A DNA stretch of 64,000 nucleotides. Origin: Alistipes sp. (GTDB lineage Bacteria > Bacteroidota > Bacteroidia > Bacteroidales > Rikenellaceae). The stretch is taken from assembly GCA_017937125.1 (NCBI GenBank), contig JAGBEH010000001.1, positions 248,001 to 312,000 on the forward strand, given 5' to 3'. The notes beneath the pieces were generated by a model, which was not told the origin of the DNA, searched no databases, and saw nothing but the letters and a program-made list of their open reading frames with translations. Positions within the stretch are counted from its first letter, which is position 1. The number at the start of each line of letters is the position of its first letter. Made by a program: the position numbers and the translations under genes. This document shows, in pieces, positions 1 to 64,000 of the stretch.

Positions 1-1019
1 TTGCCGCGAACGGCATCGCATACTTCTGCATAGGCTTCGGCGAAACTCCTGACCTGCCCCTGCCCCGCCTTGTCGAAATAGCAGGGCGTAGGTTCGCCCG
101 AATTGGTCGTCTGACATACTAACGGACGATATATTTTTTCGCCTATGCCGTTGTGGATTATCAGGTCTACGTCGAACCCCGCATCTATGGAGAATTGCGG
201 CTGCGACCACTCCGAGAGCATTATGTTTTCGGGGTATTTCTGTTCGTACCAAGCGAAAATCTCGTTCCACAGACGTTTTATACCCGTGCGCTGCGCATCG
301 TCGTTCTTCACCAGCGACGGAGCCATATCGACGCGGAACCCGTCCACACCCTTGTCGCACCAGAAAGCTATTATGTTTTTCAGTTCGTTGCGAACGGCCG
401 TCGGGCCGGGAGCGTCGTATGCCTGCTGCCACGGTTTCGACGGGTCGGGATGTGCATATCCGTAGTTCAGGGCGGGCTGTATGTCGTAATAGTTCTTGAG
501 GTAATAACCGTTGCGCGGAGCGTCGTTATCGACGAACTTTTTTTCAGGCTTGCCGCCCTCCTTGCCGTCCGTCCATATATAGTAGTCGCTGTGTTGCAGG
601 TTTTTGTCGGCAAGCATCGACTGGCGGAACCACGGATGTTTGTCCGACGTGTGCCCCGCCACCAAATCGAGGCATACGCGGATACCTTTGGCGTGTGCTT
701 CGTTTATCATCTCTACCAATCCGCTGTTGGTTCCGAACCGCGGGTCTACCTCGTAAAAGTCGGTGATGTCGTATCCGCCGTCTTCGAAAGCGCTGCGGAA
801 TACGGGGCTTATCCATATCGTGTTGAAGCCCACCTCTTTGATATAGTCGAGTTTCGAGCGTATTCCCGCTATGTCGCCGATGCCGTCGCCGTCGCTGTCT
901 TTGAACGTTGAGGGGTAGATGTGGTAGATGCAGGCATCTTTCAGCCATTCGGGCGTGCGTTGGGCGCAGACCGATGCGCATATGCACATAGCTGCCGCCA
1001 ATGCCGTGATTTTTTTCAT
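1..1019 (-). CDS. GH13 alpha-amylase family glycoside hydrolase (C-terminus off the window)
   Basis: This secreted glycosidase probably cleaves alpha-glucans. About 339 residues are visible and the C-terminus lies beyond position 1. A signal peptide covers residues 1-19 (ending CASVCAQ). The TIM-barrel motifs are readable: YDITDFYEVDP near 83-93, DLVAGHTSD near 118-126 (region I, with GH in place of the usual NH), GFRVDMAPS at 227-235 with nucleophile Asp231, and LSEWSQP with acid/base Glu270. The start codon shares one base with the murF stop (TAATG), so it is translationally coupled to murF and belongs to the manC-murF operon. The family is clear; the exact substrate (starch, maltodextrin or trehalose-like) cannot be told from this part. 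Confidence 0.88.
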   Translation of the reverse strand, partial: MKKITALAAAMCICASVCAQRTPEWLKDACIYHIYPSTFKDSDGDGIGDIAGIRSKLDYIKEVGFNTIWISPVFRSAFEDGGYDITDFYEVDPRFGTNSGLVEMINEAHAKGIRVCLDLVAGHTSDKHPWFRQSMLADKNLQHSDYYIWTDGKEGGKPEKKFVDNDAPRNGYYLKNYYDIQPALNYGYAHPDPSKPWQQAYDAPGPTAVRNELKNIIAFWCDKGVDGFRVDMAPSLVKNDDAQRTGIKRLWNEIFAWYEQKYPENIMLSEWSQPQFSIDAGFDVDLIIHNGIGEKIYRPLVCQTTNSGEPTPCYFDKAGQGQVRSFAEAYAEVCDAVRG

Positions 1020-2293
1020 TATAGCAATTTTATGATTTTTTCGAGTGAGATGCCGTGCGAACCCTTTATGAGAACGGTGTATCCCGTCGGCGGGTCGGCG
1101 GTCAGGCGGGCTGCCAAAGCATCCGCATCGGCGAATGTCTCGATGCGGCATTCGGGCGTACCGTCCGCCGCCGCGTACCGTTCGGCTGCCTTGCGGAAGT
1201 TCTCGCCGACGAGGTATATTTCGGCTCCGTCTATTTCGGCCGCGGCCCGCAGCACCGTGTCGTGCTCCTCGTCGCTCCACTGTCCGAGTTCGAGCATGTC
1301 GCCGAGAATGAGCAGCTTGCGGGCAGCCGTGTTTTTTCGCATATTCTCTATCGCCGCAGCCATACTCGACGGATTGGCGTTGTAGCAATCCGCGATAAGC
1401 GTATTGCGGCCGCTCTCGACGCGCTGCGAACGGTTGTTGGTCGGCTCGTAACTGCCTATGGCGTGGGCGATGCGCTCGCCGTCTACGCCGAAGTAGAGGC
1501 CCGTTTCTGCGGCCGCCGCGATATTTGCACGGTTGTATTCGCCTTCGAGACGGCTCTCTATGCCGTCGGCAATAGTCCGCGAGTAGTATTCTACGGCCAT
1601 ATTTGGCCGCTCGGCCGCCATTTCTGCCAGAACGGCGTCTTCGATAGGTACGAATGCCGTCCCGCCGTTCTCCTCCAGAAAATCGAACAGCTCGCCCTTG
1701 CCGCGGCGTATGCCCTCTACACCTCCGAAGCCTTCGAGATGCGAGCGGCCTATATTCGTGATTATTCCGTAGTTCGGCTCGGCTATCGATGCGAGGAGGG
1801 CTATCTCGCCGCAGGCGCTCGCCCCCATCTCGACCACGCCTATCTGCGTGTCGCGGGTCATAGAAAGCAGTGTCAGAGGTACGCCGATATGGTTGTTGAG
1901 GTTGCCGCGCGTGGCCGACACCTCGAATTTCTCGGCCAATACGCGTGTTACGAGCTCTTTGGTCGTAGTCTTGCCGTTGCTCCCGACGATGCCTATTATC
2001 GGGATTTCCAGACGTCGCCGATGTTCACGTGCGAGTGCCTGAAGCGTTCGCAGCGTATCGTCGGTGCGTATTATCCTGTCGGCGAGGTCGGGGCGTGCCT
2101 TTGCGGGTTCGTCGGAGTCGGCGACGGCATATGCCGCACCTTTGTCGAGGGCGTCGCAGACGAATGCGTTGCCGTCGAACGATGCCCCGTGCAAGGCGAA
2201 AAACATCGAACCCGGAGGTATGTCGCGCGAGTCGGTCGCTACTCCCGAGCAGTCGGCGAAAAAGCCGTCGTAAAGATCTTCCGTCGGGTACAT
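1019..2293 (-). CDS. murF: UDP-N-acetylmuramoyl-tripeptide--D-alanyl-D-alanine ligase
   Basis: MurF adds D-Ala-D-Ala to UDP-MurNAc-tripeptide in the last cytoplasmic step of peptidoglycan precursor synthesis. The 424-residue length is normal for the family. The N-terminal domain binds UDP-MurNAc (TDSRDIPPGSMFFAL near 20-34). The ATP loop GSNGKTTT is at 104-111. NLNNHIGVPLTLL and EMGAS follow in the central domain, and CYNANPSS with LGDMLELG lie in the C-terminal half, as in Mur ligases. It sits 4 bases after manC and overlaps the GH13 start by one base. It is distinguished from MurE and MurC by the NLNNHIG segment and by overall layout. Confidence 0.95.
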   Translation of the reverse strand: MYPTEDLYDGFFADCSGVATDSRDIPPGSMFFALHGASFDGNAFVCDALDKGAAYAVADSDEPAKARPDLADRIIRTDDTLRTLQALAREHRRRLEIPIIGIVGSNGKTTTKELVTRVLAEKFEVSATRGNLNNHIGVPLTLLSMTRDTQIGVVEMGASACGEIALLASIAEPNYGIITNIGRSHLEGFGGVEGIRRGKGELFDFLEENGGTAFVPIEDAVLAEMAAERPNMAVEYYSRTIADGIESRLEGEYNRANIAAAAETGLYFGVDGERIAHAIGSYEPTNNRSQRVESGRNTLIADCYNANPSSMAAAIENMRKNTAARKLLILGDMLELGQWSDEEHDTVLRAAAEIDGAEIYLVGENFRKAAERYAAADGTPECRIETFADADALAARLTADPPTGYTVLIKGSHGISLEKIIKLL

Positions 2294-2297
2294 ACTG

Positions 2298-3371
2298 TCA
2301 GTCGTGTTTGTCGCCGAGGTTGAATTTCACTTCGTCGATGTATTTGCGTATGTTCTGCTCCTCGTTGCGCGGGCATATCATCAGCACGTCGTCCGTATCG
2401 ACGACTATGTAATCCTTCAGACCGCTGATTACGCCTACCTTGTCTTTCGGCAGCGATATTATGCAGCTGCGCGTGTCGTAGGTGAAGCAGCTTCCCGAGG
2501 GCTTGACATTGGCGTATTTGTCTTTGTGCGAGAGCTGGTAGAGCGAACCCCACGTGCCCACGTCGCTCCATCCGAAGTCGCCGCAGCGGACATATACGTT
2601 GTCGGCCTTCTCCATAACTCCGTAGTCGATGGATATGGCCCTGCAAACCGAGAATACGCGTTCTACCGCCTCGGCTTCGCGCGGCGTGCCGAATGCGTCG
2701 GCTATCGACGAGAAGAGCGCGTGGTGCTCGGGCAGGTATTTCGATACGGCCTCGATTATGTCGCGCACTTTCCAGACGAAAATACCCGAGTTCCAGAAAA
2801 ACTCTCCGCACTGGACGAATGTCTGCGCAAGTTCGAGATTCGGCTTTTCGGTGAAACATTTCACGCGGCTTATGACGTTGGTGTCGGACTTCTGGATATA
2901 TCCGTAGCCCGTTTCGGGACGGCTCGGCGTCACACCGAGCGTCATCAGAACGTCGTGGCCGTCGATGAATGCCAGCAGTTCGCGCATTATGTCGCGGAAG
3001 TCTTCCTCGCGGAGAATGATGTGGTCCGACGGGGTCACTATCATTTTGGCATCGGGGTTGCGCTGCGCGAGCGAGTAGGCCGCATAGCAGATGCAGGGGG
3101 CGGTGTTGCGCCCGACGGGTTCGCACAGTACCTGATTTTCGGATATTTCGGGTATCTGTTCGAGAACGAGATTCTTGTATTCGGCATTCGTTACGACAAT
3201 GAAGTTCTCGTCGGGAACCAGCTTCGCGAACCTTTCGTATGTCAGCCTCAGGAATGATTTGCCCGTGTCGAAAATGTCGAGGAACTGTTTCGGTTTTGAT
3301 TTGCGGCTTACGGGCCAGAAGCGCGCCCCCACGCCTCCTGCCATAATTACGCAATATACGTTGTTGTCCAT
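2298..3371 (-). CDS. manC: mannose-1-phosphate guanylyltransferase
   Basis: This enzyme makes GDP-mannose from mannose-1-phosphate and GTP, a cytoplasmic sugar-nucleotide supply step for surface glycans. It has 357 residues, about the length of the guanylyltransferase domain alone, so it lacks the phosphomannose isomerase domain found in bifunctional ManC proteins. The nucleotide-binding signature AGGVGARFWPVSR with KPKQF is at 11-30, and TPSDHIIL and FTEKP follow in the expected order. It is the first gene of a minus-strand operon with murF and GH13. A TATCTTTG promoter box lies about 42 bases upstream of its start. Confidence 0.93.
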   Translation of the reverse strand: MDNNVYCVIMAGGVGARFWPVSRKSKPKQFLDIFDTGKSFLRLTYERFAKLVPDENFIVVTNAEYKNLVLEQIPEISENQVLCEPVGRNTAPCICYAAYSLAQRNPDAKMIVTPSDHIILREEDFRDIMRELLAFIDGHDVLMTLGVTPSRPETGYGYIQKSDTNVISRVKCFTEKPNLELAQTFVQCGEFFWNSGIFVWKVRDIIEAVSKYLPEHHALFSSIADAFGTPREAEAVERVFSVCRAISIDYGVMEKADNVYVRCGDFGWSDVGTWGSLYQLSHKDKYANVKPSGSCFTYDTRSCIISLPKDKVGVISGLKDYIVVDTDDVLMICPRNEEQNIRKYIDEVKFNLGDKHD

Positions 3372-3412
3372 ATTTTATTATTTTCGTATTATCATCGTTC
3401 GCTATCTTCAGA

Positions 3413-3420
3413 CAAAGATA
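3413..3420 (-). promoter_or_regulatory. Bacteroidota -7 promoter box for manC-murF-GH13
   Basis: CAAAGATA on the plus strand reads TATCTTTG on the minus strand, matching the TAnnTTTG box of Bacteroidota sigma factor promoters. It points toward manC, whose ATG is 42 bases downstream. No good -33 TTTG was identified. Confidence 0.6.
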
Positions 3421-3477
3421 AAAAAATCGGCGGCTATATACAACTTTGCGCTTGAATATTTTTAGGTAACTGTATAT

Positions 3478-3730
3478 TTGCGCCTTTACGCCAAATCGAT
3501 TTTAATAACCTGTTTTTGCCCCTGCTTGTCGTGTCGCTCGCGGCGGAGCCGCTTTACCTGCCCGACGAATTCCGCCGAATGCGGGACGCAGCTTGCGGAG
3601 AGCGAAGCATATTTGCGAGCCTCCGCTGCCGGAAGCTGCGGCTCGCGCGGCTCCGAGAGCCGCAAGTCGAACCTTTTCGATAAGCCGAACGCAGAGCAGT
3701 GTTCACTCTGGCTATGCTGAGGCGAGAAAA
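3478..3730. other. GC-rich hairpin-dense intergenic segment without a gene
   Basis: The 480-base gap between manC and pssA holds a GC-rich block with several short inverted repeats, for example CGGCTC/GAGCCG at 3648-3653 and 3657-3662. No reading frame here resembles a protein. It may be an intergenic repeat or the downstream end of a lost gene. Confidence 0.4.
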
Positions 3731-3813
3731 GGTACATTAAAATGAAACCGCAAGACGGCAGGGTTTTGGAATAAAGTTGGGGTAAATTGTATATGATTGC
3801 CAAAATATTTTCG

Positions 3814-3821
3814 TAACTTTG
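3814..3821 (+). promoter_or_regulatory. -7 promoter box for pssA operon
   Basis: TAACTTTG matches TAnnTTTG and lies 33 bases before the pssA ATG, with an upstream TTGC at 3797-3800. It would drive pssA and probably the porin and transglycosylase genes that follow closely. Confidence 0.65.
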
Positions 3822-3853
3822 CAAAATTGAACGTGAAATAATTTTCGCAGGTA

Positions 3854-4585
3854 ATGAAGATAAAGCTGTTTACCATACCCAATATGTTCACGCTTGCCAA
3901 TCTGCTGTGCGGTTCCGTTGCTGCCGTGTCGGCATTGGTGTGGGGTGATCCCGTATTGTCGTTTTGCCTTATAATCGCCGCCGCCGCCTTCGATTTCTTC
4001 GACGGGTTCGCGGCGCGATTGCTTAAAAGCCCGTCGGCGATAGGCGTCGAACTCGACTCGTTGGCCGATATGATTTCGTTCGGCTTCGCGCCCGCCGCCG
4101 TATTCATCGGCATTTACGCCGATGCGCCGCAGTGGTGCGAATGGAACGCCACGGCAGTGAAAATCGGTGCTCTGCTGCCGTTGCTTATGACCGCCTTTTC
4201 GGCGCTGCGCCTTGCCAAGTTCAATATCGACGATACGCAGCATACCGAATTCTGCGGACTTCCGACGCCTGCGAACGCTCTGCTGTGCGCTTCGCTCGGA
4301 ATGTCGGTTTCGCTCGGTCTGTTCGAACTGACGCGCGAAGCGATCGTCATCGTTTCGGTCGTTATGTCGTATCTGCTCGTAAGCCCCGTCAGGATGTTCT
4401 CGCTGAAGTTCGACGGGTTCGGCTGGAAGGGCAACGAGCTGCGCTATATTTTCCTTGTCGCCGCCGCATCGCTGATTATTTTCGATTACAGATACTCCGT
4501 AACGGCGATTATCGTTATATATATCGCGGTCTCGTTCGTGCGCTGGATCGTGCGGCTGCGGAAATCGTGCGGCACGGAGGCCTGA
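3854..4585 (+). CDS. pssA: CDP-diacylglycerol--serine O-phosphatidyltransferase
   Basis: This integral membrane enzyme makes phosphatidylserine from CDP-diacylglycerol and serine, leading to phosphatidylethanolamine. It has 243 residues with multiple hydrophobic segments. The full CDP-alcohol phosphotransferase motif is visible at 50-72: Asp50-Gly51, Ala54-Arg55, Gly64, Asp68 and Asp72, in the spacing DG(x)2AR(x)8G(x)3D(x)3D. The N-terminus KLFTIPNMFTLANLLCG is typical of the bacterial type II PssA group. The ATG follows a promoter box at 3814. The porin gene starts 23 bases after its stop. Confidence 0.92.
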   Translation: MKIKLFTIPNMFTLANLLCGSVAAVSALVWGDPVLSFCLIIAAAAFDFFDGFAARLLKSPSAIGVELDSLADMISFGFAPAAVFIGIYADAPQWCEWNATAVKIGALLPLLMTAFSALRLAKFNIDDTQHTEFCGLPTPANALLCASLGMSVSLGLFELTREAIVIVSVVMSYLLVSPVRMFSLKFDGFGWKGNELRYIFLVAAASLIIFDYRYSVTAIIVIYIAVSFVRWIVRLRKSCGTEA

Positions 4586-4608
4586 AACGAGATTTTCCCG
4601 TTGTATTT

Positions 4609-6756
4609 ATGCGTAGGATGTTGAGAGTGATATGTGTGCTCGTGTCGGCGACGGCGTTGTCGGCGGCATCGTCCCGTGCTTTCGCGCAGGACGCGAGTTC
4701 CATAATGCGTGCTCAACGCAACGGCACATACAACAACCAGACCGGCGGCTACGGCTCGAATCCTTATGCCGACAACGAAGAGGAGGGCGAAGAGGGGCAG
4801 CGGCAGCAGGATACCACCAAGAAAGAGAAGCGTATCCGCAAACCGCTGGAATCGTATTATTTCAACGATTCGATACGCGCGTTGCCCAATTTCGAATGGT
4901 ATGTCGATCGCGACTACAACAAGCTCGACGTACATCCGATAGACACGACCCTTACGGACTGGCGTCTGGATTATCCGTTTTATGTCAAGGGGGTAGGCGA
5001 TATGACGGTCGGCAGTCTGGGGCAGGCGTCGCAGCCCGTCAATTATTTCGAACGCCCCGACAATTTCGACTTCACCTTCTCGCGGCCGTACTACGTCTAT
5101 AACTATACGGTCGAGAACGTCCCGTTCTATAACGTGAAGAAGCCGTTCATACTGATGTCCTACCGCGAGTCGGGACAGAAGCGTTACCGCGAGGAGAATT
5201 TCGGCATTACCGTGGCGCAGAACATATCTCCTACCACGGGGTTCAACGTCAATTACAAGGCTCGCGGGACCAAGGGCAAATACGACTGGTCGCGTACGAA
5301 GAATCACAATACCTCGGTTTCGGTGTCGCATACCGGCAAGCGCTATTCAGTCTTCGCATCGTATATGAACAACCATATCGAGCAGCGCGAAAACGGAGGT
5401 ATCGTCGGGTTGTGGGCTATCAAGGATACGACGTTCGAGATGCCGTCGGGCGTGCCGACGAAGCTGGCCGGATCCGAAGCCCAGAATGTGTACCGCAACA
5501 ATGCCTTTTTCATAAAGCAGGCCATAGCCATACCGCTGCAACGCGTTACCGAGCGCGATTTTTCGCTCGCCGATCTGTCGGCCGTGTACATAGGCCATAC
5601 GTTCGAGTATAACTCGTGGAGCAAGATCTACAAGGACAAGTATGCCACCTATACCGACCTGCGCGGCAGCAGGGACGAGAACGGCGCTTATGTCCCGACC
5701 ACGCATACGTATTACAAGAACTGGTATATCAATCCTCTGGAGACGCGCGACTCGATTTGCGAACGCATCGTGTCGAACCGTCTCTACGTGCAGGCGCAGC
5801 CCTGGAACCGCAACGGCGTGTTGGGTACGCTCGACGGCGGCATCGGGTTGGATCTGCATACCTATTCCCAATTCGCGATGAAGGACTATCTTTCGGGCAA
5901 GTACGAGAGGGTCCGCAAAACGAGTTGGTTCGTCTACGGCGCCATCGACGGCAAGATAAAGAAATACGTCGATTGGAAAGCCGACTTCAAACTGTACCCT
6001 TCGGGGTACCGCGGCGGGGATCTCTCCGTCGGTGCGGATGTGGCCTTCAGGGCATACATACGCGGTCACGCTCTCGTTCTCTCGGGGCGATTCAGGCAGG
6101 AGAGCCGATCGCCGAGCTATTGGCAGGAGAACCTCTTCTCGAACCACTATGTGTGGTCGAACTCATTCGACAAAGAGAACGAAACCCGTTTCGAGGTTTC
6201 GTTCACCGTGCCCGATTTCGGTATCGAGCTCGGTGCTTGGCAGGGTGTTTTCGTCAATAAGATTTATTATGACAGCGAAAGCATCGTCTCGCAGAAAAGC
6301 GGCAGTCTGAGCCTTACGAGCCTTTATGCCCGCAAGGACTTTACGATCAAGGGACTTCATCTGAACCATCGTGTGCTGGTGCAGTTCAGTTCCGACCAGA
6401 CCGTTGCGCCCGTACCTCTCGTCAGCGCTTTTCTGTCGTACTACTATGAATTCTGGATCAAACGCGACGTACTGCGCTTGCAGGTCGGTTTGGACGGACG
6501 ATTCAATACGAGCTACTACGCTCCGGGTTACAATCCCGCATTGTCCGCATTTTACAATCAGCGGGAGGTGAGTGTCGGCAACTATCCGTATGTCGATGCT
6601 TTCGTTACGGCCAAATGGAAACGAATGAGGATATTCTTAAAGTACCAGCACTTGAACAAGGGGTTGTTCGGCAATAACGAGTATTTCTCGGTTGCGGGCT
6701 ATCCGCTCAACCCCGGTATGTTCAAAATCGGTATTTCGTGGGGATTCTACGACTGA
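4609..6756 (+). CDS. putative outer-membrane porin (Porin_10-like)
   Basis: This 715-residue protein starts with a signal peptide (MRRMLRVICVLVSATALSAA, mature end after AFAQ) and continues as alternating aromatic and polar beta-strand sequence to a C-terminal aromatic end (GISWGFYD), as expected of a beta-barrel. An acidic/Gln-rich linker (EEEGEEGQRQQD) near residues 55-66 precedes the barrel. Overall layout matches the Bacteroidota putative porin family PF14121. The ATG at 4609 was chosen because it gives the signal peptide; 4618 is a close alternative. It lies between pssA and a lytic transglycosylase, all in the same direction. The substrate is unknown. Confidence 0.75.
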   Translation: MRRMLRVICVLVSATALSAASSRAFAQDASSIMRAQRNGTYNNQTGGYGSNPYADNEEEGEEGQRQQDTTKKEKRIRKPLESYYFNDSIRALPNFEWYVDRDYNKLDVHPIDTTLTDWRLDYPFYVKGVGDMTVGSLGQASQPVNYFERPDNFDFTFSRPYYVYNYTVENVPFYNVKKPFILMSYRESGQKRYREENFGITVAQNISPTTGFNVNYKARGTKGKYDWSRTKNHNTSVSVSHTGKRYSVFASYMNNHIEQRENGGIVGLWAIKDTTFEMPSGVPTKLAGSEAQNVYRNNAFFIKQAIAIPLQRVTERDFSLADLSAVYIGHTFEYNSWSKIYKDKYATYTDLRGSRDENGAYVPTTHTYYKNWYINPLETRDSICERIVSNRLYVQAQPWNRNGVLGTLDGGIGLDLHTYSQFAMKDYLSGKYERVRKTSWFVYGAIDGKIKKYVDWKADFKLYPSGYRGGDLSVGADVAFRAYIRGHALVLSGRFRQESRSPSYWQENLFSNHYVWSNSFDKENETRFEVSFTVPDFGIELGAWQGVFVNKIYYDSESIVSQKSGSLSLTSLYARKDFTIKGLHLNHRVLVQFSSDQTVAPVPLVSAFLSYYYEFWIKRDVLRLQVGLDGRFNTSYYAPGYNPALSAFYNQREVSVGNYPYVDAFVTAKWKRMRIFLKYQHLNKGLFGNNEYFSVAGYPLNPGMFKIGISWGFYD

Positions 6757-6788
6757 TTCCCCGTTGGATCGATCTTAACGTTTGTTTT

Positions 6789-7481
6789 ATGGTTAAACGT
6801 ATTGCTGCAACGTTTGTCTTTATTCTGATTTCCCTCTCTGCTCTCGGCCTTACGCTCTATTGCCGATGGGCGAAGGAACATCGTAACGCCGACGGACTGT
6901 CGTTCGACGGGGAGTATGTGATCTCCGTCTATGACGGTATTATGCGCGCCGTAGGTGCCGAAGAGGGGGTGGACTGGCGCCTGTTGAGTGCCATCGCCCA
7001 TACGGAGTCGCACTTCCGTCCCGATGTCGTGTCGCATCGCGGGGCTGTCGGCCTTATGCAGATTATGCCGCATATCGGCGAGCATTTCGGCATCGCTCCC
7101 GATGATCTCGGCGATCCGGCGACCAATATCCGTGCGGCCGCTATGTTGTTGGACGAGATAGACTCTATGGTGCGCATTCCCGAAACGGTGCCTCTCGATG
7201 ATGAGTTGAGCATAGTCCTGGCCTGCTATAACGGCGGTCTGGGACACGTCAGCGATGCACGTCGGCTTGCGCGTGCTCACGGCGAGGATATGAACTCCTG
7301 GGAGGTCGTGGCGCGTTATCTTTCGCTGAAGAACGATCCCGAATTCTATGAACACGAGGTGGTTTCCTACGGACAGTTTTCGGGCAGCCGCCAGACGATA
7401 GCTTATGTGCGCAATGTTATGAAGCGTTACAAACGCTATTGCCGTATGACGGATGCGGCCGAAACGGCGGCCGTGAATTGA
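6789..7481 (+). CDS. lytic transglycosylase (SLT domain, MltF-like)
   Basis: This 230-residue protein should cleave peptidoglycan glycan strands with 1,6-anhydro product formation. An N-terminal hydrophobic segment at 4-24 is a signal peptide or anchor. The SLT fold follows: LLSAIAHTESHF at 65-76 with catalytic Glu73, GAVGLMQIMP at 85-94, then the NIRAAAMLL and ACYNGGLGHV segments. These are the canonical motifs of the family. The ATG at 6789 was chosen over in-frame upstream codons because those overlap the porin end. It acts at the inner-membrane or periplasmic face. No second substrate-binding domain (as in full MltF) is visible. Confidence 0.88.
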   Translation: MVKRIAATFVFILISLSALGLTLYCRWAKEHRNADGLSFDGEYVISVYDGIMRAVGAEEGVDWRLLSAIAHTESHFRPDVVSHRGAVGLMQIMPHIGEHFGIAPDDLGDPATNIRAAAMLLDEIDSMVRIPETVPLDDELSIVLACYNGGLGHVSDARRLARAHGEDMNSWEVVARYLSLKNDPEFYEHEVVSYGQFSGSRQTIAYVRNVMKRYKRYCRMTDAAETAAVN

Positions 7482-7484
7482 GGC

Positions 7485-8390
7485 TTATCGGGGCAGGTTC
7501 CGTTTTATCCTTTCTATGCCGCTGCGCATCAGCGGAGTATCTCCGAATTTGCGGCGGAATGTCTCCTCATCCGTCGCAAGCCACTCTTCGCGCGAGATCG
7601 ATAACGGGTCGAATACGGGGTCGAAGAGAGGCGAGCGGTGCTGCGGCGCCCGTTTGTTGTATGGGCAGCAACTCTGGCATTCGTCGCATCCGAATATCCA
7701 GCCGTGAAGCTTCGTCCCGTCTGCAGCGCGGCCCTCGACCGTCGCGCACGATATGCAGCGCGAGGCGTCTATGCACCTGTCGTCGAGTATCGCCTTGTTG
7801 GGACAGGCGTCCGCACAGCGTCGGCACTCACCGCATCCGACGTTTTCGAGCGGGGTGTCGTATTCGTCGGCTTCGTCCGTGAGCACCAGTTCTCCGAGCA
7901 GTACGTACGATCCGAATTGCGGCGTTATGAGCAGAGATTGCCTTCCGCGCCAGCCGAGCCCCGCATCTATCGCCAACCGTTTTTCGAGCAACGGCGCCGA
8001 GTCGGTGAATATCCGGCCGCCGATTTCGGGATAGCGTTCACGCAGAGCTTCGAACAGCCGTCGCAACATACCTTTTATCGTAGTATGATAGTCTCGGTTG
8101 CAGGCATACGATGCAACTTTGACCCCGCAGTCGGCGGGGTAGCCGTCGCTGAAGCGGTTTTTGTAGCCTGCGCCGCAGACGACGACCGTTTTCGCCCCCT
8201 CGACGAGCCGCGACGGGTCGAAGCGCTTGTCGAGATTGCGCGAAAGATATTCCAGCTCGGCAGCATAGCCCGCTTCGAGCCAGTTGCGGAAACGGGTTTC
8301 GTCTTCCGCGAGTTTGCGGCAGCGGGTGATGCCGCAAATATCGAATCCTGCGGCTGCGGCCTCTTTTTTTATGTACGCACTCTCCAGCAT
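7485..8390 (-). CDS. queG: epoxyqueuosine reductase
   Basis: QueG performs the final reduction of epoxyqueuosine to queuosine in tRNA wobble positions, using cobalamin and two 4Fe-4S clusters. The protein has 301 residues, slightly short for the family. Cluster motifs are clear: CRRCADACPNKAI followed by CISC, then CDECQSCCPYN. The N-terminal half carries the reductive dehalogenase-like domain (GYKNRF and the YACNRDYHTTIK segment). It is convergent with the transglycosylase gene (3-base gap) and divergent from the acyl-CoA synthetase gene. Confidence 0.93.
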   Translation of the reverse strand: MLESAYIKKEAAAAGFDICGITRCRKLAEDETRFRNWLEAGYAAELEYLSRNLDKRFDPSRLVEGAKTVVVCGAGYKNRFSDGYPADCGVKVASYACNRDYHTTIKGMLRRLFEALRERYPEIGGRIFTDSAPLLEKRLAIDAGLGWRGRQSLLITPQFGSYVLLGELVLTDEADEYDTPLENVGCGECRRCADACPNKAILDDRCIDASRCISCATVEGRAADGTKLHGWIFGCDECQSCCPYNKRAPQHRSPLFDPVFDPLSISREEWLATDEETFRRKFGDTPLMRSGIERIKRNLPR

Positions 8391-8433
8391 ATATAATTTG
8401 GCTCAAAAATAACGTTTTTCCTGAAAAAAACAT

Positions 8434-8441
8434 TATCTTTG
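8434..8441 (+). promoter_or_regulatory. -7 promoter box for acyl-CoA synthetase gene
   Basis: TATCTTTG matches TAnnTTTG and is 33 bases before the ATG at 8475, in the divergent gap with queG. Confidence 0.6.
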
Positions 8442-8474
8442 ACGCGATTTGCGGTTTGTATAAACCCGAAATTT

Positions 8475-10175
8475 ATGGAACAAAACATTAGTAAAACCCT
8501 TTACGAGATTTTCTGGCACAGCGTGTCGGCATATGCCGACCGTGCGGCCTACACTATGTGGGAAGGCGAGGAGCTTACCTATGCCGAAGTGGGACGGCGC
8601 GTGCAGGCTGTGCAGGAAAAACTTCTTTCCGCGGGTCTTAAGGCGGGCGACAAAGTAGCCATTTTGAGCAGCAGTATGCCCAACTGGGGCGTATGCTACT
8701 TCGCCGTGGTGACGGCAGGTTTGGTCGCCGTCCCCATTCTCCCCGATTTTACGGGCGAGGAGCTGGATATGATTATCGCACACTCGGAATCGAAGGCATT
8801 GTTCGTGTCCGATAAACTTTTCACCAAACTTTCGAAATCTACGGTCGATTCGCTCAATTTAGTGATGCGTACGAAAAATCTCGGCGTCATATCCCAGCGC
8901 GTGCATCAGCGCGGCAGTTTCGCCGTCCCTGCGGCAACCGATCTGGCCGTTATAATATACACGTCGGGTACGACCTCCAAACCCAAAGGAGTGATGCTCA
9001 CGCACGGAAATATAACGTCGCAGATACCTATGTATTACGGCATCTTCCCGATAGACGAAAACGACGTATTCCTCTCGGTGCTGCCGTTGTCGCATACGTA
9101 CGAATGTTCGATAGGCCTGATTTATCCCTTCTCGCTCGGTGCGCGCGTGACGTATCTGGACCGTCCTCCCACGGCATCGGCATTGATGCCCGCATTGCGC
9201 GGGGTACGCCCGACGGTTATGCTCATAGTGCCGTTGATTATCGAAAAGATATACCGCAGCCAGGTGCAGGCGAAGTTCAATTCCAATTTCTTCTGGCGTA
9301 CCATATGCAAAGTCGCGCCGATACGCCGTTATCTGCATCGTGTGGCGGGCGAGAAACTGATGAAGGTATTCGGCCGCCGATTGCGTTTCCTCGGTATCGG
9401 AGGGGCGAAACTCGACGGGCAGACGGAAAAGTTCCTGCTCGAAGCGAAAGTCCCGTATGCTATCGGTTACGGCCTTACGGAGACGGCTCCGTTGTTGGCG
9501 GGCGCGGCTCCGTCGATGGTGCGGCTCGGTTCTACGGGTCCCGAGTGTCCGGGTGTCGAATTGCGTCTCGACAATATCAATCCCGATACGAAGCAGGGCG
9601 AAATAGTGGCTCGTACTCCGAGTGCGATGCAGGGATATTACAAGAACCCCGAAGCTACGGCCGAGGCGTTTACCGAAGACGGGTGGTTCCGCACGGGCGA
9701 TCTCGGATGCTTCGATAAGGACGGCTTTCTCTATATCCGCGGCCGCCTGAAGAATATGATCGTCGGCCCGAGCGGAGAGAACATCTATCCCGAGGACATC
9801 GAAACGGTGCTCAATTCGCACGTGTACATATCCGAATCGATAGTCACCGAGCAGCAGGGACAGCTTGTCGCTCTGGTCCATTTCGATACCGAGGCTCTTG
9901 AGGCCAAATACGAGGAATGGCGCGACCAGCTGGATGCCAAGCTCGATGAGTTCGAGCATTGGAAGGAGCAGACCAAGAAGGAGATTCTGGAGTATGTGAA
10001 CTCCAAGGTCAATAAGTTCTCGCATATCAGCGACGTGGTGGAGGAGAAAGAGGAGTTCATAAAGACTCCGACGAAGAAAATCAAGCGGTTCCTTTACAAC
10101 AAGAAAGCGGAGCAGAACAATGAAGGTGCGGATAATGCCGGTTCGGAGGCCGATCCCGCCCGTAATTCCGCCTGA
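8475..10175 (+). CDS. AMP-dependent synthetase / long-chain acyl-CoA ligase
   Basis: This enzyme activates a carboxylic acid, probably a long-chain fatty acid, via acyl-adenylate to the CoA thioester. It has 566 residues. The P-loop IIYTSGTTSKPKG ends near 172, GYGLTETAPLL supplies the A5 motif, and the hinge region reads GWFRTGDLG and GRLKNMIVGPSGENIYPEDIE. A Glu/Lys-rich coiled segment ends the protein, which suggests a loose tail. The ATG at 8475 was chosen because it follows the promoter box at 8434. The substrate cannot be fixed from sequence; FadD-like is the family-level call. Confidence 0.85.
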   Translation: MEQNISKTLYEIFWHSVSAYADRAAYTMWEGEELTYAEVGRRVQAVQEKLLSAGLKAGDKVAILSSSMPNWGVCYFAVVTAGLVAVPILPDFTGEELDMIIAHSESKALFVSDKLFTKLSKSTVDSLNLVMRTKNLGVISQRVHQRGSFAVPAATDLAVIIYTSGTTSKPKGVMLTHGNITSQIPMYYGIFPIDENDVFLSVLPLSHTYECSIGLIYPFSLGARVTYLDRPPTASALMPALRGVRPTVMLIVPLIIEKIYRSQVQAKFNSNFFWRTICKVAPIRRYLHRVAGEKLMKVFGRRLRFLGIGGAKLDGQTEKFLLEAKVPYAIGYGLTETAPLLAGAAPSMVRLGSTGPECPGVELRLDNINPDTKQGEIVARTPSAMQGYYKNPEATAEAFTEDGWFRTGDLGCFDKDGFLYIRGRLKNMIVGPSGENIYPEDIETVLNSHVYISESIVTEQQGQLVALVHFDTEALEAKYEEWRDQLDAKLDEFEHWKEQTKKEILEYVNSKVNKFSHISDVVEEKEEFIKTPTKKIKRFLYNKKAEQNNEGADNAGSEADPARNSA

Positions 10176-10223
10176 CGTAGAGACTGAACGGCCGCAGGTG
10201 ACATAGTCGTCCGCGTGAATTGA

Positions 10224-10257
10224 AAACAGCCGACCTCGAATTCGAGGTCGGCTGTTT
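10224..10257. terminator. perfect palindromic bidirectional terminator
   Basis: A perfect 34-base palindrome (arms 10224-10240 and 10241-10257) lies between the convergent acyl-CoA synthetase and prfB genes. A-runs and T-runs flank the stem, so it can end transcription from both sides. Confidence 0.8.
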
Positions 10258-10307
10258 CGTCCGTGTCGTCGCGGAGGTGCGGCGCCGTTTCGATGCGGCC
10301 AGCGGTT

Positions 10308-11420
10308 TTACTCCTTTCCTCCGAACTCCATAAGATATGCCTTGATGAATGCGTCTATGTCGCCGTCCATCACGGCTTCGACATTCGAGGTCTGACACCC
10401 CGTGCGGTGGTCTTTGACACGGCGGTCGTCGAAGACATACGAGCGTATCTGCGAACCCCACTCGATGCGTTTTTTAGTCGCTTCGAGAGCCTGCTGCGTG
10501 GCCATACGCTTGTCCAACTCGCGCTGGTAGAGTTTCGATTTGAGGATGCGCATCGCGTTTTCGCGGTTCATCAGCTGCGAACGGGTCTCGGTATTCTCGA
10601 TAAGGAACTCTACGGGTTCGCCCGTATCGACATCCTTGCCGTGATAGCGCAGGCGCACGCCCGTCTCCACCTTATTGACATTCTGCCCTCCCGCTCCGCT
10701 CGAACGGTAGGTGTCCCATTCTATGTCCGACGGGTTCACCACGATCTCGATGCTGTCGTCCACCGACGGCGATACGAAGACCGAAACGAATGTGGTCTGA
10801 CGTTTGTTGTTGGCATTGAACGGCGACAGGCGCACCATACGGTGGACGCCGTTCTCGCTTTTGAGATAGCCGTAGGCGTAGTCGCCCTCGAACTCTATGG
10901 TGCAGGACTTCACGCCGACCTCGTCGCCCGCCTGATAGTCGAGCACCTTGACCTTGTAGCCGTGCGCTTCGCCCCAACGGGTGTACATACGGAGTAGCAT
11001 CGACGCCCAGTCGAGAGCCTCCGTCCCGCCTGCGCCCGCATTTATGTCCATTATCGCACCGAGCTTGTCCTCGTCGTTGCGGAGCATATTGCGCAGTTCG
11101 AGCTTCTCGACCGCCGCAATCGTCTGCGCATAATGGCCGTCCAGCTCCTCCTCGCTCGAAAGTCCCTCCCTGACGAAGTCGGGCATAAGTTCGAGGTCCT
11201 CGACCAGTTTCGAAACCTTGTCGAACTCCTCGACCCAGCTCTTTATCGAGGCTACCTTGCGCAACTGCACCTCGGCCTTTTCGGGATTTTCCCAAAAATC
11301 GGGTGCGAGGGTCTTCTCCTCCTCGTTCTGAAGGTCTATGCGCAGACTTTCGATGTCGAGACACCGTTCCAAAGTCTCGCAGCGCTTCGTTATCTCTTTT
11401 ATCTGTTCGGCTAAAACCAT
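10308..11420 (-). CDS. prfB: peptide chain release factor 2
   Basis: RF2 recognises UGA and UAA stop codons and triggers peptide release on the ribosome. It has 370 residues. The stop-codon reading tripeptide SPF is at 199-201 and the catalytic GGQ at 244-246 in SGAGGQNVNKVETG. The gene is one uninterrupted frame: at codons 20-22 (Cys-Leu-Asp), where many bacteria have the CTTTGAC programmed +1 shift, the DNA reads TGT CTC GAC with no TGA. So the usual autoregulatory frameshift is absent. It starts 1 base before the cysS stop, so the two are likely cotranscribed. Confidence 0.95.
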   Translation of the reverse strand: MVLAEQIKEITKRCETLERCLDIESLRIDLQNEEEKTLAPDFWENPEKAEVQLRKVASIKSWVEEFDKVSKLVEDLELMPDFVREGLSSEEELDGHYAQTIAAVEKLELRNMLRNDEDKLGAIMDINAGAGGTEALDWASMLLRMYTRWGEAHGYKVKVLDYQAGDEVGVKSCTIEFEGDYAYGYLKSENGVHRMVRLSPFNANNKRQTTFVSVFVSPSVDDSIEIVVNPSDIEWDTYRSSGAGGQNVNKVETGVRLRYHGKDVDTGEPVEFLIENTETRSQLMNRENAMRILKSKLYQRELDKRMATQQALEATKKRIEWGSQIRSYVFDDRRVKDHRTGCQTSNVEAVMDGDIDAFIKAYLMEFGGKE

Positions 11421-11421
11421 A

Positions 11422-12897
11422 TTACTCTATCTCCCAGTCGAAACCGTCCTTGCGGTCCTTTACGCGAATGCCTATCGCCGTGAGCCCGTCGCGTATCTTG
11501 TCTGACGTGGCCCAGTCCTTGTCGGCTTTCGCTTTCATACGCATTTCGAGCAGCATATCGACCAACGGCGATACCATATCCTTACCGCCGCCTGCCGCCG
11601 CGGCCTTTTCGTCGCGCAGACCGAGTATGCCGAATACCCAGCGATCGACCGTAGCCTTGAGTTTCTCCAGATCTTCTGCCGTTATCGTCTGCTGCCCCTC
11701 CGCCAACTGGTTGAATATGCGCACCCAGTCGAAGAGCGCCGAGATGACCATCGGCGAGTTCAGATCGTCGGCCATAGCCTCCTCGCAGCGCGCTGCCAGC
11801 TCATCGGGGGCGACGGTAGATGCCGACGACGGTTTTACCTTCGCGAGAGCCTCTATGCCTTTCATCATTCGGTCGAGCCCCTTTTCGGCCGCCTGCAAGG
11901 CGTCGTTCGAGAAATCGAGCGTCGAACGGTAGTGTGCCTGAAGTATGAAGAAACGTACCGTCATCGGCGTGTAAGCCTGCTCCAGCAGCTTGTGTTTGCC
12001 CGTGAACATCTCTTCGAGCGTTATGAAGTTGCCGAGCGACTTGCCCATTTTCTGGCCGTTGATGGTAATCATATTGTTGTGCACCCAATATTTGGCCGAG
12101 TCGTGGCCGAGTGCCGAGGTCGATTGCGCTATTTCGCATTCGTGATGCGGGAACATCAGGTCCATACCTCCGCCGTGGATGTCGAAACGCTCGCCCAAAT
12201 ATTTGGTGCTCATAGCCGAACACTCCATATGCCAACCAGGAAATCCGTCTCCCCACGGCGACGGCCAGCGCATAATATGCTCGGGAGCGGCTTTTTTCCA
12301 CAGGGCGAAGTCGTATGAGTGGCGTTTGTCGTCCTGCCCGTCGAGCTTGCGCGTATCGGTCACTATGTCGTCGAGGTTGCGCCCCGAGAGCTTGCCGTAT
12401 CGGTATTTCCCGTTGTATTTCTCCACGTCGAAATATATCGAACCGTTAGATTCGTAGGCGAAGCCGTTGTCGAGAATGCGTTTCACGAACTCTATCTGTT
12501 CGATTATATGTCCCGATGCATTCGGCTCTATCGACGGGGTTTCCACATTCAGCGCAGCCATAGCCGCCTTGTAACGTTCGGTGTAGTAGTGCGCCACCTC
12601 CATAGGTTCGAGCTGTTCCAGCCGCGCTTTCTTGGCTATTTTGTCCTCTCCCTCGTCGGCGTCGTGTTCGAGGTGGCCTACGTCGGTGATGTTGCGGACG
12701 TAACGCACCTTGTAGCCTTCGGCCTTAAGGTAGCGGAACAGCAGGTCGAACGTGATGGCGGGGCGGGCGTGCCCCAAGTGCGGGTCGCCGTAGACCGTCG
12801 GGCCGCAGACATACATCCCCACGTGGGGAGGGTTTATCGGTTCGAATTCCTCTTTGCGGCGCGTCAGCGTATTGTATAGAACGAGTTTATTTTCCAT
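11422..12897 (-). CDS. cysS: cysteinyl-tRNA synthetase
   Basis: CysS charges tRNA-Cys. The protein has 491 residues. It shows the zinc-ligand start [19 protein letters not shown] at 28-46 with the HIGH-like HLGH at 40-43, the second zinc segment [18 protein letters not shown], and the KMSKS-like KMGKS in [11 protein letters not shown]. The ATG at 12897 was chosen because homologues begin just before the [10 protein letters not shown] segment; upstream in-frame codons overlap the next gene. prfB follows after one base. Confidence 0.95.
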
Positions 12898-13003
12898 CGT
12901 GCATTTGATTTTGGTGTAAAAATACAAACTTTTTTCCAAAATCGGGTATTGTGGCGACAAAAGAGACGGGTATCGGCCTTTTCGAACTGATACCCGTCGG
13001 ATT

Positions 13004-13759
13004 TTACGGAAACTCCGCCTCGATCGTGCTTTCGCGAGTCGTGCCGTCATCGAGGAAAAGTTTTATTGTCAGCGTGTGCCGTTTTTCCGCTGTCGGCAAC
13101 GATTTTACGGTGTAATACGGTGTCGGTTTGTAATATCCTCCTATTGAGCATACTATTAATTTCAAATCCGTATCCGAAATATCTGCTACCGTTTTGGTTC
13201 TCGTCTCTTTCACGGTATGCAATTTCGTCTCGTCGTAGTCGCTGTCTACATATTCGGCAAACGTCGCATATGTTATGTCGAAAACATCGTCGAGCAATGT
13301 CCCCGCAGGGTGCGTATCATCCCAATCCGCCGTACTTGTGATGTTTATGTCGGTGATGATATATGCCAATGATACTATGCTCACCATACCTAAATTGGAA
13401 ACGTGTTCCCCCATTTTGCCGTAACCCGTATCTCCGAATTTAGCGGCTATCTGGTTGAATATCTTAAAATTATCTGGATGGTCGAAACAATCGTCGAAAT
13501 AGTAGTACGGGCTGGAGACAAGTCCGAATTTGTATATTCCGAGTCCGTTTTTATTATAGACGTCTTCATAAACGATTGTAAATCTGCCGTCGCCGTCATT
13601 TTGGAAAACGGCGTTGGGCTTTTCCGGTACACTTGCATATGTTAGGATGTATGAGGTTCTCGGGGCGTATCTTACTTTAGGAAATGTCGGTCCACAGGAT
13701 ACGCAAAGTATTGCACCGCAACCAATGATTGTCATTGCTCGAAGCAGTCTGTTTTTCAT
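13004..13759 (-). CDS. hypothetical lipoprotein
   Basis: This 251-residue protein has a lipoprotein signal with the lipobox LCVSC around residue 22, so it should be anchored to a membrane after processing. I do not recognise the family. The body has segments of mixed alpha/beta character and a C-terminal part ([23 protein letters not shown]) suggesting a beta-sandwich. It sits alone between cysS and the DUF2723 gene, on the opposite strand from the latter. Confidence 0.65.
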
Positions 13760-13984
13760 AAAGTCGGTGGGTTATGTATTATCTGTAATTCGCCGCTGTC
13801 GCCGAAAGCTATGTTTTTGTCGAGTACATCTTCGCACCATATGCAAGATAAGATATTTTTTCGGGAAAAACAAACATTCATCCGATATTGTCGCATTCGC
13901 GCGCGAAAGGCATATTTATCGGAAAAACGGTCGGTGCCGACGAAGTTTGTCGAAATAAAACGGCGGAATTTGCCGTTAAATGAT

Positions 13985-13992
13985 TACTTTTG
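13985..13992 (+). promoter_or_regulatory. -7 promoter box for DUF2723 gene
   Basis: TACTTTTG matches TAnnTTTG and is 32 bases before the ATG at 14024. Confidence 0.55.
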
Positions 13993-14023
13993 TACGAATT
14001 ATACGAAACGGGAAAAGCGAAAT

Positions 14024-17000
14024 ATGAATTTCAAACGCTGGAACAATATTATCGGGTGGGGCGTATTCGCCGTTGCCGCGATTACCTACCTTATGACTAT
14101 GGAGCCGTCGTCGAGCCTTTGGGACTGTGCGGAGTTCATAGCTACATCCTATAAGCTCGAAGTGGGACACCCTCCCGGGGCGCCTCTGTTTATGATGCTC
14201 GCACGCATCGCGACGCTGTTCGCACCCTCGACGCACTATGTCCCGCATATGGTCAATGCGATGAACTGCTTCGCCAGCGCATTCTGCATACTGTTCGTCT
14301 TTTGGACGATTACGCATCTGGGACGCCGTCTCTGTACGCGCGGCGGCGGTGAGATGACGACGGCCGATGCCGTTGCCGTGCTCGGTGCGGGTGCCGTCGG
14401 TGCTTTGGCCTATACGTTTACCGATACGTTCTGGTTCTCGGCCTACGAGGGCGAGGTCTATGCTCTCTCGTCGATGTTCACGGCATTGGTGGTGTGGCTG
14501 ATGCTCAAATGGGAGGAGCAGGCCGACTCGCCGCACTCGATGCGGTGGATCGTGCTTATCGCCTACCTTATGGGTCTGTCGATAGGCGTACATATACTCA
14601 ATCTGCTTACCATCCCCGCGTTGGTTTTCATATATTATTTCCGCAAGACCGAACGGGTAACGCTTAAGGGGTGCTTCTATGCGTCGCTCGTGGCAGGTGC
14701 CATACTGCTCGTCATCAACGGCATCATAATCCCGTATACGGTGTGGCTCGGGGCTATGGTAGACGTGTTGTTCGTCAATACGTTCGGCCTGCCCGTGAAT
14801 TCGGGTATGGTCTTCTTCGTATTCGCGCTCTTCGCCCTCTGCGGTTTCGGGGTGTGGTTCACGCACAGGAAAGGTTACGTCGTCGGCAATCTCGTGCTGC
14901 TGTCGCTGACTATGATATTGCTGGGCTTCTCGTCCTACGCGTCGGTGACGATCCGTGCGTCGGTCAATCCGCCTATGAACAGCAACGACCCCGACAATCC
15001 GCACGCCCTGCTGTCGGTGCTGAACCGCGACCAGTACGGCAACCGTCCGCTGCTTTACGGCGCATACTATTCGGCGCCCGTAGTGGATTACGAACTCGAC
15101 GATTTCCGCTATTTCAACAAGGATACGGGCCGTTACGAAAAGGCGTCGCGCGTGTCGGGATACAAGTATCCTTCGGAGCTGATGCATTTTATGCCCCGTA
15201 TGTGGGATGCGCACAAGTCCGAGGACGATTACAGGAACTGGGCGGCTTACCGTACGAAGACCGAGACGCTGCGCGACGAGAACGGCGAGGTGCTCCGCGA
15301 CGATCAGGGGCGTCCGCTGCGCGGTGAGGTCGCCGATTACGGCCGCAAGGTGCGTTATGAAAGCGAGGACGGATACCGTACGGTCGTAGAACCCACGTTC
15401 CTCGAAAATCTCAACTACTTTTTCTCCTACCAGTTGAGTTATATGTATCTGCGCTATTTCCTGTGGAATTTCGTGGGAAGGCAGGACGACATACAGCCGT
15501 CTAAAATAACGCTCACCAACGGCAACTGGATGTCGGGCATTAAGTTCATCGACGAGGCCTATCTCGGCCCGCAGGACAACCTGCCGAAAGAGATGACCGA
15601 GAACCGTGCGCGCAACACCTACTGGTTCCTGCCGTTCATACTCGGACTTATAGGATTGATATATCAGCTCAACCGCGACCAGCGCAACTTCGTCGTCGTG
15701 CTGTGGCTCTTCATTATGATGGGCGTGGCCTTGGTCGTCTATTTCAACTCGTCGCCCAACGAGGTGCGCGAGCGCGACTACGTATATGCTGGTTCTTTCT
15801 ATGCGTTCTGCATTTGGATCGGACTTGGCGTTTTGGCCGTCAGGGATTTTATCGCTTGGCTGTCGAAACGCCGTACGGCGGCCGTTTCGGCCGTGGCTAC
15901 GGTATTGTGCCTGTCGGTTCCCGCCGTGCTGTGTGCCCAGAACTGGGACGACCATGACCGCTCGCACCGAACTATGGCACGCGATGTGGGTTGGAACTAT
16001 CTGCAATCGGCGCTGCCCAACTCGATAGTGATAAATTACGGCGACAACGACACTTTCCCGCTGTGGTTCAATCAGGAGGTGGACGGCGTGCGCCCCGACA
16101 TCCGCATAATGAACACGAGCTATCTGGGCGGCGAATGGTATGTGGACGAGATGAAGGAGAAGGCGAACGATGCCGACGGCGTGCCGTTCTCGCTGCCGCG
16201 CAGCAAGTATTATTACACGAATGACTGGCTGCCCGTGGATAACCGCATCGAACGCCCCGTAGAGATAAAGGAGATCATCGAGTTCATCAAAAGCGAAGAC
16301 CCGCGTTCGAAGGTGACGCTGAGCGACGGCTCGCAGAACGATTATATCCCTGCCAAGCGTATCGCTTTGCCCGTAAACAAGGATAATGCGATTGCTTCGG
16401 GCATCGTGCGCGAGGAGGACCGCGACCTTATGGTCGATACGGTATATCTCAACATACGCAAGAATTCGATAGACCGTTCGGAGATGATGCTGCTCGACCT
16501 GCTGGCCAATTTCGACTGGAAACGGCCGATAGCCTTCACGCAGGTGTACGTGCTTCAGGATCTCGGATTGCTCGATTACCTTCAGTTCGACGGTTATTGC
16601 TATCGGCTGGTGCCTATTCTTACGCCGTTCAAATCGTCGTGGGACATCGGCCGCATAGATCCCGATTATGTTTACCCGCTGATGATGGAGACGTTCCGCT
16701 ACGGCAATCTCAAGGACCCGCGCGTATACGTAGACTATTTCACGCAATACAACTTGGGTGTTTCGCGTGCCCGCGAGGCCTTTGCCCGCGTGGCCAAGGA
16801 ACTGATACGTCGCGGCGACGACGAACGGGCGTTGAAACTGCTTGATAAGGGCTTGGAGGTTCTCCCGACGTTGCAGATACGTTTCACCGATGCCAATACT
16901 TATCCCTATCTCGAAGCGTACTACGCTTTGGGCGAGGACGAGAAGGGCGACGAGCTGCTTATGGCGTATGCCGAAACGTTGATAGAGTATATCGAGTATT

Positions 17001-17206
17001 ATCTGCAATTCGACGGCGCTATGGGCGATATGGTTGCGGGTGTTCTGGACGAAAAGTTCGACTCCCTGTCGCAACTCTATTATCTCGCAGGTTATGCGGG
17101 GCGCAAGGAGGTCGTGGCATTCCTCAATGAATATTACCGTTCGTTCGGCGCCGACGAGAGCGATCTGATGCAGATAGGGGAGCAGGGCGCCGGAAATGTT
17201 TCGTAG
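14024..17206 (+). CDS. DUF2723 membrane protein (PMT/GT-C glycosyltransferase-like)
   Basis: This 1060-residue protein has many transmembrane helices in its first half and a large soluble C-terminal part. The start NIIGWGVFAVAAITYL followed by MEPSSSLWDCAEFIATSYKLEVGHPPGAP (read across residues 13-55) is the hallmark of DUF2723 proteins of Bacteroidota. Their layout resembles GT-C O-mannosyltransferases, with an acidic pair WDCAE after the first helix. The C-terminal part (from about residue 900) looks TPR-like (ERALKLLDKGLEVLP). By family it may transfer sugar from a lipid carrier to secreted proteins; this has not been shown for this gene. The ATG at 14024 follows a promoter box. Confidence 0.85.
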   Translation: MNFKRWNNIIGWGVFAVAAITYLMTMEPSSSLWDCAEFIATSYKLEVGHPPGAPLFMMLARIATLFAPSTHYVPHMVNAMNCFASAFCILFVFWTITHLGRRLCTRGGGEMTTADAVAVLGAGAVGALAYTFTDTFWFSAYEGEVYALSSMFTALVVWLMLKWEEQADSPHSMRWIVLIAYLMGLSIGVHILNLLTIPALVFIYYFRKTERVTLKGCFYASLVAGAILLVINGIIIPYTVWLGAMVDVLFVNTFGLPVNSGMVFFVFALFALCGFGVWFTHRKGYVVGNLVLLSLTMILLGFSSYASVTIRASVNPPMNSNDPDNPHALLSVLNRDQYGNRPLLYGAYYSAPVVDYELDDFRYFNKDTGRYEKASRVSGYKYPSELMHFMPRMWDAHKSEDDYRNWAAYRTKTETLRDENGEVLRDDQGRPLRGEVADYGRKVRYESEDGYRTVVEPTFLENLNYFFSYQLSYMYLRYFLWNFVGRQDDIQPSKITLTNGNWMSGIKFIDEAYLGPQDNLPKEMTENRARNTYWFLPFILGLIGLIYQLNRDQRNFVVVLWLFIMMGVALVVYFNSSPNEVRERDYVYAGSFYAFCIWIGLGVLAVRDFIAWLSKRRTAAVSAVATVLCLSVPAVLCAQNWDDHDRSHRTMARDVGWNYLQSALPNSIVINYGDNDTFPLWFNQEVDGVRPDIRIMNTSYLGGEWYVDEMKEKANDADGVPFSLPRSKYYYTNDWLPVDNRIERPVEIKEIIEFIKSEDPRSKVTLSDGSQNDYIPAKRIALPVNKDNAIASGIVREEDRDLMVDTVYLNIRKNSIDRSEMMLLDLLANFDWKRPIAFTQVYVLQDLGLLDYLQFDGYCYRLVPILTPFKSSWDIGRIDPDYVYPLMMETFRYGNLKDPRVYVDYFTQYNLGVSRAREAFARVAKELIRRGDDERALKLLDKGLEVLPTLQIRFTDANTYPYLEAYYALGEDEKGDELLMAYAETLIEYIEYYLQFDGAMGDMVAGVLDEKFDSLSQLYYLAGYAGRKEVVAFLNEYYRSFGADESDLMQIGEQGAGNVS

Positions 17207-17240
17207 GGTACGGTATAGTCTGAATATGTTCGCACCGGTT

Positions 17241-18473
17241 ATGAAGCGTACGGTTGTCGGCATAGCGTTCGCGGTCGTCCCGATTATTCTCGGGGCGGCT
17301 GTCGCATTCGGGCGGCCGCTATCTCTGTATGGAGATGCGGCGCCGTCGGTCGCGGCTGCGGACGGGCTGCGGGATGATGCGGCGAGGTTGCGTGTCGGGG
17401 CCGAGCGTACAGAAGAGTATCTGCCGCTCGTAGAGGGGCGGCGCGTGGCCGTGCTTGCGCATGCCGCTTCGACGGTCGGCGACGAACATTTGGTCGATAT
17501 GCTTTGCCGTAAAGGTGTGAACGTCACGGGCATATTCTCTCCCGAGCACGGTTTTCGGGGCGATGCGGATGCGGGCGAGAAGGTCGGCGATTCGGTCGAT
17601 GCCGCCACGGGCATCCCCATACGGTCGCTCTACGACGGCCGTACGCTGCGGCCGTCGGACGAGGTGATGCGCAGTTTCGATGTGCTGCTGGTCGATATGC
17701 AGGATGTGGGGCTGCGGTTTTATACCTATTACATCGCTATGTTGAGGATGATCGATGCGTGCGCCGAATTCGGGCGCGATGTCGTCATTCTCGACCGTCC
17801 CAATCCCAACGGGATGTATGTGGATGGTCCCGTGCTCGATATGCGTTACAAATCGGGTGTCGGGGCACTGCCCATACCTGTAGTGCACGGTATGACGCTC
17901 GGCGAGATCGCCCGTATGGCAGTGGGCGAGGGCTGGGCGAAAAGTGCGGACATTACGGTCGTGCCGGTCGAAAACTACCGCCGCTCGACGCGCTACGTTC
18001 TGCCTGTCGCGCCGTCGCCCAATCTGCCGACGCAGCATTCCGTATATTTGTATCCGTCGTTATGTCTTTTCGAGGGGACGGCTGTAAGTCTCGGCCGCGG
18101 AACCGATTTCCCGTTCGAGGTATACGGGCATCCCGATATGAAAGGCTGCGACTTCTCGTTTACGCCGCAACCTCGCGCGGGAGCCAAGAATCCGCCGTTG
18201 TGCGGCTGCGAATGTTTCGGCACTGACCTGCGCGGCAAGGCCGATGAGGAGATTATTGCCGAAGGGTTCAATCTCGAATATGTAATAGATGCCTATCGGC
18301 GTCTCGATATGGGCGAAAAGTTCTTCACACCGTTTTTCGAGAAGCTCGTCGGCGTCGATTACGTACGCAGAATGATAATCGACGGACATACGGCCGCCGA
18401 AATCCGCGGAAAATGGCAGCCCGATGTCGAAAGTTTTATGCAACGGCGACGGCCGTATCTGCTCTACGAATAA
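17241..18473 (+). CDS. namZ: DUF1343 exo-beta-N-acetylmuramidase, NamZ-like (GH171)
   Basis: Proteins of this family release MurNAc from the non-reducing end of peptidoglycan fragments, a recycling or scavenging step. The protein has about 410 residues with an N-terminal hydrophobic signal (VVGIAFAVVPIILGAAVAF). Family motifs are evident: IFSPEHGFRGDADAGEKV, SLYDGRTLRPSDEV, LLVDMQDVGLRFYTY, ILDRPNPNG and AVSLGRGTDFPFEVYGHP. The ATG at 17241 gives the best signal peptide; in-frame ATGs at 17196 and 17226 are alternatives, and the first overlaps the DUF2723 stop. Cotranscription with DUF2723 is likely. Confidence 0.85.
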   Translation: MKRTVVGIAFAVVPIILGAAVAFGRPLSLYGDAAPSVAAADGLRDDAARLRVGAERTEEYLPLVEGRRVAVLAHAASTVGDEHLVDMLCRKGVNVTGIFSPEHGFRGDADAGEKVGDSVDAATGIPIRSLYDGRTLRPSDEVMRSFDVLLVDMQDVGLRFYTYYIAMLRMIDACAEFGRDVVILDRPNPNGMYVDGPVLDMRYKSGVGALPIPVVHGMTLGEIARMAVGEGWAKSADITVVPVENYRRSTRYVLPVAPSPNLPTQHSVYLYPSLCLFEGTAVSLGRGTDFPFEVYGHPDMKGCDFSFTPQPRAGAKNPPLCGCECFGTDLRGKADEEIIAEGFNLEYVIDAYRRLDMGEKFFTPFFEKLVGVDYVRRMIIDGHTAAEIRGKWQPDVESFMQRRRPYLLYE

Positions 18474-18523
18474 CGAATCGGGACGCATCGGTAAATGCGT
18501 CCCGAATTCGTAAATACAATTCG

Positions 18524-20926
18524 TCAATTATTGTTTCCTCCCTTGCTCATACGGCTTGCGTCGGCACCGCTTTCGATGTTCTTCTTGTTGAATTTCTTGC
18601 CTCTGTTGAAGTTGTACGATACCGAGAAGGTGAACATCGGACGCCGCCAAGGCTGTTTCAGATCTACCTTCCGCGTGAAATCCTTGTTGTATGCGATGAT
18701 CGACATATCGAGCGGAATTATGTTGCGTACGCCTGCCGAAAGCGTCAGCCTGTCCTCGAACAGACGCTTTTTTATCGATGCGTTGAGGTTGTGGTAGGCC
18801 GTTACGGCTATGTTGGCTATGTGCATATCGCTCGATCCCCAGTAACTCAGGTCGATAAAGAACTTTTTGGGCAGCGTGAACGTCGTCGAGGCATTCGCGA
18901 ACCACATCCAGTAGTATTTTTGCGGGTCGCTTTTGCGTATGCGCGAGCCTTGGCACATTCCCGTCAGATTGAAATTCGCCGACCACCATTTCGTGAACTG
19001 GAACGGCAGGTTGGCCGAAGCATAATATAGATCCGTGCGGGCGAGGTTCTCGAAAGTGATGTAGTTTATGTCGGGATTCTGTGCGTCCGCGTTCATAACC
19101 TGCTGTATCTCGTCCGTGCGCAGCTGCACGCCCAGCGTTATCGAATATTTGTATTTCAGAACGGCCGTCAGCGATATGTCGTTGCCGAATTGCGGTTTCA
19201 GGTCGGGATTTCCTATCTGATAGCTGTAATCGGAGATCTGTTGCCGTTCGGGGTTCAGCGCCCAGAAATTCGGGCGGTATATCGTGCGGGCGTATTGCGC
19301 TATCAGCGAGTAGGAGCTGTCCTTTTTCAACGCGAACGATACGTTGGCATTCGGGAAAAGGCTGAAATAGTTCCGGCGGGTATCGGTATTGCGTCCCGTA
19401 GTATATGTGTATTCGCCGCGCAGCCCCGCCGTAAGCCCCCAGCGCCCGAGTTTCGAACTCGCAACCGCATATACGGTGCCGATGTGCTCCGTGTAATTTA
19501 TGTCGTAATTATATTCCTCGTCGCGCGTATGCCACGCGTCGCCCTCCTTATAACTGTACACGGCATCGCTTTTCATAAGGTTGTTGGTGTATTTGCCGCC
19601 GACCTTCAGCGTTATCTTCTTCGAGAACACCTTCTCGTAATCGGCGCTCACGCTCGTTACGTTGTAGTCGGTCGATGAATTGTCGCGATAGGTGCTGTCG
19701 CGCCGCGAGAGTATCTCGTCCGCCGACATAGCGACCTTTCGGGTCAGATAATCGGTGCCGTTGCCCGAGCGGTCGAGCGTGTAGTCGGCCAGCAGCTTGA
19801 ATTTCGACCCGAGCGTATCGAGCTTGACTATATAGTTGAATGTCGCGCTGACCGAATTGCCGTCGCCTTTGTTGCGATAGGAGCTGGTGCTTGTCTCCGC
19901 GAACGGTTCGCGTTTCATCACCGTGGACGACTCGGTAGGCGATTCGGAATTTCCTCCGTAGTATTCGATTTCGGCGCCTATGCTGTGGCGGTCGTTTATG
20001 TCGAATACGGCCCCTATCTTCGCACCGCCCCAGTTGCTGTCGTATTCGCTGTCGGATTTCGCCCTGAGGGTGCCGACCTGCTGCATATATCGCGTGTTTT
20101 CGGCGGACGAGTTTTTCTGAAGGTTCGACGAATACCATCCCGAAGCGCTCAATGTCCATTTGCCCGTGTGATAGTCGATGTCGGCCGACGGGACGTACTG
20201 GTGTATGAGGTCGCTCTGGCGCGTCGTGAAAGATACGCTTCCCATTATGCCGTCGTCGCGCTTGCGCTTGAGCGTGATTTTGATTATGCCGCCCGCCGAG
20301 TTCGCATCGGTATCTGCGCCTGAAACGGGTACGACCTCTATCTTCTGTATCTCATCGTTTTTCAGGCCGCGCAGGTAGGTTATCAGCCTGTCGCCCGAGT
20401 ATTTCAACTCGCGGTCGTTCACGTATACTTTTGTGCCCGATTTGCCGTTTATCGAGATTTTGTCGTCCTGAATGAATACGCCCGGCGATGCTTCGAGCAG
20501 CTCGATGCCGTCCTTGCCTATGGACGACGGCATATTGGCCACATCGACGACGAAACGGTCCGCTTCGCGGCGTATGACCTGTGCCTTGACTTCCACACCT
20601 TCTATCGCGACGGCCGCATTTTTGAGTGTGGTCTTGCCCGTATCGGTCGCACCTTTTACCGTTATGTCGCGCTCGACGCTCTCATAGCCGAGATATTCTA
20701 TCGTCAGCTTGTATTCCCCGTCGGCTATCGACAGTCGGAAAGCCCCTTTGTCGTCGGTGGCGGTACCTGCCGCCTGTACGTCGTTTTTCATAGCGATGAC
20801 CGTAGCATATGCTACGGGGGCGCCAGCCTCGTCGGTGACCGTTCCCGTTACGGGCGACTGTACGGCCGCTGCCGCCTGCATAAAGACCGTTGCGACAGAC
20901 AGCACAGAAATAAAAAATCGTTTCAT
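18524..20926 (-). CDS. TonB-dependent-type outer-membrane beta-barrel receptor
   Basis: This 800-residue outer-membrane protein begins with a signal peptide (MKRFFISVLSVATVFMQAAA). It is followed by a carboxypeptidase-regulatory-like domain (GTVTDEAGAPVAYATVIAM near 28-46), a plug-like region (VEVVPVSGADTDANSAGGII), and a long beta-barrel ending in aromatic strands (FTFSVSYNF) plus a basic tail. The layout matches the Bacteroidota family annotated as outer-membrane beta-barrel or TonB-dependent receptor. No SusD partner is adjacent, so it is not a classic Sus pair. The ligand is unknown. The ATG at 20926 follows a promoter box. Confidence 0.85.
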   Translation of the reverse strand: MKRFFISVLSVATVFMQAAAAVQSPVTGTVTDEAGAPVAYATVIAMKNDVQAAGTATDDKGAFRLSIADGEYKLTIEYLGYESVERDITVKGATDTGKTTLKNAAVAIEGVEVKAQVIRREADRFVVDVANMPSSIGKDGIELLEASPGVFIQDDKISINGKSGTKVYVNDRELKYSGDRLITYLRGLKNDEIQKIEVVPVSGADTDANSAGGIIKITLKRKRDDGIMGSVSFTTRQSDLIHQYVPSADIDYHTGKWTLSASGWYSSNLQKNSSAENTRYMQQVGTLRAKSDSEYDSNWGGAKIGAVFDINDRHSIGAEIEYYGGNSESPTESSTVMKREPFAETSTSSYRNKGDGNSVSATFNYIVKLDTLGSKFKLLADYTLDRSGNGTDYLTRKVAMSADEILSRRDSTYRDNSSTDYNVTSVSADYEKVFSKKITLKVGGKYTNNLMKSDAVYSYKEGDAWHTRDEEYNYDINYTEHIGTVYAVASSKLGRWGLTAGLRGEYTYTTGRNTDTRRNYFSLFPNANVSFALKKDSSYSLIAQYARTIYRPNFWALNPERQQISDYSYQIGNPDLKPQFGNDISLTAVLKYKYSITLGVQLRTDEIQQVMNADAQNPDINYITFENLARTDLYYASANLPFQFTKWWSANFNLTGMCQGSRIRKSDPQKYYWMWFANASTTFTLPKKFFIDLSYWGSSDMHIANIAVTAYHNLNASIKKRLFEDRLTLSAGVRNIIPLDMSIIAYNKDFTRKVDLKQPWRRPMFTFSVSYNFNRGKKFNKKNIESGADASRMSKGGNNN

Positions 20927-20953
20927 CTTATTCTCCGTTTGTATTCGATGATG

Positions 20954-20961
20954 CAAAGATA
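20954..20961 (-). promoter_or_regulatory. -7 promoter box for the TonB-type receptor
   Basis: CAAAGATA on plus reads TATCTTTG on minus, 27 bases upstream of the receptor ATG. Confidence 0.6.
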
Positions 20962-21244
20962 TGTAAATTTTATTGTACTTTGCAATACAAACTACTAATT
21001 TTTTATAACAACCTCATTTTTTCTTCGAAGGGCCGCATTCCGCGAATGCGGTATGTCTGTTCGTCGTGCGCATCTGCCGTTATGCAATGATTTTATGGTA
21101 TGATAAGCTATGATGCCGTGCCGAATTGTAATTAAATGAGGGCGGTTTTGTTATGATTCGTAATCGCGAAAGATGTTATTAAGAAAATTTATTATATGAT
21201 AGTCAGTTTTTGAATTTTTTTCTTGTTATTCGGGGCGGAATTAC

Positions 21245-21252
21245 TAACTTTG
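21245..21252 (+). promoter_or_regulatory. -7 promoter box for the fimbrillin cluster
   Basis: TAACTTTG matches TAnnTTTG. It lies in an AT-rich 410-base gap after the receptor start (20962-21372), in which no other gene is seen, and points toward the small peptide and fimbrillin genes. Confidence 0.6.
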
Positions 21253-21372
21253 CGAAGTGAGAAAGGGTTAGTCTGAGTCGGACCGTAAATGCGTGCGAAT
21301 ATCGGAAAATAAATGATAAACGTACAGGTTCGGAGGAGCTACAGTTAGGCAAACATATAAAATCAGAAGCGT

Positions 21373-21495
21373 ATGAGAAAAAGTTACTATGAAACTCCGC
21401 GCGCGGACATATTGATGTTCCGCACGGAATGCGGTTTTGCGGCATCGTCCGATTTCGACCTCGTTCAGGGCGAGGATGACAACGAGTTCGCTTAG
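21373..21495 (+). CDS. 40-residue leader-like peptide ahead of a fimbrillin cluster
   Basis: A short frame encodes about 40 residues starting MRKSYYETPRADILMF and ending in an acidic stretch (QGEDDNEFA). It is 27 bases before the fimbrillin ATG and in the same direction. Small peptides of the pattern basic start, aromatic-Pro, hydrophobic middle, acidic end occur ahead of surface protein genes in Alistipes-type genomes; this is from memory and its role is unknown. No signal peptide is present. The promoter box at 21245 would transcribe it. Confidence 0.6.
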   Translation: MRKSYYETPRADILMFRTECGFAASSDFDLVQGEDDNEFA

Positions 21496-21522
21496 TATTA
21501 ATCCATTTAACGATCACCGACT

Positions 21523-22914
21523 ATGAGAAATACTTTATATTCGAAATACATATCGATGGCTGCCGTATGCGCTATGCTTTTCGGCGGTATTTCCTGCTCG
21601 AAAGACGCGCAGGACGATTTCGGTTCCACCCCCCCCCTTGCAGTTGCGGCCGTATCCGTTTCCGCTCCTGAATTTGCGGGCGACACGCGCGTCACCCTCA
21701 ACCCGACCGACCTTATCAAGTGGTATTCGTCGGACAAATCCTATGCAGGTCTTTATTCGCCCGGCAAGGGCATCGTCAAGAGCGTATCGACCGGTTCGAC
21801 CATCAGTTCCGACGGATTTAACGCCACGTTCCAGTTCGAATCCACAAACATAACCTCGTTTACATCCGATGCGGCGAGAATTATCTACCCTTGTACAAAA
21901 GAGGCCAAGGATGCTTCTTCGTTCGCTTTTTCAATTCCCGCATCGCAGACATTGAATGCCAAGGCAGGGTCCGTATCCCGTTACGGGTCTTCGTCTTGCG
22001 TTCCTATGATAAGCGATGCTTTCGCCATTAGGAGTACGCTTACGGAGACTACATATCCTGTGGGTTACAAGGCGACCGCGTCGGCTTCGGCACAAATGCA
22101 TCTGCTGTCTTCGATAGTGGCATTTTACGTATATGATTCGGAAGGAACGTATGCGGCAGAAAAAGTCAAGGCTGTCGAAATGAAATCTTCGTCCGTGGGA
22201 ATCGCCGCTCCGTCTTCGGTTGAACTTACTGCGGATAACGAGCTGCCGCAGTTGGTCGGCACGAGCACAAGCGCTGTTGCTCAGTTCTCGAGTTCGTCGT
22301 ATTATTTCCCGCTTAACGGTGTCACGTCAAAAGAGACGAGCGCACCTATTTATCTTTCGATTATTCCCGCCGAGTTCGCCGGTGAGATTGTGGTGGTTAC
22401 CGATAAGGGCAAACATGTTTTCCCGTTCGAGACGCCTAAAAAATTCAATCGTGCCGAGGTTAAGGATATGTCTTTGAACCTGTCGAGTCCCAAAGCTGCG
22501 GTTAAACCCATACCTTCTCTCCAGATTGTCAATATCAATCGTGCATCGGTTTCCGGACGCACCGGAAAGATGGTGACTATGACGGTCAAGCTCGATGAAA
22601 ATTGCGCGGGGTTCTATGCGCAGATCAGCACGAAGCAGATAAAGACCGTTTCGGAGATGTTGAACCAGCACAAGTATCTGGTCGGGCAGCCTGATGACGA
22701 TTACTTCACTGCCAATGCGGACGGTACGGTCAATTTCCAGATATTTATGGGCAACAGTTTCACGTTCTCCGCTTTGTCGTTCGATGCTTCAGGCGATGCG
22801 GGCATCGGTCAGTCTCTCGGAGATAACGGTTACGGTTATCCGACTACCTATAATGTAACGAAAGACGGCGATGTGCCGGATATCGATGAAGATATGGTAT
22901 ATTTCAATAATTAG
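21523..22914 (+). CDS. fimbrillin-family lipoprotein with C9 tract
   Basis: This 463-residue protein has a lipobox (GGISC, Cys25), then a beta-rich body in fimbrillin A / Mfa-like style (RIIYPCTKEAK, IPASQTLNAKAGS, HLLSSIVAFYVYD, PIYLSIIPAEFAGEIVVVTDKGK). Such proteins are exported as lipoproteins and assembled into surface fibres after protease trimming. A run of nine C bases (21629-21637) lies within codons 36-38, soon after the lipobox, where a one-base slip would end the protein early. It is the first large gene of a four-gene unit. Confidence 0.75.
   Translation: MRNTLYSKYISMAAVCAMLFGGISCSKDAQDDFGSTPPLAVAAVSVSAPEFAGDTRVTLNPTDLIKWYSSDKSYAGLYSPGKGIVKSVSTGSTISSDGFNATFQFESTNITSFTSDAARIIYPCTKEAKDASSFAFSIPASQTLNAKAGSVSRYGSSSCVPMISDAFAIRSTLTETTYPVGYKATASASAQMHLLSSIVAFYVYDSEGTYAAEKVKAVEMKSSSVGIAAPSSVELTADNELPQLVGTSTSAVAQFSSSSYYFPLNGVTSKETSAPIYLSIIPAEFAGEIVVVTDKGKHVFPFETPKKFNRAEVKDMSLNLSSPKAAVKPIPSLQIVNINRASVSGRTGKMVTMTVKLDENCAGFYAQISTKQIKTVSEMLNQHKYLVGQPDDDYFTANADGTVNFQIFMGNSFTFSALSFDASGDAGIGQSLGDNGYGYPTTYNVTKDGDVPDIDEDMVYFNN
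21629..21637 (+). repeat. C9 homopolymer in fimbrillin coding sequence
   Basis: Nine consecutive C bases lie inside the coding region about 35 codons from the start. Slippage here could switch the fimbrillin on or off. Confidence 0.85.
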
Positions 22915-22996
22915 ACAATCCGACATAATATCCTGATACGTATTTCGCATCGGGATATTTGCTTATGTAGTACTCAAATAATAAAACGAATTGAAA

Positions 22997-24457
22997 ATGA
23001 ATTTGAAATCAGACATTTCGAAAGTGCTGTGCGCCGCATTGCTGTTTGCGGGGTGCGACGGCAGTAACGGCGGCTCCGATGATCCGAACGGCGGCAAGGC
23101 CGTGCTGAAAGTGAATCCCGTCTCTTTGTCATTTAATGCCTCGGGTGAAACCAAGCAGGTGAACGTTTCCGCCGAAAATGTCGTCTGGAGTGCCGAAACC
23201 GAAGCCGAGTGGCTGACGATAACGGATGGCAGCGGCAGCGGCAACGGTGTTTTCGAAGTGAAGGCCGACCCCAATGAGTTGAGCATTCCTCTGAATGCCA
23301 CCATTACCGTCTCGGGCGAGGGGGTGGAAGCTGTCGAAATAGCGGTCGTGCAGGAGGCTGCCGCTTCGTCGGGAGTCGAAACCAAAACCATTACCCACGC
23401 GGAGTGCTATTATGCGGGCGATTACTGGGGAACGGGCGGCCAGCTCGATAACGTTTATATCGTTATGACCGATATGGCCGTTAATGGCGACAAGCTGGTG
23501 CCTCCGGGTTCGTTTCTGTTGATAGATATGAATATTCCCGCGTCGTCTTTCTCGGAGTTCGACATCGTGGGCACCTATACGGCAGGTTCGAGCGAAATGC
23601 CTATGAAATATACGTTCAATGTGGATGAAATTATGCCGGGTGAAGGCACCGTGTCGTATCTGGAGGCTTACGACGCTTCGGGCACCACGTCGCGCGCGGA
23701 TGTCAAGGGCGGTGCTATGCAGATCTCCAAGAACGGCAATAAGTACCATATCGAATGCGAGTTCATACTCGGCGGCGATGCCCGCTACAAGGGCGTTTAC
23801 GACGGTGAAATCCAATTCTACAACGATACGGCGAGCGGAAATTCGACCCTTAAGGAGAATATTTCTCCCGTATTCCTGAAGGCTTCGGCTGCATTCTACG
23901 ATTACGGTCAGCCATCGATTTCGTCGCACCTTTGCGTTCTGTCGCTCGTCGGCGATACGTCGGCTTCTACGTACGACAATATGTCGTTGCAGCTGCACGT
24001 CGCTCCTGCCATTGTCGAGTCGCACGCTATCGAAGGGACATATACCGTCATAGAAAAGAGCATAGACGAGATATACACTTCGGAATTGGTTCCCGGAACC
24101 ATTCTGCCCGGTTATCTTTCGAAAACCGATAATGGAGTTTCGTTCGGCGGCAGCTGGTATCTGCTCGCGGCCGTAGTAAACGGTCAGGAACAGCTCGGCG
24201 GTATGGCTCCTCTCATCAAGGGGCAGTGCGTTATTTCGCGCGACGGCGAGACTTATACGGTACAATACTCGTTCACGGACGACAATGTTGCCTCTCCGCA
24301 TACGATTTCCGGAACTTATACGGGTGCGATCGATTTCGGCGGCGATGACCCCGACAATCCCGATAATCCGGACAATCCCGACATCCCCGGCAAACCTGCG
24401 GTAGCTGTTCCTACGGGAGCTGTGCTGAACCAGTTCAAACCGGGCGGCAGATGGTAA
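22997..24457 (+). CDS. BACON-domain lipoprotein
   Basis: This 486-residue protein has a lipobox (LFAGC, Cys20), then a BACON-type domain at about 36-112 (LKVNPVSLSF, NVVWSAETEAEWLTI, ITVSGEG). The remainder is beta-rich and unrecognised, ending in a Pro-Asp-Asn repeat (DDPDNPDNPDNPD) and a short tail. BACON domains are common in Bacteroidota surface glycan-binding or mucin-associated proteins. The ATG at 22997 is chosen over an in-frame TTG at 22991. It follows the fimbrillin gene by 82 bases and precedes the FGE gene by 22. Confidence 0.75.
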   Translation: MNLKSDISKVLCAALLFAGCDGSNGGSDDPNGGKAVLKVNPVSLSFNASGETKQVNVSAENVVWSAETEAEWLTITDGSGSGNGVFEVKADPNELSIPLNATITVSGEGVEAVEIAVVQEAAASSGVETKTITHAECYYAGDYWGTGGQLDNVYIVMTDMAVNGDKLVPPGSFLLIDMNIPASSFSEFDIVGTYTAGSSEMPMKYTFNVDEIMPGEGTVSYLEAYDASGTTSRADVKGGAMQISKNGNKYHIECEFILGGDARYKGVYDGEIQFYNDTASGNSTLKENISPVFLKASAAFYDYGQPSISSHLCVLSLVGDTSASTYDNMSLQLHVAPAIVESHAIEGTYTVIEKSIDEIYTSELVPGTILPGYLSKTDNGVSFGGSWYLLAAVVNGQEQLGGMAPLIKGQCVISRDGETYTVQYSFTDDNVASPHTISGTYTGAIDFGGDDPDNPDNPDNPDIPGKPAVAVPTGAVLNQFKPGGRW

Positions 24458-24479
24458 ACCTTAAAAAATCAAGACAACG

Positions 24480-26309
24480 ATGAACGGAAAATATATATGT
24501 ATGGCTGCCGTGGCGCTCGTGCTGGGTGCGTGCAGCAAGGATCTGACCGAAAATGCGGGCGTGAAAAATCCCGTTTCGAAGAAGTTGGTATTGGTCGGCG
24601 AGTACGGCGACGTGCATAATGCCGACGGCACGCGAGTGTCGATATCGGGCGATGATGTCGCGTGGAAGGCGGACGATGCGATAGGCGTTTTCGCCGCGGC
24701 ATCGGTGGAACCCGCATATTTCGAACTGACTTCGGGCGCAGGTACCGCTTCGGCGGCATTCGAGGGTGAGGTCGGAGTCGAGGAGGGCGACGAGATTTAT
24801 GTCGTGAGCCCTTATTTTCCCGACCAGTTCGAGTTCGATATGAAGCCGTCGGCCGTGAAACTCATTTTCAACGGTCAGACGCAGGACGGTTTCGGTGCCA
24901 ATGCCGAAGCGCACTTGGGCGATTTCGCCTATATGGCGGCTGCGCCAGTGAAGGTTACGGACGGAAAGGCGTCGGTGCAGTTCAAGCATCTGGCGGTGAA
25001 GATGAGCTTCGAGTTCTCGCTGCCCGAGGCGGCTACGGTGCGTTTTCTTTCGATTACGACCGCTTCGAACAAACTCTATGACAAGGGTATCGTCGATCTG
25101 ACGGCCGCCAACCCGACGGCAAAGGCGTGGGGCACGGCTTCGCGTTCGCTGTCTATGGGCTTCAAGAACGCCAAGGTCGCTGCGGGACAGAAGGTTACGG
25201 CGCATATGATGATGTTGCCCGTGGATCTGTCGTCCACCGAAATTACGTTTTATATTTCTGCCGAAAAGGAGGACGGTTCGCCCGTTACTTATACGATGAA
25301 GAAGTCGAAAGGGCTCAATTTCGTTGCTGAAACGTCCTATACGGCCGAAATTACGGGTCTGTCGGTATTCGATACCCACGTGCCGATGGTCTACGTACCG
25401 GGCGGCTCGCTCAATATCTGCGGAATTTTCGACGGGGACGATGCCGCGAATCAGGCTCTCGTAAACAAGGACTATAAGGTCAATTCGTTCTGGATCGGTA
25501 AGACCGAAGTCACCAACCAGCAGTATTGCGACTTCCTCAATGATCGCAAACCGTCGGATTTCCAGATCGGCAACTGGTTGTCGGATAGCGAAGGACAACT
25601 TCAGATCGAACAGAAGGGCGGAACGTGGGTGCCCAAAAGCGGCGATATTCTCAATGCCGACAAGACGACCAAACACACGGGCAGCTATGCCGACTATCCT
25701 ATGATCGGCGTCACTTATTTGGGTGCGAGCGCCTATACTTTCTGGATCGCCGAACGTAAATTGGGCTATCCCGAAAAGGACGGGTTGGGTGTCTATCTGC
25801 CGTCGGAATTGCAGTGGGAATATGCGGCTGTCGGCAGCGAGTGGAACCCGAATTGGGACAGCGAGTATCTGGCGGGCGGCAACGACCCCGACGAACTTAT
25901 GTGGTACTGCGGCAACTGCGACTCGGAGGGCAGCTCGTGCATCGGTATGTATATGGGTAACAACGGTGTCGAAGGCTCGATGAATGCAGAGGGCAGTTGG
26001 AACGGAGGTACGCATCCCGTTGCCGGACTGAAGCCCAATTATCTCGGTCTGTACGATATGAGCGGAAACGTTTCGGAACTTTGCGCCGACTGGTTCTGCA
26101 CATCGCAGTATCCTTACGGCAGCGCTCTCGATCCGCGCTGTACGGATATAAGTGCTGCGGATTCGTTCTACGGCGAGGAGAGCCGTTCCGTTCGCGGCGG
26201 TTTGTGGCAGTCGTATGCTGCGTACGGTGTTACTTGGGAACGCGATGCCGTTACGTGGAGTTGGACGAGCACTACGACCGGTTTCCGCCCTATGCTTACA
26301 CTGCGGTAA
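24480..26309 (+). CDS. lipoprotein with fimbrillin-like N-terminus and FGE-sulfatase C-terminus
   Basis: This 609-residue protein has a lipobox (VLGAC, Cys18). Its first half resembles fimbrillins (WKADDAIGVFAA, EGDEIYVVSPYF, FKHLAVKMSFEF). The second half from about 300 is a formylglycine-generating-enzyme fold: VPGGSLNI, FWIGKTEVTNQQYCDFLN, YPMIGVTYLGASAYTFWI, LPSELQWEYAA, GLYDMSGNVSELCADW, and SVRGGLW with GFRPML at the end. Similar proteins serve as ligand-binding surface lipoproteins, as the fold often lacks catalysis outside true FGEs. The fusion of the two surface modules is notable. A strong terminator follows at 26332. Confidence 0.8.
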   Translation: MNGKYICMAAVALVLGACSKDLTENAGVKNPVSKKLVLVGEYGDVHNADGTRVSISGDDVAWKADDAIGVFAAASVEPAYFELTSGAGTASAAFEGEVGVEEGDEIYVVSPYFPDQFEFDMKPSAVKLIFNGQTQDGFGANAEAHLGDFAYMAAAPVKVTDGKASVQFKHLAVKMSFEFSLPEAATVRFLSITTASNKLYDKGIVDLTAANPTAKAWGTASRSLSMGFKNAKVAAGQKVTAHMMMLPVDLSSTEITFYISAEKEDGSPVTYTMKKSKGLNFVAETSYTAEITGLSVFDTHVPMVYVPGGSLNICGIFDGDDAANQALVNKDYKVNSFWIGKTEVTNQQYCDFLNDRKPSDFQIGNWLSDSEGQLQIEQKGGTWVPKSGDILNADKTTKHTGSYADYPMIGVTYLGASAYTFWIAERKLGYPEKDGLGVYLPSELQWEYAAVGSEWNPNWDSEYLAGGNDPDELMWYCGNCDSEGSSCIGMYMGNNGVEGSMNAEGSWNGGTHPVAGLKPNYLGLYDMSGNVSELCADWFCTSQYPYGSALDPRCTDISAADSFYGEESRSVRGGLWQSYAAYGVTWERDAVTWSWTSTTTGFRPMLTLR

Positions 26310-26331
26310 TCCTATATTTCGATAATGACGG

Positions 26332-26366
26332 TCGGCCGACGGATTATGTCCGTCGGCCGATTTTTT
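26332..26366 (+). terminator. rho-independent terminator after the surface cluster
   Basis: A 12-base-pair stem (26332-26343 with 26349-26360), loop TTATG, then six T bases. It lies 23 bases after the FGE-lipoprotein stop. Confidence 0.9.
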
Positions 26367-26525
26367 GCGTTTTGCGGAGCGGGACGGTTTCCGGTTGCAA
26401 TTCAGTATGTTATAAATCGATATGCGGCGTTCTGTTGAAAAATTATCTGCCCGAAATTGGGTAAAACGGGATAATTTTAGTAAAATTGCAGGTTGAATTA
26501 TTATGGCGTATTGTCTCTTTTCGGT

Positions 26526-27257
26526 ATGTTGAGTTTATTATTTTACATTTATACGATTATTATTTGTACCGTAACATTGCTGCTCTCGGCAGTGGCGCTG
26601 GTACTGACTTTCCCGTTCGACAGGCAGCGCCGTGTCGTGCACGAGATTTCGCGGGCATTGGTCTATATGTTTTCGCTCGTGCCGCCGCTGTGGCGCCGCG
26701 ACGTAACGGGTTTGGAAAATATCGAGCGGGATAAGCCCTATGTCATCGTCATCAACCACCAGTCTATGACCGACATAATGGCGCTCTATTATCTGCCGCT
26801 CCAGTTCCGCTGGGTGAGCAAGCGCGAGGTGTTCCGCATCCCGTTTTTCGGGCAGTTCCTCGTGTTGCACGGCGATATCGCCATCGAGCGCGGCAACGGT
26901 GCCGAAGCTATGCACAAGGTTCTGGAGAAGGGGCGTATGTGGACGTCGCGCGGAGTGTCGATAGCTATGTTCCCCGAGGGGACGCGCTCGAAGGACGGCG
27001 AAATACACCGCTTCAAGGCGGGCGCTTTCGCCTTGGCGAAAGATGCTGGCGTGGCGCTTCTGCCCGTAGTTATGGACGGAACATCGACGATGATAAAGCC
27101 TAACCGTCTGTTCCGCTGGCGCAATACGTTTACCGTTAAGGTGCTGCCGCCAGTAAGCGCCGAACGCGTAGCTGCCACCGACCAGAAGGAGCTGGCCGAC
27201 GAGGTTCGCGGGATGATGACGGATGCGTTGAACGGAATTCGCGGCCGCGCTTTGTAA
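26526..27257 (+). CDS. plsC: 1-acyl-sn-glycerol-3-phosphate acyltransferase
   Basis: PlsC transfers an acyl chain to lysophosphatidic acid at the inner membrane to make phosphatidic acid. It has 243 residues. An N-terminal membrane segment at 4-29 is followed by the HX4D active site NHQSMTD at 77-83, and FPEGTRSKDG near 143-152 binds the glycerol phosphate. The ATG at 26526 is chosen over an in-frame TTG at 26493. The parE gene begins 6 bases after its stop. Confidence 0.9.
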   Translation: MLSLLFYIYTIIICTVTLLLSAVALVLTFPFDRQRRVVHEISRALVYMFSLVPPLWRRDVTGLENIERDKPYVIVINHQSMTDIMALYYLPLQFRWVSKREVFRIPFFGQFLVLHGDIAIERGNGAEAMHKVLEKGRMWTSRGVSIAMFPEGTRSKDGEIHRFKAGAFALAKDAGVALLPVVMDGTSTMIKPNRLFRWRNTFTVKVLPPVSAERVAATDQKELADEVRGMMTDALNGIRGRAL

Positions 27258-27263
27258 AAGGAT

Positions 27264-29120
27264 ATGTCTGAAGTTAAAAATAATACTGTGAATTATGGCG
27301 ACGATGCCATAATAACCCTCAGCCCGCGCGAGCATATACGCCTGCGCCCGGGTATGTACATAGGCAAGCTCGGCGATGGCAGCCAGTCGGACGACGGCAT
27401 TTACGTGCTTATCAAGGAGGTCGTGGACAACTCCGTGGACGAGTTCATTATGGGCGCGGGCAAGTCCGTCGAGATTACCGTTGCCGACAATGTCGTTACC
27501 GTGCGCGACTACGGGCGCGGCATTCCGTTGAAGTCGTTGTCGGCAGCCGTCAGCGAGATGAACACGGGCGGCAAGTACGGCGGTACGGCGTTCAAGAAGA
27601 CGGTAGGCCTTAACGGTGTCGGCGTGAAGGCCGTGAATATGTTGTCGAGCGAGTTTACGGCACGTTCGGTGCGCGACGGCGAGGCGCGGACGGTAACGTT
27701 CGCCAAGGGTCTCGAACAGAGCGACAAGTGGGAGAGCGGCGTGGATGAGAAGAACGGAACTATGATTTCGTTCCGTGTCGATACCGAGGTCTTCGGCGAG
27801 TACGAGTACCATATGGAGTATGTCGAGCAGATGGTGAAGAACTACACCTATCTCAATCTCGGCCTTACATTCATTCTCAACGGAGAGACATACGTGTCGA
27901 AAAACGGTCTGCTCGACCTTGTGAACGATACGATGTCCGACGAGCCGTTGTATGCTCCGATACACCTTTCGGGCGACGACATAGAGGTGGTGATAACTCA
28001 CGGCGCAGGCTACGGCGAGAGCTACTATTCGTTCGTGAACGGCCAGTATACTTCTCAGGGCGGTACGCATCAGGCGGCGTTCCGCGAAGCTGTGGCGAAG
28101 ACCGTCAAGGAGTTCTACCACAAGGATTACGACCCGTCGGATATAAGGACCTCGATTATTGCGGCCATCTCGGTGAAAGTTACCGATCCCGTGTTCGAGT
28201 CGCAGACTAAAATCAAGCTCGGCTCGAAAGAGATAGAACCGGGGGTGTCGATGCGTCAGTTCGTCGGCGATTTTCTGGGGAAGCATCTCGACGACTATCT
28301 CCACAAACATTCCGATACGGCGCAGGCGCTTCAGAAGAAGATCGTGGATAACGAGAAGGAGCGCAAGGCTATCTCGGGCGTGCAGAAGAAGGCCCGCGAA
28401 ATGGCCAAGAAGGTGTCGCTCAACAACAAGAAGCTGCGCGACTGCAAGATACACTTTACGGATAAACACGAATTGGCCGAGCAGTCGATGATTTTCATCA
28501 CGGAGGGTAACTCGGCGTCGGGTTCTATTACCGCCAGCCGCGACGTGCGTACGCAGGCCGTGTTCTCGCTGCGCGGAAAGCCGCTCAACAGTTACGGACT
28601 GACCAAAAAAGTGGTCTACGAGAACGAGGAGTTCAACCTTTTGCAGGCGGCGCTCAATATCGAGGAGGATATGGATAACCTGCGCTACAACAAGGTGATT
28701 ATCGCTACCGATGCCGATGTAGATGGTATGCATATCCGTCTGTTGATGACCTCGTTTTTCCTGCAATTCTTCCCAGACGTGATACGTCAGGGGCATCTGT
28801 TTATCCTGCAAACGCCGCTGTTCCGCGTGCGCAACAAGAAGGAGACGCACTACTGCTATTCGGAGGAGGAGCGCGAAAAGGCGGTCGCACGGTGCGGCGC
28901 CAACGCCGAGATAACCCGCTTCAAAGGTTTGGGCGAGATCTCCGCCGACGAGTTCAAGGAGTTCATAGGCGAGAATATGCGTTTGGACAAGGTGCGGCTG
29001 ACGAAGGACGACCCCATACACGAACTTCTGGAGTTCTATATGGGTAAGAATACGTTCGAACGTCAAGGGTTCATTATCGATAATTTGCGAATAGAGGAAG
29101 ACCTCGTTGATAATATGTAA
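27264..29120 (+). CDS. parE: DNA topoisomerase IV subunit B
   Basis: ParE provides the ATPase of topoisomerase IV, needed to unlink daughter chromosomes. The 618-residue protein has GHKL motifs ([33 protein letters not shown]), the transducer region, and the TOPRIM motifs ([12 protein letters not shown] and [10 protein letters not shown]). It is distinguished from GyrB by its shorter length and by being followed directly by parC (4-base gap). Confidence 0.93.
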
Positions 29121-29124
29121 TCGT

Positions 29125-31911
29125 ATGGCAGAAGAGAAAGATATTATCGGGAGCGAAGATCGTTCGACGGTCGGGGAACCCGTGAACGGGGAGCTGCCCG
29201 TCGAAGCGGCGGACGAAAAAGCGGGCAAGTTCGGGCGTCTGACTGCTGAGGACAGCGTGCGCAAACTTACGGGTATGTACAAGACGTGGTTTTTGGACTA
29301 CGCCTCGTACGTCATACTCGAACGTGCCGTTCCGCATCTCGAAGACGGTCTGAAACCCGTTCAGCGACGTATCCTCCACGCGATGAAGAGTGTGGACGAC
29401 GGGCGTTACAACAAGGTCGCCAATATCGTCGGACAGACTATGCAGTACCATCCGCACGGCGATGCCTCTATCAAGGACGCTTTGGTGCAGCTCGGACAGA
29501 AGGATCTGCTGATCGACTGTCAGGGTAACTGGGGAAATATCCTCACGGGCGACGAGGCGGCCGCGGGGCGTTATATAGAAGCCCGCCTGTCGAAATTCGC
29601 CCTGGATGTGGTTTTCAATAAGAAGACCACCGAATGGATGCGGTCGTACGACGGCCGCAACGAGGAGCCGGTGACATTGCCCGTAAAGTTCCCGCTGCTG
29701 CTGGCGCAGGGTTCGGACGGTATTGCGGTCGGGTTGGCGTCCAAGATATTGCCCCATAACTTCAACGAGCTGATAAGCGCCTGCATAGCGCACCTGCGCG
29801 GGCAGGATTTTCAGCTTTATCCCGACTTCCCGACGGGCGGTATGGCCGATGTCAGCCGTTATAACGACGGTTTGCGCGGCGGTACGGTGAAGGTTCGTGC
29901 CAAGATTTCCAAGATAGACAAGCGTACGCTCGCCATAACCGAGATACCTTACACCACCACGACCGAGTCTCTCAAGGAGTCGATAGTCAAGGCCAACGAC
30001 AAGGGCAAGATAAAGATCAGGCGCGTCGATGACAATACGGCCGAAAAGGTGGAAATCGTAATTCAGGTTGCGGCCGACGAGTCGAGCGACAAGACTATCG
30101 ATGCGCTTTATGCCTTTACCGACTGCGAGGTGTCGATAGCTCCGAACTCGTGCGTGATCTGCGACGAGAAACCGAACTTTATGGGTGTCAGCGAGATACT
30201 GCGCCGTTCGGCCGAGCATACCAAATATCTGCTCGGCTGCGAGCTGGAGATACGGCTGAACGAACTCAACGAGGCTTGGCACGCGGCATCGCTCGAACGC
30301 ATTTTCATCGAGAACAAGCTCTATCAGCTTATCGAGGGATGCAAGACGCGCGAAGAGGCGTATGCCGCCGTCGATAAGGGTCTGGAGCCGTTCAAGAAGC
30401 GTCTGCGCCGCGAGGTCACCATCGAGGACGTGCAGCGGCTTACGGAGTTGAAGTTCATACGTATTTCGCGCTACGACAGCGACAAGGCCGATAATGAAAT
30501 CAAACAGATCGAAGCGGATATCGAGAAGACGCAGTATGAACTCGCACATCTGACGGACTATGCGGTGGCCTATTACGAACGCATACGCGAGAAATACGGC
30601 AAGGGGCGCGAGCGCCGTACCGAGATACGCGAGTTCGACTCTATCGAGGCGACGAAGGTGGCCGTCACGAATGCGAAACTCTATGTCGATCGTGCCGAGG
30701 GGTTCTTCGGTATAGGCAAGAGTATGAAGGACGCCGAGTTCGTTTGCGACTGCTCGGATATCGACGACGTGATAGTAGTGCTCAAGGACGGCCGTTATGT
30801 CATTACGAAGGTCAGCGACAAGGCCTTCTTCGACAAGGGCATATACTATATCGGCGTATTCAAGCGCAACGACGAGCGTACGATCTACAATCTGCTCTAC
30901 CGCGACGGCAAGAACGGCCCTATAATGATGAAGCGCTGCGCCATAAAGAGCATTACGCGCGACAAGGAATACGACCTGACGAAGGGTACTTCAAAGAGCG
31001 AAATCCTCTATATGTCGGTCAATCCCAACGGCGAGGCAGAGGTGCTGAAAATATATTTCAAGCCGCGGCCGCGACTGAAAAAGGTTATCGTAGACCTCGA
31101 TTTCTCGACGCTCGCCATCAAGGGGCGCCAGAGTCAGGGCAACCTGTTCTCGCGTTACGGCATCCACAAAATCGTCCTCAAGGAGCGCGGAACCTCGACC
31201 CTGAGCGGTCAGAACATATGGTTCGACGAAGATATACACCGTCTGAATACCGACGGCAGGGGCATTCTGCTGGGCGAGTTCAAGGGCGATGACAAGATCG
31301 TCGTGTGGACATCGAAAAACCAATATTACATAACGGGTTTCGATGTGGCGCAGCATTTTCCCGACGATACGGTTATGGTGCAGAAATATGCGGCCGATAG
31401 AGTATACGGCGTCTGCTATTTCGACCGCGAGCAGGGATATTATTATCTGAAGCGCTTCCCGTTGGAGATGAGCGACAAGATGCAGTTCTTCCTCGACGAG
31501 AACGGCCAAAGCGATATGGTCTGCATTACGGGCAGAACCGGTGCCGCGTTGCGCCTGACCTATAAGGGAGTGCAGGCGTCGCGTCCGGCCGATGAGATCG
31601 ATATCGATGAATTTATCGGCGTAAAAAGCCATAGGGCGAAGGGCAAGCGTCTCTCGACGTACGATATAGATAAGATAGAACTTATCGAACCCGAGGAGCC
31701 CGAAATTCCCGAGGAGCCCGAAATTGCGGAGTCGGAGGACGGCGCGGACGGAAACGGTGACGAATCTTCGCAGACGGCGGATTTCGACGTTACCGATATG
31801 ATCGACGATAACGGTATGTCTGCGGTCGCGGGCGGCGTGAAGCTGGAAATAGAGCGGCCGCACGACGAACTCGACGAGCAGATCGATACCGAGCAACTCA
31901 ATCTGTTCTGA
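29125..31911 (+). CDS. parC: DNA topoisomerase IV subunit A
   Basis: ParC is the DNA cleavage subunit of topoisomerase IV. It has 928 residues with catalytic Tyr150 in AGRYIEARLSKF and the winged-helix QPVQRRIL-like stretch (GLKPVQRRILHAM near 75-87). A beta-propeller C-terminal part follows, and the protein ends in an acidic tail rich in Glu, Pro and Asp (EEPEIPEEPEIAES). The tail suggests a flexible anionic extension. The ATG at 29125 is chosen over an in-frame upstream alternative that overlaps parE. Confidence 0.93.
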   Translation: MAEEKDIIGSEDRSTVGEPVNGELPVEAADEKAGKFGRLTAEDSVRKLTGMYKTWFLDYASYVILERAVPHLEDGLKPVQRRILHAMKSVDDGRYNKVANIVGQTMQYHPHGDASIKDALVQLGQKDLLIDCQGNWGNILTGDEAAAGRYIEARLSKFALDVVFNKKTTEWMRSYDGRNEEPVTLPVKFPLLLAQGSDGIAVGLASKILPHNFNELISACIAHLRGQDFQLYPDFPTGGMADVSRYNDGLRGGTVKVRAKISKIDKRTLAITEIPYTTTTESLKESIVKANDKGKIKIRRVDDNTAEKVEIVIQVAADESSDKTIDALYAFTDCEVSIAPNSCVICDEKPNFMGVSEILRRSAEHTKYLLGCELEIRLNELNEAWHAASLERIFIENKLYQLIEGCKTREEAYAAVDKGLEPFKKRLRREVTIEDVQRLTELKFIRISRYDSDKADNEIKQIEADIEKTQYELAHLTDYAVAYYERIREKYGKGRERRTEIREFDSIEATKVAVTNAKLYVDRAEGFFGIGKSMKDAEFVCDCSDIDDVIVVLKDGRYVITKVSDKAFFDKGIYYIGVFKRNDERTIYNLLYRDGKNGPIMMKRCAIKSITRDKEYDLTKGTSKSEILYMSVNPNGEAEVLKIYFKPRPRLKKVIVDLDFSTLAIKGRQSQGNLFSRYGIHKIVLKERGTSTLSGQNIWFDEDIHRLNTDGRGILLGEFKGDDKIVVWTSKNQYYITGFDVAQHFPDDTVMVQKYAADRVYGVCYFDREQGYYYLKRFPLEMSDKMQFFLDENGQSDMVCITGRTGAALRLTYKGVQASRPADEIDIDEFIGVKSHRAKGKRLSTYDIDKIELIEPEEPEIPEEPEIAESEDGADGNGDESSQTADFDVTDMIDDNGMSAVAGGVKLEIERPHDELDEQIDTEQLNLF

Positions 31912-31920
31912 CGGGACGCG

Positions 31921-32448
31921 ATGAAACTGTTTCTGGTAGGATATATGGGCTGCGGCAAAAGTTCGCTCGGACGCCGAATCGCGCGCCGTACGAATGTGCG
32001 TTTCATAGATACGGACAGCGTCATCGAAGAACGGGAGGGTGCCGAGACGGTCGATATTTTCCGATATGCGGGCGAGGAGTATTTCCGCTGTGCGGAGCGT
32101 GCGCTTATCGAACGCATAGCGGCCGAAAAGGAGGATGCCGTCGTATCGACTGGCGGCGGTCTGCCCGTGTGGAAGGACAATATGGAGTTGATGAATGCGG
32201 TCGGGACGACGGTGTATATCCGCCGCTCGGCCGAACAGATAGCTTCGCGTCTGACCCCCTACGGTCGGCGGAAGCGTCCGCGTTTGCGCGGCCTCGACGA
32301 CGGGGAGCTCGTCGAATTTATGAAACGCAATATGGCGGAACGAGAACCGTTCTATGCCAAGGCGAATTATGTTTTCGATATGGAGCATATGGGCGACGAG
32401 CAGTTGGTGAGCGCCGTAATCGAAATTATGAACGGAGATGAACGATAA
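31921..32448 (+). CDS. aroK: shikimate kinase
   Basis: AroK phosphorylates shikimate in the pathway to chorismate and aromatic amino acids. The 175-residue protein has the P-loop GYMGCGKS at 7-14, RFIDTDSVIEE for the substrate Asp, and VVSTGGGLPVW with the GGGLP shikimate loop. The lid RPRLRGLDD follows. Its 3' end overlaps the start of murI by 11 bases, so translation is likely coupled. Confidence 0.93.
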   Translation: MKLFLVGYMGCGKSSLGRRIARRTNVRFIDTDSVIEEREGAETVDIFRYAGEEYFRCAERALIERIAAEKEDAVVSTGGGLPVWKDNMELMNAVGTTVYIRRSAEQIASRLTPYGRRKRPRLRGLDDGELVEFMKRNMAEREPFYAKANYVFDMEHMGDEQLVSAVIEIMNGDER

Positions 32449-33217
32449 TCCCATAGGCGTATTCGATTCGGGAATGGGCGGATTGAGCGTTTGGCGGGCG
32501 TTGTACAAGGCGCTCGGCAACGAATCGCTCGTGTATCTCGGCGACGGGTTGAACTGTCCGTACGGCAACCGCACGCGCGGGGAGATCTGCCGTTTTGCCG
32601 ATGAAGCGGTGCGGATATTGCTCGGCAGGGGGTGCAAACTTATTGTCGTCGCATGCAATACGGCAACGGCTATGGCTATCGATTATCTGCGTGAGAAATA
32701 TCCCGACATCCCTTTTGTGGGTCTGGAACCTGCGGTAAAACCCGCGTGCCTGACTACGCGGAGCGGTGTGGTGGGGGTGTTGGCTACGGCGCGGAGCCTC
32801 GAAGGCGACCTTTTCCGCCATACGGCGGCGAAGTATGCGGCCGATGTAAGGATACTGACGGCCGTGGGCGAGGGCTTTGTAGAGATAGTGGAAAACGATG
32901 CCGAACATCTGCCAGAAACCGAAGTGATCGTGCGGCGGGTGTTGCAGCCGCTGCTCGACGGAGGTGCCGATAAAATAGTGCTCGGGTGCACGCACTATCC
33001 GTTCCTGCTGCCCGTTATGAAGCGGATAGTTGCAGGCAGACAGGTGGATATCATCGACTCGGGCGAGGCGGTCGAACGTCGTGTCGAACAGTTGCTCGAT
33101 ATGCACGGGCTGCGTGCGGATGCGGGACATCGGCCTGCGTATGAATTTGTCACCTTCGCGGACGAGGACTATCGCCGTCGTCTCGAACATAAGGCATTCG
33201 CCGCGGAATTGGATTAA
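32438..33217 (+). CDS. murI: glutamate racemase
   Basis: MurI converts L-glutamate to D-glutamate for peptidoglycan. It has 259 residues. The catalytic cysteines are Cys73 in VACNTAT and Cys184 in LGCTHYPFL, and the N-terminus GVFDSGMGGLSV is canonical. It overlaps aroK by 11 bases and is followed after 40 bases by ftsK. Confidence 0.94.
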   Translation: MNDNPIGVFDSGMGGLSVWRALYKALGNESLVYLGDGLNCPYGNRTRGEICRFADEAVRILLGRGCKLIVVACNTATAMAIDYLREKYPDIPFVGLEPAVKPACLTTRSGVVGVLATARSLEGDLFRHTAAKYAADVRILTAVGEGFVEIVENDAEHLPETEVIVRRVLQPLLDGGADKIVLGCTHYPFLLPVMKRIVAGRQVDIIDSGEAVERRVEQLLDMHGLRADAGHRPAYEFVTFADEDYRRRLEHKAFAAELD

Positions 33218-33231
33218 TCGTTAAAAAAGCG

Positions 33232-33239
33232 TATCTTCG
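33232..33239 (+). promoter_or_regulatory. possible -7 promoter box for ftsK
   Basis: TATCTTCG is a near match (one base) to TAnnTTTG and lies 18 bases before the ftsK ATG. Transcription may also read through from murI. Confidence 0.35.
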
Positions 33240-33257
33240 CTCTCGGAATGTATCTAT

Positions 33258-35936
33258 ATGGCGGAAACAGGTAATACAACGGTAAAAAAAGCGGCCGAGA
33301 AACGCTCGGGCAGGGATAATGCCCGTTGGATCATAGGCTTGCTGATACTCTCCGTCGGCGTTTTTGCGACGCTGTCGGTATTGTCGTATTATCTCGACTG
33401 GAAACACGATTTCAGCGTCCTGAAATCCGTCGAGACCGATAACCCCCGCGCTGACAAGACCATAGACAATATGTGCGGGACGTTGGGCGCGCATATCGGC
33501 GACTGGTTTGTAGGACAGTCGTTCGGCGTGTTCGGCATTATGCTGCCGATAATCGCCATTCTCATAGGCATACGGACGATACGCCGCAAGCCTATGCTTT
33601 TCAACCATTCCGTTTTGAGCAGCCTGCTCATTCTGATTTTGGGTTCCCTGACACTGGGACTTGCATTCGGGTCGAACTGGGGTACGTTCGGCAGCGGGTG
33701 GGGCGGCGCTTTCGGTATCGCCGTGGCCGAGTTCCTGCGCGGTACGATCGGACTTGCGGGGTCGGCGCTGCTGCTCGTCGTGAGTTGGATACTGACGGGA
33801 GTGTTCATCAACAGCAATTTCATCAATACCGTCAATCACGCGGGTACGGCTGTCGTAGGTCGCGGCGAAGAGATAGTGGACAAGCTTCGCGGGGCTTTGG
33901 AGCGTCGCCACCGCTCCGAGGCGGATGACAAGGCTGCCTTCGCCGACGCGGATGCGGCCGATGTGGTCGGCACTGACGGCAATACCATAGCGGCGGGCGA
34001 CGTGAGCGACGCGAATGCCCGCGTTGAGCGTGATGCGGCGGAGAGTATGGCGCCGCCGATAAAATACGGAACGGCGGAGACGGAGCTTGCGGCCGTTGTC
34101 GTGGAAAATGAAACGGCAGCCGACGAACAGGCGCCTGCCGTCAGGACGGAGCGTCGGCCACGTCCCGAAATCAAGGTCGATGAGTACGGTTTTATCGAGG
34201 TCGATTTGTCGGAGTTGCGGGCTGCGGAGAGTGCTGCGGCCGCGGCTGGTGCTGCCGAGACGGCAACTGCGGCAGTTGCGGCGGATGTTGCCGTCGGCGG
34301 TGCGGTATCCGACGATGTGCAGACGGGCGGAACCGAATCGGACTTGCGGGTCAAAACCATAGTGGTCGAGGAGCATACCGAGGCCTTGGCGAATGAAAAA
34401 CAGATAGAAAAGAGATTGTACGATCCGTTGAAGGATGTGCATAATTATAAACGCCCCTCCGTCGAACTGCTCGAAGAGCATCTGTCTACGTCGAAGGTTA
34501 CGGACGAGGAGATTACCTTCAATAAACGCAAGATCGAGGAGACGCTTGCCAATTTCGGCATCCCCATTCGGGAGATGAAGGCTACGATAGGCCCTACGGT
34601 TACGCTTTACGAGATAGTGCAGGAGCAGGGCGTCAAGATTTCGCGCATACAGGGTCTTGAGGATGATATTGCCCAAAGTCTGAAGGCGTTGGGAATACGT
34701 ATCATCGCCCCTATGCCCGGGCGCGGAACCATAGGTATCGAGGTGCCGAATCAGAACAAGGAGATAGTGTCGATGCGCTCGGCCGTGCAGTCGAGACGCT
34801 TCCAGCAGTTCGAAGGCGAATTGCCCGTGGTCATAGGGCGTACCATTCAGAACGAGAATTATGTGTTCGATCTGGCGAAGATGCCCCACCTGCTGGTGGC
34901 GGGCGCTACGGGTCAGGGCAAGTCCGTGGGTCTTAACGCCATAATTACATCGCTGCTCTATCGCAAGCATCCCGCGCAGCTGAAATTCGTGTTGATAGAC
35001 CCGAAGATGGTCGAATTCTCGTTGTATGCGAAGCTGGAGAAGCATTTCCTTGCCAAGATGCAGTCGGAGGACGATGCCATCGTTACCGATCCGAAAAAGG
35101 CGGTCTATACCCTCAACGCACTCTGTCTGGAGATGGACAACCGTCTCGACCTGTGCCGCAAGGCGGGGGCGCGCAATATCGTGGAGTATAACGAGAAATT
35201 CGTGAACTGCAAACTCAATCCCGAAAACGGACATCGCTATCTGCCTTATATAGTAGTCGTCGTGGACGAGTTCGCCGACCTTATTATGACTGCGCGCGAG
35301 GTCGAGGGACCCGTGATGCGTCTGGCGCAGAAAGCGCGTGCCATAGGCATCCATCTGATCATAGCCACTCAACGTCCCGACGTGAAGGTTATCACGGGCG
35401 GTATCAAGGCCAACTTCCCCGCGCGTATAGCTTTCCGCGTGATGCAGATGATAGACTCGCGTACGATCATCGACCAGCCTGGGGCCAATCAGCTTATCGG
35501 TCGCGGAGATATGCTCTTTTCGAAAGACGGGAATCTCACACGAATACAGTGCGCGCTGGTAGATACTCCCGAGGTCGAAAAGATCGTCGATTATATATCG
35601 AAGCAGAACGGCTATCCGTCGGCATACGCCCTGCCCGATTACGAAGAGGCGGGCAGCGGCGATTCCGGATTGGGTAGCGATCTCGGCGGAGGCGCCCCCG
35701 TGAAGTACGATACGCTGTTTGCCGAAATAGCCCGCGATGCGGTAACGGGCGGACAGATCTCGACATCCTATATCCAGCGCAATTACGAGGTCGGATTCAA
35801 TCGTGCGGGACGTATTATGACGCAGCTCGAACGGGCGGGCATCGTCGGCCCGCAGGTGGGAGCCAAACCTCGGGAGATAAAGTTTTACGATTTGCCGTCG
35901 CTCGAGGCCAAACTTCAGGATCTGGGCGTGCAATAG
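33258..35936 (+). CDS. ftsK: DNA translocase FtsK
   Basis: FtsK anchors at the division septum and pumps DNA to help resolve chromosome dimers. The 892-residue protein has four or five N-terminal membrane helices between about 22 and 190, a low-complexity Ala/Val/Asp linker (200-370), then the motor: Walker A AGATGQGKSVG near 550-560, Walker B VVVVDEFADLI and ATQRPDV. The gamma winged-helix domain is at about 820-890 (GGQISTSYIQRNYEVGFNRA). Length, linker and gamma domain support FtsK rather than a plasmid translocase. Confidence 0.93.
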   Translation: MAETGNTTVKKAAEKRSGRDNARWIIGLLILSVGVFATLSVLSYYLDWKHDFSVLKSVETDNPRADKTIDNMCGTLGAHIGDWFVGQSFGVFGIMLPIIAILIGIRTIRRKPMLFNHSVLSSLLILILGSLTLGLAFGSNWGTFGSGWGGAFGIAVAEFLRGTIGLAGSALLLVVSWILTGVFINSNFINTVNHAGTAVVGRGEEIVDKLRGALERRHRSEADDKAAFADADAADVVGTDGNTIAAGDVSDANARVERDAAESMAPPIKYGTAETELAAVVVENETAADEQAPAVRTERRPRPEIKVDEYGFIEVDLSELRAAESAAAAAGAAETATAAVAADVAVGGAVSDDVQTGGTESDLRVKTIVVEEHTEALANEKQIEKRLYDPLKDVHNYKRPSVELLEEHLSTSKVTDEEITFNKRKIEETLANFGIPIREMKATIGPTVTLYEIVQEQGVKISRIQGLEDDIAQSLKALGIRIIAPMPGRGTIGIEVPNQNKEIVSMRSAVQSRRFQQFEGELPVVIGRTIQNENYVFDLAKMPHLLVAGATGQGKSVGLNAIITSLLYRKHPAQLKFVLIDPKMVEFSLYAKLEKHFLAKMQSEDDAIVTDPKKAVYTLNALCLEMDNRLDLCRKAGARNIVEYNEKFVNCKLNPENGHRYLPYIVVVVDEFADLIMTAREVEGPVMRLAQKARAIGIHLIIATQRPDVKVITGGIKANFPARIAFRVMQMIDSRTIIDQPGANQLIGRGDMLFSKDGNLTRIQCALVDTPEVEKIVDYISKQNGYPSAYALPDYEEAGSGDSGLGSDLGGGAPVKYDTLFAEIARDAVTGGQISTSYIQRNYEVGFNRAGRIMTQLERAGIVGPQVGAKPREIKFYDLPSLEAKLQDLGVQ

Positions 35937-35946
35937 TCTTCCGACT

Positions 35947-36555
35947 ATGAAAAAATCTCTGTTCATATCGTGTATGTTGTCGGCGCTCTGTTTTGCCGTC
36001 GGCGTGTCGGCCGACGACCGAGCTTCGGTCATAGTGGAACGGTTGGCTGCTGCCGTGAAGTCGCTCGGCAGTTACGAGGCGGCCTTTACCGTCCGTGTCG
36101 GCGACTATTCGGGCGACGGACGTTATGCCGTCAGCGGCAGGGGATACAACCTTTCGCTCGGCGATGTCGAGGTATTCTGCGACGGCGCCGTGCGCAGGGA
36201 GGTGAACCGTGCATTGCGGGAAATTACGGTAGACAATGTCGATACCGCTGCACGTAACATATTGTCCGATCCGGTCGGGGCTTTCGACTTTATAGGGGAT
36301 GATTTTTCGGCGGAACTCGTCTCCGAAAATGACGGGACGGCCGTCGTAAGTTTGACGCCGAAATCGGGCGGCATTCACGGCGGCGTTATCGAGGTTACGG
36401 TCGATGTCCGTACGTTTTATCCGCAACGGCTCGTTTACAGGCTCGACGGCGATGCTGTTACGGTCGATGTGCGCAAGCTGGCATCTTCGTCCGTACCTTT
36501 GAAAACCTTCGACCCGAAATCGTTCGACGGCTATGAAATTATCGATTTCAGATAG
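35947..36555 (+). CDS. LolA-like outer-membrane lipoprotein carrier
   Basis: This 202-residue protein has a cleavable signal peptide (ending VGVSADD) and a body typical of LolA-fold periplasmic carriers that move lipoproteins between membranes: AAVKSLGSYEAAFTVRV, YNLSLGDVEVFCDG, VDVRTFYPQRLVYRLDGD and a C-terminal FDGYEIIDFR. It follows ftsK by 10 bases, which matches LolA placement near ftsK in other bacteria. The fold call is good but a function in lipoprotein sorting is inferred. Confidence 0.75.
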   Translation: MKKSLFISCMLSALCFAVGVSADDRASVIVERLAAAVKSLGSYEAAFTVRVGDYSGDGRYAVSGRGYNLSLGDVEVFCDGAVRREVNRALREITVDNVDTAARNILSDPVGAFDFIGDDFSAELVSENDGTAVVSLTPKSGGIHGGVIEVTVDVRTFYPQRLVYRLDGDAVTVDVRKLASSSVPLKTFDPKSFDGYEIIDFR

Positions 36556-36758
36556 CAGAACCGTCCGTGTACGTGTGTCCTGCGGTTTCAGGAGATAGAT
36601 TTGCGGCTTGCAGACTGTCGGCGATTCGGGCGGGCGTATTGTCCGCGTAACATATATTCTGCGTCGGCAGGCGGATTTCCTGCCCGCACGGTCTTTCGTC
36701 TGCGATGTTATTTCTGCCTATGCGCGAGGATTTATTTGGTAAAGTGATAAAATGATTA

Positions 36759-36766
36759 TATTTTTG
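36759..36766 (+). promoter_or_regulatory. -7 promoter box for tRNA-Ser
   Basis: TATTTTTG matches TAnnTTTG and lies 5 bases before the mature tRNA 5' end. The 216-base gap before the tRNA holds nothing else recognisable. Confidence 0.55.
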
Positions 36767-36771
36767 CACTC

Positions 36772-36856
36772 GGAGAGATGGCAGAGTGGTCGATTGCGGC
36801 GGTCTTGAAAACCGTTGAGCTGAGAGGCTCCGGGGGTTCGAATCCCTCTCTCTCCG
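36772..36856 (+). tRNA. tRNA-Ser (TGA anticodon)
   Basis: The 85-base gene folds into a class II tRNA: acceptor GGAGAGA with TCTCTCC, anticodon loop CTTGAAA with TGA, a long variable arm, and TTCGAAT in the T loop. CCA is not encoded. It stands exactly at the border between GC-rich core genes and AT-rich island DNA, so it is the probable integration site. Confidence 0.95.
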
Positions 36857-36886
36857 CAATAAATGCTGAAAATCAGCAAATTGCAA

Positions 36887-36934
36887 AACAAACACCCAAT
36901 TTTACACCCAAGAATGTAAAGTTGGGTGTTTGTT
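36887..36934. terminator. 13-bp hairpin just inside the island edge
   Basis: AACAAACACCCAA at 36887-36899 pairs with 36922-36934 around a 22-base loop. It follows the tRNA and faces the convergent alkC gene, so it may terminate either transcript or mark the element end. Confidence 0.55.
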
Positions 36935-37057
36935 GTATTCTTTAAGATTGATAGTATGGGAAGGTAAGTGGAAAACCTCCCTTTTAACGTGCAAACCACT
37001 TGTTTTTTCTTGGATATAACGGGGAATTTACGGATTAATCTCAACTATTAAAAACTG

Positions 37058-38197
37058 TCATTCAACAAGTTCAAATTCACATTTTCCCGATTCACATCCA
37101 TTGAATATAACAGCAATCTGATGAATGCCGGGATAAAAAGTTCTTGTCGTTATGGGGCGAAACGAATGTTTCCTATTGACTTCCGTAATGGAGTTTCCTT
37201 TGTATTCCTTCTCACTGATTTTATAGACTTTCCTCGTCATCTCTCCATTCATTTTCCGATAATAGATTCCGTATTCCAATCTTATTGTCCGTTTTTCCGT
37301 ATTATAATTGTTTAGATTAAAACAAAATTCAACAGAATCACCCATTTTTATTCTTTTTGTAAGAATCTTAAAGTCACCTATGCTGATATTGTCATTCAAA
37401 CTCAGTCCAAACAGGTTCAATATCTCGTGATTCCCCTGCTTAAGCAATGTTCGGCATCCATGCTTGATAACCCAATCAATATTCTCTGATTGCCCTTTCC
37501 ATTTTTTAGCCAAAGCAATTACGATTTGTGGATTATCCTTTGAAATATCGTTCAGGTTATTGGCAACACTCAACCTTACAAACCTGGATGGATCGTTTTT
37601 CAGATTTTCCATAATCGGAATGATGGGAGCTGGATTTTCTTTTAATTTAGGCAATGACATCGCCCACGGCAGACGAGGTCTGCACCCTTCCGATGCAAGC
37701 CTCCTTACCCCCCAGTGCGGATGTTTTGACCAAGCCAACATCTGTTTCATCATTTCATCTTGATATTTCACAATAAAGGCATGGGTCACAAATTCGCAAG
37801 TCGTGAATTGCGTAATTCGCTCAATGGCTTTCACTGATGTCTCATAGTCCTCTATTCCATATCGCTCCACATAATGGTCCAAAATAACCCCATATTCTAA
37901 TGTCAGCAAATTGAAATTTTTATCGTCTATCTTTGAAAAATCGAGCAGTCTAACTTTTACACAGTCTAATAATTTAAAGATTTTCGCAACAGCTTCTTTA
38001 TACTCGGTTGGCATAAACTTGTGCAGAACAGTAGTTATGTGTGCAATCCGCTGCTTATAACCTCTGTTCTCCCATTCTTCATCCATAACTAAAGTTACAA
38101 ACTTGTCTACACTCATGTTCTGGAGAACAAGAGACAAGTCGTTGACAAACCTTCCAAAGAATGGCTTATCAAACATATTTTTAAAAGATTCTGCCAT
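37058..38197 (-). CDS. alkC: AlkC-type DNA alkylation repair glycosylase with C-terminal Ig-like domain
   Basis: This 379-residue protein consists of HEAT-like repeats (LLTLEYGVILDHYVERYG, WSKHPHWGVRRLASEGCRPRLPWA, PSRFVRLSVANNLNDISKDNP, KKWKGQSENIDWVIKHGCRTLLKQG) as in the AlkC/AlkD family that excises 3-methyladenine-type lesions. A C-terminal beta-sandwich (about 285-379; VEFCFNLNNYNTEKRTIRLEYGI) matches the Ig-like domain known from a subset of AlkC. It is the first gene inside the island, facing the tRNA. Its AT-rich codons differ from the core genes. Confidence 0.75.
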   Translation of the reverse strand: MAESFKNMFDKPFFGRFVNDLSLVLQNMSVDKFVTLVMDEEWENRGYKQRIAHITTVLHKFMPTEYKEAVAKIFKLLDCVKVRLLDFSKIDDKNFNLLTLEYGVILDHYVERYGIEDYETSVKAIERITQFTTCEFVTHAFIVKYQDEMMKQMLAWSKHPHWGVRRLASEGCRPRLPWAMSLPKLKENPAPIIPIMENLKNDPSRFVRLSVANNLNDISKDNPQIVIALAKKWKGQSENIDWVIKHGCRTLLKQGNHEILNLFGLSLNDNISIGDFKILTKRIKMGDSVEFCFNLNNYNTEKRTIRLEYGIYYRKMNGEMTRKVYKISEKEYKGNSITEVNRKHSFRPITTRTFYPGIHQIAVIFNGCESGKCEFELVE

Positions 38198-38319
38198 TAC
38201 TTTTATCTTACTACTATACCATTTTCGATGTTGATTTCAATTTCATAGTCCTTTATATCCTTGATTCCGATGCCGCTATGAGTTCTTTATCTGCTTCGAT
38301 ATTCTTCATCTACAAAATA

Positions 38320-38510
38320 ATACAATGCTCCATAGCACGATGGAGCGATTTATAAATGCAGAAGCACAAACTACTGATGCAACACTCGAAGTCGAAAGTC
38401 GTAGGAAACCTTGTGTACAGATGTAGAGGTAGCAGCCCATGCTGTATGCGTGAGAACCACTATGCAATCCCAGTACACTGGTGAATTTCCTACGTTCTCG
38501 ACTTACAAGA
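38320..38510 (-). ncRNA. candidate structured RNA of unknown family
   Basis: A long imperfect hairpin spans 38389-38504. Outer arms AAGTCGA/TCGACTT and CGTAGGAAA/TTTCCTACG are separated by a 4/3 internal loop, and an inner GTGTAC/GTACAC helix lies deeper. On the minus strand it is followed by a short stem (38340-38346 with 38327-38333) and a T-rich stretch like a terminator. No coding frame explains it. It lies between alkC and a mobilization remnant; the rest of the 38198-38611 gap shows nothing else. Confidence 0.45.
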
Positions 38511-38611
38511 GAGCATAACGCTTCTTATTTTCTTATTTCTTGGAAAGAGTTACCCCTATCCGAATGCAAAATTAGTTATTTTATTGATGTTTTGGATTAT
38601 ATAGAGCGGAA

Positions 38612-38941
38612 TTATAGCTTGAATCCTCTATTTTTTCTTGGCTCTTCCGCTGACTGTCGTAAACTTTGCCGAAGTTTCTCCCATTGCTCTTTGAACCATT
38701 CGCCTATCGGTTGCCTGTTTATTGTAAGCACCAATTTATTATTATCAACCGAACTTTTCTCAATCTTGAAAATATCGTTCTTTATGTCAAACTTTCGTCT
38801 ATGCTCTTCGGAATAGATTTTCCCATTGCATCTGATTGCTTCCTTTTTTGTCAAAAGACTGTTTACCATATCTTTGGTAAATCCGATGGCATAGCAGAGT
38901 TTTTCCATCCTCAACATCTCTTTGAGTAATGGTGGCGAGTT
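38612..38941 (-). pseudogene. C-terminal remnant resembling a Bacteroidota mobilization protein
   Basis: An open stretch of about 105 codons, with a first ATG at 38917, encodes segments like EAIRCNGKIYSEEHRRKF and TINRQPIGEWFKEQWEKL. They resemble, from memory, C-terminal parts of Bacteroidota mobilization/relaxase proteins. The frame is closed at its 5' side at about 38941, exactly where the WYL fragment begins on the other strand. This suggests a recombination junction. Confidence 0.35.
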
Positions 38942-39722
38942 GATTCAGGGTTTGTCACAACGAACCATCGAGCGGGATATTAGGGAAATCCGTTCGGCGC
39001 TCGGTATCAGTATCGATTATTCCCGCTCCGAACGGGGCTATTTCATCCCTCAAGATGAAGTAGCTTCATCGGACCTGGAACGCATTCTCGAACCATTTGA
39101 GGTATTAACCGCGATGAGGCAAGATACGGGTGTGCAAGATTTCATCATTACAGAACGGCGCCGTGCTGCCGGTACGGAGCATCTGTATGGATTGGTATAT
39201 GCAATCCGTAGTGGGTTGTGTGTAGCTTTCGATTATTGGAAATTCTGGTCGGCAGATACGAGTCATCGCATAATCGAGCCGTATGCGTTGAAAGAAACGC
39301 GCGGACGGTGGTACGCGATCGGAATAGACCTTGCGGATCGGCAACTCAAAACATTCGGTTTGGATCGGATAGCGTGTTTGACTATTGAGCAGGAACGATT
39401 CCGGAAAGATCCGACAATCGACATCCAAGAGCGATTCCGACATTCGCTGACCGTTGATATGGCGGATAAGGTCGAACATATCGTTTTTTCCGTCGGGGCG
39501 TCCGATGCCGCCTATCTGAAAACGATGCCGATTCATCCGTCGCAGCGGATAGTTCGAGAAACATCGCAACGCACTGCTTTTTCGCTTGATGTATATTTGA
39601 CACCCGATGTCGTCATGGAGTTGCTTTCACGCGCTCCAACACTTCGAATCGAAGAACCGGACCATTTGCGAAACCAAATACTTAAAATTTATGAAAATGG
39701 AATCCGCCTCAACTGCAAATAA
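38922..39722 (+). pseudogene. 5'-truncated WYL-domain transcription regulator
   Basis: The frame encodes most of a WYL-type regulator: an end of a winged helix (SQRTIERDIREIRSALGISIDY), then the WYL domain (CVAFDYWKFW, RIIEPYALKETRGRWYAIGIDL, LKTFGLDRIACLTI) and a C-terminal WCX-like part. The first HTH helices are missing, and the only upstream start is a TTG at 38922; the first in-frame ATG lies well inside. The sequence is GC-richer than its neighbours. WYL proteins often control defence loci. It looks like a relic, but a shortened protein might be made. Confidence 0.6.
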
Positions 39723-39726
39723 TTCA

Positions 39727-40302
39727 ATGCAAAAAGCATTGGAAGAACTATGGGAAAAATACAAGAACGAGTTTATGGCTGAAATGTCTGATAAAGCCGA
39801 AGAACTTGGCAAAATCCTTGACAAAGGGATGGTTTGGTTCGAGAACGATTGTGAAAAGACTGAAATTCTCGTTACGGGAATCAATCCGTCGGCGCGGCAA
39901 AAAGATTCCGAATTTGAAAAAAAAGGTTTCAGATATCATGAAGTCCAACATGATTCGTATTATGCGGAAATCAAAAAGAAACTGTTGGGGGACGCTCTGA
40001 ATGACAAGACCGGATATCTCGATCTGTTTGCCGTTCGCGAGACGGTACAGAGCCGAATGTCCAGATTTATAAAGCATCCTGTCGGATTGTCATTCATTGC
40101 CGAGCATCTCGCAATTACGCAGAAAGAAATAGAGCGTCTTCATCCGCAGCTGATTATTGTAAAAAATAAAGGTTCGTGGATGTTCTGGGGGTTCGATGCC
40201 AGACCAACTGCCGATAAATGGACTAATGTTTGGATGGGATATACTTTTGACCAAATACCCGGATACGAGGATGTAGCCGGTAGACCGTGGAAAGCGCGAT
40301 GA
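39727..40302 (+). CDS. uracil-DNA-glycosylase-fold-like hypothetical protein
   Basis: This protein of about 191 residues starts with a helical region and then shows the segment TEILVTGINPSARQKDSEFEKK, whose GINPS resembles the water-activating loop of UDG-superfamily proteins. Later comes QLIIVKNKGSWMFWGFDARP. I do not see the full set of catalytic residues. In-frame ATGs at 39691 and 39697 overlap the WYL end and are alternative starts, and such overlap would suggest coupled expression. The function is unknown; UDG-like is a fold guess. Confidence 0.5.
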   Translation: MQKALEELWEKYKNEFMAEMSDKAEELGKILDKGMVWFENDCEKTEILVTGINPSARQKDSEFEKKGFRYHEVQHDSYYAEIKKKLLGDALNDKTGYLDLFAVRETVQSRMSRFIKHPVGLSFIAEHLAITQKEIERLHPQLIIVKNKGSWMFWGFDARPTADKWTNVWMGYTFDQIPGYEDVAGRPWKAR

Positions 40303-40880
40303 ATTACCGGATTGCTTGATACCTCAGATCGAGTCGGTAAGGATATCAAAGAAACCTGTCTGATTGGGACAGTCGTATTGTTTACTTGTCACCTTCAATA
40401 TTTGAAAAAAGAAAATCGACCTACTATAGAGATTGTAACGCAGCTATTTGGCAGCGTTTCGTCTAATTGAGAAATAAATTGCTATATTCGCAGTACGATT
40501 TCTTTTTCAAAATTAGAGTTACTGCAAATCTGCGCAAAATCTCGGTTAACATATCGTTAATACACTAAAAGACGATAATACCGCAACTCGCTGACCGACA
40601 AAAGAAGAGAGGATTGACTTCTCAATCCTCCTGTTTCGGAGCGGAAAACGAGACCCTGTCCATCTGCTCCCCACTCTGTATATCAAGCAATTACCTTTGC
40701 CCAGTACTATACTCCCAATTCGAGGGACACTTGGGTTGTTTCAAGGTGTCGTTTTCGAGTCCGACTTTTGCCATACAAACTTCAGAACTACAGTTGCTTA
40801 CGACAAATTTACGAATAATTTTTGAATTGACAAAATCGAAGAGAGATGGCCTCTATTTATAGCCACCTCTCTACGGTTTA
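40303..40880. other. gene-poor segment with degenerate remnants
   Basis: No convincing gene is seen. Short frames on both strands are interrupted. A terminator-like hairpin on the minus strand is present at 40609-40630, so a minus-strand transcript probably ends here. Confidence 0.4.
40601..40630 (-). terminator. minus-strand terminator
   Basis: GAGGATTGA (40609-40617) pairs with TCAATCCTC (40622-40630) around CTTC. On the minus strand the stem is followed by a T-rich run (TCTTCTTTT). It would end the transcript that includes the HTH gene. Confidence 0.65.
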
Positions 40881-41231
40881 CTAGACATTAGCACTCGCCT
40901 TCGCTTTGCTATTACGCTTATGGGCGATTAGGTTTTGTAGCATCTCCTCGCTACTCTTGATTGTGTGAGCACGCAAGCAACGCTTAATTTCGGCAATCTG
41001 GTAGTAATACTTATTGCCGATGGTGCTGTAAGTGATTTTGCCGGCACTGCGCAGGCGTTGCAGGGTTTTGTCGCAGATGCAGAGGTATTCGCATACCGCC
41101 TGTCCATCAACCCAATCATCGTCAAGCGAACTTTGCTGCTCTAATTTGGCTTTGCGGATGAACTCGTCCATTGCATCAATTTTGCTCATCAGCTGCTGAA
41201 AAGCGCTGTGTTCGATTGTTAATACTTCCAT
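40881..41231 (-). CDS. helix-turn-helix (excisionase/MerR-like) DNA-binding protein
   Basis: This 116-residue protein has an N-terminal helical region and a C-terminal DNA-binding domain (VDGQAVCEYLCICDKTLQRLRSAGKITYSTIGNKYYYQIAEI) of the helix_turn_helix_17 type. Such proteins accompany Bacteroidota conjugative and mobilizable elements and act as excisionase or copy-control regulators. Upstream lies a 1.5 kb non-coding region with iterons and palindromes, fitting a control function. Confidence is high in the fold and lower in the role. Confidence 0.7.
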   Translation of the reverse strand: MEVLTIEHSAFQQLMSKIDAMDEFIRKAKLEQQSSLDDDWVDGQAVCEYLCICDKTLQRLRSAGKITYSTIGNKYYYQIAEIKRCLRAHTIKSSEEMLQNLIAHKRNSKAKASANV

Positions 41232-41332
41232 AGTTCTTGGTTTTATTTGTTAAACATCAGTTTGTTGTTGCGATTGAGGTCGCTTCATAAAAAGGATAGT
41301 GACATCCAGCCGAAAAGGTTGGACAACGACAC

Positions 41333-41360
41333 AAAAAAAGCAGAGGTGTTGCCTCTGCTT
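41333..41360 (-). terminator. minus-strand terminator upstream of the HTH gene
   Basis: AAGCAGAGG (41338-41346) pairs with CCTCTGCTT (41352-41360) around TGTTG. On the minus strand a run of T bases follows. It implies a transcript arriving from the 41.4-42.7 kb non-coding region. Confidence 0.7.
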
Positions 41361-41662
41361 GGTTAACTCCTCTTACCCTTGAAGATTCTCAAGTATGTGT
41401 ATGTTCCATCAAGTCGGAATAGGAGAAATATGAAATTGCACATATAAATAGTCGGGGATAATGTGAAAAATGATATTATTTATTATGGGAATTGTGTGAA
41501 AATTGTTCAAAGCTTGCTGTTACAGCAATAGGGATCTCCTTATAGATATCCCTTGTAGAAAAGGCTTTATGGAGGACAGTGATCCAAAGCGATCCAACGA
41601 TGCGCCAATAGTGTTCCAGAAACTCTGTAGAGTGACTTTTAGAATACCTCAGAGCCAATTGC

Positions 41663-41724
41663 TTAAAAAGTAAGCTTAAAGGTAAACTTTAAAGTGAACA
41701 TTAAAGTGGACTTAAAAGGCGAGT
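41663..41724. repeat. five degenerate tandem 11-13-base repeats (iteron-like)
   Basis: Units beginning TTAAA start at 41663, 41676, 41689, 41701 and 41712. The consensus is about TTAAAGGTGAAC with variation. Such arrays are typical of Rep-binding iterons or of transfer/excision control sites. They are within 450 bases of the HTH gene and in a region with no gene. Confidence 0.6.
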
Positions 41725-42075
41725 TATAATAGGCCACTTTTTCAAGCGAATAAATATAGATTGCATACACCTTCCCCAACGGAAGTGGCAATATTAGGTG
41801 TATATTTTGTTTTAGCCACTCAAGTGTTTGCCATTTCAATTGACCTTAATTTATACCTGAACTTCTGTTCAGAGAAGTGCCAAACAGTTTTACAGGCGAA
41901 AGCGTTTCATATGTATTTGATGTATTAGATTGATATATCGAGCGTTACAATTGTTTGCACTGTACAATTTCCCAAGAGGGCAGTCCCACAAAGGGCGACC
42001 CTTATTTTTATAAAAGAAAAATCCGAATTGCTGTGATTTGTCTTGGGTTGCGAAATGTCATTTTTAAACAAAACA

Positions 42076-42140
42076 TCGTTTAATTTCCCTGCCAACATAT
42101 ATAGTGTATTGATTCCAGGGAAATTAAACGACCTTTTTCT
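42076..42140 (+). terminator. 16-bp hairpin with T-rich tail
   Basis: TCGTTTAATTTCCCTG (42076-42091) pairs perfectly with 42116-42131 around a 24-base loop, followed by CCTTTTTCTTTG. It can act as a plus-strand terminator, or as part of a mobile-element end. The loop is longer than usual for terminators. Confidence 0.55.
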
Positions 42141-42389
42141 TTGTTTTTCGGTATGAATATCCTAAAAAAGTTAGATCACTACTCAGTATTTAGGGTGTCC
42201 CGAATGTTGGGTTTTGATCAATGCTTGAAGAATGCTCTAAATATTTCCGATAACAGTTCTATTTACAACTATTATGGAACAAATAGGGTGATAATAGTTC
42301 AATTTGCAACTATTATGCAGTAATAATTTATAAGGTTGGTAACTCTGATTTTTTGGTTGAGGGTGAAATAGGGCGAAGAAATATTGCGT

Positions 42390-42481
42390 AACGATGATAA
42401 ACAGTAATAAATGGTTTTATCACCAAGAACAAAAAAAGCGCTCATTTTGAGCGCTTTGTGATAAAATGCTTTATCATCGTT
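42390..42481. repeat. nested 92-base inverted repeat
   Basis: Three nested stems are present: 42390-42401 with 42470-42481 (AACGATGATAAA), 42415-42423 with 42458-42466 (TTTTATCAC), and 42435-42444 with 42448-42457 (AAAGCGCTCA). A related run of GATAAA motifs follows to about 42620. It sits in the gene-free 41232-42733 segment and may be a replication, transfer or recombination site. Confidence 0.6.
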
Positions 42482-42733
42482 TGTTATTGGTATGCAAATT
42501 TATTTGCCGATGCAGAAAGCAAAAGTTATTGATAATAAGAGTCTTACATATTTGAGGCTCAAATAAGGCGGAATTATTTGATAAATAGTGATAAACGATG
42601 ATAGCTGATGATAATAAAGTTGTAACAGACGGTAATCTTTGCGATACTTATTAGGGTATGTAAGTAGCTGCCAACCAAAAGCCGAAAATACTCCTATTCT
42701 AATAATAGTCTAAACTATTAAATCACAACGCAA

Positions 42734-43093
42734 ATGAGAAGGAGTAAATTTAGAAGACCGTGCAAGGTGCTTATTTTCAATGGGGCAAGGGTGTTGGTGG
42801 CGATTGTTCGGTCGTTGCATTGTGCCGCTGAATTGACGCACGAAAACAAATCGGCAATACACAATTGTTGCACGGGAAAATCGGTCAGGTCAGGAGCCTA
42901 TTATTACCGCCAACTGCATCCCGATATTCTATTGGAAATGGACGATTTGGACAAGCTGACACTCAAAGAGTATGACGACTTGTGTGGCATCAATCGAAAG
43001 TACATCTCAACACGGAAGATGGCACATATTCGTCAGAGGGTAAGGGATAGGCAAAGAGTAAAGATTGCCATCTTCCACCAGGAAACGAACTAA
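42734..43093 (+). CDS. small modular-domain (NUMOD-like) protein
   Basis: This 119-residue protein has a short beta-helical domain (VLIFNGARVLVAIVRSLHCAAELTHENKSAIHNCCTGKSV) resembling nuclease-associated modular DNA-binding domains, followed by the tail LTLKEYDDLCGINRKYIST. Such proteins are common in Bacteroidota accessory DNA, and the function is unknown. It is a diverged paralogue of the next gene. Confidence 0.55.
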   Translation: MRRSKFRRPCKVLIFNGARVLVAIVRSLHCAAELTHENKSAIHNCCTGKSVRSGAYYYRQLHPDILLEMDDLDKLTLKEYDDLCGINRKYISTRKMAHIRQRVRDRQRVKIAIFHQETN

Positions 43094-43139
43094 AAACGGC
43101 AACTCTCAAAGCATTAGGCGATGGCAACGATGCGCAAAA

Positions 43140-43205
43140 TAAATGCCCACTCTATTGTCCTTCGCTCATCTCGCTATTTTCCCAAGTCTGCGAGGTGGGC
43201 ATTTA
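43140..43205. repeat. 11-bp inverted repeat around 44 bases
   Basis: TAAATGCCCAC (43140-43150) pairs with GTGGGCATTTA (43195-43205). It lies between the two NUMOD-like paralogues and may be an attenuator or a small miniature element. Confidence 0.5.
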
Positions 43206-43279
43206 ATTTTAGTGGTTGCCACTGGATTCACTTGGGGAAAATATCGCTAACTTTGTACGAGGAAATAAAACCGCCCAAT

Positions 43280-43528
43280 ATGTCAGAGAAACAACCTCAG
43301 ATACTAATATTTAACGCCTCGGGAGAGTTAGTGGCAATTGCAAGGTCTATCCGCTCTGCTGCGGAGCTTACAAAAGTTACTGAGAACGAAATCAAACTCT
43401 GCTGCGAGAACCAATCTAGCGACTCTGGGCATTATTGTTTTCGATACAATGTCAAGCCATTAATTGCAGATGATACACTCAATAAACTGAATATTGAAGA
43501 GTACGACAAGCTCTGTGATTATGAATAA
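43280..43528 (+). CDS. small modular-domain (NUMOD-like) protein, second copy
   Basis: This protein of about 82 residues is mostly one domain: ILIFNASGELVAIARSIRSAAELTKVTENEIKLCCENQSSDSGHYCFR (residues 8-55), with the tail LNIEEYDKLCDYE. It matches the domain of the preceding gene. The ATG at 43280 is preferred over in-frame ATGs at 43121 and 43130 because the domain starts right after it. A hairpin at 43546-43567 follows. Its role is unknown. Confidence 0.55.
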   Translation: MSEKQPQILIFNASGELVAIARSIRSAAELTKVTENEIKLCCENQSSDSGHYCFRYNVKPLIADDTLNKLNIEEYDKLCDYE

Positions 43529-43545
43529 CGAAAAACATCAAGCGA

Positions 43546-43567
43546 AGGTGTAAAATTTAATACACCT
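43546..43567 (+). terminator. short hairpin after the modular-domain gene
   Basis: AGGTGTA (43546-43552) pairs with TACACCT (43561-43567) around an AT-rich loop; a weak terminator candidate. Confidence 0.4.
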
Positions 43568-43669
43568 ATACCAAGCTGAGGTGTATTTCACATCCTCATT
43601 AATAATATCTGTCATTTCCTTCACTTTGATATAGTACGCAAAATGTATTTACACTTTTTGTAATAACAA

Positions 43670-43701
43670 TTTGTGTAATTACATATTTTGTATTATATTT
43701 G
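43670..43701 (+). promoter_or_regulatory. full Bacteroidota promoter for the ATPase gene
   Basis: TTTG at 43670-43673 and TATATTTG at 43694-43701, 20 bases apart, match the TTTG/TAnnTTTG consensus and lie 27 bases before the ATG at 43728. Confidence 0.7.
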
Positions 43702-43727
43702 CTGCAAAGAAACTAAAAACAGGCACT

Positions 43728-44861
43728 ATGGAAACTCCTTTTATCTTTGGAAAAATCGCAACAGAGAAGAATTTTACAGACCGAGAGATGGAAACTGCAA
43801 ACTTGGTCCAGAACTTCACATCGCTTATCAATACGATTATTATCTCCCCTCGTCGTTGGGGCAAGAGCTCTCTTGTGAACAAAGCCGCAAAGTTGGCAAT
43901 GGAGCAGGATAACAAGTTGCGTATATGTCATATAGACCTCTTTAATGTGCGCAATGAGGAGCACTTCTACTCTTTGCTTGCACAGAAGGTTATCGCTGCG
44001 ACATCAACCAAGTGGGAGGAGGCTGTAGAGAATGCAAAAAGCTTTTTCTCGCACCTTGTGCCAAAGATCTCTATTGGTACCGATCCCACAAATGAGGTGG
44101 CAATAGATTTCGATTGGGACGAAGTAAAGCGCAATCCAGACGAGGTGCTTGATCTTGCTGAGAAAATCGCACAGAAGAAAGGACTCAAAATTGTGATTTG
44201 CGTTGATGAGTTCCAGAATATAGCAGAGTTTGCCGATCCTGACTATTTCCAGAAGAAGTTGCGCTCGCATTGGCAGCAGCATCAGAGCGTTGCATATTGC
44301 CTTTATGGTAGCAAGCGCCATATGATGTTGGAGGTGTTCACTCACTCGTCTAAACCATTCTATAAGTTTGGCAACCTGATGTTCCTTGACAAGATTGAGA
44401 CGCCATATCTTGTGGAGTTCTTCAATAGCCGATTTGAGGATACGGGCAAGCGAATTGATGAGGATGCAGCCCACTTAATCGCAGAACTTGTAGACAACCA
44501 TCCTTATTACGCACAGCAGTTGGCACAGCAGTCATGGTTAAGAACAAAGGATGTGTGTACCATTGAAATTGTCCGCGAGGCACACGCCGCATTGGTAGAG
44601 CAGTTGAGTTTGTTGTTTGTAACAATTACCGAGACTTTGACAACGCAGCAACTTAACTACCTTAAAGCTCTTATTGCGGGCGAAAAGGCGATCAGTTCTA
44701 CTGATGTGATGCACCGCTATCAAATATCATCGCCGACATCTGTGGCTCGCTCAAAGGCGGCTCTAATCAAGAATGATATTTTGGATAACAAGGCTGGCGA
44801 GATCTCGTTCCAGGATCCTATCTACGCTTACTGGTTGAAGACGGAGTATTTTGCTAAGTAG
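43728..44861 (+). CDS. P-loop ATPase (ATPase_2 / archaeal-type AAA) protein
   Basis: This 377-residue protein has the Walker A loop SPRRWGKSSLV at about 42-52, Walker B IVICVDEFQN, a sensor-like YGSKRHMM and a C-terminal winged-helix segment (ITETLTTQQLNYLKALIAGEKAIS). This fits the ATPase_2 (PF01637) STAND-like group. Similar ATPases occur in defence islands and mobile DNA. The ATG at 43728 is chosen as it follows the promoter; the longer upstream frame includes non-coding-like sequence. It is 21 bases before a DUF2971 gene, suggesting an operon. Confidence 0.75.
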   Translation: METPFIFGKIATEKNFTDREMETANLVQNFTSLINTIIISPRRWGKSSLVNKAAKLAMEQDNKLRICHIDLFNVRNEEHFYSLLAQKVIAATSTKWEEAVENAKSFFSHLVPKISIGTDPTNEVAIDFDWDEVKRNPDEVLDLAEKIAQKKGLKIVICVDEFQNIAEFADPDYFQKKLRSHWQQHQSVAYCLYGSKRHMMLEVFTHSSKPFYKFGNLMFLDKIETPYLVEFFNSRFEDTGKRIDEDAAHLIAELVDNHPYYAQQLAQQSWLRTKDVCTIEIVREAHAALVEQLSLLFVTITETLTTQQLNYLKALIAGEKAISSTDVMHRYQISSPTSVARSKAALIKNDILDNKAGEISFQDPIYAYWLKTEYFAK

Positions 44862-44882
44862 TAATTTATAGATTATAAGGTT

Positions 44883-45761
44883 ATGTACTTATATGGCAAC
44901 ACAATGATCCCTATGGTTGGCGATGGTTTCCTATATCACTTTACTTCAGCGAACTCCTTAATGCTGATCTTGCAAGAGATGAGGCTGAAACTATCTAACT
45001 TTTCGAATCTTAATGATTTAAATGAAACAGACTTGTGTTGTGAATGGAGCGATGGCGGCTTTGATGCAATAAGGATTAAACAATACATAATAGAACACTG
45101 CAAACTCATCTCTTTTACGCAAAATTACTATGAAGGCGAGCCTCGTCTTTCGTCTGTACAATTAGGAGGCAACCATGCTAGAATGTGGGCGCAATATGCT
45201 GCAAATAATAGCGGAGCTTGCATTGTTATTAATGAGCAAAAATTCATCGAGGATAATAAATCGATACTCAAGAATAGTTTTTACAGATTTGAAAATGTGG
45301 AATATAGCAGGAATCTGTATGATGAAAAAATTTGTACAACATCTATTCCTTCTGAATTTGTCAAAGATAATTATAAGCACATCTTCTTTAAAAAACATAT
45401 AGACTGGGAGCGAGAACACGAGCGTCGTTTTTTCGGTATTGATATGCCCGAATATTTATCGATTCTTAATTCAGTAGAGTTTATATGCTTAGGACAATAT
45501 TTTATAACGAATAAGTCAAGTATGAGAACGTTGATAGAAACTCTCATCACTCCACTATCAAAGTGCTCGAAAATACTCACTCCTCATGATTTTGTTGTAC
45601 AAGCAAATAGGGATGGACGGTGTGTCCCCATTACTTTTGCACATGGCATTATTGATGGCGTGAAAATTCTGAGACAAGATTCAGATTCTTATATACGCAA
45701 TTTAAATGCAAGGGGCTATGATATAGATGTAGAAAAGAATCCAATGATGAGATATTTCTAA
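44883..45761 (+). CDS. DUF2971-family protein
   Basis: This 292-residue protein resembles the DUF2971 family: FLYHFTSANSLMLILQEMRLKLSNFSNLNDLNE at 16-48, FTQNYYEGE and NHARMWAQYAANNSGACIVI, and EREHERRFFG. DUF2971 proteins recur in phage-defence and abortive-infection regions, and their chemistry is not established to my knowledge. It lies 21 bases after the ATPase and 85 before the first reverse transcriptase, all on plus. Confidence 0.7.
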   Translation: MYLYGNTMIPMVGDGFLYHFTSANSLMLILQEMRLKLSNFSNLNDLNETDLCCEWSDGGFDAIRIKQYIIEHCKLISFTQNYYEGEPRLSSVQLGGNHARMWAQYAANNSGACIVINEQKFIEDNKSILKNSFYRFENVEYSRNLYDEKICTTSIPSEFVKDNYKHIFFKKHIDWEREHERRFFGIDMPEYLSILNSVEFICLGQYFITNKSSMRTLIETLITPLSKCSKILTPHDFVVQANRDGRCVPITFAHGIIDGVKILRQDSDSYIRNLNARGYDIDVEKNPMMRYF

Positions 45762-45846
45762 AACTGGATTTGACATAACTGATACATAAACTAGTTTTAT
45801 ACTCTAATACTACTGCCCTTATTAGTAAATTATTTGTAAAACTTAA

Positions 45847-47271
45847 ATGATCTTAAATGATATGCTAGACCAGTCATTCTCTGCACATAATATTGAGACA
45901 ATATATTGCCTTGAAAGTAGAAGGGGTAATATAGACATTCATTCTATGCCTGAACAGTATCGTGATATTTTGACGCGTTCTGAGGAACTTAAGCGAGAAA
46001 TAACATCTCTAAAACAAAAGAAAGGGAAGACTCAAGAAGATCTCTCAATAATTAAAAACAAGAGAGAAGAATACAAGCGTTTAGTTGGCTTGAAGAAAGA
46101 TGTATTATGTGAATATCTAGCAACTTTAGAACATGACATAAATAAGCCAGGCTTCAAATTTAAGTTGAGATCATATACTACATCAGAAAACAAGGAGGTA
46201 TTCACACTTGATACACCTACTCATGCTCACCTATTTGCCATAAAACAGTTACAATACAATATCCGACACGCATTTAAGGTCAAGCAGGATAATCGGCATA
46301 GTATTTTAACCAATATCAAGGCCTTCTTAAACTCAAATATTCCAGTTTACATTATTAGGACAGATATCTCAAAATTTTATGAATCTATCCCGCAAGATAA
46401 GTTAAAGCGAATGATTCTAGATAACACGTTACTTTCTAACAAATCCAAATCTTTTATAAGTGGAATATTGGTAGAGTATGAGAATGTTAAAGATGCAACA
46501 TTAGCAGCCCCTATGCACGGAGTACCTCGAGGTATAGGCATTAGTTCTTATTTGAGTGAATTATATATGAGAAACATTGACTCTGAAATTTCGAGTAGAA
46601 GAGAAGTAATGTTCTATGCCAGATATGTGGATGATATTTTTATCATTCTTTCATCATTGCCATCAGGGAAAAATTTAGGCGATTATTATGCAGATATCAC
46701 TGATTTATTTCAAAAAAATGCTCTATCGTTGAAACAACCTCAAGATCCTTCCGGGAAGTGTCGCATTATAGATTTTACACAAGATAATCATACGGAATCT
46801 TCAATGAATTATCTTGGATATAGTTTATATATGAGCAGAAATAAAGAGCATTTATCCACTACATTTGGGTTGTCAGATAAAAAGAAAGACAGATACTGCA
46901 AAAAAATCGATAAAGCTATAACCCATTTTGAAACTTTAAGCAAATGCAATATCAAACAGGCTTATCAAGACTTGTTTGATTCGTTGAATATAATAACTGG
47001 TAATTTTAAACTATTCAAATCTAAAAGTGGAGTCAAGGTCGGATTATATTATCATAACGATTTACTAGATTGTTTGAATGATCTAGATGAGCTTACAAAC
47101 TATTTGAGAAAACATACAATTAATCCATATGTAGGATTGAAAGATTGTGATGTTATAAAAGCTAAAATTGAAAAACGTATTGCAAATATCGATTTTAAAC
47201 AGAGGTGGCTAGACCGCAAAATGTTTACATTCAACATTCATCGTATTCAAGAAATAGAGAAATGGCTATGA
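45847..47271 (+). CDS. drt3a: reverse transcriptase, DRT3-type first RT (UG3-like)
   Basis: This 474-residue protein has RT core motifs: IIRTDISKFYESI near 168-180 with the first catalytic Asp, PMHGVPRGIGISSYLSEL near 222-239, and the metal-binding YVDD at 260-263 (YARYVDDIFIIL). An N-terminal coiled segment (about 40-85) precedes it. No maturase or endonuclease domain follows, so it is not a group II intron RT. It overlaps the next RT by four bases (ATGA). Two adjacent RTs of this kind define DRT type 3 (UG3 plus UG8), which fits lengths and order. The assignment rests on architecture, not on a database search. Confidence 0.7.
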   Translation: MILNDMLDQSFSAHNIETIYCLESRRGNIDIHSMPEQYRDILTRSEELKREITSLKQKKGKTQEDLSIIKNKREEYKRLVGLKKDVLCEYLATLEHDINKPGFKFKLRSYTTSENKEVFTLDTPTHAHLFAIKQLQYNIRHAFKVKQDNRHSILTNIKAFLNSNIPVYIIRTDISKFYESIPQDKLKRMILDNTLLSNKSKSFISGILVEYENVKDATLAAPMHGVPRGIGISSYLSELYMRNIDSEISSRREVMFYARYVDDIFIILSSLPSGKNLGDYYADITDLFQKNALSLKQPQDPSGKCRIIDFTQDNHTESSMNYLGYSLYMSRNKEHLSTTFGLSDKKKDRYCKKIDKAITHFETLSKCNIKQAYQDLFDSLNIITGNFKLFKSKSGVKVGLYYHNDLLDCLNDLDELTNYLRKHTINPYVGLKDCDVIKAKIEKRIANIDFKQRWLDRKMFTFNIHRIQEIEKWL

Positions 47272-49525
47272 GAAGAAAAAAGATAAGATTACGTTATAAA
47301 AAAGAGCGTGTTGTATTCTCTGACGTATTACCATATGAACTACCGCTTATATTTAGCAACCGTTACTTCTATAAGTTTCTTGTTAAAAATGGTATTCGGC
47401 TTGAGTTCGGAGCCAATGATAAAAACACATTACATTGGAATCTTACCAGTGATAATGGTATTCTTGGAATACTATCTATAATTTTTAACCGACCTATTGA
47501 AGACTTTAAAGGCAGAAATTCTTTATCACTTAATGTATATGATCTTAAAAGGATCCCATTTGTGTATGGCATTCCAACATAAACCTCTAAAACATCGATA
47601 TTTGTCATTAATACATCCAGCCAACCAAATAAAAGTTGTCGAATTTTATAACAAGTACAAGGATGCAATAATTTATCTCTGTAACAAAAGCAATTTTTCT
47701 ATTCGTTTTCCCAATAAAGTAGCATGTTATTTTTATTATAAGGACAGACTCCATAATGTGTTATTGGGCAAGAAAACAGATAAGGTGGAGATGTATTTTA
47801 GTGAGTATGAGAATTTAAAAACCTTTTTTAGTTATAAACATTACACCAACATCTATAAATTTTATGAAGATTATAGATATCAACGAGCAGAGAAGAAATT
47901 TGCTCATTTATTAAAAATGGATGTACAATGTTGTTTTGATAGCATATACACTCATTCAATAGCCGTGGGCTATTAGCGGAGGTGTCGATATCTACAAAGA
48001 TAGTTTTAATGGCAAATTTGATGGTTCAATTGGAGCTCATTGGGACAAGATGATGCAAGAAATGAACTATAATGAAACCAATGGTATTGTTATCGGGCCA
48101 GAGTGTTCACGTATATTTGCAGAGGTTATTATGCAGCATGTGGATCATATGGTAGAACAACAACTATTAGAAAAAGGATACCGACACAAAGTAGACTATG
48201 AATGTTATCGTTATGTCGATGACTATTTCTTTTTTTATAATGATGACGCTGTAAAAAAAGAGGTTGAGTATTTATTGCAATTTTATCTAAAGGAGTTTAA
48301 GTTAAGTCTTAACCAAGAAAAGTGTGAGATCATAGATCGTCCATTCATAACTAACATAACAAAAGCTAAAATTGAGTTAGATGAGCTATTAAATGATAAT
48401 ATCAAATTATATTCAGAAGATGTGGAATCCTCTGTTTATTCAGAAGATGAATTAGAGCAAACCGAATTAGACTTATCAGAAGATAAAGATGAATGGACGA
48501 TAGAAGTCGACAGAAATACTGCTGTCGAAAATATAGATAAAAAAGTATTTTTCAAATTAAACTCAACGGACTTTAATAAGAGATTCAAAGCAATTGTATC
48601 TACTAGTAATGTAGAGTTAATAAGCGTTTTAAACTACACTATGGCTCGATTTGCAAGCAGACTAGAACGATCTTTGAAAAAATTTGATAAGCATTATAAA
48701 GTATTATGTCTTATAGCTGAGGATCCCCAATTAGTAGACCTGCATGCACTGGCTAATAAAGAAAGAAAAAGATGTGAGAAATCACTTTCGAGGTATCTGT
48801 TTAATGTTTTAGATACAGTATTCTTTTTATATGCAAATAGTAAGCGTGTAAACACGACCCTTAAAGTTATCCAGATATTAAATACAATTAGGATATATTT
48901 AGACAATGATTATTGCATTGAGGATGGGAATAACAAAAAAGTTGTACGTAGATTTTCTGAATATGCAAGAGAAATCGTATTCAAAAAAATAAGAGATGAG
49001 ATTAGTGTAGTTATGCAAGTTGCACCAGTGAATGAAAACATACAGTTGGAAACACTGTATTTTCTCATCGTACTGCGTAGCATGAATCGTAAATATCATT
49101 TAACAAGATTAGAAGTAGAAAAATATCTCAAGATTGAAAGAGGCACTGACGGTTCTATCAAACCTTTACGTCAATTAAACATGTTGGCCGTAACAATTCT
49201 AATATATTACTTTGGGAATTCAAAACGCTATGAAGAACTTAAAACACTCTTAATTGAGCAAACTCGACAATATATTGAATCAATCTATGAGCCAAGGCGT
49301 AAAATATCAGCGGAATTTGTTATATTTGCATTGGATTTGGCAGCATGTCCATACATTCAGGATAGTATTAAAAAGAAGTTTCTTCAGCAGGTAGGTGTAT
49401 CTAGGCGTATTAGTGAAGAAATTATATGTTATATGAAACGACAAAAATTTATGTTTACAAAGTGGGCAGGCATTGATATAACAAAAGAACTAAATGCAAA
49501 AATTAGTCAAGAAGTCTATTCTTGA
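47268..49525 (+). pseudogene. drt3b: second DRT3-type reverse transcriptase (UG8-like), broken by two +1 insertions
   Basis: Three consecutive open frames together encode one RT of about 751 residues. Frame 1 ends at 47582; an extra A near 47576 breaks IPFVYGIP from HKPLKHRYLSLIHP. Frame 2 ends at 47976; an extra base near 47963-47965 breaks THSIA from WAISGGVDIYKDSF. Frame 3 continues to 49525. RT motifs are KMDVQCCFDSIYTHS and YECYRYVDDYFFFY, with YVDD at 48212-48223. The start ATG overlaps the drt3a stop. As read, the gene cannot make full protein without frameshifting. Sequencing error is the alternative explanation. Confidence 0.7.
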
Positions 49526-49539
49526 TTATGTTTGCGCCC

Positions 49540-49650
49540 AAACATACATAGGGTACAGAGCTCAAAGACATTTCACACACATAACCCTATGTTCGACTTA
49601 TGAGGTCTTTTATATCAAGAGCCCAGGGCTCGGGCTCTTGATTTCTTGTC
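49540..49650 (+). ncRNA. candidate DRT3 non-coding RNA with ACACACA loop
   Basis: Right after drt3b, ACATAGGGT (49546-49554) pairs with ACCCTATGT (49584-49592) around a 29-base loop that contains ACACACA at 49575-49581. A second strong stem, 11 bp, pairs 49614-49624 with 49632-49642. AAAGAC in the first loop (49565-49570) can also pair with GTCTTT (49605-49610), suggesting a pseudoknot. No coding frame is present. An AC-repeat template in a structured RNA beside a DRT3 pair fits the idea, as I recall it from published work, that Drt3a copies such a template into GT repeats. Confidence 0.55.
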
Positions 49651-49810
49651 AATAGTCTCATCTACCATATAAGAATACAATTCTATGTAATGGCCTACAA
49701 AAAGCACAGTTTAAATATGTGCAAAATTAATATGCCTATTGTCCCTAAAATTTTATGAATTTATCCATACATAGCTTATATATTTGCGAATTCTGTATAA
49801 AGAGCAACTA

Positions 49811-49843
49811 AGAATCGGCAATAATTGGTTTATTGCCGATTCT
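49811..49843. terminator. 14-bp hairpin terminator
   Basis: A perfect 14-base stem (49811-49824 with 49830-49843) lies at the 3' side of the metallophosphoesterase gene on minus and downstream of the DRT3 locus on plus. No strong T-run is seen on either side. Confidence 0.6.
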
Positions 49844-49854
49844 CTTCGAGTATC

Positions 49855-50619
49855 CTACACCTCAATAAACTTTCTGCCATCGAAGCCGCCGAGATTCTCA
49901 CGGTAATAGACATATCCGAGCTGGTTGCAGACAATGCGGGTATTGCCGATTATCGCATCAATGTTGGCGTGCGAGTGCCCGAAAATCCACGTATCAATAC
50001 GGCTGTCAGCAATAAAGTCGCCCAACTCCGTTGCGAAGGCACTATTCAGCAAGTTGCCCTTATGTTCTGGAGCAACGACTGCCATTGTAGGCAGATGATG
50101 GGTTACCACCACGATACGCTCGGCGGTGCTCTCCGCAACACTCCGCTTGATAAAGTCCAGACATTTCTCGTGCTCGGCGTTAAAGTCGGCAGGGGTAAAG
50201 CGGCGACCATTGTACAGAATCTGCCGAAAATCATTCATCCCTCGATGCACAAAATACTCATCCTCGGGGCGAATGTGCGACCAAAGGGTTGAGAGAATAA
50301 AATCAATTTCGTCAATTCTCACAACCTTGTTTTGGTGGTAATGCACATTTGGCAATATCTTACGGCTCCAACTGTCACCATAAGCTAACACATCGCCATT
50401 GCCATAAAACTCGTGGTTGCCGGGCACCAACAACACCTCACGATAATTTGCTGATGCCCACTTCCAGAACTTCAGATTTGGCAATGTCCTATCCCGTAGG
50501 TAACCAGTATCACCTGCAAAGACCAAAACATCGCCAGTAGCCTCAAACGGCTCACTCTTTATAAATCTTGAATTATCCGACAATTCTAAATGGATGTCAG
50601 ATGCAAATTGTATTTTCAT
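49855..50619 (-). CDS. metallophosphoesterase
   Basis: This 254-residue calcineurin-like phosphoesterase has all motifs in order: FASDIHLE (DxH) at 5-12, FAGDTGYL (GD), VPGNHEFYG (GNHE), VTHHLP and FGHSHAN (GHxH). Such enzymes cleave phosphodiesters or phosphomonoesters with two metal ions. It is cytoplasmic, with no signal peptide. It is followed in the same direction by a coiled-coil protein gene and a second phosphoesterase gene upstream. The substrate is unknown. Confidence 0.85.
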   Translation of the reverse strand: MKIQFASDIHLELSDNSRFIKSEPFEATGDVLVFAGDTGYLRDRTLPNLKFWKWASANYREVLLVPGNHEFYGNGDVLAYGDSWSRKILPNVHYHQNKVVRIDEIDFILSTLWSHIRPEDEYFVHRGMNDFRQILYNGRRFTPADFNAEHEKCLDFIKRSVAESTAERIVVVTHHLPTMAVVAPEHKGNLLNSAFATELGDFIADSRIDTWIFGHSHANIDAIIGNTRIVCNQLGYVYYRENLGGFDGRKFIEV

Positions 50620-50633
50620 AGTTATCAGTTCTT

Positions 50634-51176
50634 TTAACTTTTTGTATAAATCAATTCATACTCCTCCGCATTAGACTTGTTATCTAATATGCCCTTAGCG
50701 AAATAGAACTTATTGTATTGACATTGCGTGTTTTCAAGTTCTTCCTCTAAAAAGCCTATGCTTTCATTGTATTTATCAATATCCTTACTAATCTTATCAT
50801 ACAAATCCACATTAGCCTTGAGTATGCGAGTTTCTAACTTAGCTATAGTGGCCTTGTGCTTTGCAATAGACCTCTTATAATCCTCTATTTCTTCATTATA
50901 AAAGGCTAAAACTCTATCGAGCTGTTCTACTGTCAATGTTCGTGGAGAAGAACTCCACTGAAGCACATCTAATTGACGACTTAGGGTAGTAGAAAGGCGG
51001 AACAACTCACATCCGAAAGATTTGTGAACATTCTTATTGTATTCATCTACCTTATATATAGCTGCTATTATCTCATCTTTTGATAAATTGCTTGTTTCCT
51101 CAAAGGATGGATGTTCTCTATACTCCAACAGGGGAGTATTCCTGTTTCTCAAATAGATAGTTGTGTATTCGCTCAT
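50634..51176 (-). CDS. coiled-coil hypothetical protein
   Basis: This 180-residue protein is mostly alpha-helical with heptad-like segments (IEDYKRSIAKHKATIAKLETRI and KDIDKYNESIGFLEEELENTQ). No known domain is recognised. It lies between two metallophosphoesterase genes, 14 and 12 bases from each, and so is probably part of the same transcript. Confidence 0.55.
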   Translation of the reverse strand: MSEYTTIYLRNRNTPLLEYREHPSFEETSNLSKDEIIAAIYKVDEYNKNVHKSFGCELFRLSTTLSRQLDVLQWSSSPRTLTVEQLDRVLAFYNEEIEDYKRSIAKHKATIAKLETRILKANVDLYDKISKDIDKYNESIGFLEEELENTQCQYNKFYFAKGILDNKSNAEEYELIYTKS

Positions 51177-51188
51177 AACTCAATCTTT

Positions 51189-51767
51189 TTATTTCTTACT
51201 CTGTTCTACATGTCTTTCTATTATCCTCTTTACCTGCTCAAATGAGACAGGTGTAAAGTTGTTATTATCCACCCCAACATCATATTGGGTCGGGAATAGC
51301 ATATGCAGTCGTGGTGCATCTATGCCGGTGTTTTGTTTGCTGGTGTGCACATGACCGAATAGTTGCCAAGCACCGTCATAGGCTCCAGCATAGCACAAGA
51401 ATGGGCAGTGGTTTAAGTAAATCCTTTGCTTGTCCACTTCTATGTGCATCTGCATCACAACATCTTCAAACCTCTTGTAATATCCCTTCCTGAGATTTTT
51501 GAGATCGTGGTTGCCGACAATCAGATAAATCTTACCATTAAGCCTATTAAGGATATTGGTCCACTCTGCGGAGCCTCCCAAACAAAAGTCGCCGAGATGA
51601 AACACAATATCGTCAGGGCCGACTACGCTATTCCAGTTGGCTATGAGTGTTTCGTTCATAACCTCCACATTCTTAAATGGCCTACCACAGAAGTTGATAA
51701 TATTGGCGTGGTAGAAATGAGTGTCGGATGTAAAGAACACCCTATCTCCATCAAATTTGTAATTCAT
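51189..51767 (-). CDS. metallophosphoesterase family protein
   Basis: This 192-residue protein has phosphoesterase motifs: FFTSDTHFYHANIINF (DxH) at 11-26, HLGDFCLG (GD), VGNHDL (GNHD), LNHCPFL and FGHVHTSKQ (GHxH). It resembles small phosphodiesterases of the YfcE/MJ0936-like group. It is the first gene of the three-gene minus-strand unit 49.86-51.77 kb. The biological substrate is not evident. Confidence 0.8.
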   Translation of the reverse strand: MNYKFDGDRVFFTSDTHFYHANIINFCGRPFKNVEVMNETLIANWNSVVGPDDIVFHLGDFCLGGSAEWTNILNRLNGKIYLIVGNHDLKNLRKGYYKRFEDVVMQMHIEVDKQRIYLNHCPFLCYAGAYDGAWQLFGHVHTSKQNTGIDAPRLHMLFPTQYDVGVDNNNFTPVSFEQVKRIIERHVEQSKK

Positions 51768-52249
51768 AATCTCATTGTTTACCGCATCACTGCGTTGTTA
51801 ATAATTAGTTCGTTGATTGCCATTGGACGGAATTGATGGAGAGGTTAAGCATCACCAATGGGTATAAACAAAAATCGTTGAAAAGTGAGGAACTTTCCAA
51901 CGATTCTTATCTATTCTCTTAACTCGGATATCTGCATCTATTATATCCGTGTTCGAGTATGTTTCAGTTGGATAGTATTCCCAATAGAATCTACGGTTTT
52001 AACGCTTGAAATAGGCACACACAGAACACCTTCAAAGCGTTTTACGCCCTGAACGTGACCAATAGTTGCAAGCAATATGTGCATTCTATTCTGCTGCATT
52101 TTAGTTTCTGTTTTATCCCATATCGGGAGTGCAAAGATAGTGATTTGACACGCTACTTCCAAAGATTTTACACACTAATCTTCAGATAATTAGACTATAT
52201 ACTAAAGTATATAAATTTTTGTGTTGTGAGGACGATTATAATCTCTACA
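51768..52249. other. gene-free segment
   Basis: No gene is supported. A hairpin near 51872-51906 (AATCGTTG with CAACGATT) is visible. The minus strand holds a short frame at 51941-52162 that resembles nothing. Confidence 0.4.
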
Positions 52250-52675
52250 CTATTTGTACAACTCGGGGCGTCTGAGTTTGTTGTCGTCTTCAATCATTTG
52301 ATTCATCTCTGAATCAGTCGTGACAACTTCATACTCAAAAGCCTTTTCAAAAGCAACTCTTCCAGCGTTCGTCATCAAGCCTCGGTCTTCGAGCTCCATA
52401 CATCTATCTAAATTCAGTTGTGTCCAATGGCTTTTAGGACGACGAGGCGAAAGGCGTTGAACTAATCGACCATCGGGTAGGCGTTTGAGAGTGGAGTCTA
52501 TCCAGCCGAAGCACAGAGCCTCTTCCACAACTTCGATGTATGGAATGGCCGACCATTCGGGGCATTTGCTACGATAGGTCACAACCCAACAACACCTCTC
52601 TTTGCAATGGTTATCAGCAAGCCATTGCCTAAGCTCGGAGCGGTCCTTAAAATGGAGTAGATTGATTATTTCCAT
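52250..52675 (-). CDS. YdeI/OmpD-associated-like protein
   Basis: This protein of about 141 residues starts MEIINLLHFKDRSELRQWLADNH and carries IPYIEVVEEALCFGWIDSTLKRL and LSPRRPKSHWTQLN, typical of the YdeI/OmpD-associated family. The family is linked to bacteriocin or stress resistance, and its biochemistry is unclear. The end (DNKLRRPELYK) looks shorter than usual family members, so it may be a short version. The start at 52675 is chosen over 52714. Confidence 0.65.
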   Translation of the reverse strand: MEIINLLHFKDRSELRQWLADNHCKERCCWVVTYRSKCPEWSAIPYIEVVEEALCFGWIDSTLKRLPDGRLVQRLSPRRPKSHWTQLNLDRCMELEDRGLMTNAGRVAFEKAFEYEVVTTDSEMNQMIEDDNKLRRPELYK

Positions 52676-53868
52676 AGTGCCATATATATGATACAAAGAT
52701 AGTAAGAATTTCAATAAATTGAACGATTAAATAGGCTCCGAAGTAATCGTTTGCCTGAAATTATCAACCCATCATAAAATATACACAAACAGCACATAAT
52801 CTCTATTATATGATAGTTTGAGCGTGGTTTGCATTTTTGCAAAATGACTTCTGAGGCGGGGTTGTATTTGTATAAAAGGTTATGATTTCTGAGTCTGAAA
52901 TTTTGAGAATTATTTTGTGCGATTTATGGGCGATAAAAACACAGAAATATTTGTTCAAAACGAGTATTCGCAATGTTTACTTCTCTATATTGTAAACATT
53001 GTAATTACTGTATAATCAGTACAATACAAGAAATTATGCGAGATATTGTTAGATTGCGAACCGCTCGCCAAAATCGTATATTAAAGTTGTCGTTCCCGCT
53101 GTTCAGGAATTCAGCCTCAAAAAGTGGATAGAGAAAAGTTGTTGTACCGAATCAACTTGCACCGATTAGTTTACATTATTATCGCTCTTATGGTCAATAT
53201 CATATGGCTCTACAAAAGTCAATCTTTTAATACTCAAGCGACTATGCAAAAGCGAACAGAGAAAAGATATCATTTTGGAAAAGTTATTTTTTTGTGCAGT
53301 TTAGAGCATTTTATATCAAAGAGTTTACAAGACAGAAAGAAGTTACAAATAAATTATACACATAAGTGCAGTGTGTGGGTAATAGTCAGGCGAACAGGAG
53401 CAAGCAGCCGGCGAAATGGGATTCGATTGGTTGTGTGATGATGTGGTGGTATATGTATATAGAAGGATATATTTTTGTTTTTTGATATACTGAGGAAATG
53501 GGGGGGGGTCTATGTTCTGTTTTGCTTGCTTCTGCCTTTTGGGTGTATCACATTTCCTGCATTATTTTACTTTCTCCCCCATATATGACTTTTCTTACGA
53601 AAAGTTTCTTTTCTTTTTTCTTATTTTGTTTCTTAATAAAAAATGACTTTCTTATAAGAAATAAAATAAAAAAGCATATTTCTTAATATATATTATATCT
53701 TATACTATGACATCTTATCAATTACTTATTTGATTAAGTTTTTATATCCATATTTTCTTGTCTGAAAATTAAATAGAAAAAAGCTAACCTCTTATATCAT
53801 TAACTCTCTTAAAACCCCAGCCTATTAATGTACAATAGACTGGGTTATATCATTATGTGTTGTTATAG
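52676..53868. other. long AT-rich stretch without a supported gene
   Basis: No convincing protein gene is seen. It contains a 10-bp inverted repeat CAATGTTTAC/GTAAACATTG at 52971-52980 and 52992-53001 (operator-like) and a G9 run at 53500-53508. A 104-codon frame at 53124-53438 has no recognisable features. The DNA may be the relic of a lost gene or a control region. Confidence 0.4.
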
Positions 53869-54345
53869 TTATTTAGGTTGAAAACTATTAGCTAACTTTT
53901 TACTCTCTTCTACCCAGCTATCTCGTTCATCATCAGTAATAGAATCAATGGTTCGTTTTTCTACCTTAAAGTGCTTAGTGCACATCTTCTTTGCTACTGA
54001 GAAATTTCTAATCTCAGCTAGAATATCGATAAGGAGTTGGTAATTAGTCTTGTTGAGATTATAATCATAATAACCTATCTTAGGCTTATCAACTGATATC
54101 AGTCCCATATCTGAGAATTTCTCAACACACATATCAAGGCGTTCCGAACTCATCCCGCACTTTAAACTGTGGTCAGGTTTACTTTTAACCATTGAGAAAC
54201 CGGCTTTCTTCAGGTAATGCAAATTGACAACATATAGAAGAAATACGATCTCATCAGGAGAAAAGATTCCGAAAAAGATGTTGTAAAATTTGGTAAAAGC
54301 CAAATCGGTTGGCATACCATTTCGATCTAAAGTTCTCTTTGACAT
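53869..54345 (-). CDS. hypothetical winged-helix-like protein
   Basis: This 158-residue protein shows a helix-rich region (IFSPDEIVFLLYVVNLHYLKKAGFSM) and then SSERLDMCVEKFSDMGLISVDKP, a pattern like a winged helix-turn-helix as in small replication or regulatory proteins of mobile elements. The C-terminus is basic. The function is not recognised. It is divergent from the gene at 54749 across a 400-base gap. Confidence 0.5.
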   Translation of the reverse strand: MSKRTLDRNGMPTDLAFTKFYNIFFGIFSPDEIVFLLYVVNLHYLKKAGFSMVKSKPDHSLKCGMSSERLDMCVEKFSDMGLISVDKPKIGYYDYNLNKTNYQLLIDILAEIRNFSVAKKMCTKHFKVEKRTIDSITDDERDSWVEESKKLANSFQPK

Positions 54346-54748
54346 ATTGTTTTTCTCTTTAAGTTTAGCACTCTTTTTTACCGGTTCTAAGACCGACTTC
54401 CGAGTGTAAATATAAGCCGAATACGACTCTCTAACAAACTCTATTTTAGATTGTTATAAACATTATGGGATTTTTAAGCTTTCAAAGTCTGTCAACATTG
54501 TTTTTGCGTTAATGGCTGATTACAAGACGGTTGTAAGGATTTCCACTATACACATTTGAATTGTTGATAACTTTTTGATTTTTGCTTTGAATTACATCCG
54601 CTAGAAAACCTCAAAACGGGCAATCTGCCATTTTTTTCGAAAATTACCCATCTTCAAACCTTTTCCCGAAGCACCCTCTACTCTTAAAGTGATAATCGAT
54701 TAGAAATCCGGTTAGGCATAACACCAGCCACAAAAACAAAAAAAAACT
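54346..54748. other. intergenic region between divergent genes
   Basis: AT-rich, with an A-rich leader before 54749. No gene, repeat or clear hairpin was found. Confidence 0.4.
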
Positions 54749-55420
54749 ATGAATGTAAATGTTGCGAAGACTCCGTACTACAAAGAGCAAGTGGAGAAAA
54801 TTGAGCGCGAAATCCTTGCCCTCACAGACGATGGTGCAGCTTGCTGCGTATCCGATGATAAGGGTGCATATCTTGCAAAACTTATTGAGGAGCGTAAGGA
54901 TGCCTTGGATGCGTTGTTCCAGGCGACACCCAATGAGGTTATGCGTATGGATAAACTTAACGACCAGCTAAAAGCTATCACACGCCAAATGCACGAGCGC
55001 GTAGCGAATGTAAATGAGGATGCGGCAAAGATTTTCGTTGATGGCAACTTCGAGGCTGAGGGGCGACTCAACTATAATCCCAATGCTGCCGGTGCCATTT
55101 TACAGATGGAGAACGACGAGTATTTTGGCTCTGATTTTGCCAAAATTCACCAGGTTATCGATATGCTGTTTGATCAGGGATATCTCCCCATCAAATGCGC
55201 CGATTACGTAAGAGCGTCAGACCTTGTTAACGACTTTGATAATGGCAATTGGGAGACTGCCTACGAGGATTGGCAACCACAGGCGGATAAGTTCAAACAC
55301 ATCAATATCTGTTTCGCCATCCACAGCCTCAACGCATACCACCCTTACTCAATCCCAGACATCCTGCGAATGAATAACTTTGATATCACGGTGACTATCA
55401 AGAAGGTTATGACGATGTAA
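54749..55420 (+). CDS. conserved hypothetical protein with coiled-coil start
   Basis: This 223-residue protein begins with a predicted coiled coil (VEKIEREILALTDD through QLKAITRQMHERVANVNEDAA) and ends in a mixed domain (FAKIHQVIDMLFDQGYLPIKC, YEDWQPQADKFKHINICFAIHSL). No known family is recognised. It is in-frame and free of breaks, with a moderate GC content between core and island. It may be accessory to mobile DNA, but no neighbour fixes its role. Confidence 0.55.
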   Translation: MNVNVAKTPYYKEQVEKIEREILALTDDGAACCVSDDKGAYLAKLIEERKDALDALFQATPNEVMRMDKLNDQLKAITRQMHERVANVNEDAAKIFVDGNFEAEGRLNYNPNAAGAILQMENDEYFGSDFAKIHQVIDMLFDQGYLPIKCADYVRASDLVNDFDNGNWETAYEDWQPQADKFKHINICFAIHSLNAYHPYSIPDILRMNNFDITVTIKKVMTM

Positions 55421-55629
55421 ACGAGTGAATTAGTTCCGCAATGAGTTGTGAATGAATGTCAGCAAACCGCACGGTTGGGGCACTATATCGCCTCGACCGT
55501 GTGGTTTATTAAGGTTTAATGATATAAAGTTTCTCTAAAACATATTAGTTGGAACGATAAATTCCCTATAATTAAACAAAAATTCATAATCATTGTTGTT
55601 TGTAAGCTTATGTTTAGCATCTTTTTTAT

Positions 55630-55637
55630 TATCTTTG
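55630..55637 (+). promoter_or_regulatory. -7 promoter box for the three-gene operon
   Basis: TATCTTTG matches TAnnTTTG and lies 25 bases before the ATG at 55663. Confidence 0.6.
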
Positions 55638-55662
55638 AGGGTAATTCTAAAAATATACGGCT

Positions 55663-56565
55663 ATGCAGACAACTAAGCTCAGACAAATTGAGTATCATAC
55701 TCTTGTGAAGAAAATGTGGAGAATGGAAGATAATGCGATTCAGCCTTTGATGGAAGTCGTTGATTTGCTGAAATTCATTAAACGACAAGCCAGAGCGAAG
55801 AGATTTTATGAACTTAAGAACTCTAAGTGCTGCCTATTAGATGATTTTGTTGTGGAGAACAATGAAGGGAACATATTGATATGCGGATTATTTAAGAGCG
55901 CAATAAAGGATTTTAGACCAAAACTCATAAATACATCAACTGCAGTTGAACGAGACAACCCTAAAGAGAAGAAAGAGGGTGAAATCGAGAAAACTCACTT
56001 TTGTATTAAGGTTGTCAATGAGGCCGAATATCAAGAAGTCTTTATAGTATTGGAGAAGAACGGATATGGGATTAGCATAAATCAAATAATAGAGTATCTA
56101 AATGAATTTAATAAAAAATTGATTAAATCTAAAAATTTAAAAAGATCGTATACTATCAAACATATGTCAATTCTACGAAGCGATTTTAGAGATGTTTTAG
56201 GTAGTATGAATAGAGTAAGAATCGCTGAAATACATATGAATAAACAATTGCTTGGTTCTGATGCGTTAAACTATTCGAATCGACAAATTGCGGTAAAAGA
56301 AGATGTTGTATTAATGGTCAAGGCCAAGAAAGGATTTTCACTACAAGAGTTTAGTTTTGATTGTTTGCAGAAAGTAGGTGGCGGGCCTGCTGGAATATCT
56401 CGCATGAGAGTTTGGGGAAACACAGATGATGGTCAGCATATCTTAATAGATACTGAATTATTTGGTAAGAAGACTGAGATTTCATGCGACATTAATCCAG
56501 ACACAGGAGAGGTTAAAACATTCTCTATATATAGACAATTAAAGGAAATGATTATACCGATGTAG
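55663..56565 (+). CDS. hypothetical protein, first gene of a three-gene operon
   Basis: This 300-residue protein has no recognised domain. It has a helical start (TKLRQIEYHTLVKKMWRME), a beta-rich middle (FVVENNEGNILICGLFKSAI), and a long alternating C-terminal half ending in FSIYRQLKEMIIPM. No signal peptide is present. It is followed by a membrane protein gene after one base and then by an NdpA-like gene. A layout of a soluble protein with a four-helix membrane partner recalls RexA-RexB and KwaA-KwaB, but no homology is claimed. Confidence 0.6.
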   Translation: MQTTKLRQIEYHTLVKKMWRMEDNAIQPLMEVVDLLKFIKRQARAKRFYELKNSKCCLLDDFVVENNEGNILICGLFKSAIKDFRPKLINTSTAVERDNPKEKKEGEIEKTHFCIKVVNEAEYQEVFIVLEKNGYGISINQIIEYLNEFNKKLIKSKNLKRSYTIKHMSILRSDFRDVLGSMNRVRIAEIHMNKQLLGSDALNYSNRQIAVKEDVVLMVKAKKGFSLQEFSFDCLQKVGGGPAGISRMRVWGNTDDGQHILIDTELFGKKTEISCDINPDTGEVKTFSIYRQLKEMIIPM

Positions 56566-56566
56566 A

Positions 56567-57061
56567 ATGGAAATAGCAGTTTTGATATTGGAATTTTTGT
56601 CAACTAGAAAGGGTTATCGTTATTGGATTAACCTAGTAGTTTCTGTGATTGTTGGTGTACTAACCTTTTATTGTAGCAACCTACCTAGCAATTTAATTAC
56701 AACCGCAGGAGATTCAATTTTAAATGTCATTGGCATACTGCTGGGTTTCATCATCTCTATATTGGCTATTATAATCAGTGGAGATAATCAAAATATAAAC
56801 GGAGCAAAAGAGTACAAGGTCGGTAAACAATTGTTTTCAGATAAGCAACTATCATTATATGATCGCATAATAATAGATTTATGTTATACTATTTTGCTAC
56901 AAAGTATAATACTACTGTTGCTACTAACACTTCCTTATTTTATTGAAGATGCATGTAGGCATTTACAATTTATCAGCATAATGATAGGTATGTCTATTCA
57001 TGTAATTTTGATGATTATATCAATATCATTAGATTTGTATTTAATTGTTTCTAAAAAATAG
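56567..57061 (+). CDS. four-helix membrane protein
   Basis: This 164-residue protein has four hydrophobic segments: about 20-38 (INLVVSVIVGVLTFYCSN), 48-70, 100-125 (IIIDLCYTILLQSIILLLL) and 135-160 (ISIMIGMSIHVILMIISI). Between helices 2 and 3 is a soluble loop (SGDNQNINGAKEYKVGKQLF). It lies 1 base after the previous gene and 5 before the NdpA-like gene, so the three are very likely cotranscribed. It could be an effector membrane protein, which is inference only. Confidence 0.65.
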   Translation: MEIAVLILEFLSTRKGYRYWINLVVSVIVGVLTFYCSNLPSNLITTAGDSILNVIGILLGFIISILAIIISGDNQNINGAKEYKVGKQLFSDKQLSLYDRIIIDLCYTILLQSIILLLLLTLPYFIEDACRHLQFISIMIGMSIHVILMIISISLDLYLIVSKK

Positions 57062-57066
57062 TAAGT

Positions 57067-58080
57067 ATGTATATTGAAAATTTAGCAATACACATAGTGG
57101 GTAATAGCAATGATGATATTGTTATTACAAAACAGCCCATTACAATTTCTCAAGATTTGAATAGTCTCTTGTGTACATATTTTTATAATTCGATTGTTCG
57201 CAATGAAGCATATTCTTTCTTTCATGAGAATGACATAAAGTACAATGAGGTGTATAATATCATAGCAGACATTTTTGATACTCCGAATAGCCTGTATGAT
57301 AACTCTGTTATGCTTGCAAATTGTCTACATAGAAATAGCACGCATCACAATATCAAACAGGGAGAGTTCTATGTAGTTTTATTTAGAGATTGTGAATTCG
57401 AAGGTAGAATCGCAGATGCGATAGGACTATTTAAAACTGAAAACAAAGAGACCTTTTTAAGAATTCATAATAGTGACAGAAGTATTGACATTGAAGCACT
57501 GGATGGCATCAATCTCCGTAAGATGGATAAAGGTGCTATAATTATGAACATTAACAAGGGCGAAGGATACCATATTTCGATTATCGATAATACAAATAAA
57601 GGAGAGGACGCCAAATACTGGACAGATAATTTCCTACATTTGAAATCTGTCAAAGACAATTTCTACAATACCCATCATGCCTTAATGATGTGTAAATCTT
57701 TTGTAAAGAAAGGTTTGCCCGAACAATTTGAGGTGGAGCTTGCTGACCAAGCTGAAATCCTAAATAAGTCTGTAGCATTTTTCAAGGCCCACGATAATTT
57801 CGATATGGAGGAGTTTGCCAATGAAGTTATTGGACAACCAGAAGTTATCGAAAGTTTCAATCAATACAGAGTAGCTTACGAGGCGGAACATGAAGTACAA
57901 ATTGCCGATGAGTTTGTAATTTCTGATTCAGCTGTCAAGAAACAGGCTCGATCATTCAAAAGCGTTATCAAACTTGATAAAAACTTCCACATATATATCC
58001 ACGGAGATAGAAAGTTAATCGAACAAGGAGAGGACGAAAAGGGTAAATATTACAAAGTATATTTCAAAGAGGAATTATAG
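57067..58080 (+). CDS. nucleoid-associated NdpA-like protein
   Basis: This 337-residue protein matches the NdpA/YejK (37 kDa nucleoid-associated) family in start and style: IENLAIHIVGNSNDDIVITKQPI, then YNEVYNIIADIFDTPNSL, GEFYVVLFRDCEFEGR and ADAIGLFKTENKETFLRI. The family binds nucleoid DNA. It is the last gene of the operon, followed by a hairpin at 58081-58110. NdpA next to a membrane protein in an island is unusual and suggests a DNA-sensing role, which is inference. Confidence 0.7.
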   Translation: MYIENLAIHIVGNSNDDIVITKQPITISQDLNSLLCTYFYNSIVRNEAYSFFHENDIKYNEVYNIIADIFDTPNSLYDNSVMLANCLHRNSTHHNIKQGEFYVVLFRDCEFEGRIADAIGLFKTENKETFLRIHNSDRSIDIEALDGINLRKMDKGAIIMNINKGEGYHISIIDNTNKGEDAKYWTDNFLHLKSVKDNFYNTHHALMMCKSFVKKGLPEQFEVELADQAEILNKSVAFFKAHDNFDMEEFANEVIGQPEVIESFNQYRVAYEAEHEVQIADEFVISDSAVKKQARSFKSVIKLDKNFHIYIHGDRKLIEQGEDEKGKYYKVYFKEEL

Positions 58081-58110
58081 AGTTGAGGCTGCTTATTAGC
58101 GGTCTCAACT
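58081..58110 (+). terminator. hairpin ending the three-gene operon
   Basis: AGTTGAG (58081-58087) pairs with CTCAACT (58104-58110), with partial extension inside. It lies directly at the NdpA-like stop; no T-run follows, so it is a weak terminator. Confidence 0.5.
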
Positions 58111-58166
58111 ATTATATGAGCAGGATATTTATAAAGACTACATTCTAATGATAAGTTCTCTTTTTG

Positions 58167-58649
58167 TCACCTCAAAACATACACCGGCGTATCGCTATAT
58201 CTGTCAAGCGTGAAGTGGAGGGTGCTGAGGGAGCTGGTGTTGTCGAATTGGGAGAAATAGACCTCGTCGGCGAGGTCGGCGGCGCCCCAGTTGCGTTGTT
58301 GGGCGGAGTTCCAGCTATGGCGCGTGTAGCCACGAAACGAAATAAACAGTAAATTCCCCTCGTCAAAAGCCGATTTCAGCTGTGGTGGTACCTTTTTATA
58401 AAGTGCCCGTCCGAGTGCAAAAATCACAGGATGCTTGCGTTCAAGCAGGTAGTTCAAAATCTCTTTTTCGAGTGGGGAGTGGAAGCCGCTGATGACGACT
58501 TTATCGGTTTGGTAGATGGATTCGGCCCATTGCAGAGCCAATTGCGTGTCGTGTGGCGTTGCTTTCCGCGAAGCGAATAATGCCACCAACTCTCTGTCGA
58601 GCAAGTCCTTATTTCCGGATAAGTCCATAAAAAAGCGCAGGCGCTGCAT
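58167..58649 (-). CDS. DprA/Smf-like Rossmann-fold protein
   Basis: This 160-residue protein starts with a strand and glycine loop (FFMDLSGNKDLLDREL), followed by VALFASRKATP, VVISGFHSPLEKEILNYLL and PVIFALGRAL, and LLFISFRGYTRHSW. This matches the short DprA-like or Smf-like Rossmann proteins found in Bacteroidota. It is too short for a full DprA and has no C-terminal winged helix. It may bind nucleotides or single-stranded DNA. The start at 58649 is chosen; 58628 is an alternative. Confidence 0.6.
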   Translation of the reverse strand: MQRLRFFMDLSGNKDLLDRELVALFASRKATPHDTQLALQWAESIYQTDKVVISGFHSPLEKEILNYLLERKHPVIFALGRALYKKVPPQLKSAFDEGNLLFISFRGYTRHSWNSAQQRNWGAADLADEVYFSQFDNTSSLSTLHFTLDRYSDTPVYVLR

Positions 58650-58962
58650 TTACTTATCCCGAACTCAAGGCCTTGGCTGCCCACAAATCTGAACAAGCAA
58701 CACAGACAGCCCACGCCGGATGATATATGCAAACACACATTGAGCCAAACGGGCACAATGCGGAGATATAACATCTCTGGTGGACATCTGTTGCGTTCTT
58801 CAGATTTGTTAAAACCGCCAAGTTTTTGAGTTCGGAAGAATCGTCAAAAAATATCCAATCAAATATGTACGGCTCAACGGCAAAAGCCATAAGCCATTAC
58901 AAAGATATAGAAAATTTTTGAGAAAGCGTGAATTTGTGAAAAACTCTTATGGGGGAATTTCG

Positions 58963-58970
58963 TATCTTTG
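58963..58970 (+). promoter_or_regulatory. -7 promoter box for a small RNA
   Basis: TATCTTTG matches TAnnTTTG and is followed, after a few bases, by a hairpin and terminator but no gene. Confidence 0.6.
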
Positions 58971-58975
58971 CGACA

Positions 58976-59063
58976 TATCGCCAGATTTAGGGTGCAATCG
59001 CAGTGGGCTATAACTGTGTGGATTGCGAGTGGAGAGAAAAAGTTTCGGCTTTTTCTCTTTTTT
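58976..59063 (+). ncRNA. candidate small RNA with terminator
   Basis: A promoter box at 58963 is followed by a hairpin (GCAATC at 58994-58999 with GATTGC at 59021-59026, and an inner CAGT/ACTG stem) and a 10-bp terminator stem (59033-59042 with 59049-59058) with a T-run. No coding frame fits. The terminator stem and loop (TTTCGG) recur at 61984-62009, so the two belong to one repeated unit. The gap 58650-58975 before it has no other gene. Confidence 0.55.
59033..59063 (+). terminator. terminator of the small RNA
   Basis: AGAGAAAAAG pairs with CTTTTTCTCT around TTTCGG, then a run of T bases. It is identical in stem and loop to 61984-62009. Confidence 0.85.
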
Positions 59064-59095
59064 ATTTCCGATTGTCAGAAGTTGTCAAAAACTAG

Positions 59096-59120
59096 GGGTT
59101 ACTTTGCAGTAAAGTAACCC
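59096..59120 (+). promoter_or_regulatory. 10-bp hairpin in the leader of the small acidic gene
   Basis: GGGTTACTTT (59096-59105) pairs with AAAGTAACCC (59111-59120) around GCAGT, 15 bases before the ATG at 59136. It could be a leader regulatory element or insulator. Confidence 0.5.
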
Positions 59121-59135
59121 TTAAATTTGCTTGTT

Positions 59136-59273
59136 ATGTCACTTTGGGATTGGCTGCTTGCAGCGTGGATTTATGAGGAAGTGTTAGATGATGAGTCGGA
59201 CAATAGGTCGCACGACAACACTCGCGACTACGATTCGTCATACGACTACGATGATTATGAAGAGGATTATTGA
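59136..59273 (+). CDS. 45-residue acidic small protein
   Basis: A short frame encodes about 45 residues: a Trp-rich amphipathic start (MSLWDWLLAAWIYEEV) followed by a tail very rich in Asp, Tyr and Glu (YDSSYDYDDYEEDY). No signal peptide and no known domain are recognised. There is no clear Shine-Dalgarno sequence, which is normal in Bacteroidota. A hairpin precedes it. It lies 67 bases before the four-TM gene. Its role is unknown. Confidence 0.5.
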   Translation: MSLWDWLLAAWIYEEVLDDESDNRSHDNTRDYDSSYDYDDYEEDY

Positions 59274-59340
59274 TGATTCTCTACTATTTGTATTAAAATT
59301 ATGTTTTCCTTTGTAGGAAAGATGTCAATATTCGAAATAT

Positions 59341-59934
59341 ATGAAATTTAATTATTACGATACACTGGTTAATTTGGTACTTGGATATACTCTATTATTT
59401 CTGATTATAATTATCGGAGAACTGGATTACAAAGATGATCTTGCTGTCGCATACATTGCATGCGGTTTTGTGATGGGATACTTTGTTAATGCTATCAGTA
59501 GTATGCTAGAACCTGTCTATTTTTGGACTTTTGGAGGAAAACCTTCTGCAAATATTCTAAAAATAAATGAGGCCAAAGGATACTCTGGAATAGCACGAGT
59601 ACCATTCTATGAAACACAAAAAGCAATTAACTTATTAAAAGAAGAGTGTGCAGAGGTAGATGAAGATAAATGGTTTGGTATTGCTGTGAGAACTATAGGT
59701 CGGAATAAAGATTCACGGGTACCAACCTTCAACGAACAATACGCTTTTTCAAGAGTAATGCTAACTTTTGCCATAATCAGTACAATTATTTTGGCTGTTA
59801 AGTTTTACTGTCATTGGCAGCTTTATGTAATTGCACTACCCATAATATTTGTTGCGTGGTATCGATGTAAGATGCGTGGTTATTATTACGCTCGAGAAGT
59901 GCTTTGTGAATATATAAACATTAGAAAAAATTAA
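59341..59934 (+). CDS. four-helix membrane protein of unknown family
   Basis: This 197-residue protein has four hydrophobic segments: about 7-26 (VLGYTLLFLIIIIG), 34-56 (AYIACGFVMGYFVNAISSML), 133-155 (VMLTFAIISTIILAVKFYC) and 160-178. A soluble middle (about 60-130) separates the pairs. I do not recognise the family. It is 4 bases before an MBL-fold gene, indicating a two-gene unit. Confidence 0.6.
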   Translation: MKFNYYDTLVNLVLGYTLLFLIIIIGELDYKDDLAVAYIACGFVMGYFVNAISSMLEPVYFWTFGGKPSANILKINEAKGYSGIARVPFYETQKAINLLKEECAEVDEDKWFGIAVRTIGRNKDSRVPTFNEQYAFSRVMLTFAIISTIILAVKFYCHWQLYVIALPIIFVAWYRCKMRGYYYAREVLCEYINIRKN

Positions 59935-59938
59935 AACA

Positions 59939-60868
59939 ATGAAACTAATAATATTTGATGTAGGAAATGCATTTTGTTCCATAATATCAAGTCCAAATGG
60001 CTACGGATTAATGGTGGATTGCGGATCAAACGAGGATAAAGAGAATCCCGTAGATACAATTTATCGATATAGAAATTGGTTGCAACTCAGGAGTTATGTT
60101 ACTCGCCAAGGAATGTCATATCCCTTGGGGCTTTTACATATAACACACCCTGATGAAGATCACGTAAGGAATGCAGTAAGAATAAAGAAAGAACTGACTC
60201 CATACTTAATGCATAAAACGAAGTGGGAAGAATTCCCTGATGGGACAGACATCTACAATGAGTATAGAACTCTTCTTGATAATTGTTATAGGGGTTCTAA
60301 CCCTGAAGCTATCGATTGGGGATTTGACATCAATAAAACATTTTCTATACCCATAGAAGTTGTGCGAAACAATCCTAAACTGAAAGATAAAGTTCGCAAC
60401 AACTCCAGCATTTTGAGATATATAGCATATAATGGTGTTAAAGTGTTATTTACCGGTGATCTTGAATCTGCTGGCTGGGAGTGGTTGATTGCGCACGATC
60501 AAGATTTTGTACAAACAATAAAATATGGTGTTGATATTTTAATTGCCCCACATCATGGACATAAATCTGGTTTCCCAAAAGCATTGTTTGATGTCATCGG
60601 AAATGTAAAAATGGTTATTCACTCCAAGGACTCCGAAGCTGGCAAAGATGGAACAGATGTAGCCACTCAATACAGCAATTATGCTTGCGGTGCCGTATAT
60701 AATGTTATAAACGGAATTCCACGTGAAGGCAAAGTATTAACAACAAGAAGCAATGGCAATATATGCATTGAGATTAAAGACAGAGCCTTTGATGTTTGGA
60801 CAGAACAAGCATCTTTTAATCACACGCCGTTATACCAAACAAATGTTAATGTAACAAATAGAATATAA
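59939..60868 (+). CDS. ComEC-like metallo-beta-lactamase-fold hydrolase
   Basis: This 309-residue protein carries MBL-fold motifs: IFDVGNAFCSIIS near 4-16, the metal site ITHPDEDHV near 68-76, VLFTGDLESAGWEWL and IAPHHGHKSGF. These match the soluble C-terminal domain of ComEC/Rec2-type nucleases and related single-domain hydrolases. The ComEC membrane channel domain is absent. It lies 4 bases after the four-TM gene and 4 before an alcohol dehydrogenase gene. A DNA- or nucleotide-directed activity is possible. Confidence 0.75.
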   Translation: MKLIIFDVGNAFCSIISSPNGYGLMVDCGSNEDKENPVDTIYRYRNWLQLRSYVTRQGMSYPLGLLHITHPDEDHVRNAVRIKKELTPYLMHKTKWEEFPDGTDIYNEYRTLLDNCYRGSNPEAIDWGFDINKTFSIPIEVVRNNPKLKDKVRNNSSILRYIAYNGVKVLFTGDLESAGWEWLIAHDQDFVQTIKYGVDILIAPHHGHKSGFPKALFDVIGNVKMVIHSKDSEAGKDGTDVATQYSNYACGAVYNVINGIPREGKVLTTRSNGNICIEIKDRAFDVWTEQASFNHTPLYQTNVNVTNRI

Positions 60869-60872
60869 ACCT

Positions 60873-61907
60873 ATGCTCGCCTACACCTACATATCCCCCG
60901 GCAAATTCGAGTTGATCGACAAGCCGAAGCCCGAGTTACAAGGGCCACGTGATGCCATTGTGCGCATTACGCTCGGCAGTATCTGCACCAGCGACCTGCA
61001 TATCAAGCATGGTAGTGTACCGCGTGCCGTTCAGGGCATAACCGTTGGCCACGAGATGGTTGGCATCGTTGAGAAGGTCGGCGCCGAGGTCCGCAATGTC
61101 AAGCCAGGCGACCGCGTGACGGTCAATGTGGAGACCTTCTGTGGCGAGTGTTTTTTCTGCAAAAACGGCTTCGTGAACAACTGCACCGACCCCAATGGCG
61201 GCTGGGCGCTCGGTTGTCGCATAGATGGCGGGCAGGCGGAGTATGTGCGTGTGCCGTATGCCGATCAGGGCCTCAACCGCATCCCCGACAGCGTGAGCGA
61301 CGAGCAGGCATTATTCGTGGGCGATGTGTTGGCGACGGGATTTTGGGCGACTCGAATTTCGGAGATTAAGCCCGATGACACGGTGCTGATTATCGGCGCA
61401 GGACCTACGGGAATTTGCACGCTGCTCTGCGTGATGTTGAAGCAGCCGAAGCATATAATCGTGTGCGAGGAATCGCCCGAAAGAGCTCGTTTTGTGTGCG
61501 AACACTATCCGAGCGTGGAAGTTGTTGCGCCGGAGGATTGCCTCGCCACGGTGCGCCAAAAATGCGAGCGAGGAGGTGCTGATGTGGTGTTGGAGGTTGC
61601 GGGTGCGGAAGACACCTTCCGTCTGGCGTGGGAGTGCGCTCGTCCTAATGCGATTGTGACGGTTGTGGCGCTATACGATAAGCCACAGATGCTGCCGCTG
61701 CCCGAGATGTACGGCAAGAATCTGACCTTCAAAACGGGTGGCGTGGACGGCTGCGATTGCGCGGAGATTTTGCATTTAATCGAGGCTGGTAAGATTGACA
61801 CCACGCCCCTGATTACGCACCGCTACACACTCGCCGACATCGCCGAGGCATACCACCTGTTCGAGAACAAGCTCGACGGCGTGATTAAGGTGGCCGTGGA
61901 GCAGTAG
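60873..61907 (+). CDS. zinc-binding medium-chain alcohol dehydrogenase
   Basis: This 344-residue MDR-family dehydrogenase has the catalytic zinc region (GSICTSDLHIKHG with VGHEMVGIVEKVG), the structural zinc cluster CGECFFCKNGFVNNC near 90-104, and the NAD(P) Rossmann loop IIGAGPTGICTLLC. It uses NAD(P) to oxidise alcohols or reduce aldehydes. It is GC-rich, clearly unlike the AT-rich genes on both sides, which points to separate origin. A terminator follows at 61984. Confidence 0.85.
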   Translation: MLAYTYISPGKFELIDKPKPELQGPRDAIVRITLGSICTSDLHIKHGSVPRAVQGITVGHEMVGIVEKVGAEVRNVKPGDRVTVNVETFCGECFFCKNGFVNNCTDPNGGWALGCRIDGGQAEYVRVPYADQGLNRIPDSVSDEQALFVGDVLATGFWATRISEIKPDDTVLIIGAGPTGICTLLCVMLKQPKHIIVCEESPERARFVCEHYPSVEVVAPEDCLATVRQKCERGGADVVLEVAGAEDTFRLAWECARPNAIVTVVALYDKPQMLPLPEMYGKNLTFKTGGVDGCDCAEILHLIEAGKIDTTPLITHRYTLADIAEAYHLFENKLDGVIKVAVEQ

Positions 61908-61983
61908 AATTGTGAATTAAAACGAATTTACCAGAATTTAGGAGGCAAACATAGTGAGCAATGACCATTCGGTTTGCGAGAGA

Positions 61984-62016
61984 AGAGAAAAAGTTTCGGC
62001 TTTTTCTCTTTTTTTG
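61984..62016 (+). terminator. terminator after the alcohol dehydrogenase
   Basis: AGAGAAAAAG (61984-61993) pairs with CTTTTTCTCT (62000-62009) around TTTCGG, followed by a long T-run. It duplicates the small-RNA terminator at 59033. Confidence 0.85.
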
Positions 62017-62051
62017 TCTCAAAATTTCAATGCAAATTGAATTATTTTCAA

Positions 62052-62059
62052 TATCTTTG
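62052..62059 (+). promoter_or_regulatory. -7 promoter box for the HTH-dnd operon
   Basis: TATCTTTG matches TAnnTTTG and lies 22 bases before the HTH ATG at 62082. Confidence 0.6.
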
Positions 62060-62081
62060 TGTGAAATCAATTTTTCGACCA

Positions 62082-62279
62082 ATGAAAAAAGATATAAATA
62101 GGCTTAAATTAGTGCTGGTTGAGAGGAAAAGAACTGGTAAATGGCTTGCTGAACAGTTGGGCAAAGACCCATCAACAGTTTCTAAATGGTGTTCAAATAC
62201 AACTCAGCCATCTCTGGATATTTTAGTAAATATAGCCAAGGTGCTCGAAGTTGATGTTAAGCAACTTATAAATGAATAA
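62082..62279 (+). CDS. XRE-type HTH transcription regulator of the dnd locus
   Basis: This 65-residue protein is almost a single helix-turn-helix: LVERKRTGKWLAEQLGKDPS, TVSKWCSNTTQPSLDILVNIAKVLEVD. It is a compact Cro/CI-type repressor. It lies 16 bases upstream of dndC and likely controls the phosphorothioation genes, a frequent arrangement. The start at 62082 is preferred over an in-frame 61974 start, which lies within the terminator. Confidence 0.75.
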   Translation: MKKDINRLKLVLVERKRTGKWLAEQLGKDPSTVSKWCSNTTQPSLDILVNIAKVLEVDVKQLINE

Positions 62280-62295
62280 TGCAGGAGGAAAATAA

Positions 62296-63627
62296 ATGTC
62301 GAAACGCATAAATAATATAATTGCTGATATCAAGGAGCAGTATCTTGAGAGGGATAATAACATTCCTTGGATTATCGGCTTTAGTGGAGGAAAAGATAGT
62401 ACGGTTGTACTAACTTTAGTATGGCGAGCTTTGCTGTCTATACGAGAAGAGTTAGGCGATGCAGCTCTTGCTCGACAGGTGTATGTCGTAAATAATGACA
62501 CTTTGGTAGAGAATCCTATTATTACCGACTACATTGTTGAGGTAATGGATAGTATTCGGATTGCAGCTATTGAGCAAAAACTACCTATTAATGTTCAAAC
62601 AACAGTACCCAAATTAGAGGATAGCTTCTGGATTAGCTTCTTGGGTAAGGGATACCCTGTTCCGAATAATACTTTTAGATGGTGTACTGATCGATTAAAG
62701 ATCAAGCCTACCACGCAATTTATCCTTGATAAGGTAGATGCGATGGGTGAGGCGATTGTTCTCATTGGCACTCGCCTTACCGAGAGTGCTACTCGTGCGA
62801 AATCAATTCGTCGTCATGAAATCAAAGGAAAGCGCTTAACTAAGCATCCGTTGAACCCCAATACATACACATATCCTCCGATTAAAGATTTGTATTTGGA
62901 AGAGGTGTGGTATATACTCAACAATGAGCCATCACCTTGGGGTTATGACAATAAGAAGTTGTTCCAAATATATGCTGATGCCACAGCAGATGATTATGAG
63001 TGTCCTACTGTAATTACGGATAAGACACAGCCTTCGTGTGGTCAAAGCCGATTTGGTTGTTGGGTTTGCACCGTAGTTAAGGAAGATAAGTCAATGATGG
63101 CCCTTATCAACAATGGCAATCAATGGATGGCTCCTTTGTTGAAATATCGAGATGAAATGGTTGCGGGTCGCAATATTTCAGAGAATAGATATGCAACTCG
63201 TAGAAATGGTCAGGCTGCTCAAGATGCAGATGGGCATAATCAGGGCAATTACACTTTTGAGTATCGATGCGAGATGCTTCGTAAATTATTGGAATTGCAG
63301 CGTGATATGCAGAAAGTAAAGCCGCATATGGAGTTGATTTCGAATCAAGAATTAGTTGCGATTCAAATCAACTGGTATCGCGATGGATTCTTTGCGCCAA
63401 AAGTAACCGATATCTACAATGAGGTATATAAACGAAATATGCCTCTTGAGAATATGCAGTACCAGGAGCGATTGATCCTTGAGAAAGTATGTGCAGAACA
63501 TCCTGAAGATTATCACTTGATAAATGATTTGGTATCACTTCAAAAAAGCAAGACTATTTTGATGAATAACAATGGCCTTCAGGGAGATATTGAGAAACGA
63601 TTAGATAACTACCTCAACCAGCAGTAA
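62296..63627 (+). CDS. dndC: DNA phosphorothioation sulfurtransferase DndC
   Basis: DndC activates DNA phosphate with ATP and, with the IscS/DndA sulfur supply, takes part in replacing a non-bridging oxygen by sulfur in the DNA backbone. The 443-residue protein has the PP-loop IIGFSGGKDSTVVL at 27-40 (SGGKDS at 30-35), RWCTDRLKIKP, IGTRLTESATRA, and a cysteine cluster CGQSRFGCWVC near 246-257 for the iron-sulfur cluster. A strong ribosome-binding site (AGGAGG) precedes it. dndD follows 3 bases after its stop. Confidence 0.93.
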   Translation: MSKRINNIIADIKEQYLERDNNIPWIIGFSGGKDSTVVLTLVWRALLSIREELGDAALARQVYVVNNDTLVENPIITDYIVEVMDSIRIAAIEQKLPINVQTTVPKLEDSFWISFLGKGYPVPNNTFRWCTDRLKIKPTTQFILDKVDAMGEAIVLIGTRLTESATRAKSIRRHEIKGKRLTKHPLNPNTYTYPPIKDLYLEEVWYILNNEPSPWGYDNKKLFQIYADATADDYECPTVITDKTQPSCGQSRFGCWVCTVVKEDKSMMALINNGNQWMAPLLKYRDEMVAGRNISENRYATRRNGQAAQDADGHNQGNYTFEYRCEMLRKLLELQRDMQKVKPHMELISNQELVAIQINWYRDGFFAPKVTDIYNEVYKRNMPLENMQYQERLILEKVCAEHPEDYHLINDLVSLQKSKTILMNNNGLQGDIEKRLDNYLNQQ

Positions 63628-63630
63628 GCT

Positions 63631-64000
63631 ATGTTTATAGAGTCAATAATATTACATAATTACAGGGCATACAAGGGGCATAACCAAACCTCTTTTAAGC
63701 CGGATGTAAAGAATATCTTTCTTGTAGCCGGCAATAATGGTTTTGGTAAGACAACATTTCTCACATCCCTCGTATGGTGTCTATATGGCAAATTAATGGC
63801 CGATGTTGATGAAAAGTTTAGGCGAGATATCAACGATGCACAGGGCTATAAGAACTATGCCCGCCAAAGTTTGCATAAAGAGTTAGCAAGTGCCGTAAAT
63901 ACATATGAAGTAAGTCCCGAAGACCGCAAACAGATAGTTAAGCATGGCTATTCTTCGGAAAGCGAATACATTAAGGAGGATGCTCAATATTATGTTGAGA
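63631..64000 (+). CDS. dndD: DNA phosphorothioation protein DndD (truncated by the window)
   Basis: Only about 123 N-terminal residues are visible. They show the SMC/RecF-type ATPase start FIESIILHNYRAYKGHNQ and Walker A VAGNNGFGKTTFLTSLVWCLYG. This is the DndD signature of an ABC-type ATPase with long coiled coils, which partners DndC. The gene continues past position 64000, and dndE and others may lie beyond. Confidence 0.85.
   Translation, partial: MFIESIILHNYRAYKGHNQTSFKPDVKNIFLVAGNNGFGKTTFLTSLVWCLYGKLMADVDEKFRRDINDAQGYKNYARQSLHKELASAVNTYEVSPEDRKQIVKHGYSSESEYIKEDAQYYVE

Follow-up and report, generated by a model that had tools for sequence, protein, structure and literature searches.

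In the EcoDRT3 system, as given in the main text of PMC13174585, a noncoding RNA (ncRNA) located downstream of drt3b has a loop with the motif ACACAC, from which Drt3a makes poly(dTdG) by copying; synthesis of poly(dCdA) by Drt3b proceeds without any nucleic-acid template and is primed by Tyr 666 and gated by E22 and R241. Alteration of the ACACAC motif abolished both defence and poly(dTdG), and the published covariance model of the ncRNA was seeded with EcoDRT3 and its close kin (main text of PMC13174585). Structured elements beside a template are described in the text of PMC12632851 for DRT10, in which SL5 lies just upstream of the template and is suggested to set its 5' boundary, and for telomerase RNAs, in which a stem-loop or a pseudoknot serves as the template boundary.

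The DNA analysed here is a stretch of 64,000 nucleotides (the window) from an Alistipes sp. genome assembly of 2.16 Mb in 12 contigs. On its + strand, positions 49546–49642 carry an element that, on comparison of sequences, we identify with high confidence as a compact form of the DRT3 template RNA, DRT3 being an anti-phage system. The locus is like that of EcoDRT3, as far as the text cited above describes the latter, in the order drt3a-drt3b-ncRNA, in the ACACAC loop after drt3b, in the closing stem and in the Drt3b residues that serve in dA/dC gating and in priming from Tyr.

The DRT3 locus and the state of drt3b

The + strand genes are arranged in the order ATPase, DUF2971 gene, drt3a, the pieces of drt3b and the RNA element, which is followed by convergent genes including two for metallophosphoesterases:

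43671–44861, + strand: ATPase gene
44883–45761, + strand: DUF2971 protein gene, directly upstream of drt3a
45847–47271, + strand: drt3a, UG3-type reverse transcriptase, 474 aa, YVDD (PADLOC Drt3a, E 7.6e-93; Pfam RVT_1)
47268–49525, + strand: drt3b, UG8-type reverse transcriptase, frame-broken (three consecutive parts of the PADLOC Drt3b profile)
47205–47582, 47497–47976 and 48050–49525, + strand: open pieces of drt3b
49546–49642, + strand: compact DRT3 template ncRNA, predicted core P1 to P3 (covariance-model match and compensatory changes)

A preliminary description of the element, made from the sequence alone, had placed it beside a DRT3 pair, and the adjoining genes are indeed drt3a and drt3b by PADLOC. 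The Drt3a ORF contains the reverse transcriptase active-site motif RYVDD expected of DRT3, and the protein matches 9z6y_A ('Drt3a reverse transcriptase protein') at E 1.4e-15 (phmmer). The PDB entries 9z6y/9z6z, labelled Drt3a/Drt3b and, judging from these labels, presumably the system of Deng et al. 2026, share with the window the two-reverse-transcriptase composition of DRT3. The DUF2971 protein, also present in locus L004, matches the PADLOC candidate PDC-S31 (E 1.1e-12), and its gene may be an accessory gene.

The closest named relative of the locus is L004, from a Muribaculaceae MAG of goat caecum, with a Drt3a 96% identical to that of the window and 91.3% identity across a 6.8-kb alignment. 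For comparison, DRT3 loci (numbered with L) were drawn from whole genomes, plasmids (8 fetched of 15 records with a Drt3a match), E. coli chromosomes (3 fetched of 22 genomes with a match) and viral contigs. DRT3 is sparse: within the window's family, 3 of the 268 genomes gave a Drt3a match (E <= 1e-40), and in the order sample 5 of 393 gave a Drt3b match (E <= 1e-60). Drt3a had no match in the phage records searched, in which matches to Drt3b-like reverse transcriptases were partial and confined to 5 records; the viral contigs gave none with Drt3a and 10 loci with a Drt3b alignment. The E. coli compact-form drt3b of plasmid locus L018 (5343–7386) is annotated as two hypothetical proteins, whereas its near-identical counterparts on chromosomes carry a single drt3b annotation.

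Drt3b in the window lies directly downstream of Drt3a, in the right order, but is spread over three frames, with two single-base frame breaks relative to L004, near 47.57 and 47.96 kb, whereas drt3b of L004 is an intact copy in a single continuous frame. The three pieces cover positions 3–65, 66–191 and 213–600 of the PADLOC Drt3b profile, with E values of 5.6e-14, 7.5e-50 and 1.5e-94, respectively. Letters matching E22, R241, YVDD and Y666 of EcoDRT3b are all found in these pieces (the positions of E22 and R241 being placed via the 26cz alignment), the C-terminus (...QEVYS) carries the priming-type Tyr, and E22, R241, YVDD and the C-terminal Tyr are invariant across 11 aligned Drt3b relatives. 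Since drt3b has two frame breaks, the DRT3 system of this genome is probably crippled, unless the breaks are sequencing errors.

It is a real possibility, although one that we favour less, that the locus is a decaying remnant and the RNA a fossil of a lost DRT3 system. The broken drt3b suggests this, as does L023 (6142–7632) from a second genome of this family, a decayed DRT3 locus in which drt3a is in three pieces and only 24 Drt3b residues match. In this genome, however, the RNA element and drt3a are intact, the ATPase, DUF2971 and drt3a proteins are each gap-free and in a single frame relative to L004, positions 49557–49693 are unchanged between the two loci, and the drt3b breaks, each of a single base, could be sequencing errors.

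The RNA element and its AC repeat

The core of the element is separated from the drt3b stop by 20 bases and consists of the following predicted parts:

49546–49554, + strand: P1 closing stem, 5' strand ACATAGGGT, pairing with 49584–49592
49555–49583, + strand: P1 loop, 29 bases
49558–49563, + strand: K, pseudoknot strand GAGCTC within the P1 loop, pairing with 49626–49631
49575–49581, + strand: putative template ACACACA (ACACAC behind drt3b in 41 of 42 loci)
49584–49592, + strand: P1 closing stem, 3' strand ACCCTATGT (9 of 9 Watson-Crick pairs)
49595–49607, + strand: P2 hairpin of 5 bp with a 3-nt loop (all 5 pairs formed in each of 8 sequences aligned by hand)
49614–49642, + strand: P3 hairpin, 11 bp, terminator-like (strands 49614–49624 and 49632–49642, 11 of 11 pairs)
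49626–49631, + strand: K', GGGCTC, in the P3 loop, partner of K

The 9-bp stem around a 29-base ACACACA loop and the 11-bp stem downstream, both put forward in the preliminary description, were found exactly at the positions listed for P1 and P3, and the 6-bp pseudoknot that it considered possible corresponds to K-K', which comprises 5 Watson-Crick pairs and one G-U pair in the window and is backed by covariation (see below). It had also named, for DRT3, an AC-repeat template copied into GT-repeat DNA, which agrees with the EcoDRT3 ncRNA as the main text of PMC13174585 presents it.

ACACACA occurs at 6 sites in the window (4 on the + strand and 2 on the – strand), and only at 49575–49581 is it enclosed in a loop no longer than 35 nt with a stem of at least 9 perfect pairs; no such site arose in 100 dinucleotide-preserving shuffles of the window. 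The fold of 49526–49660 has a z of –4.19, a value that none of 200 shuffles reached. From 7 relatives, the window and L004 being excluded, a covariance model was made that matches 49546–49640 at E 7.3e-15, the next best place in the 64 kb having E 0.34; since the model comprises just 12 pairs, with P1 not among them, the match rests largely on sequence likeness. With covariance model R1, only 6 of 25 loci were matched at E <= 0.1, five of them training rows and the sixth L004. Rfam gave no family at the RNA element and one sub-threshold snoRNA match at 49720–49788.

In the window, ACACACA begins 49 nt after the drt3b stop. Among the 42 loci with a readable Drt3b 3' flank, which include near-copies (e.g. 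the window and L004, L038 and L040, L018 and L045), 41 have ACACAC 24–221 nt after the drt3b stop, compared with 872 of 20,000 random 227-nt stretches of the same loci. L058 and L059 (partial reverse transcriptase matches), L060 and L041 (cut by its contig) are not among the 42. The repeat remains constant while its flanks change among loci. L030, with a divergent Drt3b, contains no ACACAC within 450 nt of 3' flank (downstream of 7352), and its template, if any, lies elsewhere or is different. In L026, L035 and L049, the sequence TGTGAAA is found further downstream of drt3b and is complementary to UUUCACA over the template; in this subgroup it could mask the template.

A sequence at 49527–49534, TATGTTTG, resembles what we take to be the Bacteroides –7 box, and a transcript from there would start just before P1. 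A box of this type was seen only in L004 among the relatives read by eye. Neither a sigma-70-type promoter pattern nor a full Bacteroides-type pattern was found at the RNA element.

Covariation and the two RNA forms

Across subgroups, MAFFT alignments put P1 and K in the wrong places, so covariation was counted on strands aligned by hand; for the same reason, the pairs in R1 are limited to P2- and P3-like ones. P1 pairs at 9 of 9 positions in the window, L038, L039, L027, L042 and L025, and is weaker in L004 (8/9), L022 (6/9) and L016 (4/9); in L004 the mismatch is uncompensated and the constrained minimum-energy fold lacks P1. K-K' pairs at 6 of 6 positions in 9 of 9 sequences, with changes on both sides at all six pairs (e.g. 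GAGCTC/GAGCTC in L038, GAACTC/GAGTTC in L039 and GTGCTC/GAGCAC in L027). P2 also shows both-sided changes among 8 sequences, and P3 pairs at only 4 of 7 positions in L022. Since the strands were aligned by hand, these counts lean towards structure, a bias from which the re-pairing control is free.

This control asks whether the strands of a helix fit better within their own locus than between loci, and was applied to 18 representatives, related loci among them, chosen from 26 compact loci. For P1, the sum for own pairings was 276 against 209.2 (sd 11.4). The corresponding values for K-K' were 264 against 216 (sd 10.4) in the version relied on, in which every hairpin loop of 6–12 competes; in both cases none of 20,000 re-pairings was as high. 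The first version of the pseudoknot control (one hairpin per locus, loops of 7–14) gave 231 against 182.5 (sd 9.6), again with 0 of 20,000. Among the 18 loci, the own value did not exceed the cross mean in L016, L026 and L053 for P1 (barely in L033) or in L026, L017 and L053 for K-K', and in some loci the best P1 run differs from the strand chosen by hand. Duplex energies of the whole 5' and 3' parts were also tried, and several cross pairs equalled the own pair in most of the 26 loci; as these energies were too noisy for the pseudoknot, the loop-restricted runs were adopted.

The place of ACACAC, together with a closing stem and a pseudoknot kept by compensatory change, argues for a DRT3 template RNA, and thus the candidate of the preliminary description is supported at the level of sequence; stems and AC repeat are conserved across homologous loci, which leaves the template reading standing. 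An ACACAC loop downstream of drt3b, by which a DRT3 ncRNA is recognized, is present here by sequence and by covariation.

In 24 loci tabulated by hand, K' always starts 41–55 nt after the template, and K ends 9–13 nt before it in 15 loci; in the other 9, K lies 22–51 nt before the template and the stretch between holds a hairpin (by fold or by eye). The narrow K'-template distance suits pairing within one RNA and speaks against the idea that K-K' is real but formed between RNA molecules, joining neighbours in a 6:6:6 Drt3a-Drt3b-ncRNA complex. We consider that arrangement improbable, even though covariation is blind to the difference between pairing within and between molecules, K and K' of L038 are the same palindrome GAGCTC, and a 6:6:6 complex, with central RNAs, is described in the text of a review (PMC13314766) and, as a 6:6:6 complex, in that of a commentary (PMC13213688), since among the 24 K strands only GAGCTC (window, L004 and L038) is self-reverse-complementary.

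That the element is a 3' untranslated region serving only as terminator or mRNA stabilizer of the operon, with an incidental AC repeat, can be nearly dismissed: it would suit the terminator-like P3, the position right behind the operon and the lack of sigma-70-type and Bacteroides-type promoter patterns at the element, but the repeat persists while the flanks change, P1 and K-K' covary, a changed motif cost EcoDRT3 both defence and poly(dTdG) (main text of PMC13174585), and in L023, where drt3b is nearly gone, ACACACA is absent from 16 kb, although only 0.6 occurrences are expected there by chance.

The RNAs could be divided into two forms. A tree of 39 Drt3b sequences places them on either side of one branch (100/99), with 25 loci on the compact side, in which the template lies 24–67 nt after the stop, and 14 on the long side, in which it lies 101–221 nt after the stop; the form changes once on the tree, against a mean of 11.6–11.7 when shuffled. 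The tree, in which the window is represented by its last open piece, left out L030, L041, L058, L059, L018 and L044, and the long branches L047, L050, L020, L019 and L045 were flagged. The long form (EcoDRT3 type) is defined by a template 91–221 nt after drt3b and several hairpins inside the closing stem. It keeps the closing stem (201 against 152, sd 10.4; 2 of 20,000 re-pairings; 10 loci), and a K-K' pairing of the compact kind was not seen in these loci (119.5 against 119.7, sd 6.0). With its template at 49 nt and a 29-nt loop without an inner hairpin, the window RNA is ruled out as a long form; it is of the compact form and sorts with one side of the Drt3b-tree branch.

EcoDRT3 differs in having a long-form RNA, on the other side of the branch, and compact-type K-K' is absent in the 10 long-form loci. 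The chain 26cz_A, which from its length and tag is presumably EcoDRT3 Drt3b, matches Drt3b of L046 at 1308.7 bits over all 667 residues; L046 is of the long form: its template lies 128 nt beyond the stop, and its closing stem encloses three hairpins in the predicted fold. The Drt3b chain 9z6y_H scores best with long-form L019 (377 bits; compact L045, 233) among five queries (window piece, L045, L020, L046 and L019), only one of which is a whole compact-form protein. Among the queries tried, both solved Drt3b proteins thus have their highest scores against loci of the long form, and the studied forms with a readable description therefore seem not to include the compact RNA.

A pseudoknot in DRT3 was not found in the running text of the literature searched: 'pseudoknot' is absent from the main text of PMC13174585, and 'kissing' from the DRT3 papers among the matches listed for DRT3 and ncRNA. 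The texts that combine DRTs with pseudoknots concern DRT2 (PMC12596737) and DRT10 (PMC12632851). To the extent of this search, a compact pseudoknotted form on one Drt3b branch appears to be new.

A proposed mechanism for the compact RNA

The RNA would be either the 3' part of a transcript that spans drt3a and drt3b or the product of a promoter located close to the drt3b stop. P1 would close the loop, leaving ACACACA single-stranded two bases before the P1 3' strand; this exposed loop very probably serves as template in the synthesis of GT-repeat DNA. By analogy with EcoDRT3, Drt3a would copy ACACACA repeatedly into poly(dGdT), the growing end being realigned on the AC repeat, and Drt3b would make the complementary poly(dCdA); we infer the compact RNA to work as the EcoDRT3 ncRNA does.

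The six-base K, just after the P1 5' strand, would pair with the P3 loop and so replace the inner hairpins of the long form. K-K' would then sit 5' of the template, on the side that the enzyme reaches once copying is complete, and it may place the template and help to bound it, like the telomerase boundary element and SL5 of DRT10. A conserved pseudoknot strand is present 5' of the template; a telomerase-like boundary would in addition have to stop copying. As described in the text of PMC12632851, the DRT10 ncRNA and telomerase RNA are alike in that a short repeat template is bounded by a structured element on its 5' side, but they belong to other reverse transcriptase systems with other templates, and for compact DRT3 such a role is suggested by analogy. 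The spacer of 9–13 nt between K and the template is long for a strict boundary and leaves this role in doubt; K-K' may only fix the fold.

We propose tentatively, at somewhat less than even confidence, that in one DRT3 branch (Bacteroidota, Escherichia coli and Zymomonas) the template RNA has been cut to about 100 nt and its inner hairpins have given way to a loop-loop pseudoknot by which the AC template is positioned and bounded, making it the bacterial equivalent of the pseudoknot or template boundary element in telomerase. The repeat DNA of DRT3 has two sources, a tiny RNA template and a protein, and the compact form shows how small the RNA part may be. The six-base pairing, which can be broken and restored, offers a handle on the way in which the template ends are set in a DRT, and the compact form is a search key for DRT3 loci that the long-RNA model may miss. 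It would also link DRT templates to the design of telomerase RNA.
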